A DNA stretch of 24,882 bases from Saccoglossus kowalevskii (taxonomy: Eukaryota > Hemichordata > Enteropneusta > Harrimaniidae): positions 318,685-343,566 of the forward strand of contig NW_003116457.1 of NCBI RefSeq assembly GCF_000003605.2, read 5' to 3'. A program made the position numbers and the translations under genes. Under the pieces are notes generated by a model that did no database searches, was not told the origin of the DNA, and worked only from the letters and a program-made list of their open reading frames with translations. Position 1 is the first letter of the stretch; every line of letters starts with the position of its first letter. Of this stretch, positions 1 to 24,882 are shown one piece after another.

Positions 1-772
1 GGAGTATGAACCCCTGGTAACTTGAGTATGTAGCCACAGCCATGCTATCTTGTCAAATAATACAATACAGTATTTATTTATTACGCTGTAATAAAAACAA
101 TTATCCATTTTTGGATGTGGTTTAATAAACAGGGGTTCAATAAAATAAGTATCCTGAAAGTTGATTATTCGTTTAAATTATTTGAATCATTTTAGGAAAG
201 GAGTTGTGTGAGGCTACCCTCCAAGAACTTTTGACTAAACACCTCTAAGTCCCAGTGAACCTAAGTGCATTTGATTTAGAGTACTGTAAAACCATTTTTG
301 AGTCATGTGGAAGCTATGCCTATTGAGTGTGTACTAATGTTAATTGCATGTCTGATAAATTCACTCAAGACCAGTTATACTATTTCTGTACAAGCCAAAT
401 AGATTTGTACAGCTGTTCCCATGTGGATATCGAGATGACTCAACAGCGTTGGTCATGGTTATTGAAAATTGAACTGATCTATCTATATTACGCTGCCCCT
501 TGTGAAACCGATTCACTGCGGACTTTACTTAGCTACCTGAATAAAGACATTGCATGCAGTTATAGATACACCTGTTGCCTTTTTCTGATTGTTGGTGGAA
601 AACGAAGGACATTCACAGTTGATCTTTAGACATTTGTTATTAAAAATAAGAAATTTACTGCTATATTCAATATAAATAACTGTCTAATCATACACAGTTT
701 GACATCACTGAATCGTTTCACTTGTGTATTTGTACAAATTAATTAATGTAGTGATTGATGCTTGTGTTACAG
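1..772. other. ATP9 intron (5' part outside window)
   Basis: Nothing recognised; no ATP9 hinge exon and no repeat. A 100-codon plus-strand open frame at 327-629 has no family resemblance. Confidence 0.6.
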
Positions 773-993
773 GAAGGAAAGCAAGCATCCTTAGCTGCTG
801 ATTTCTCTATCACACAATTCAGGCATGTTGGTCGTCTACTTATGGTCCACGGCAGAAATAGTTACAAACGCTCAGCTACACTGAGTCATTTCGTAATGCA
901 TAGAGGTCTAATCATATCAACAATGCAGGCAGTCTTCTCATCCGTTTTCTACTTATCTTCGGTGGCTCTGTATCAGGGATTTCTTACAGTTGG
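773..993 (+). CDS. ATP9: ATP9 exon: post-hinge segment and M5
   Basis: The exon follows a ...gttacag acceptor and ends at GTTGG|gtaagt. It begins in phase 0 and leaves two bases over. It encodes [26 protein letters not shown] and the M5 helix. Confidence 0.93.
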
Positions 994-3677
994 GTAAGTT
1001 ACCAAATCTGCTCGTTTGGAGAAATTTATTAGGTTTGTTATTCTATTATGATCAATGAATACAGTTTTTTCCAATGTCCTCAAACACATTACTTAGCAAT
1101 GTCAATGTTAACTGTACATAATCCCACAATAGTTTCTGATAGATTGGCATCAGCAGACATGACAGCCAGAGTTTTTATCAATTTGAGACACAGATGATGC
1201 TACTTCGACAGTATTCATGAGTATCAGCTGACATGAAAATTCACCTTATGAAAATATCTTGGGAGTATTTATTTATCACATAAACTGATGAAGTGCTGAC
1301 AGTACACCTATTACTAAAATAAAATACCATTGCACACACCTTGTAATGAAGTTTGTTGACATTATTTTTAATGTCACCACTTTGCATATTCTGTGTGGCA
1401 TTTTTGTTCATTCATGATATTTGCTAGAACTGTTCTTAGATTTTAACTAAATTTTTGAGTGAAAATATTCAGAAAATAAACACATTATCTTGCTAACACA
1501 AACCATTTTTATCACAGTGGGTGTTTATCAGACCATATATTTTGTACATTTATATAAACCTTAATGTTGTGGACAGTTTTCTGGTATCATGTACAATAAA
1601 AACATGTTTGGTATATATTTTGCATGTTGGATCTACCTTAAATTATGTCACACTATTAGGATAAGTATGGTATCCATGGGATAATGTAATGTCCACTATC
1701 ACTTATCAACCTTTTCACCACCACAAAAAATAAACAAGCCCCCAAAAATCTGATTAGAATGATGAACTTACTTCTTGTTATCCACAGGTATGCTACAGTT
1801 TATACTATGTTCCCAGTGTTCTCATTGGTTTTAGATGAGGATGTCAGTGCTGAGACGGCAATGCTGTATCCAGAGCTCTATAAAGACCTTACAAAGGTAA
1901 AAAAGGAGACTATGCAGCCACACACCTTAATTTTACAGGCAGTTCTCACTAATCATTCACCATATTGAAATTTGTAATACGGTAATAGGATTTCCAATAT
2001 AAACCAACCAACACATAAACCACAAATTATATTCCCTGCTCATTTATAAGTTCAACTATGCCATCTTACATGCACATGGACTGATTGTCGTCAAACTTAA
2101 TCCATCAATTGCACTCCTGGGTTATTCATTTTTCTGCAAAGTGTCATTTGCATTTCATTCATCTTTAGTTCGCTACCTTTGGAAATTTGTGTTTTTTTGT
2201 ACAAGTAGAATGATAGGATTATTTTATCTCGCACTACTGCTGTTCTTGTGAATAGATATGATTCGCAGGACTCAAAACTATCAGGAGTCAAAATCACAAA
2301 GGACTACCCATTACAGAAAAATAAGCCCCCAACTTGACTACTGGTACTCAAAATGCACACAGAATTGATATTTTGTTTTTCACCAGTTTGTCTTCAAATC
2401 TATGTCTGACACAGATTAGACATTGACATTTATTTAGATTCATTCTTTTGTGCATGGCCACAATTACTAACTACAAATTACTAACCTGATGGGGAAGTCA
2501 ATATTACTTTAATATGACCAGCTATTCCACACATTAGCCTGACTAGGCTTCCAAGAATTGTTGGTTCATTTAGAGCCCAGATTGGTTTATTCAAAACATG
2601 TGACATTGCAATGCATTGTGGGTGATATGTAAATCTGATCCAAAGACTCTATTGTTATCTATTACATTCTAGGGTAGAGAATTATCGTATAAGATGTTTT
2701 ATCTTTGGATCTTAATCAGTATATATCAGGGCAGTATACTGATGTATGGTGCATTGTTACTTTTCGAAGAAGAGTTTATCCACATCATAGCTATTTCATT
2801 TACATCGTTAATATTAACCGAGTTGTTGATGGTGGCGTTGACGATACGTACATGGCATTTGCTGATGGTTGGTGCAGAGTTCCTTTCACTTATTATTTAT
2901 ATTGCTTCACTGTTCGTCTTTAAAGAATATTTTGGTGAGTACCATTTTGTTGATTTCATAATTTTATTCATTTATTAAAGGGAGAGTAGCTGTAACTATC
3001 AATCTTTTTTCTCAGATTCTTATTTTAAATAAAACATTTCCTATGACATTAGCGCTAATTTGTAACTGTGGACACTGAAGACATAGCATATACGCTACGC
3101 TATTGACGTTGTACATTAAATCAACAACAAAAAACTGGCTGTAGATTATGTCAAGGTCTCTGGAAAGCGCCATCTATTGAAATCCAGTATTGTCAAGCAA
3201 ACCTCAGTGATTACAGAGGCCCTGGTCGAAATGTCAAATATGTCACCAGTATCGGCTGTCACTGGTGATTGTAACAGTATTTGTTGTGTTTCATAATTTT
3301 TTATGGTTCACTTCATGTAACATTAGCCTTGTGTATGGTGACTTTGTCCATGCAATTGTGTCTAAAACTATATTTCGGTCATCTTTATGTACATGTAGTT
3401 CTATTTATACAATAAAATGTTCCAAACCACAGATATTGCCACTTTAATTTCATAATCATGGTGTGTACTTGATACACAGCTCTGCTACATCTCTTACATT
3501 TCATGCAATTGATTGTTTTTTTTCTGTTTATTTAATTCAACAGATCCTGCATTTTTCTTGTCTTGGGCGTTTGTCTGGAAGGTTGTAGTCATCACTCTCG
3601 TCAGTTGCGTTCCACTTTATATATTGAAATACCTGAGAAGGAAATTTTCACCTCCCAGCTACTCAAAGTTGACATAG
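773..3677 (+). CDS. ATP9: ATP9-type P4-ATPase (Neo1/ATP9A/B), C-terminal four exons, 5' partial
   Basis: Putative phospholipid flippase of the Golgi/endosome Neo1-ATP9 branch, which works without a CDC50 subunit in known members. Coding exons are 773-993, 1788-1896, 2673-2934 and 3544-3677. They join in frame to 241 residues plus TAG. The product starts at [16 protein letters not shown], which follows the family's GDGxND hinge, then has [11 protein letters not shown]5 ([20 protein letters not shown]), M6 ([15 protein letters not shown]), and M7-M10 in the last two exons. It ends with [16 protein letters not shown], typical of ATP9. The phosphorylation (DKTGT), nucleotide-binding and hinge regions lie upstream of the window. 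The preceding exon was not found in 1-772, so the upstream intron exceeds this stretch. The family call is very secure; ATP9A versus ATP9B cannot be decided, and an invertebrate may have a single gene. Confidence 0.95.
994..1787. other. ATP9 intron
   Basis: AT-rich, GT/AG bounded; no gene or repeat seen. Confidence 0.75.
1788..1896 (+). CDS. ATP9: ATP9 exon: M6 and cytosolic loop
   Basis: The acceptor is tccacag and the donor AAG|gtaaaaaag has an A at +5. The exon encodes [18 protein letters not shown] and [10 protein letters not shown], both diagnostic for ATP9. With the two carried-in bases the length is 37 codons. Confidence 0.93.
1897..2672. other. ATP9 intron
   Basis: AT-rich, GT/AG bounded. 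It contains a TGCATTGTGGG word at 2612-2622 like those listed in the findings; otherwise nothing is seen. Confidence 0.75.
2673..2934 (+). CDS. ATP9: ATP9 exon: M7-M9
   Basis: The acceptor is cattctag and the donor TTTG|gtgagt. The exon encodes [20 protein letters not shown] followed by two further hydrophobic helices ([17 protein letters not shown] and [15 protein letters not shown]), and ends in phase 1. Confidence 0.93.
2935..3543. other. ATP9 intron
   Basis: GT/AG bounded, ending in a T-rich tract before the last exon; no gene seen. Confidence 0.75.
3544..3677 (+). CDS. ATP9: ATP9 terminal coding exon: M10 and C-terminus
   Basis: The acceptor is aattcaacag. The exon encodes the last helix ([19 protein letters not shown]) and the basic tail [16 protein letters not shown], and stops at TAG 3675-3677. 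The short tail after M10 is normal for the family. Confidence 0.94.
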
Positions 3678-3796
3678 TGATTAATTTTAATGACCTTGAC
3701 TCTAACCCAGTCATGATATTATGACTTTAGAAAACAACGTTTTGGATATCACACCATTCCATGTATGAAAGATATTGAATGGACAAGCACTTATTC

Positions 3797-4005
3797 AGTT
3801 GTATACCATATAACATAGCAACAGTCGTATACTATACTCCATAGAAACAGTTGTATACCATACTCCATAGCAACAGTCATATACCATACTCCATAGCAAC
3901 AGTTGTATATCATACTCCATAGCAACAGTCAGATACCATATTTCATACCAATCCAGTTGCGTATTGTATTCCATAACAGTAGTCGTATACCGTACTCGAT
4001 AGCAC
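3797..4005. repeat. 26-bp minisatellite in the ATP9 3' UTR
   Basis: About eight imperfect copies of a unit containing CCATAGCAACAG, GTCGTATACC and ATACT. The GTYGTAT landmarks recur at 26-base steps (3850, 3876, 3902, 3928) and once at 28. The open frame on the minus strand here is a product of the repeat, not a gene. Confidence 0.85.
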
Positions 4006-4085
4006 ATTAATGTACCATATTTGCTCCATTTGAAGCACATATGCTTATTTACATTTTGTGACCTTTAATCCTTTGTGACCTTTAA

Positions 4086-4302
4086 CCCTTTGAGCACTAA
4101 AGTCAAATGTTATCAGCTTTCAAAAAATAAAACTCATCTGAATTTTTTCATATTTTCTCCAAAATTTTTATAAAACCCTGTAGCCAATGGTAAATTATGT
4201 CCATTTTGTTCAAAATTATCAAAACAATTATAGAAAAATATATAAAAATCAGCAAAATATTGCACCAAAATTGAGGCGGGAAAAATTATAGTGTTCAAAG
4301 GG
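4086..4302. mobile_element. piggyBac-like MITE (217 bp)
   Basis: The ends are CCCTTTGAGCAC (4086-4097) and GTGTTCAAAGGG (4291-4302), an inverted pair with one mismatch. Each is flanked by TTAA (4082-4085 and 4303-4306), the canonical piggyBac target duplication. The interior is AT-rich and has no transposase. Assignment rests on the TTAA and CCC ends only. Confidence 0.7.
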
Positions 4303-6058
4303 TTAAATATTTGGACTATACTTTTAATGATAGATGAAGCATTGATGTGTATGTGATTTTATAGAATACGATTTTCGTACAATTACAGTACCCGGTATAC
4401 CGGTATGTATACAACAAAAATTAGTTAGCACTGAATGATATCCCAATTTTAAAACAAAGGTACGATTGATCAGAATTTCATAAAACTATACAGTTTACAT
4501 ATATTTATACAAGTTTAGTGTGGTATGCTCTGTTCAATAATCAGCCAAACTTCTGTTGCAAATTTGTGTACTTTAAGAGTAGCGTTGATTTCAAAATTAC
4601 ACAACTTTACCAGGACACGTATACAATGTGATCTTTTTTAACTGGTTAGTATGATGTACAGTGTTACTAACACATAATTGAATACTTACTGCATGTATTG
4701 TCACACACCGATTGTTAAGTTTAATACGTTTATTGCAATTCTCTTACCGTATTTATCTGGTCAAATAGATGTGTGCAAGGGTGGAAAAGATAAGGGCTTG
4801 GAACTTGGTGATATGCAATGAAGACATGCATGTTAATCTCAGAGGTCGCATGGTGGAGTTTTTTTTATCTTATTTTCTCTATTAGAAAATTAGAAACGTA
4901 GAAGCGCATCTCCAATAGAAATGCATATAAACCAGAAATCTATTTGGATGTCTGTAATTTACATAAGCAAGTCACATGCATGTATCTGTATAGTACTGTC
5001 TGATTGCAGTATAGAAAGTCATCAACATTTGTTAACCTTGGAAACAAAATCGTTTTCAGACATTAGAAAAGGAGAAAATATTTTGTTAAATACAACAAAA
5101 ATAACAACTTTCTTTAGTATTTTAATATGAAAATATGCTTTTGTCTTGTGACTTCCCTGTGGGTTTTCCAGCACATATCACCACGGTTACTTGCCCTTAT
5201 CCAATAATTCACTCTTGATGTGCACATTTACAAATTTCATTTTGTTATCGTTAGTCTTTGAATGGTTTTTATGAATACCTCGCCTCGCACTCATGTTTTA
5301 TAATAGATTGTGTGAGTTTACGTGCATGTGTTTGTTTTAATGTAAGATTGTATATTTTATAGCAAACACCAGATATTGATAATCAACTTTCAACTTGTTT
5401 CTTAAAAATATTACATTCTCTGTTCTTCATATCAAATTTCTGTTGAAACAATTTTGTGCAGTTTCATGTTTTCTGTTCCCGTTGCCGTTGAGAATCTCAA
5501 ATAATATTTAAAAAGGTTTGTATTTTGAATAATAACATCATAACGTAAATTTTGTAAGTGACACAGTTGTCACGTACATTACGTTATGTTCAGTATTGGT
5601 CCCATGTGACATATTCAATGCTTGTAAAATACATTGTTTGTTTACACAACATTTAAAAGTTTGTTAGAATAAAAGATTTGTTGGACATGGGAATAAGTGC
5701 AGAGAAGGAGGATATTTTCTATGCTGATCAGGAGACAACCATGAATGTTGACTTTAACATTTTAACAAATGCCAACTTTTTCTAGATTTTAATCAAAGGT
5801 CAACAGTGTGATGAATCATACACAATTATTATTGCTTCAAACACATGTACCTTTCTTCAACTTTGACATATGTTATTCCCAAATTTACCTCGCAATCACT
5901 GTTTTTAGGGGGACTAGCCTTAAGTTATTTTCTATTCTGGCATCACTGTAGTATATTGTATATTTCGTTGCCGCTGTGTTTGTAAATATTTTGTGAACTT
6001 TTACGTTTCACCGTATATATTTCATTTGGGATGAAATGGATGTATTTTCTTTAATAGC

Positions 6059-6064
6059 AATAAA
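6059..6064 (+). terminator. Candidate poly(A) signal of ATP9
   Basis: AATAAA is followed within about 30-45 bases by the T/G-rich stretch ttgctcatttgttttg. An alternative AATAAA lies at 5668-5673. Confidence 0.45.
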
Positions 6065-6090
6065 CGTTCTGTAAATACAATTGATATTGC

Positions 6091-7750
6091 TCATTTGTTT
6101 TGCCCAAGTAAGGTGTATCCAAAATAGAAACGAAGAACTTGAACCAGATTTTGAATATTCAAGTACGGGCTCTAGTAGAAAGATTCAAGTTAAGTTGTGT
6201 GGCATCTGGTGAAAATTCACCATCTTATCAAATTGCTAAATATAAAATTCAGAACAAGTGGCCACTTGATAAATGGTTTGACCTATTGTTTCCACTCTTG
6301 CCTACTCGTATTAGTCAAAACTGTTTGGCGGAGATGCTCCCTTCATCCATGCAATAGAGGAATCATGTTTGTATGTTGCATACTTTTTCTCTATTTTGGT
6401 TATTTGATGATAGAAAGACGTTTGAGGACTGTGCAAAAGCCATAGTGCAATTATGCGAAATCTTGACTAAGTTCACATTTGCATAATTAGTGGATTTCAT
6501 GAGCTAGAATATTTTGTTACAATAATCTAAAGTGTCTTAATTTTTATGTTTGCCCATCTTGCATAATTTGTATGTTGATTATTGACTGATTTCTAATAAC
6601 CTGATTGGCTGAGTGAACAAAAGTTTGATTGTTGAAAATTATTGGTAGATGTAATTAGATACAGCATACATCAGGGGTCAGTTAAAAGCAGCTGGCCCTA
6701 CCCCGGTAGTCAGATTTTAAAATGACCTCATCTGTTCATCAGTTAAAGTCGATCAGGGGAGTCAATGTTATAATGTATAACCTGCACTGCATTATGGGAT
6801 TTAATTAAAGGTGAATATCAAAGCTTCATTATTTGTGCTAGGCTGAGAAGCATTTTGTGATTGGTTAGTACACTGATACATCACACAAAGACACAATATA
6901 ATGATTTACATTTGTCAGCCACTTTATTCATCACAATAACAGCAAAAGATAAAATCCAAATTGTCAAGTGGTGTCAATACATTATATTTCTTAGAAATGC
7001 ATTTATATCTTGTTGTTTCATGGAAATTATTTACTAGTCTTTCATTTCTGTTGAATAAAAAATGTAAATTTACAATATATAGCACCATTTAAATCATGTG
7101 TAGGAAATCATGGAGCGGTCCAAACACTACGTTGGAAGACGTAGTGAATTCCATTTCGTCTATGGGAACCTCATTTTCACATTGTTATGCAAATCAGTTC
7201 ACATGTTTCATATCATTGGAGAAGAAATTTCATGTGACTATAAACCACACGTATTTCTGTTCACATCTGCAGAAACATTTAGCGTAAGAGTACCTTTTTG
7301 AATTGGTCTCTTTGCGACATATTGTTGTTATGTTACAGAACATTACAAAAATACCGTTGGCTGGCTGCTTGATAAGCAATTTACTGTGGTAGTAACACAT
7401 AAATCCACTGATTCAATTTTATAAAACATTAAAATAACATTTAGAATGACTTTTGTCTTCCTTCAGACTGCCGTTCCACCATCAATATACCCCGTAGCCT
7501 TTCCATCAATGCGTACTGGTCTGAATTCAGGCTGCCATACCACCATCCATGTCAATCAACTGTTAAATTGAAACAGAATAAAGTCAATCAAATTCAGTAC
7601 AATGATATCAACAGTAATTCTTCATAAGATTCTAATGAAGCTCAAACAAATGTTTTCTTATAACAAAATATAAATGATCTCTGTATGCTTGTTTTGCGTC
7701 CGGATTAATTGGCTTCGAACATAAAAACAAAAGCAATCGGTTCTTTTGTT
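6091..7750. other. Convergent intergenic region between ATP9 and bestrophin
   Basis: I see no supported gene here. Short open frames at 6139-6445 and 7096-7301 lack splice context, domains or family resemblance. A perfect 8-bp-stem hairpin (CACTACGT/ACGTAGTG, 7125-7146) is present and may be chance. Confidence 0.5.
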
Positions 7751-7756
7751 TTTATT
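7751..7756 (-). terminator. Candidate poly(A) signal of bestrophin
   Basis: AATAAA on the minus strand lies about 70 bases after the bestrophin stop. The position suits a short 3' UTR. Confidence 0.4.
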
Positions 7757-7825
7757 TGCAATGTTTACAACAAAAGAAAAGTTTTACCGTTGCATATGTT
7801 TAAAGTTTTCACAAGATATGTCCTC

Positions 7826-8345
7826 TTAGTGTCTGAAATGCACTAGTACCTTATACAACGCATTTTTTTCTGTGGATAGTAGCATATTTACCTGTGCAGT
7901 CTCTGTACTTTCTTGTACGACTGGAAACTTTGTGGCATTGGTTTCTTCATCGGGTGAGAAGAATGGAGAACTATTCGACACGTCTCTGGATGCCTCGCTT
8001 TCTTTAGAGACTTGTCTTTCTACTCTTGTTGTTAACTTGGGGCTGGACATTGGCGTTATTTTTGGAGTGTGTATTCGACTGTTACTCGGTGTATGAAAGC
8101 GACTCTCGTTCGATAACTCCCGTTGTACGTGACTGTTTCTACGAGATACTATGCTCTGGATGATTTTCTTGGCTGTGCTTTCCTTCGATCCTTGTCGTTG
8201 GAGCGATAAGGCATTGTCAATGTCATCCGGTGGCGTGTTTGTCAGGTGCTGGAACTCATTTCCTGCGTTGATGATAGTCTGTCTACTTATTTCAGTTATG
8301 GTGTCAAGACCAGGCGTAGTGATCCAAAAAGTATCCTCGCCCATG
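7826..8345 (-). CDS. BEST: Bestrophin last exon: Ser/Thr-rich C-terminal tail
   Basis: The exon opens after a ttgattacag acceptor and runs for 172 codons to a stop at 7826-7828. It contains three copies of an [QE]R[QE]xSxES motif and a cluster of TP/SP sites ([18 protein letters not shown]). A GTAAAT donor-like site at 7891-7886 could instead end the exon after TETAQ, so the final 18 residues are less certain. Confidence 0.85.
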
Positions 8346-11300
8346 CTGTAATCAATGAATAAAGTGATATGGTTGTCTTAAAGCAGCACAGTCTTTGCAA
8401 TGCATTATGGTCAATGTGGGTCACATGCAAGGTATAGTACGCCCATGTAGCATTATTTACACACAGGAGGCGACAATATCCCAATTTTTGATAAAACTCA
8501 TAGTTATCTTTATGTTACAAGCGACTGTGCTTTGTTTACATTAAGTTTGAAAGTGTGAACCGTGACGAGTGTTGCTAGTAGACAGTATTGCTAGTACACG
8601 ACAAATTAGACAGCTTGTAAATTTATCCACAAAATACATGAGCGGATTTAGGGAGGCCGAGGGGGGCGCGCCCCCTATTTTTAACAACCAACAGGTCTTC
8701 GCGCTCGCGAACTTGGCCTTTGGCCAGGCTATCGCCCCCCCCCCCTATTCCAGAATCCTAGATACGCCCACGTAATACATTGACTTACTGCATGTCTGTG
8801 GTGGAACCCATCCAGGAGTTCTCTCGCTTGTGGCTAATGGATGCTTTGGTGTAAGGCATTTGGAACACCACTTTGTCCCAGTACATATCTTTATCTAGTT
8901 TGGGATGTTTACCATACATTTCATCTACAGTCAACAAACCAACCTAAATCATTAAAAAGATGCAAAAAAAAAAAAACTGCTATGAATTCCTACCAAGCCC
9001 TCTAGTGGTCACATGTAGACGTAAATTGTGGTGTTGTTCAGAGCTGATCCTGTTTTATATGTAGTCCTCTGTCCGAAGTCTGCTGCAAAAATTGAATGAT
9101 TCGATTTGAACTTGAATTTTTTTTTATAGTTCAATGTCAAAATACCAAGCTCCCAGATGGAAATATGGCGTTAAGATGCGTTAAGGTGGGTCGTTTCCAT
9201 CGAAAAAAAAGTTGGGGGGGGGGGGTCATCGCCCAAAATATTTTTGCGATTTGTTGACGACGCTATGACCTTTGTTTGTCCTGATTTTACGTTCGATTTC
9301 ACGCATAACACGGGATCTCGCACTGAACAGAAAATAGTCTAATAGATATATTATTTTAATAGAATATTGTTACACCATAAATGGGCCGTGGTTACACGTC
9401 GTCATCACAACACTTGATTGACAATTGCCATAATCATTTATTATAAACCACGTCATAATCATTATCATTGACATCACTGCTTACAATCACCTAATATCTT
9501 AATTGATAACAGTCACCATTATGCATATTATCTCAATACACTAAATATCATTTTTGTCACAGCCTCCTATTGCCATGATCATCATCGTTGATTGTCAAGG
9601 CAACACTCATCAATTCCTTAATCACCATCATCAATGTCAAAGCCATGATCCATCATCACAACCCAATACATATTATAATGCAGTAATTGTAATAATATCA
9701 TTCTAACAATACCTGTAAGTTTCTGTCAACCATGAAGTTCACTTCAAAATCGTCATCGTCCTCACCAAATGGGTTAATGATTGCCTCTGCAACCTGACAC
9801 GAAATTCGAGAACATTTATGTTATTTTACACGTCGCCTTTTTATGAGTATTCCTGCATTATTTACATAAGCACTCGTTACAAAGCGGTGTCCGATTATAA
9901 CTTTAAAATATCATGTTCCCAGAAGGCACATGGTTGTCAGCCAAAACCTAATTGCAAGTGGTATTGTGGACGAACTTGCAGGTCTAGCCTGACATGTAGG
10001 CGTGGGTGGCGCCCTCGCCGGCCGAACGGCATCAGACCCAACTAACGTTGTGTTGGGGTTGGAGCACCGCGAAGGGTGCCTGGAATGAAGAAAAAGTTGC
10101 CTTATGAAGTTAGAAAATTCAGATGAAAAATTGTCAATATATTCGTCAATTTTATATACGCGATCCGAAATAAATGTTGGCTGGGATCACTAGTAAAACT
10201 TCCATGGAGAGCGTTGACTGAAAGGTCAGCATGGTCGCCTATAATGTCATTAATTTACAAGGTCGGAAAATTTATTCTTAAATTTTGCCTTGAAATTGAA
10301 GTTGAAGTTGCCTAAATAGACATAAAAGTTGCCGGAACACTGTCAACATTGACAGGAATATCGGAAAAGCTGCATCAGTCCATGAAAGTTGCCTGAAAAG
10401 TCGTTCAGTTGCTAGAAATAACACCAAATACCGTCAAGGCTGCCAAGAATGTCTTGAACTGAAAGTTATAGAAAGCTTAAATGAATTCCGTAGCATGCAA
10501 TGTCGAATGATGTCGTCTACAACGTTGGAAAAATTTGCTGGTAAAGTCGTGAATATTACATGAAAATTACTAAATATTGCCTGGACTACTGTTAAAGATG
10601 CCAGGAATGTCATAAATGCTGCATAGAAAGTCGTTCACGTTCACCGGAAAAACGCCAGGCTTGCCTGAAATATTTAAAACGTTGCAATGAATTTTGCCGG
10701 AGAAGTCGGCAAAGCTGCCTTGGGTAAAGGGTGCATTTAAAGTCGTCAATGTTGCCTGAAAAGTCGTTAATGCTGGAAAAAGTTTGAAAATTTGCAGTTC
10801 AAGACGTAAATGTTGACTGAAATACTGTCAAAGTTGCCAGCAATGTTGAAAAAGTTACGGAAAATATCATACAATTTGCCAGTAAAGTCGACAACATTGG
10901 TTAGAATATCATAAAATTTGCCAGTAAAGTCGACAACATTGGTTACAATATCATAACAGTTGCGTAAAAAGTCGACAACATTGGTTAGAATATCATAACA
11001 GTTGCGTTAAAAGTCGTAAACGTTGATTGGAATGTCGTTAATGTTGTCTACAAGGTCGGAAACAATCAGGTATTAAAAGTCGTTAATGTTATAGATGTTG
11101 TGTTGAATACAGACAATGTTGTCAGAAATATCGGCAAAGTTTTCTGAAAACTCGTACAATGTGTATACAATGTCATCATTAATTACTGCGATGTCGTCAA
11201 AGTTTCTTGAAAAATCAAAAAAGTCGTCTGAAATACTGACAAATTGCCAGAAAGGTCCTTGGAATACCGTCAAAGTTGCTAGGAATGACGCAGAATTTTG

Positions 11301-13896
11301 TCTGAAATGTCATTTAAACTTCTTGGAATAATGTCAAAGTTGCTAGCTAAGGCGGAAAAGTTATGAAAGGTGCCTGGGATACCGTCAAAGCTGTCATCAA
11401 AGTTGCTGGGATCACTAGAAAGACTATATGTTGAGGGTATAATGCATTACCTTTAACCATCCAAAGTAAAAGAAAAACTCCAATATAGTGAAGAATGGGA
11501 TATAGAGATCGATATCGTGTCCGACGTAGCCCTGTTTTGGGTCCAAGAATTGTCGTGCTACCAGACAAGACACGAAGTAAGAGTAAACAGCCAAGGTCAC
11601 CACCTGTATGCAAGACAATGTATCATATAAGTACTATAAATCCACTGTGCTCGATGGCATTAAGATGAATTTTGTCTTTATTTCACGAGAAATCGGGAAC
11701 GTGCTGCAGCTTTGGGGTTTTGTTATCCCCCTTATGAAAAAGCGAAAAGTTCATTGCTTAGTCGGTCATTATTGCACAAACTGATACGTGTCTTGAGAAT
11801 CGAGCATTTGATCTATGTAGCATACTAGGAATCAGCCATTATTTCTAGCGGGGGTACAGCTGTGTGTACTTCTCCAATCAAACATATGTATGTACGCATG
11901 CTATTACCATATAAGGAAGTCATACCTGAGTATACACTAACGGAACACTTATCCAATCAAATGCGTAAATCATTCCAGAGTAGTCTCGAAATTTCTGAAT
12001 TTCCTGTCATGAAAGAAATGAAACATGTTTAAGACAATATCAGTAGATCAATGAGAAGTGACATTGATTAGTAGGCACATAATCTAGCTTGGTTATATCC
12101 ACTGTTAAATCAAACTGAATCTTCAGTGACATCACAGGGAGCCCAGGAGCTATGATCAACTGTACGCACTCCCTATGAGCGTTGGAGGCGAAGAACCAAT
12201 CACAAGACTGATTACGTACGAACTGTGCCGTGCGTTCGGGCCAACCGTTAATTGTTCATAAATGGAGTCAATTTGTGTAGTTTTCTTGATTTCTTCTGCA
12301 GATATCGGTAAATATAGGTGAGGCTTTGGCGAAATTTGAAAGAGCAACTAATATTCTTCAACCTGGTATTTTTTATAGATTTTATTTTTCATTCTGTTCG
12401 TCTGTTTTTTTCTAGTTTAAAAAATATGAGCTGGCTGGAGCCTTCATCCCTTGTCTATTTCTTACACTAGACACCAGCCGATACCCCCCCCCCCCGCTCA
12501 TATCATACAGTTGATCATAGTTCCTGGGCTCCCTGTGTTGACATGAACAATACAGTGATAGTAGTAAATCCGATTGCTATTGCGTGAAGTTTGGTGATCA
12601 ACCTACGTCAATAATAGCTTTAGATGCAAAGTCGTCCCGTATACGCCCTTCCCGTCTTGCTTCAGCAACTAAGTTACATGCCCAAGCACATGGTACCCAG
12701 AATTTACTGTGTGGGCACAATGTATCTTCAAGCATTTGCCGTTCGTCTTCCGTGAACAAACCTAGACAAAGAAAAGTCACTAACATTATCCGATGTGTGT
12801 GTCTCTGTTTTGTTGTATTGGATGTCGTTGTTGGATACAACCATCTATTAAAGCGCTGTAGTCGTCGCGCCGCGCATGTGCGACATTTGTGTTGATAAAC
12901 ATTGATTTTCCCATAATCCAATGCGCTCTTCAAATGAAAATCACAAGCATGAGGCTTGGCCCGGGCACGACTTGCACTAATTATCGCCAGTGAGTCCTTC
13001 GATACCTTCCAATCACCTAAAAAAAATAATTAAAGCTTGGTAATGTCTCAGTTTGTACTAGTTGATCTGCGCAACAGTCAAAACTTTGCTTATATGAGAC
13101 CCATATATCTCGCTCATGCGTAGCGCGACGACTACCGCCCTTTAGGTAATTCAGTTGTGTGTCGCAGGTCTAATCGACAAGCTTACGTCGTGAAAATTTT
13201 ATAACTTCCAATATCACTGTTTTATTTATTTTTCAATGTGTGCGCAATATAATATTTGTTATGGATGCACACTAGTAAAATGCTGAAACAGCTAAGCGAA
13301 ATGTTTCGTCGAATAAACGAGACAGAGTAGATAAAAAGTTGCCGAACTTGTTTCCTCTATAGCATAAACCATATTTTTGTGGCCATTTTGAATTGAAAAT
13401 TGGTAAAATGCATTCAACAATGTATAACATCTCCGGATAAGCCTGTATCAAAAATGTGTTCGCCGCATCCACCCAGAAAAAAACGCTGTTCAAAAATATT
13501 CTGAACAGAAATGTTTTTTTTTTTTATTTTTTCATTTTATTACTTGTTTACTATGGAAAACCCTTATTATTGCCGAGCAATCTTCGGGACCAACGGTAGT
13601 CACGTGATCTCGGCGATAGTCTCAGGTGTGCATATGAATATCTAAATATAGTCAGAGTGTACGTGTTTTGATTTGACTTATATAACTTATGCAACTTAAA
13701 GGAAAGNNNNNNNNNNNNNNNNNNNNNNNNNNNNNNNNNNNNNNNNNNNNNNNNNNNNNNNNNNNNNNNNNNNNNNNNNNNNNNNNNNNNNNNNNNNNNN
13801 NNNNNNNNNNNNNNNNNNNNNNNNNNNNNNNNNNNNNNNNNNNNNNNNNNNNNNNNNNNNNNNNNNNNNNNNNNNNNNNNNNNNNNNNNNNNNNNT

Positions 13897-13943
<47 letters not shown>

Positions 13944-15200
13944 TTTTAAACAATATCAGCCTAATTGGCGTGCATGTTTTTGTTGTTATTGTTGTTGTCA
14001 CGTGATTACCTGCTCGTTCGTAATGCCACATAGTAGGAAATCGTCTTTTAATCGGAGGCGAGACAGATGTCAGGACTAGAACCGCCGATGCGTTGACCCA
14101 TCGTACAATAGACCTTCTTATCATACGACTCCTATCGTCAGCTCCGTGTACGTTGGCTGCAGTGATCTGAGCCACCTGGTCGATCCAAGGTATCGCCAAG
14201 TACTGGCTCCACCAACGACCAACGATTATTGCCACATAGAAGCCTAGGATGAAACTCAGGGGAATGATGTTCGTCCCCTTTTCTGCGTATAATGCGAGCT
14301 ACAGATCAAACACAGATACGAATCTTTTTGAACGCACACTAACACACACAAACATATGAACTGAAACTACTTTCTTTCTTCAGTCCGTGAAACTGTCGTT
14401 AATTTGCATATATCAAACATACTCGTCTCTAGCATATCGTTTTACTATAGGATATAATAAACATTCTACTCATTGATAATTTAAAGCGGGAGGGTCGTCA
14501 CATGCGCACGCGCGAGAATTGAGTCCCAAGCGACGATAATAACACACGGTAAAAACGTAAAACACTCATGAACACACGCTTGTTTGTAAACATTGACACG
14601 CATGGCCATCTACGTATGCGCAGGTGACGACTTCCCCGCTTTAATATACGTCACTTATGTTTATTTGATTGTTCACCCAACCAAGACCACAATAGAGTAG
14701 TGTATGTTCTAACTTCTAGTACTTTTTCAATTGTTAACAACACATCTCAAATTCTAAGATGCAATCGACATACAAATGTATATAATATACAGTAGTGTGT
14801 TGCGTAATATGCTAATAGTCACGGTCCGTTGTATAAGCCGCATACTTTCCAATAATAAACCCAAGTATACTGTTTAAAATCTCCTTTTAAATATAAATAA
14901 TTTAATGTGGAAGTTATATTCTGTACGTTTACATTCAGGCGCGACTGGTGCATATGAAATAGAAAATGCTTTGCATAAAAAAACACATCATACTATAAAA
15001 ATACTTACCTTCTCAAAAACCCGTTTCTGTGATTCTTGCAATGCATGACGGTATACGATGCTAAGAATATAGTACAAGGCAATAAACACAGCCATTTCTC
15101 TGTACAACAATTTATATATACTTCCTTTCCATCGGAAGAGTAAACTGGAAAACCCTGTAAGACTGGCCTTGGACACTTTCAGTGAATAGGTGACCGTCAT
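7826..15200 (-). CDS. BEST: Bestrophin, calcium-activated anion channel, complete coding region
   Basis: Membrane channel family forming pentameric Ca2+-gated Cl-/HCO3- channels. Eight coding exons: 15200-15009, 14298-14010, 12761-12607, 12003-11926, 11603-11451, 9793-9713, 8943-8789 and 8345-7826. Their lengths sum to 1623 nt, 541 codons including stop. The start ATG at 15200 has an in-frame TGA two codons upstream, and the N-terminus [19 protein letters not shown] is typical. The neck IPLSFILGF gives I76, F80 and F84 exactly as in human BEST1. The GRIRD motif (199-203) leads to the aperture region. The clasp [11 protein letters not shown] places D301-D304 at BEST1 numbers. Exon sizes 155, 78, 153 and 81 nt equal those I recall for human BEST1. 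Residues 369-540 form a Ser/Thr-rich, probably disordered tail. The paralogue cannot be assigned. Confidence 0.95.
8346..8788. other. Bestrophin intron 7 with GC-rich TIR element
   Basis: Intron between the clasp-wrapping exon and the tail exon. It holds the inverted-repeat element at 8639-8770 and a TGCATTATGG motif at 8401. Confidence 0.6.
8639..8770. mobile_element. Small GC-rich inverted-repeat element
   Basis: TGAGCGGATTTAGG (8639-8652) pairs with CCTAGATACGCCCA (8757-8770) with three mismatches. The interior has a gggggcgcgccccc palindrome (8662-8675) and a C-run, very unlike the AT-rich surroundings. It is probably a dispersed repeat; no class can be assigned. Confidence 0.5.
8789..8943 (-). 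CDS. BEST: Bestrophin exon 7: post-clasp segment
   Basis: A 155-nt exon encoding [25 protein letters not shown] and [17 protein letters not shown]. The acceptor is atgatttag and the donor CA|gtaagt. It wraps around the cytosolic domain in bestrophin structures (established knowledge). Confidence 0.92.
8944..9712. other. Bestrophin intron 6: low-complexity CAT-rich tract
   Basis: No gene seen. A poly-G run lies near 9215-9226, and 9380-9680 is unusually rich in ATCA/CATC words (old decayed simple repeat). Confidence 0.5.
9713..9793 (-). CDS. BEST: Bestrophin exon 6: Ca2+ clasp
   Basis: An 81-nt exon encoding [20 protein letters not shown] and MVDRNLQ. The acidic EDDDD run is the bestrophin calcium clasp, at residues 300-304 in the joined protein. 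The acceptor is gtgtcag and the donor CAG|gtattg. Confidence 0.94.
9794..11450. other. Bestrophin intron 5, mostly minisatellite
   Basis: Besides the 21-bp repeat, a GC-richer patch at about 9925-10080 is unexplained. A Cys/Arg-rich plus-strand open frame over it has no splice or family support. Confidence 0.6.
10090..11420. repeat. Degenerate 21-bp-period minisatellite
   Basis: GTTGCC-like words recur about every 21 bases, each followed by GAAA then a GTCGTCAA-like word. At 10875, 10917, 10959 and 11001 a 42-bp double unit repeats at exact 42-base steps, sharing GTCGACAACATTGGTTA. Outside this core, copies are badly diverged. Read on the minus strand, the unit gives FDDIS-like heptads, with many stops. 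Confidence 0.8.
11451..11603 (-). CDS. BEST: Bestrophin exon 5: S3/S4 helices
   Basis: A 153-nt, phase 0 to 0 exon encoding [20 protein letters not shown] and the helix [15 protein letters not shown]. The acceptor is gcatacag and the donor AAG|gtaatg. Confidence 0.94.
11604..11925. other. Bestrophin intron 4
   Basis: A 322-bp intron with clean GT/AG ends. Nothing else is recognised in it. Confidence 0.7.
11926..12003 (-). CDS. BEST: Bestrophin exon 4
   Basis: This 78-nt exon encodes [17 protein letters not shown] and ISVPLVYTQ, the strongly conserved YDWISIPLVYTQ region. The acceptor is catgacag and the donor CAG|gtatga. It is too short and split to stand out as an open frame, but both junctions and the family match are clear. 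Confidence 0.93.
12133..12537. mobile_element. TIR element (405 bp), non-autonomous
   Basis: The left end CACAGGGAGCCCAGGAGC and the right end, inverted, pair over about 31 bases with one mismatch; both continue into TATGATCAACTGTA. TGACAT occurs on both sides (12127-12132 and 12539-12544), one base offset on the right, which suggests a 6-7 bp target duplication. No transposase is encoded. It sits inside bestrophin intron 3. Confidence 0.75.
12607..12761 (-). CDS. BEST: Bestrophin exon 3: cytosolic domain with GRIRD
   Basis: The acceptor is ttgtctag and the donor GAC|gtaggt. It is 155 nt and encodes [34 protein letters not shown] and [15 protein letters not shown]. The residue at BEST1 position 205 is Phe instead of Ile. 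Confidence 0.92.
12848..13145. mobile_element. MITE family A, copy 1
   Basis: The left end is TTAAAGCGCTGTAGTCGTCG and the right end, inverted, is CTAAAGGGCGGTAGTCGTCG, both continuing into GCGC...CGCATG. Interior landmarks shared with the other copies are CCTTCCAATCACC, GATCTGCGCAACAGTCAAA and GAGACCCATATATCTC. It lies in bestrophin intron 2. Confidence 0.8.
13707..13895. other. Assembly gap (189 N)
   Basis: Run of N directly next to a TTTA microsatellite, the likely cause of the break. Confidence 0.99.
13896..13946. repeat. (TTTA)n microsatellite
   Basis: About 13 perfect TTTA units touching the gap; the true length is unknown. Confidence 0.97.
14010..14298 (-). CDS. BEST: Bestrophin exon 2: neck and S2 region
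   Basis: The acceptor is gatctgtag and the donor GCAG|gtaatc. It encodes [33 protein letters not shown] and ERAG. The pore neck residues I76, F80 and F84 are here. The exon is 289 nt and ends in phase 1. Confidence 0.94.
14481..14644. mobile_element. Short MITE related to family A (164 bp)
   Basis: The ends are TTAAAGCGGGAGGGTCGTCA and, inverted, TTAAAGCGGGGAAGTCGTCA, both running on to TGCGCA. The TTAAAG..GTCGTC..TGCGC pattern resembles family A, but the interior is different. It lies in bestrophin intron 1. Confidence 0.75.
15009..15200 (-). CDS. BEST: Bestrophin exon 1 (coding): N-terminus and first helix
   Basis: Encodes 64 residues from MTVTYSLKV through [15 protein letters not shown] to ESQKRVFEK, with donor GAG AAG|gtaagt. 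The start is fixed by the family N-terminus and by an upstream in-frame TGA. Confidence 0.94.
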
Positions 15201-15399
15201 GACTCAAGGTCAAAGTCGAGCGTTTGTCGATTTATTGAGAAGAAGAGGATTTCTTTCACGGAGTTTGGACAGTTTCCGAATTCTTGTCGAATGTCACTCG
15301 TAACTGTTACGTCATGTCCGTTTCTACACTTAACATCACAATAATGATATTCACTGTGTCATTCTGCAATTCTGCAATAAATAATTTAGCTATACTGAG

Positions 15400-15707
15400 T
15401 TAACGGGTGGCAGTCGTCGCACTGCGCATGTGCGACATTTGTGTTGATAAATATTGATTTCCATACAATCCAATGCACTCTCCTGATGGAAATCGCAAGT
15501 ATGAGGTTTGGGAGCGATTTGCATTATTTACCACCGGTGACTCCGAGTTTTTCGATACCTTCTAATCACCTAAAAAACCTAAGTAAAGCTTGGTAACATC
15601 TCAGTTTGTACTCGCTGATCTGCGCAACTGTCAAAGACGCCATCGTTGTTTATATACGAGACCCATATATCTTAAGCAGGTGTGGCGCCACGACTACCAC
15701 TCTTTAA
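15400..15707. mobile_element. MITE family A, copy 2
   Basis: Ends TTAACGGGTGGCAGTCGTCG and CGACTACCACTCTTTAA. It shares GCGCATGTGCGACATTTGTG, ATACCTTCTAATCACC and GAGACCCATATATCTT with copy 1. It sits only 200 bp upstream of the bestrophin ATG. Confidence 0.8.
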
Positions 15708-17425
15708 GCATGTGATACACCAGCGTTGAAAGCGACTCATGGGTACAACACAATAGTAATGATTCACAATTCGACTTGAATAATCTACAATTTACAGTAA
15801 ACTAGAGAAGCACGATATCTGAAAACTGGGGTAAAGTGTCTCAGCAAGATATCGTCTGATTAAATTATTCAGCATGTTACCTCCCACGCAGGCATCTATC
15901 TAAGACGTCCTTGTTTTATTTAAGTAATCGATCACATGTACCCGTATACGTGACATAGTTATCAAAATGATGTGACGAGTATAGGCTATACAATGTTATG
16001 ACGCAAACAATGTCATTATGCATGTTTTATAATTTATATCTGTACAGACATTCGCTGCACAAAATACTAACCGTTCGTCTAAATATTACATTTATTTGCC
16101 CAATTTTCCATTTTATTGAAAAAAGTGCCGACGTTTCGTAGATAAACGGTGATAATGTTGCGAAAATGTCGATTTTCTGATTACTAGTATGTAAGACACC
16201 GGTCATGACGGGATCATATCAATCCATTTTTATTCTCTGTCCAAGCCGTTAAAGCCGATGACAGAATGGAACAGAAGACCAGATTATCCAATCAATGTTT
16301 GTTCCATTGTTAACGACACCTGTTGATCTCGTTTAGTCAGATTTTTGTTCAAACATTCGGAAACTATTGTGTATGAAAATACTACAATAATTCAGTCTTT
16401 AGTTTTACAAATATACATCACGGTTCAAACGAATGTGTTCATAATCGACCCTGACTAGAGGGAGGAATATTGGTTACCTAATGACGAGCTCACGGCGTAA
16501 ATCGCGACGTATCTAGTGACAAGTGAGACGATTCCAAGGAGCATACCATTATTGATGTTGGAGAGAGGGGTTAGGTTTGAAATGCAAAATAAAAAAGGAA
16601 TGAGAATAGATGAAAAACACTACAAATTACCCCCAGTACTGGGGGCATTGCAGAATGTATGGCATGTCGCCGGTGTCCGTCGATTATTCCGAATTCCCGT
16701 AAGTTCGTAAATACTAGAAATTCAAAGCTTTGGCTTTACATACACAAATAACAGGAAATAATACAGTTTAACTGTGTATCGTGCCTGGCCGTCTTGATAC
16801 ATGTTTATTTTAGCAGTCTTATCAGATCAGACGGCTGGGACTTCTGACAATGACCATCAAATATGTCATACATGTATCGCCTTATTGCCTTGACAATATA
16901 TCGCTCATCGAAAACAACTGCCACTTACCTGAATGTTATAAACACGAAATAGAGTGAAATCGTCAAGGTGCCGGTCAGTATTCAATTTAAATATGTATTG
17001 CTGCCGGCAAAAAAAAAATAGCTACACCCGACTGATGATAATTCGACATCTACTACGCAGACTCGAGCCCTCGGATGGATATTAACATTCTGCAGACTGA
17101 GCACTTAGCTCACGCCATGTTACGTGACTGAAATGTAAGTATTAGCGCCCGTATGTAAGCAAAAACGTCGTTAATCACCATGGAAATTCCTAGTATATGA
17201 CAAGTCATTTAAAACAAGACACGCGTATCTCAACACGGTTCTACTGATGTTCGAAGATCATAAATACAAAACCTTTTATTTATCGATTGCGTGTACATTG
17301 ATGATTTCAGAGCAGTTAAAGGTAATTTAGAAGACAATTCTCATAAAATAAGACTATTTAATAGGTACAAAAATAAAAGGCAACTCAGACTGCAGAATCA
17401 TTCTACCCGAGATGTCTCATCTGAC

Positions 17426-17610
17426 TTAAAGGGCGGTAGTCGTCGCGTCACGCATGCGCGAGATATACGAGTCTCATGTAAACAAAGATAGCAACTTTGG
17501 CTGTTGCGCAGATCAACGAATACAAACAGAGACGTTACTAAGCTTTAATTAGGCATCTGTAGGTGATTGGAAGGTATCAAAGGAGTGTAAGTCGCGCCAA
17601 GGTTAAACCC
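17426..17610. mobile_element. MITE family A, copy 3, truncated and inverted
   Basis: Starts with TTAAAGGGCGGTAGTCGTCG and follows the family interior in the opposite orientation (TTGCGCAGATCAACG, GGTGATTGGAAGGTATC). It then loses homology around 17610 with an internal deletion before that. The second terminal repeat is missing. Confidence 0.75.
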
Positions 17611-17640
17611 AAAAAACAAGACACAAAAAACAACACGACT

Positions 17641-17659
17641 TAGCGCCCTCTGGTGGGAG
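17641..17659. promoter_or_regulatory. CTCF-like motif
   Basis: TAGCGCCCTCTGGTGGGAG agrees with the reverse complement of the vertebrate CTCF consensus at 15 of 19 positions by eye. It lies between the bestrophin and transglutaminase genes. Such sites are often carried by repeats, so function is unproven. Confidence 0.4.
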
Positions 17660-17779
17660 GTTGTCATATATATGAGACATTTGTTTTTATCATGTGATTA
17701 TTTTCTGTTTCAACATCTGAAAAATAACCTGCATTGAATTTCAAACTCTCATAACTTGAGGCTTAAACTCTCACAGCTT

Positions 17780-18331
17780 CTTGTCATCATAAATCTAAAA
17801 ATATAATATAAATCAAAGAATTCAGAAAAAAGTCCTGAGTACATCGAAAGCACAAGATAGATATATGTAAATTTGGTAATCAATATGCATGAATTTCAAC
17901 TCTAGACTAATTAGGTATGTACATTATCAAATGTTTCATTGAAATCTGAAGAGCGGTACCTGAGATAACTGCGAAAAGAGCTAAAATTGACTAATTTATG
18001 TAATCAATATGCACAAATTTAAACCATAAACTACTAGTAATCACATCTTTTAGTTAAAGCTGTTTAAGTATTAATGAAGATGCACTGATAAAAGTGGATT
18101 ATTATGCAAATTGGATTTAATTTCACTTGACTAATCAGGTTTGAGTATTAATCCAGAGCATCTGTGTATCAAGTTTCAGCAAGGACTGTTGAGTAGTTCT
18201 TGGGATATCAGTGAAAAATTCAGAAATTGGCTACTAGTATTTATTATGCAAATTCAATAACTGATATGCACACATTATCATAGAGCATCTATGTACCAAG
18301 TTTTATTAAAATCTTTTAATTTTGGAAATGA

Positions 18332-18376
<45 letters not shown>
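17780..18376. repeat. Degraded dispersed repeat ending in a CAGA tail
   Basis: Related stretches recur: TAATCAATATGCA at two sites, ATTATGCAAATT at two sites, and GAGCATCT(G/A)TGTA(T/C)CAAGTTT at two sites. It ends in a tetranucleotide run, as in an old retroelement tail. The class is not identified. Confidence 0.45.
18332..18376. repeat. (CAGA)n microsatellite
   Basis: About 11 tandem CAGA units, perfect until the last. Confidence 0.97.
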
Positions 18377-18890
18377 GAACAAGTAAATACAAAGACTATG
18401 TGTGCTGCACAAAAAAATCTCCAGTTAAATATCCAACCAGAATAATTGTTTTTAAACATGTTAAAGCATTTTGCGAAATGCATTATGGGAGATAACCACC
18501 CATTGTATATATTGGAATACAATAACACCCTGGAATTTTTTTTACAATATTTAATTCATATCAATAATATATGATTTTTTTTTCCAAAAAATTATTCGGT
18601 GACCCAATTTTTTTCTTCTTCATTTTTTGGTATTCTAAGAACCTAACAATAAAGAAAGTATGGTCAAGATGACATATAATCATCAATTCAAATCCTTCTT
18701 AAAACTGAAATCAACTACTATGGCCCAAGGAAAACATTACGCAATAAAAAGATTGTAAATTGTTAACAATAGCAACAGATTTCTAATTTAAAATTCCTCA
18801 TATTTCCGACAAGCGCAGATCTATGAGTATATGTTTTGAAGGCATGCAAGACATTCATGGGAATCCAGGCACACTCTGATAGTTCATAAA

Positions 18891-19771
18891 AAGTTTTTTA
18901 TTTCAATGAAATAAAAAAGAATATAAAAATTACAAAAGTATTAAACAATATAGATTTTAGCCAGGTATGATTGATTATATGCATTCTATACAACATTACA
19001 AAAGTCTATAAAAATTTCCTTAATCCACATCTACCGGTATATACAGATATAAACTATAAATTTTAAAACTATTCTGATCAATTACAAAATATTCAGTTAT
19101 AAAAATAAAATTTGAAATTTACAGTAGTTTACAAATCAAATAATATAGGATTAATAAGACATTGTCACATTTTTTAAGTAAATAGTTTTTGTTGATGTAT
19201 TAAATTGAACTACCTGTACTGAATGTAAAAAACAAATTGTGTATTGCACGCAAAGATATCTTGTAAACTGGATCTAATCTCAAACAAAAGTTGATTATAA
19301 ATAGATTTTTAAGAGATTGAATGGAAGTGTACTGCCAATTAATGTGCATGATAATAGAATGTACTCTTTTAGTTTAGTTCATTTCATTTTATAAAAGAAG
19401 CAACAGCTCCACGGCCCAATAACAATATTTTACAAACTGGTGACGTAGCCTACAAATATTCCCCAAAACATGAAAAACTGTTATACGCACATTGCAAAGC
19501 TCAAGAAATAAGCACTCTATGTTATACCGGTAATATAGAAATGAAGATTTACAATAAGCTGATTGTCAGCTGCAAAATGCTTCTCTTTGTGAGACATTCT
19601 TACATCAGTTGATTGTCATGTGACACCATGATTGCAACATTCCTTTCAAAAAATAATGAACTATCTATCCTAAATTCCCTTTTTTGATTAAAGATATTTT
19701 TAATAACAGATCTATAATATAGACTTTCAACCTTTGGCACAAGCGGAATGTAAAAAAGGGGTTGTAGCTTC
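18891..19771 (-). other. Putative transglutaminase 3' UTR
   Basis: AT-rich stretch downstream of the transglutaminase stop, with no coding content. It ends at a palindrome that supplies AATAAA on the minus strand (see 18894-18918). Confidence 0.45.
18894..18918. terminator. Palindromic poly(A) signal candidate
   Basis: TTTTTTATTTCA and TGAAATAAAAAA form a perfect 12-bp inverted repeat around a single A. AATAAA is thus present on both strands. It is placed suitably to end the minus-strand transglutaminase mRNA. Confidence 0.4.
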
Positions 19772-19919
19772 TTAAGCACGAGGTGCAATTTTCAAGTCCA
19801 GTGAGCCAGTGATATTATCAAGTTGCTTTGAATCGAATGAAGCCATAATTACTCGGTTTCCAGCTTTACGTGGTGTCAATTTTACTTCCATCTTCATATC
19901 ACCATGTGGAATAATATTG
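19772..19919 (-). CDS. TGM: Transglutaminase last exon
   Basis: The acceptor is attctag. It encodes [20 protein letters not shown] and the C-terminal strand [17 protein letters not shown], ending LKIAPRA with TAA at 19774-19772. The C-terminus has normal length for the family. Confidence 0.93.
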
Positions 19920-22900
19920 CTAGAATAAAATATGAGAATATTAAAAATACATGTAAAATTGTGACTTATGTGCTGGCAGGTTTAACTGATTACCAACAAG
20001 TTTAATAAGAAAGTATCCATACATGATCAAAAAATGAAAAGGGTTATCCAACCACCATCAAGTAATAAGAAGTGTAACCAATCAAAATCAAGTAATGAAA
20101 AGTTAACAAATCACTATTGAGTAACAGCATGTGTTAACCAATCACTACTGAGTAACAGCATGTGTTAACCAATCACTACAGAGTAACAGCATGTGTTAAC
20201 CAATCACTACTGAGTAACAGCATGTGTTAACCAATCACTACAGAGTAACAGCATGTGTTAACCAATCACTACTGAGTAACAGCATGTGTTAACCAATCAC
20301 TACAGAGTAACAGCATGTGTTAACCAATCACTACTGAGTAACAAGACGAGTTAACCAATCACTATTGAGTAACAACACGTGTTAACAAATCACTTGAGTA
20401 ACAGCATGTGTTAACCAATCACTACTGAGTAACAGCATGTGTTAACCAATCACTACTGAGTAACAAGACGAGTTAACCAATCACTATTGAGTAACAAGAC
20501 AAGTTAACCAATCACTACTGAGTAACAAGACAAGTTAACCAATCACTATTGAGTAACAAGATGAGTTAACCAATCACTATTGAGTAACAAGACAAGTTAA
20601 CCAATCACTACTGAGTAACAAGACAAGTTAACTAATCACTGTTGAGTAACAAGATGAGTTAACCAATCACTATTTAGTAACAAGACGAGTTACGCAATCA
20701 CTATTGAGTAACAAGACAAGTTAACCAATCACTATTGAGTAACAAGACGAGTTAACTAATTACCATCAAGGAATGAGTAAGCCCAATGACAAATACACAG
20801 AAACAGAGAAAAAACCTTGATTTATACAATTCAGAATTCCAGATTAGAATACTAAAATACAAACAAACTTACTTGTGTCTGACTTTTTTAGGTTTTTGCA
20901 GACCTGGTCCTTCAATACTAACTGTACACTGTGATAACGTTGAGGGAATAGGATTTTTCAGATAAATTTTCAGTGTGAATTCCTTACCAACTTGTAATGG
21001 ACCTTCAGTCTGAAAACAAATACAGTCAAAATACAAAGCATAATTAGACAACTTCACAGATATTAAAATTTCTGGTACTGTTTATGTGGAGTAAATGTTG
21101 CACAGTTCTTAATGTGAGCTGTGTTTAGATATTTTTTCTACTATCCTGAAATATCACTGAAAATGAAATATATACTAGCACCAAATCTTTATAAACATTT
21201 TTATTGTGCATATATAAAAGACAGTATAAGTTAGATTTACACATTTCCCACCTGTTATATTTAACATGAAAATAAATTTGTGCGAAATGTTGATGAATAG
21301 TAGGGGGGGGGGGGAGTGGCATAACATGATTGGCTGAAAAAATCGTTTCATTTGTATAAATTAATATTCATGAGCAATAAAAAACTTATCTTTTCAGTGA
21401 AACTGTGCCAAGATGCTTTGCTATAGCCGACATCGTAAATTCATGAAAATTCTACTGTTTATTTGATTAGTTGTTGACCTACCTCTAATGTAAGATCGGG
21501 TGTACGCAGACGGAAATCATCTTGATCCGCCCACATCTGTTTAGTTTCTCTCACTTTACCCATTGCATATATTTTCATTGCTGATTGGTCAGCTAGTTTA
21601 CCAAGGTAGTCAGAACATACTACTCTTTTAACAGCTTCAGATGCTGCAGAAAACAAACCAAATAACAAAAATAACATCACCTTGGCGAATCAGATGTATG
21701 ACCCGGAAGACAAATTGTAGAAAAATTGACTCATACATCTGAGGTATACCTATATCATTTTACACATGATGACTGTAGAAACACTTGGTAAAGAGCAGTG
21801 GTCATGACGCTCGCATGTGTGCCATTCATTTTCCCACAATCCAGTGCACAATTCTAATGGAAATCACTATTATGAGGTTTGACCTGGATGCACTTATTAC
21901 CGCCAATGCCTCGCTCGATACCTTCCAATCAACTAATCTAATTGAAGCTTGGTAACGTCTCAGTTCGCACTAGTTGATTTGCGCAACAGTCAAAGTCGCC
22001 ATCTTTGTTTATATGAGACCCATATATCTCACGCATGCGTGGTGCAATGACTACCGCCCTTTAAACATGTGTGTAGCCAGGTGATGCATTTACATTTTGT
22101 CTGTCATTTGTCAATATTTTGAAGTGTGTGAAATTAGAAAGAACTGCCATCAAGACAAGATTTGGTAGTAAATACCTTTAGAAAAAAAAATAGTCTCAAA
22201 ACAGTCTCACAGTGTAAACATAGAATGTAAACGCTATTCTGTCCTTGGTTGTATATATAAATATTAATGGTACATGTCCAAATATGGTATTACTTGGCCA
22301 TGTAGGATATGATCACCAACCCAAACACTATGAACAGATTTGCCTGTACAAACTTACAACAAATTTGGCCAAAGCTGTGAAATTAATTAGGTGACAGACT
22401 GAATGGTGGGTATATAAATGTTTGACATTACAACAACCTTGCAATAACTTACACGAGTTTGGTTCTAAAACCAAGTCAATATGCTGATCTTTGCATTTAC
22501 TGTTTTTGACGGGAATGCCGGTGTAGTGGCACACATGACTAGCGATGTACACATCAACCGTTCTCTTCTCATTACTTTTATTTACCACTTTAATTCTGAC
22601 GTCATAATCATCTCCCACAGTTACCATGTCATCAGTTTCAATCTCAAATTGTACATCATCTGGGCCATCATCAGTATCATATGTATTTGGACGACTTCCA
22701 TGTTCAATGGCGCATGCAACAGCCATTCGGTTCTCCTCCGAATCTGAAAAAAAAAATACGATACTCATTATTCACAGTAAATTTTCGTTTATGTTTTTTT
22801 AAAAAAAACACAATATTTTTCATGCTAGGTGAAATGTTGCAATGATAATGGTAAATTAATACAAGATCATATATGCCCATGCAGTATCTGCTGATCATGA

Positions 22901-24185
22901 CCACAGTTTTGTTAAGAGCCGCGCCATTCAGTCAATAGATAGCAATGAGGAGTTCTTGCCTGTGGAACACTCATCGAGATGAAAAGTCACTTTTTGATGT
23001 TTCAAGATAGAATTTCAACTCAGGACCCACCAATTATGTCTCAATCTAGCATTGAAGCTCTTTATTAAATCAAACTACTGATTTTAGAGAGGAAAAATCA
23101 CGTTCACACATTTATATAATGACCACCAGTCTATATAGTGACCACTTTTAAGCAGTTCCAAGGAATAATATAATATGTAGCAATGTAGAGACCAAAATAA
23201 TAATTAGCATTTTGTTTATAAAACGTTTTTTTTTTTTAATTTCCTAAAGTCAAAATAATTTGATTTTGATCAACTCAAATAAATATGTTTTTGATGCAAC
23301 AGTACCATCTCATAAATGTACAATTTGATCCCATCTAAAAATAATCTAACCTCCATATGAAGATCACCTGTCTCTAAAGCGCAGTTTAAAAAAGTCTAAT
23401 ATACCCAGGATTGATTGTATAAAAATATAAAGGCATTGTTGAGATGCATTCTTTCCACAAACTGTATAGACATTAATTAACTGGGTTTTAATTTCGCTAT
23501 TTTCACTGATTAGTAAAATTCGCTAAAATAAATCCATGTGATCATGTAAATTAACAATAGAAATTATTAGTTGAATAAAAACCCAGTGAAAATAAATGGT
23601 TTTACAGTACATGACTTATACATCCATGGGTACAGATAGGTCACTCACCTTCACTAAATTTATATAAATGTGTGATATCTTCTCTATCATTTCCAATTAC
23701 AGCTTTGGTACTGATAAATTTACCCACGGCTGACTTTTGAACATTCCTGGCTTTCATCTTGGTAACAAACCCTTTAAACGTAGTGCATTCCCAGTCAATC
23801 CTGTCAGCGTTGACTTCAGCAAATACGAATCCAGTGTCATAACCATAGTATACATGTCCTTGTTTTACAGCTGCCAATGGTGCAGGGCCTGTCCAATACA
23901 CTCCTATTATTGTGCATTAAATTGGGCGGAACAAAAAATTATATTGTGTTAAATTTACATATATATATTTGAATAAATTGAGATACGTACATAAGAGCAT
24001 GCATCTGATGAGTGCCAACATTATCTAGTAACAGACAATATCATAAATAATTCCACTACAATATTACCATGGCAACTATACCTTCACTCCTCTCTTGTGG
24101 GGTAGCATCCAATGCTTGCCATCCACCATATCCAGGTGGCAAATCAGGTCTTGCCATCCAACAGTCATTCCAGACATGGAAATTC
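19772..24185 (-). CDS. TGM: Transglutaminase, C-terminal six exons, 5' partial
   Basis: Calcium-dependent protein-glutamine gamma-glutamyltransferase, which cross-links Gln to Lys side chains. Exons 24185-24082, 23903-23649, 22743-22453, 21643-21483, 21009-20873 and 19919-19772 join in frame to 364 residues plus TAA. The first exon carries the catalytic His (NFHVWNDCW) and Asp ([11 protein letters not shown]). The catalytic Cys exon is beyond the right edge. FVFAEVNAD and YKFSEDSEE match the calcium-site Asn/Asp and Glu pair of TG2 and factor XIII. The last exons give beta-barrels 1 and 2, ending [15 protein letters not shown]. The [16 protein letters not shown] stretch is closest to vertebrate TGM1 by eye, but paralogy to a single vertebrate member should not be assumed. 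No signal of pseudogenisation is seen in these exons. Confidence 0.95.
20046..20776. repeat. 31-bp minisatellite in a transglutaminase intron
   Basis: About 23 units containing GTTAACCAATCACTA and GAGTAACA at 31-base steps. The left part carries CAGCATGTG between these words; the right part carries CAAGACGAG, CAAGACAAG or CAAGATGAG. In the left part CACTACTGAGT and CACTACAGAGT alternate, giving a 62-bp higher-order unit. Confidence 0.92.
20873..21009 (-). CDS. TGM: Transglutaminase exon: beta-barrel 2
   Basis: A 137-nt exon encoding [20 protein letters not shown] and [18 protein letters not shown]. The NP-IP-L-CTVSIEG pattern is typical of the last barrel. The acceptor is tgttttcag and the donor CAA|gtaagt. 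Confidence 0.93.
21483..21643 (-). CDS. TGM: Transglutaminase exon: barrel 1 to barrel 2
   Basis: Encodes [38 protein letters not shown] and [11 protein letters not shown]. The acceptor is tttctgcag and the donor GAG|gtaggt. It is 161 nt and in frame with both neighbours. Confidence 0.93.
21788..22063. mobile_element. MITE family A, copy 4
   Basis: The left end is diverged (GGTAAAGAGCAGTGGTCATG) and the right end is CTACCGCCCTTTAA. The interior matches copy 1 (GATACCTTCCAATCA, GCGCAACAGTCAAAG, GAGACCCATATATCTC, ACGCATGCGTGG). It is inserted in a transglutaminase intron. Confidence 0.78.
22453..22743 (-). CDS. TGM: Transglutaminase exon: core end to beta-barrel 1
   Basis: A 291-nt exon beginning [17 protein letters not shown]. 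It then enters the barrel-1 strands ([36 protein letters not shown]) and ends EPNSS. The acceptor is ttttttcag and the donor TCGT|gtaagt. The Glu residues after KFSED complete the calcium site. Confidence 0.93.
22744..23648. other. Transglutaminase intron
   Basis: A 905-bp intron. I see no gene, only AT-rich sequence with short A and T runs. Confidence 0.7.
23649..23903 (-). CDS. TGM: Transglutaminase exon: end of core, Ca2+ site
   Basis: Encodes [30 protein letters not shown] and [15 protein letters not shown]. The AEVNAD Asn and Asp are calcium ligands in the family. The acceptor is aataatag and the donor GAAG|gtgagt. Confidence 0.95.
24082..24185 (-). CDS. TGM: Transglutaminase exon with catalytic His and Asp
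   Basis: A 104-nt exon, the size I recall for the matching vertebrate exon. It encodes (W)[31 protein letters not shown]. The acceptor is tatcttag and the donor GAAG|gtatag. It completes a Trp codon begun in the previous exon. Confidence 0.95.
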
Positions 24186-24260
24186 CTAAGATAAATAACA
24201 GAAATAAATAGCTAATTAAGAATTCAACAATTAATTACTGACTGATAACTTAAATTATCA

Positions 24261-24882
24261 CCATACAGAATCACCATTAAGACTTTCAAGTACCATTCCT
24301 GTATCATCATGATGTTTATTAATTGTTGTCACTAGGTGGCGCTATCTGACTTACCATACAGAATCACCATTACGACTTTCAAGTACCATTCCTGTATCAT
24401 CATAATGTTTATTAATTGATGCCACTAGGTGGCGCTATCTTACTTACCATACAGAATCACCATTATGACTTTCAAGTACCATTCCTGTATCATCATAATT
24501 TTTATTAATTGTTGTCACTAGGTGGCGCTATCTGATTTACCATACAGAATCACCATTATGACTTTCAAGTACCATTCCTGTATCATAATTTTTATTAATT
24601 GTTATCACTAGGTGGCGCTATCTGACTTACCATACAGAATCACCATTATGACTTTCAAGTACCATTCCTGTATCATCATAATGTCTGTCAATTGTTGCCA
24701 CTAGGTGGCGCTATCTGACTTACCATACAGAACCATTAAGACTTTCAAGTTCCATTCCTGTATCATCATAATTTTTATTAATTGTTGTCACTAGGTGGCG
24801 CTATCTTACTTACCATACAGAATCACCATTACGACATTCAAGTACCATTCCTGTATCATCATAATGTCTGTTAATTGTTGCC
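24261..24882 (-). repeat. Tandem array of partial transglutaminase exons with splice donors
   Basis: Seven units start at CCATACAG (24261, 24354, 24447, 24540, 24630, 24723, 24813), spaced 93, 93, 93, 90, 93 and 90 bases; the last runs off the window. On the minus strand each unit ends with coding sequence like IDRHYDD, TGMVLES and NGDSVW. This is the family segment directly before NFHVW. It is followed by a donor (GTAAGT in five of seven units) and about 40 bases of intron. The true full exon must lie at or beyond the right edge. See findings. Confidence 0.9.

Follow-up and report, generated by a model that had tools for sequence, protein, structure and literature searches.

Tandem copies of an exon end and its splice donor in a transglutaminase gene of Saccoglossus kowalevskii

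The array and its host gene

We analysed a stretch of 24,882 nucleotides (the window, C1003:318685-343566; NCBI contig NW_003116457.1) of the S. kowalevskii genome assembly, which comprises 572 Mb in 4830 contigs. At the right end of the window, TRF reported a 93-bp tandem array of 6.7 copies (24260-24880, 91% matches). The whole visible array, read on the minus strand, occupies 24260..24882 and consists of 6.7 units of 90/93 bp, its right end being cut by a run of N. Seven minus-strand exon ends (TCTGTATG) were located at window positions 24814, 24724, 24631, 24541, 24448, 24355 and 24262, spaced by 90, 93, 90, 93, 93 and 93 bp, which bears out the seven exon-end units of 90-93 bp described in the initial annotation. 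A full unit is composed of a 24-nt intron head (GTAAGTCAGATAGCGCCACCTAGT and variants) and an exon tail of 66 or 69 nt, and the transglutaminase reading of each tail is 22 full codons plus two bases. The array has the features of a minisatellite: the units lie head to tail and differ slightly from each other, and each of them contains an exon end and an intron start.

In order of transcription (u0 to u6, all on the minus strand), the tail u0 adjoining the run of N is 69 nt long (24814..24882, donor GTAAGTAAG); this tail may be the genuine end of the exon or a further copy, and is followed by a 24-nt intron head at 24790..24813. The tail u1 (24724..24789, 66 nt, donor GTAAGTCAG, intron head 24700..24723) has one codon fewer before SVW. 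It is followed by u2 (24631..24699, 69 nt, donor GTAAGTCAG, intron head 24607..24630) and by u3 (24541..24606, 66 nt, donor GTAAATCAG, intron head 24517..24540), which has one Asp codon (GAT) fewer; both of these 3-base losses, in the units ending at 24724 and 24541, are as previously annotated. Two further 69-nt tails, u4 (24448..24516, donor GTAAGTAAG, intron head 24424..24447) and u5 (24355..24423, donor GTAAGTCAG, intron head 24331..24354), precede the last copy, u6 (24262..24330, 69 nt, donor GTGATAA). In the window at 24187-24265, this last copy stops at its donor GT and continues with GTGATAATTT as unique intron.

The next exon on the minus strand (24082..24185, donor GTATAG) encodes the region of the catalytic His and Asp, and the following transglutaminase exon lies at 23649..23903 (donor GTGAGT). 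A query joining one exon tail with these two exons matched 18 distinct solved-structure sequences (best E 2.7e-41), namely transglutaminases 3 and 2, factor XIII, a further transglutaminase and protein 4.2. The best alignment begins at residue 2 of the query, within the tail, and the transglutaminase 2 matches begin at residue 15. Transglut_N was matched by an exon beyond the run of N and Transglut_C by two stretches farther downstream. Judged by its N and C domains and the aligned His/Asp region, the gene hosting the array is a transglutaminase. The Cys exon of the transglutaminase core was not seen in the visible sequence; its place is presumably within the run of N. A scan against Pfam with 34 residues from one exon yielded no match, and the Transglut_core model compared with the joined tail and exons gave 0 families. 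When the whole genome was searched with Transglut_core, four matches were obtained (one on C688, two on C2724 and one on C4441); the first of these lies inside a paralog described below, and none of the four represents the missing exon, as judged for the C2724 and C4441 matches by a brief look.

Three paralogs were found in the same genome, one on C688 (L028) and two on C3085 (L029 and L030), the latter about 60 kb apart. In all three, the exon at this place is 139 nt long, reads from VLR.LGIP to SVW (NVW in one), ends in the same phase and has the donor GTAAGA, GTGAGA or GTAAGA, respectively. The exon end in the array was placed by these paralogs together with the alignment to solved transglutaminases. 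Since the paralog exons are continuous across the left edge of the unit, the units are truncated exon copies; by this comparison, the tail that is repeated corresponds to the second half of an ordinary exon, the first half of which is present in no visible unit. Beside the C688 paralog, there is a 29-bp minisatellite of 14.5 copies (L028 1-421).

The run of N extends over 10,834 bp (C1003:343567-354400) and begins inside the seventh copy. On its far side, a 29-bp minisatellite (L003 6502-6756) is followed by the N-terminal exon. From the repeats on both sides, we infer that the run of N is an assembly gap. It hides the middle exons of the gene, presumably including the body of the exon and the first donor, the productive one. 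As the array runs into N, the joined copy and the true first donor are hidden, so that the latter is not nameable from this assembly, and seven, the last of which is cut by the run, is a minimum copy number. Extension of the contig to the right, proposed in the initial annotation as a way to the full exon, meets this run before the full exon is reached.

Several other repeats are present in the window. A 31-bp minisatellite lies in the same gene between two C-terminal exons (20057-20760, with 21.4 copies at 20101-20760), and the repeats at 3796-4004, 10830-11025, 13896-13946 and 18332-18376 are 26 and 42 bp minisatellites and TTTA and ACAG microsatellites.

Splice donors and variation among units

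The donors fall into the classes reported earlier, i.e. the strong GTAAGT in five units, GTAAAT in one and GTGATA in the last copy. A message that passes the first donor reads, in frame, TCT GTA TGG TAA. The annotated outcome, termination ahead of the exon with the catalytic His, thus holds for the sequence of the visible copies; the productive first donor itself presumably falls within the stretch of N. Departure from the consensus does not in itself inactivate a donor, since the next exon of this very gene uses GTATAG. Judging from the sequence of the last copy, the original donor could have been GTGATA, with the strong GTAAGT donors created at unit junctions; alternatively, the intron head could have been lost from the last copy.

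Among the aligned units, 13 of the 93 columns are variable, 2 of 24 in the intron part and 11 of 69 in the exon part. The intron half is therefore not less conserved than the exon half, in line with the initial annotation. The exon tails require a minimum of 12 changes, 11 of them replacement and one silent. Under random substitution, 21-27% of changes would be silent, and the probability of observing at most one silent change in 12 is 0.12-0.25. Purifying selection on the exon tails thus left no signal among these 12 changes. All seven tails are open, as had been pointed out, but this is what chance predicts: the probability that 12 random substitutions create no stop is 0.69-0.91. Open frames and the absent silent bias match neutral expectation, neutrality being deduced here from non-rejection on only 12 changes. 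Two length changes that are each divisible by three would be expected by chance in about 1 in 9 cases; the two 3-base losses, few as they are, mildly suggest frame keeping.

Three invariant blocks of 18 nt are present in the unit, and an invariant run of at least 18 columns appeared in 60% of shuffles. The block that includes the CTCF-type motif described below is no more conserved than the other two. A probability of 0.047 obtained for the 18 columns of this block was set aside, as the block had been picked after looking.

CTCF-type motifs in the array and the genome

An addition to the initial annotation, which had not mentioned them, are motifs resembling the pattern CCASYAGRKGGCRSYA, which we take to be the CTCF consensus. 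On the plus strand, all six visible intron heads contain TCACTAGGTGGCGCTA or CCACTAGGTGGCGCTA, with 0-1 mismatch to this consensus. The motifs are located at 24422-24437 and 24698-24713 (0 mismatch) and at 24329..24344, 24515-24530, 24605-24620 and 24788-24803 (1 mismatch), so that, in all six cases where a visible donor has an intron head, a CTCF-type site follows about 10 nt later. With up to 2 mismatches allowed, the pattern was found at seven places in the window, six of them in the array, versus 0.20 expected. The seventh, a strict site (CCACCAGAGGGCGCTA, 17641-17656), is on the minus strand, in opposite orientation and 6.8 kb from the array; it is situated downstream of the last recognised exon of the gene.

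Genome-wide, the strict pattern occurred 267 times, compared with 3 matches of the reversed pattern, 4 of the swapped pattern and 5-10 expected from Markov models (orders 1-3, built on 70,572 bases); these matches are not all independent, the 100 listed forming 84 clusters. The exact 16-mer CCACTAGGTGGCGCTA was found 10 times among the 100 strict matches listed, eight times outside the array, versus 0.02-0.04 expected. The 13-base core of the pattern matched 834 times versus 58 expected, its reversal 34 times. By these counts, CTCF-type sites are over-used by this genome. A dispersed mobile element was rejected as the source of the motif, as an 18-mer is restricted in the genome to this array and the flanks of five other sites (L010-L014, 5 of the 267) appeared unrelated by eye. 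No CTCF gene was recognised with vertebrate fingers as queries, a search that an intron-split gene could escape. The CTCF-finger searches retrieved zinc-finger genes with 36-44% and 33-42% among the first ten matches listed of each, and the CTCF-like helix set was absent from nine zinc-finger loci read on both strands.

We also examined tandem pairs of the 13-base core with a period of 25-55, a range outside which fall both the array in the window and a 57-bp CTCF-core minisatellite on C1650 (L032 966-1396). The scan gave 27 rows (25 + 2) for the core and 0 for the reversed pattern, which read as four arrays (C352, C4122, C3164 and C4171) and three pairs (C2072, C3168 and C4224). For a control motif, there were 15 rows (12 + 3), and 9 for its reversed pattern; the control rows read as two arrays (C182 and C2718) and two pairs (C1007 and C3933). 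TRF confirmed CTCF-core minisatellites of 33 bp on C352 (L031 876-1364), 30 bp on C4122 (L045 1482-2372) and 31 bp on C3164 (L042 1462-1619), and found no array at the C3168 and C2072 pairs. The 39-bp array of three copies on C4171, the C4224 pair and the control arrays on C182 and C2718 are taken from the tandem-pair scan alone. Each unit of the unrelated minisatellites on C352, C4122, C3164 and C1650 contains a CTCF-type core. No enrichment of CTCF-motif minisatellites was apparent, with four arrays for 834 core sites versus two for 454 sites of the one control motif on which this comparison rests.

Possible origin of the array and comparison with known systems

From these sequence comparisons, we consider it very probable that the array is a neutral minisatellite that straddles an exon-intron boundary; every test run agrees with chance or is silent. 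This reading is favoured by the 13 variable columns in 93, the 11:1 ratio of replacement to silent changes and the lack of a block that stands out, as well as by the uninterrupted paralog exons, the minisatellite-rich surroundings and the formation of motif arrays at the control rate. According to the proposed scenario, a segment comprising the terminal 69 nt of a transglutaminase exon plus the 24 nt at the start of its intron would have been tandemly duplicated amid several other minisatellites, and would then have expanded by unequal exchange or slippage, perhaps with partial homogenisation, the CTCF-type motif being carried along in the unit. Productive mRNA would use the first donor, in the gap, and the visible copies would be removed as intron. 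Some leak to the later strong donors might append Trp-stop to the message, and the resulting transcripts would be degraded or encode a protein cut before the catalytic His. Against the neutral reading, though not strongly, it can be held that neither length change shifts the frame and that seven open tails would also fit constraint, that five of the seven donors are still GTAAGT, and that the presence of a motif over-used by the genome in the intron head would be a coincidence.

The same donors could instead constitute an unproductive-splicing switch, in which spare donors compete with the first one, the share of Trp-stop messages sets the transglutaminase output and the number of copies provides the tuning. 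The strong donors in five of seven units, the stop reached before the His exon whenever the first donor is skipped, and the human IFI6 minisatellite, several donors of which are used according to the part of the report available (PMC4526556), would all be compatible with such a switch. The donors and exon tails nevertheless vary without detectable constraint, there is one degraded donor and the final one is weak, and a neutral array would leak likewise, so that we regard the switch as unlikely. Of the earlier interpretation, the anatomy and the stop outcome stand, and the simpler cause that it had allowed for, expansion or homogenisation, is favoured by the tests; no result supports the regulated decoy or switch. 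If the CTCF-type sites were what mattered, the exon tails would be mere passengers of an intragenic row of sites that acts on chromatin as a boundary or by polymerase pausing. Such a function is suggested by the six motifs with their strict companion, by the excess of the strict pattern over its reversed, swapped and Markov controls, and by the recurrence of the 16-mer among the matches listed. It appears less likely still, given that the motif block is conserved no more than two other blocks of 18 nt and that arrays of the core are no commoner than those of the control motif. Both ideas would be combined in a chromatin-tuned ladder of donors, where a factor bound to the sites pauses the polymerase past successive donors and thereby shifts the balance between the first and later ones. 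We hold this to be very improbable; if true, array length and DNA methylation would set the transglutaminase output.

The remaining two explanations were given hardly any credence. Each unit might be a mini-exon that has an acceptor (CCACCTAG) ahead of its tail and a donor of its own, the units being separated by spacers of 24 nt that are too short to be spliced out, so that one tail variant is chosen at a time and the segment before the catalytic His is diversified. The fact that 11 of the 12 changes between tails alter the protein would agree with this, but the 11:1 ratio is within chance and all three paralogs have an uninterrupted exon here. Moreover, several AG dinucleotides occur just upstream of the supposed acceptor, and by the rule of splicing these should be used first. 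The pyrimidine content of the candidate acceptors (0.41-0.47) falls at the lower end of the range of five real acceptors (0.41-0.82), i.e. weak but overlapping. As for an assembly artefact, whereby the animal would possess fewer copies than the assembly, the array does adjoin a 10.8-kb run of N with a minisatellite on the other side too. On the other hand, the copies differ at 13 columns and by two distinct 3-base losses, and on its downstream side the array passes into unique sequence.

Repeated donors, a guaranteed stop and CTCF-type sites form an unusual combination that lends itself to testing. Should the cell use these donors, they would represent a natural titration series for donor competition, in which at least seven near-identical 5' splice sites stand in a row and the first is the sole productive one, and donor number would probably vary between individuals. 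Otherwise, the array would clearly exemplify a neutral minisatellite that is tolerated at a splice junction essential for catalysis, and would have a bearing on how the first donor is selected when many are equal. In either event, automatic gene prediction will probably get the position of this exon wrong, and the assembly breaks here as well.

A minisatellite with multiple splice donors was reportedly described in the human gene IFI6 (6-16, G1P3) by Turri, Cuin and Porter in 1995. Two downstream repeat units of IFI6 serve as donors, giving rise to three mRNA species, as stated in the portion of the report at hand (PMC4526556). The two arrays are alike in that tandem units at an exon end supply repeated splice donors. 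As far as that portion describes them, the IFI6 products are productive isoforms, whereas the later donors of the present array run into a stop; donor use was demonstrated for IFI6, whereas the present array is known from its sequence. The present unit of 90-93 bp with a CTCF-type motif is likewise unlike that of IFI6. Tandem repeats that bind CTCF have been described in the excerpted texts on DXZ4 (PMC3491370), Firre (PMC4391730) and D4Z4 (PMC2639723), with which the array shares a CTCF site per unit, predicted in our case. These are macrosatellites with kilobase units for which, in the same excerpts, binding was shown; here, the units are of 93 bp and intragenic, and the motifs were recognised in the sequence alone. 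In Drosophila, the accessible part of one study presents partial tandem exon duplication as a source of new introns (PMC2891723). This resembles the present array in that partial duplication of an exon brings extra splice signals, but the Drosophila introns, as presented there, arose from single duplications, whereas here a long array of exon tails lacks a convincing acceptor. CTCF bound near exons can raise their inclusion in human cells, and intronic minisatellites were linked to alternative splicing in C. elegans, according to the sections available of the respective reports (PMC8373115 and PMC4039745). A unit joining exon tail, donor and CTCF site was not described in the literature searched. 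By analogy with IFI6, the array would probably belong to a kind already known, that of minisatellites supplying splice donors.
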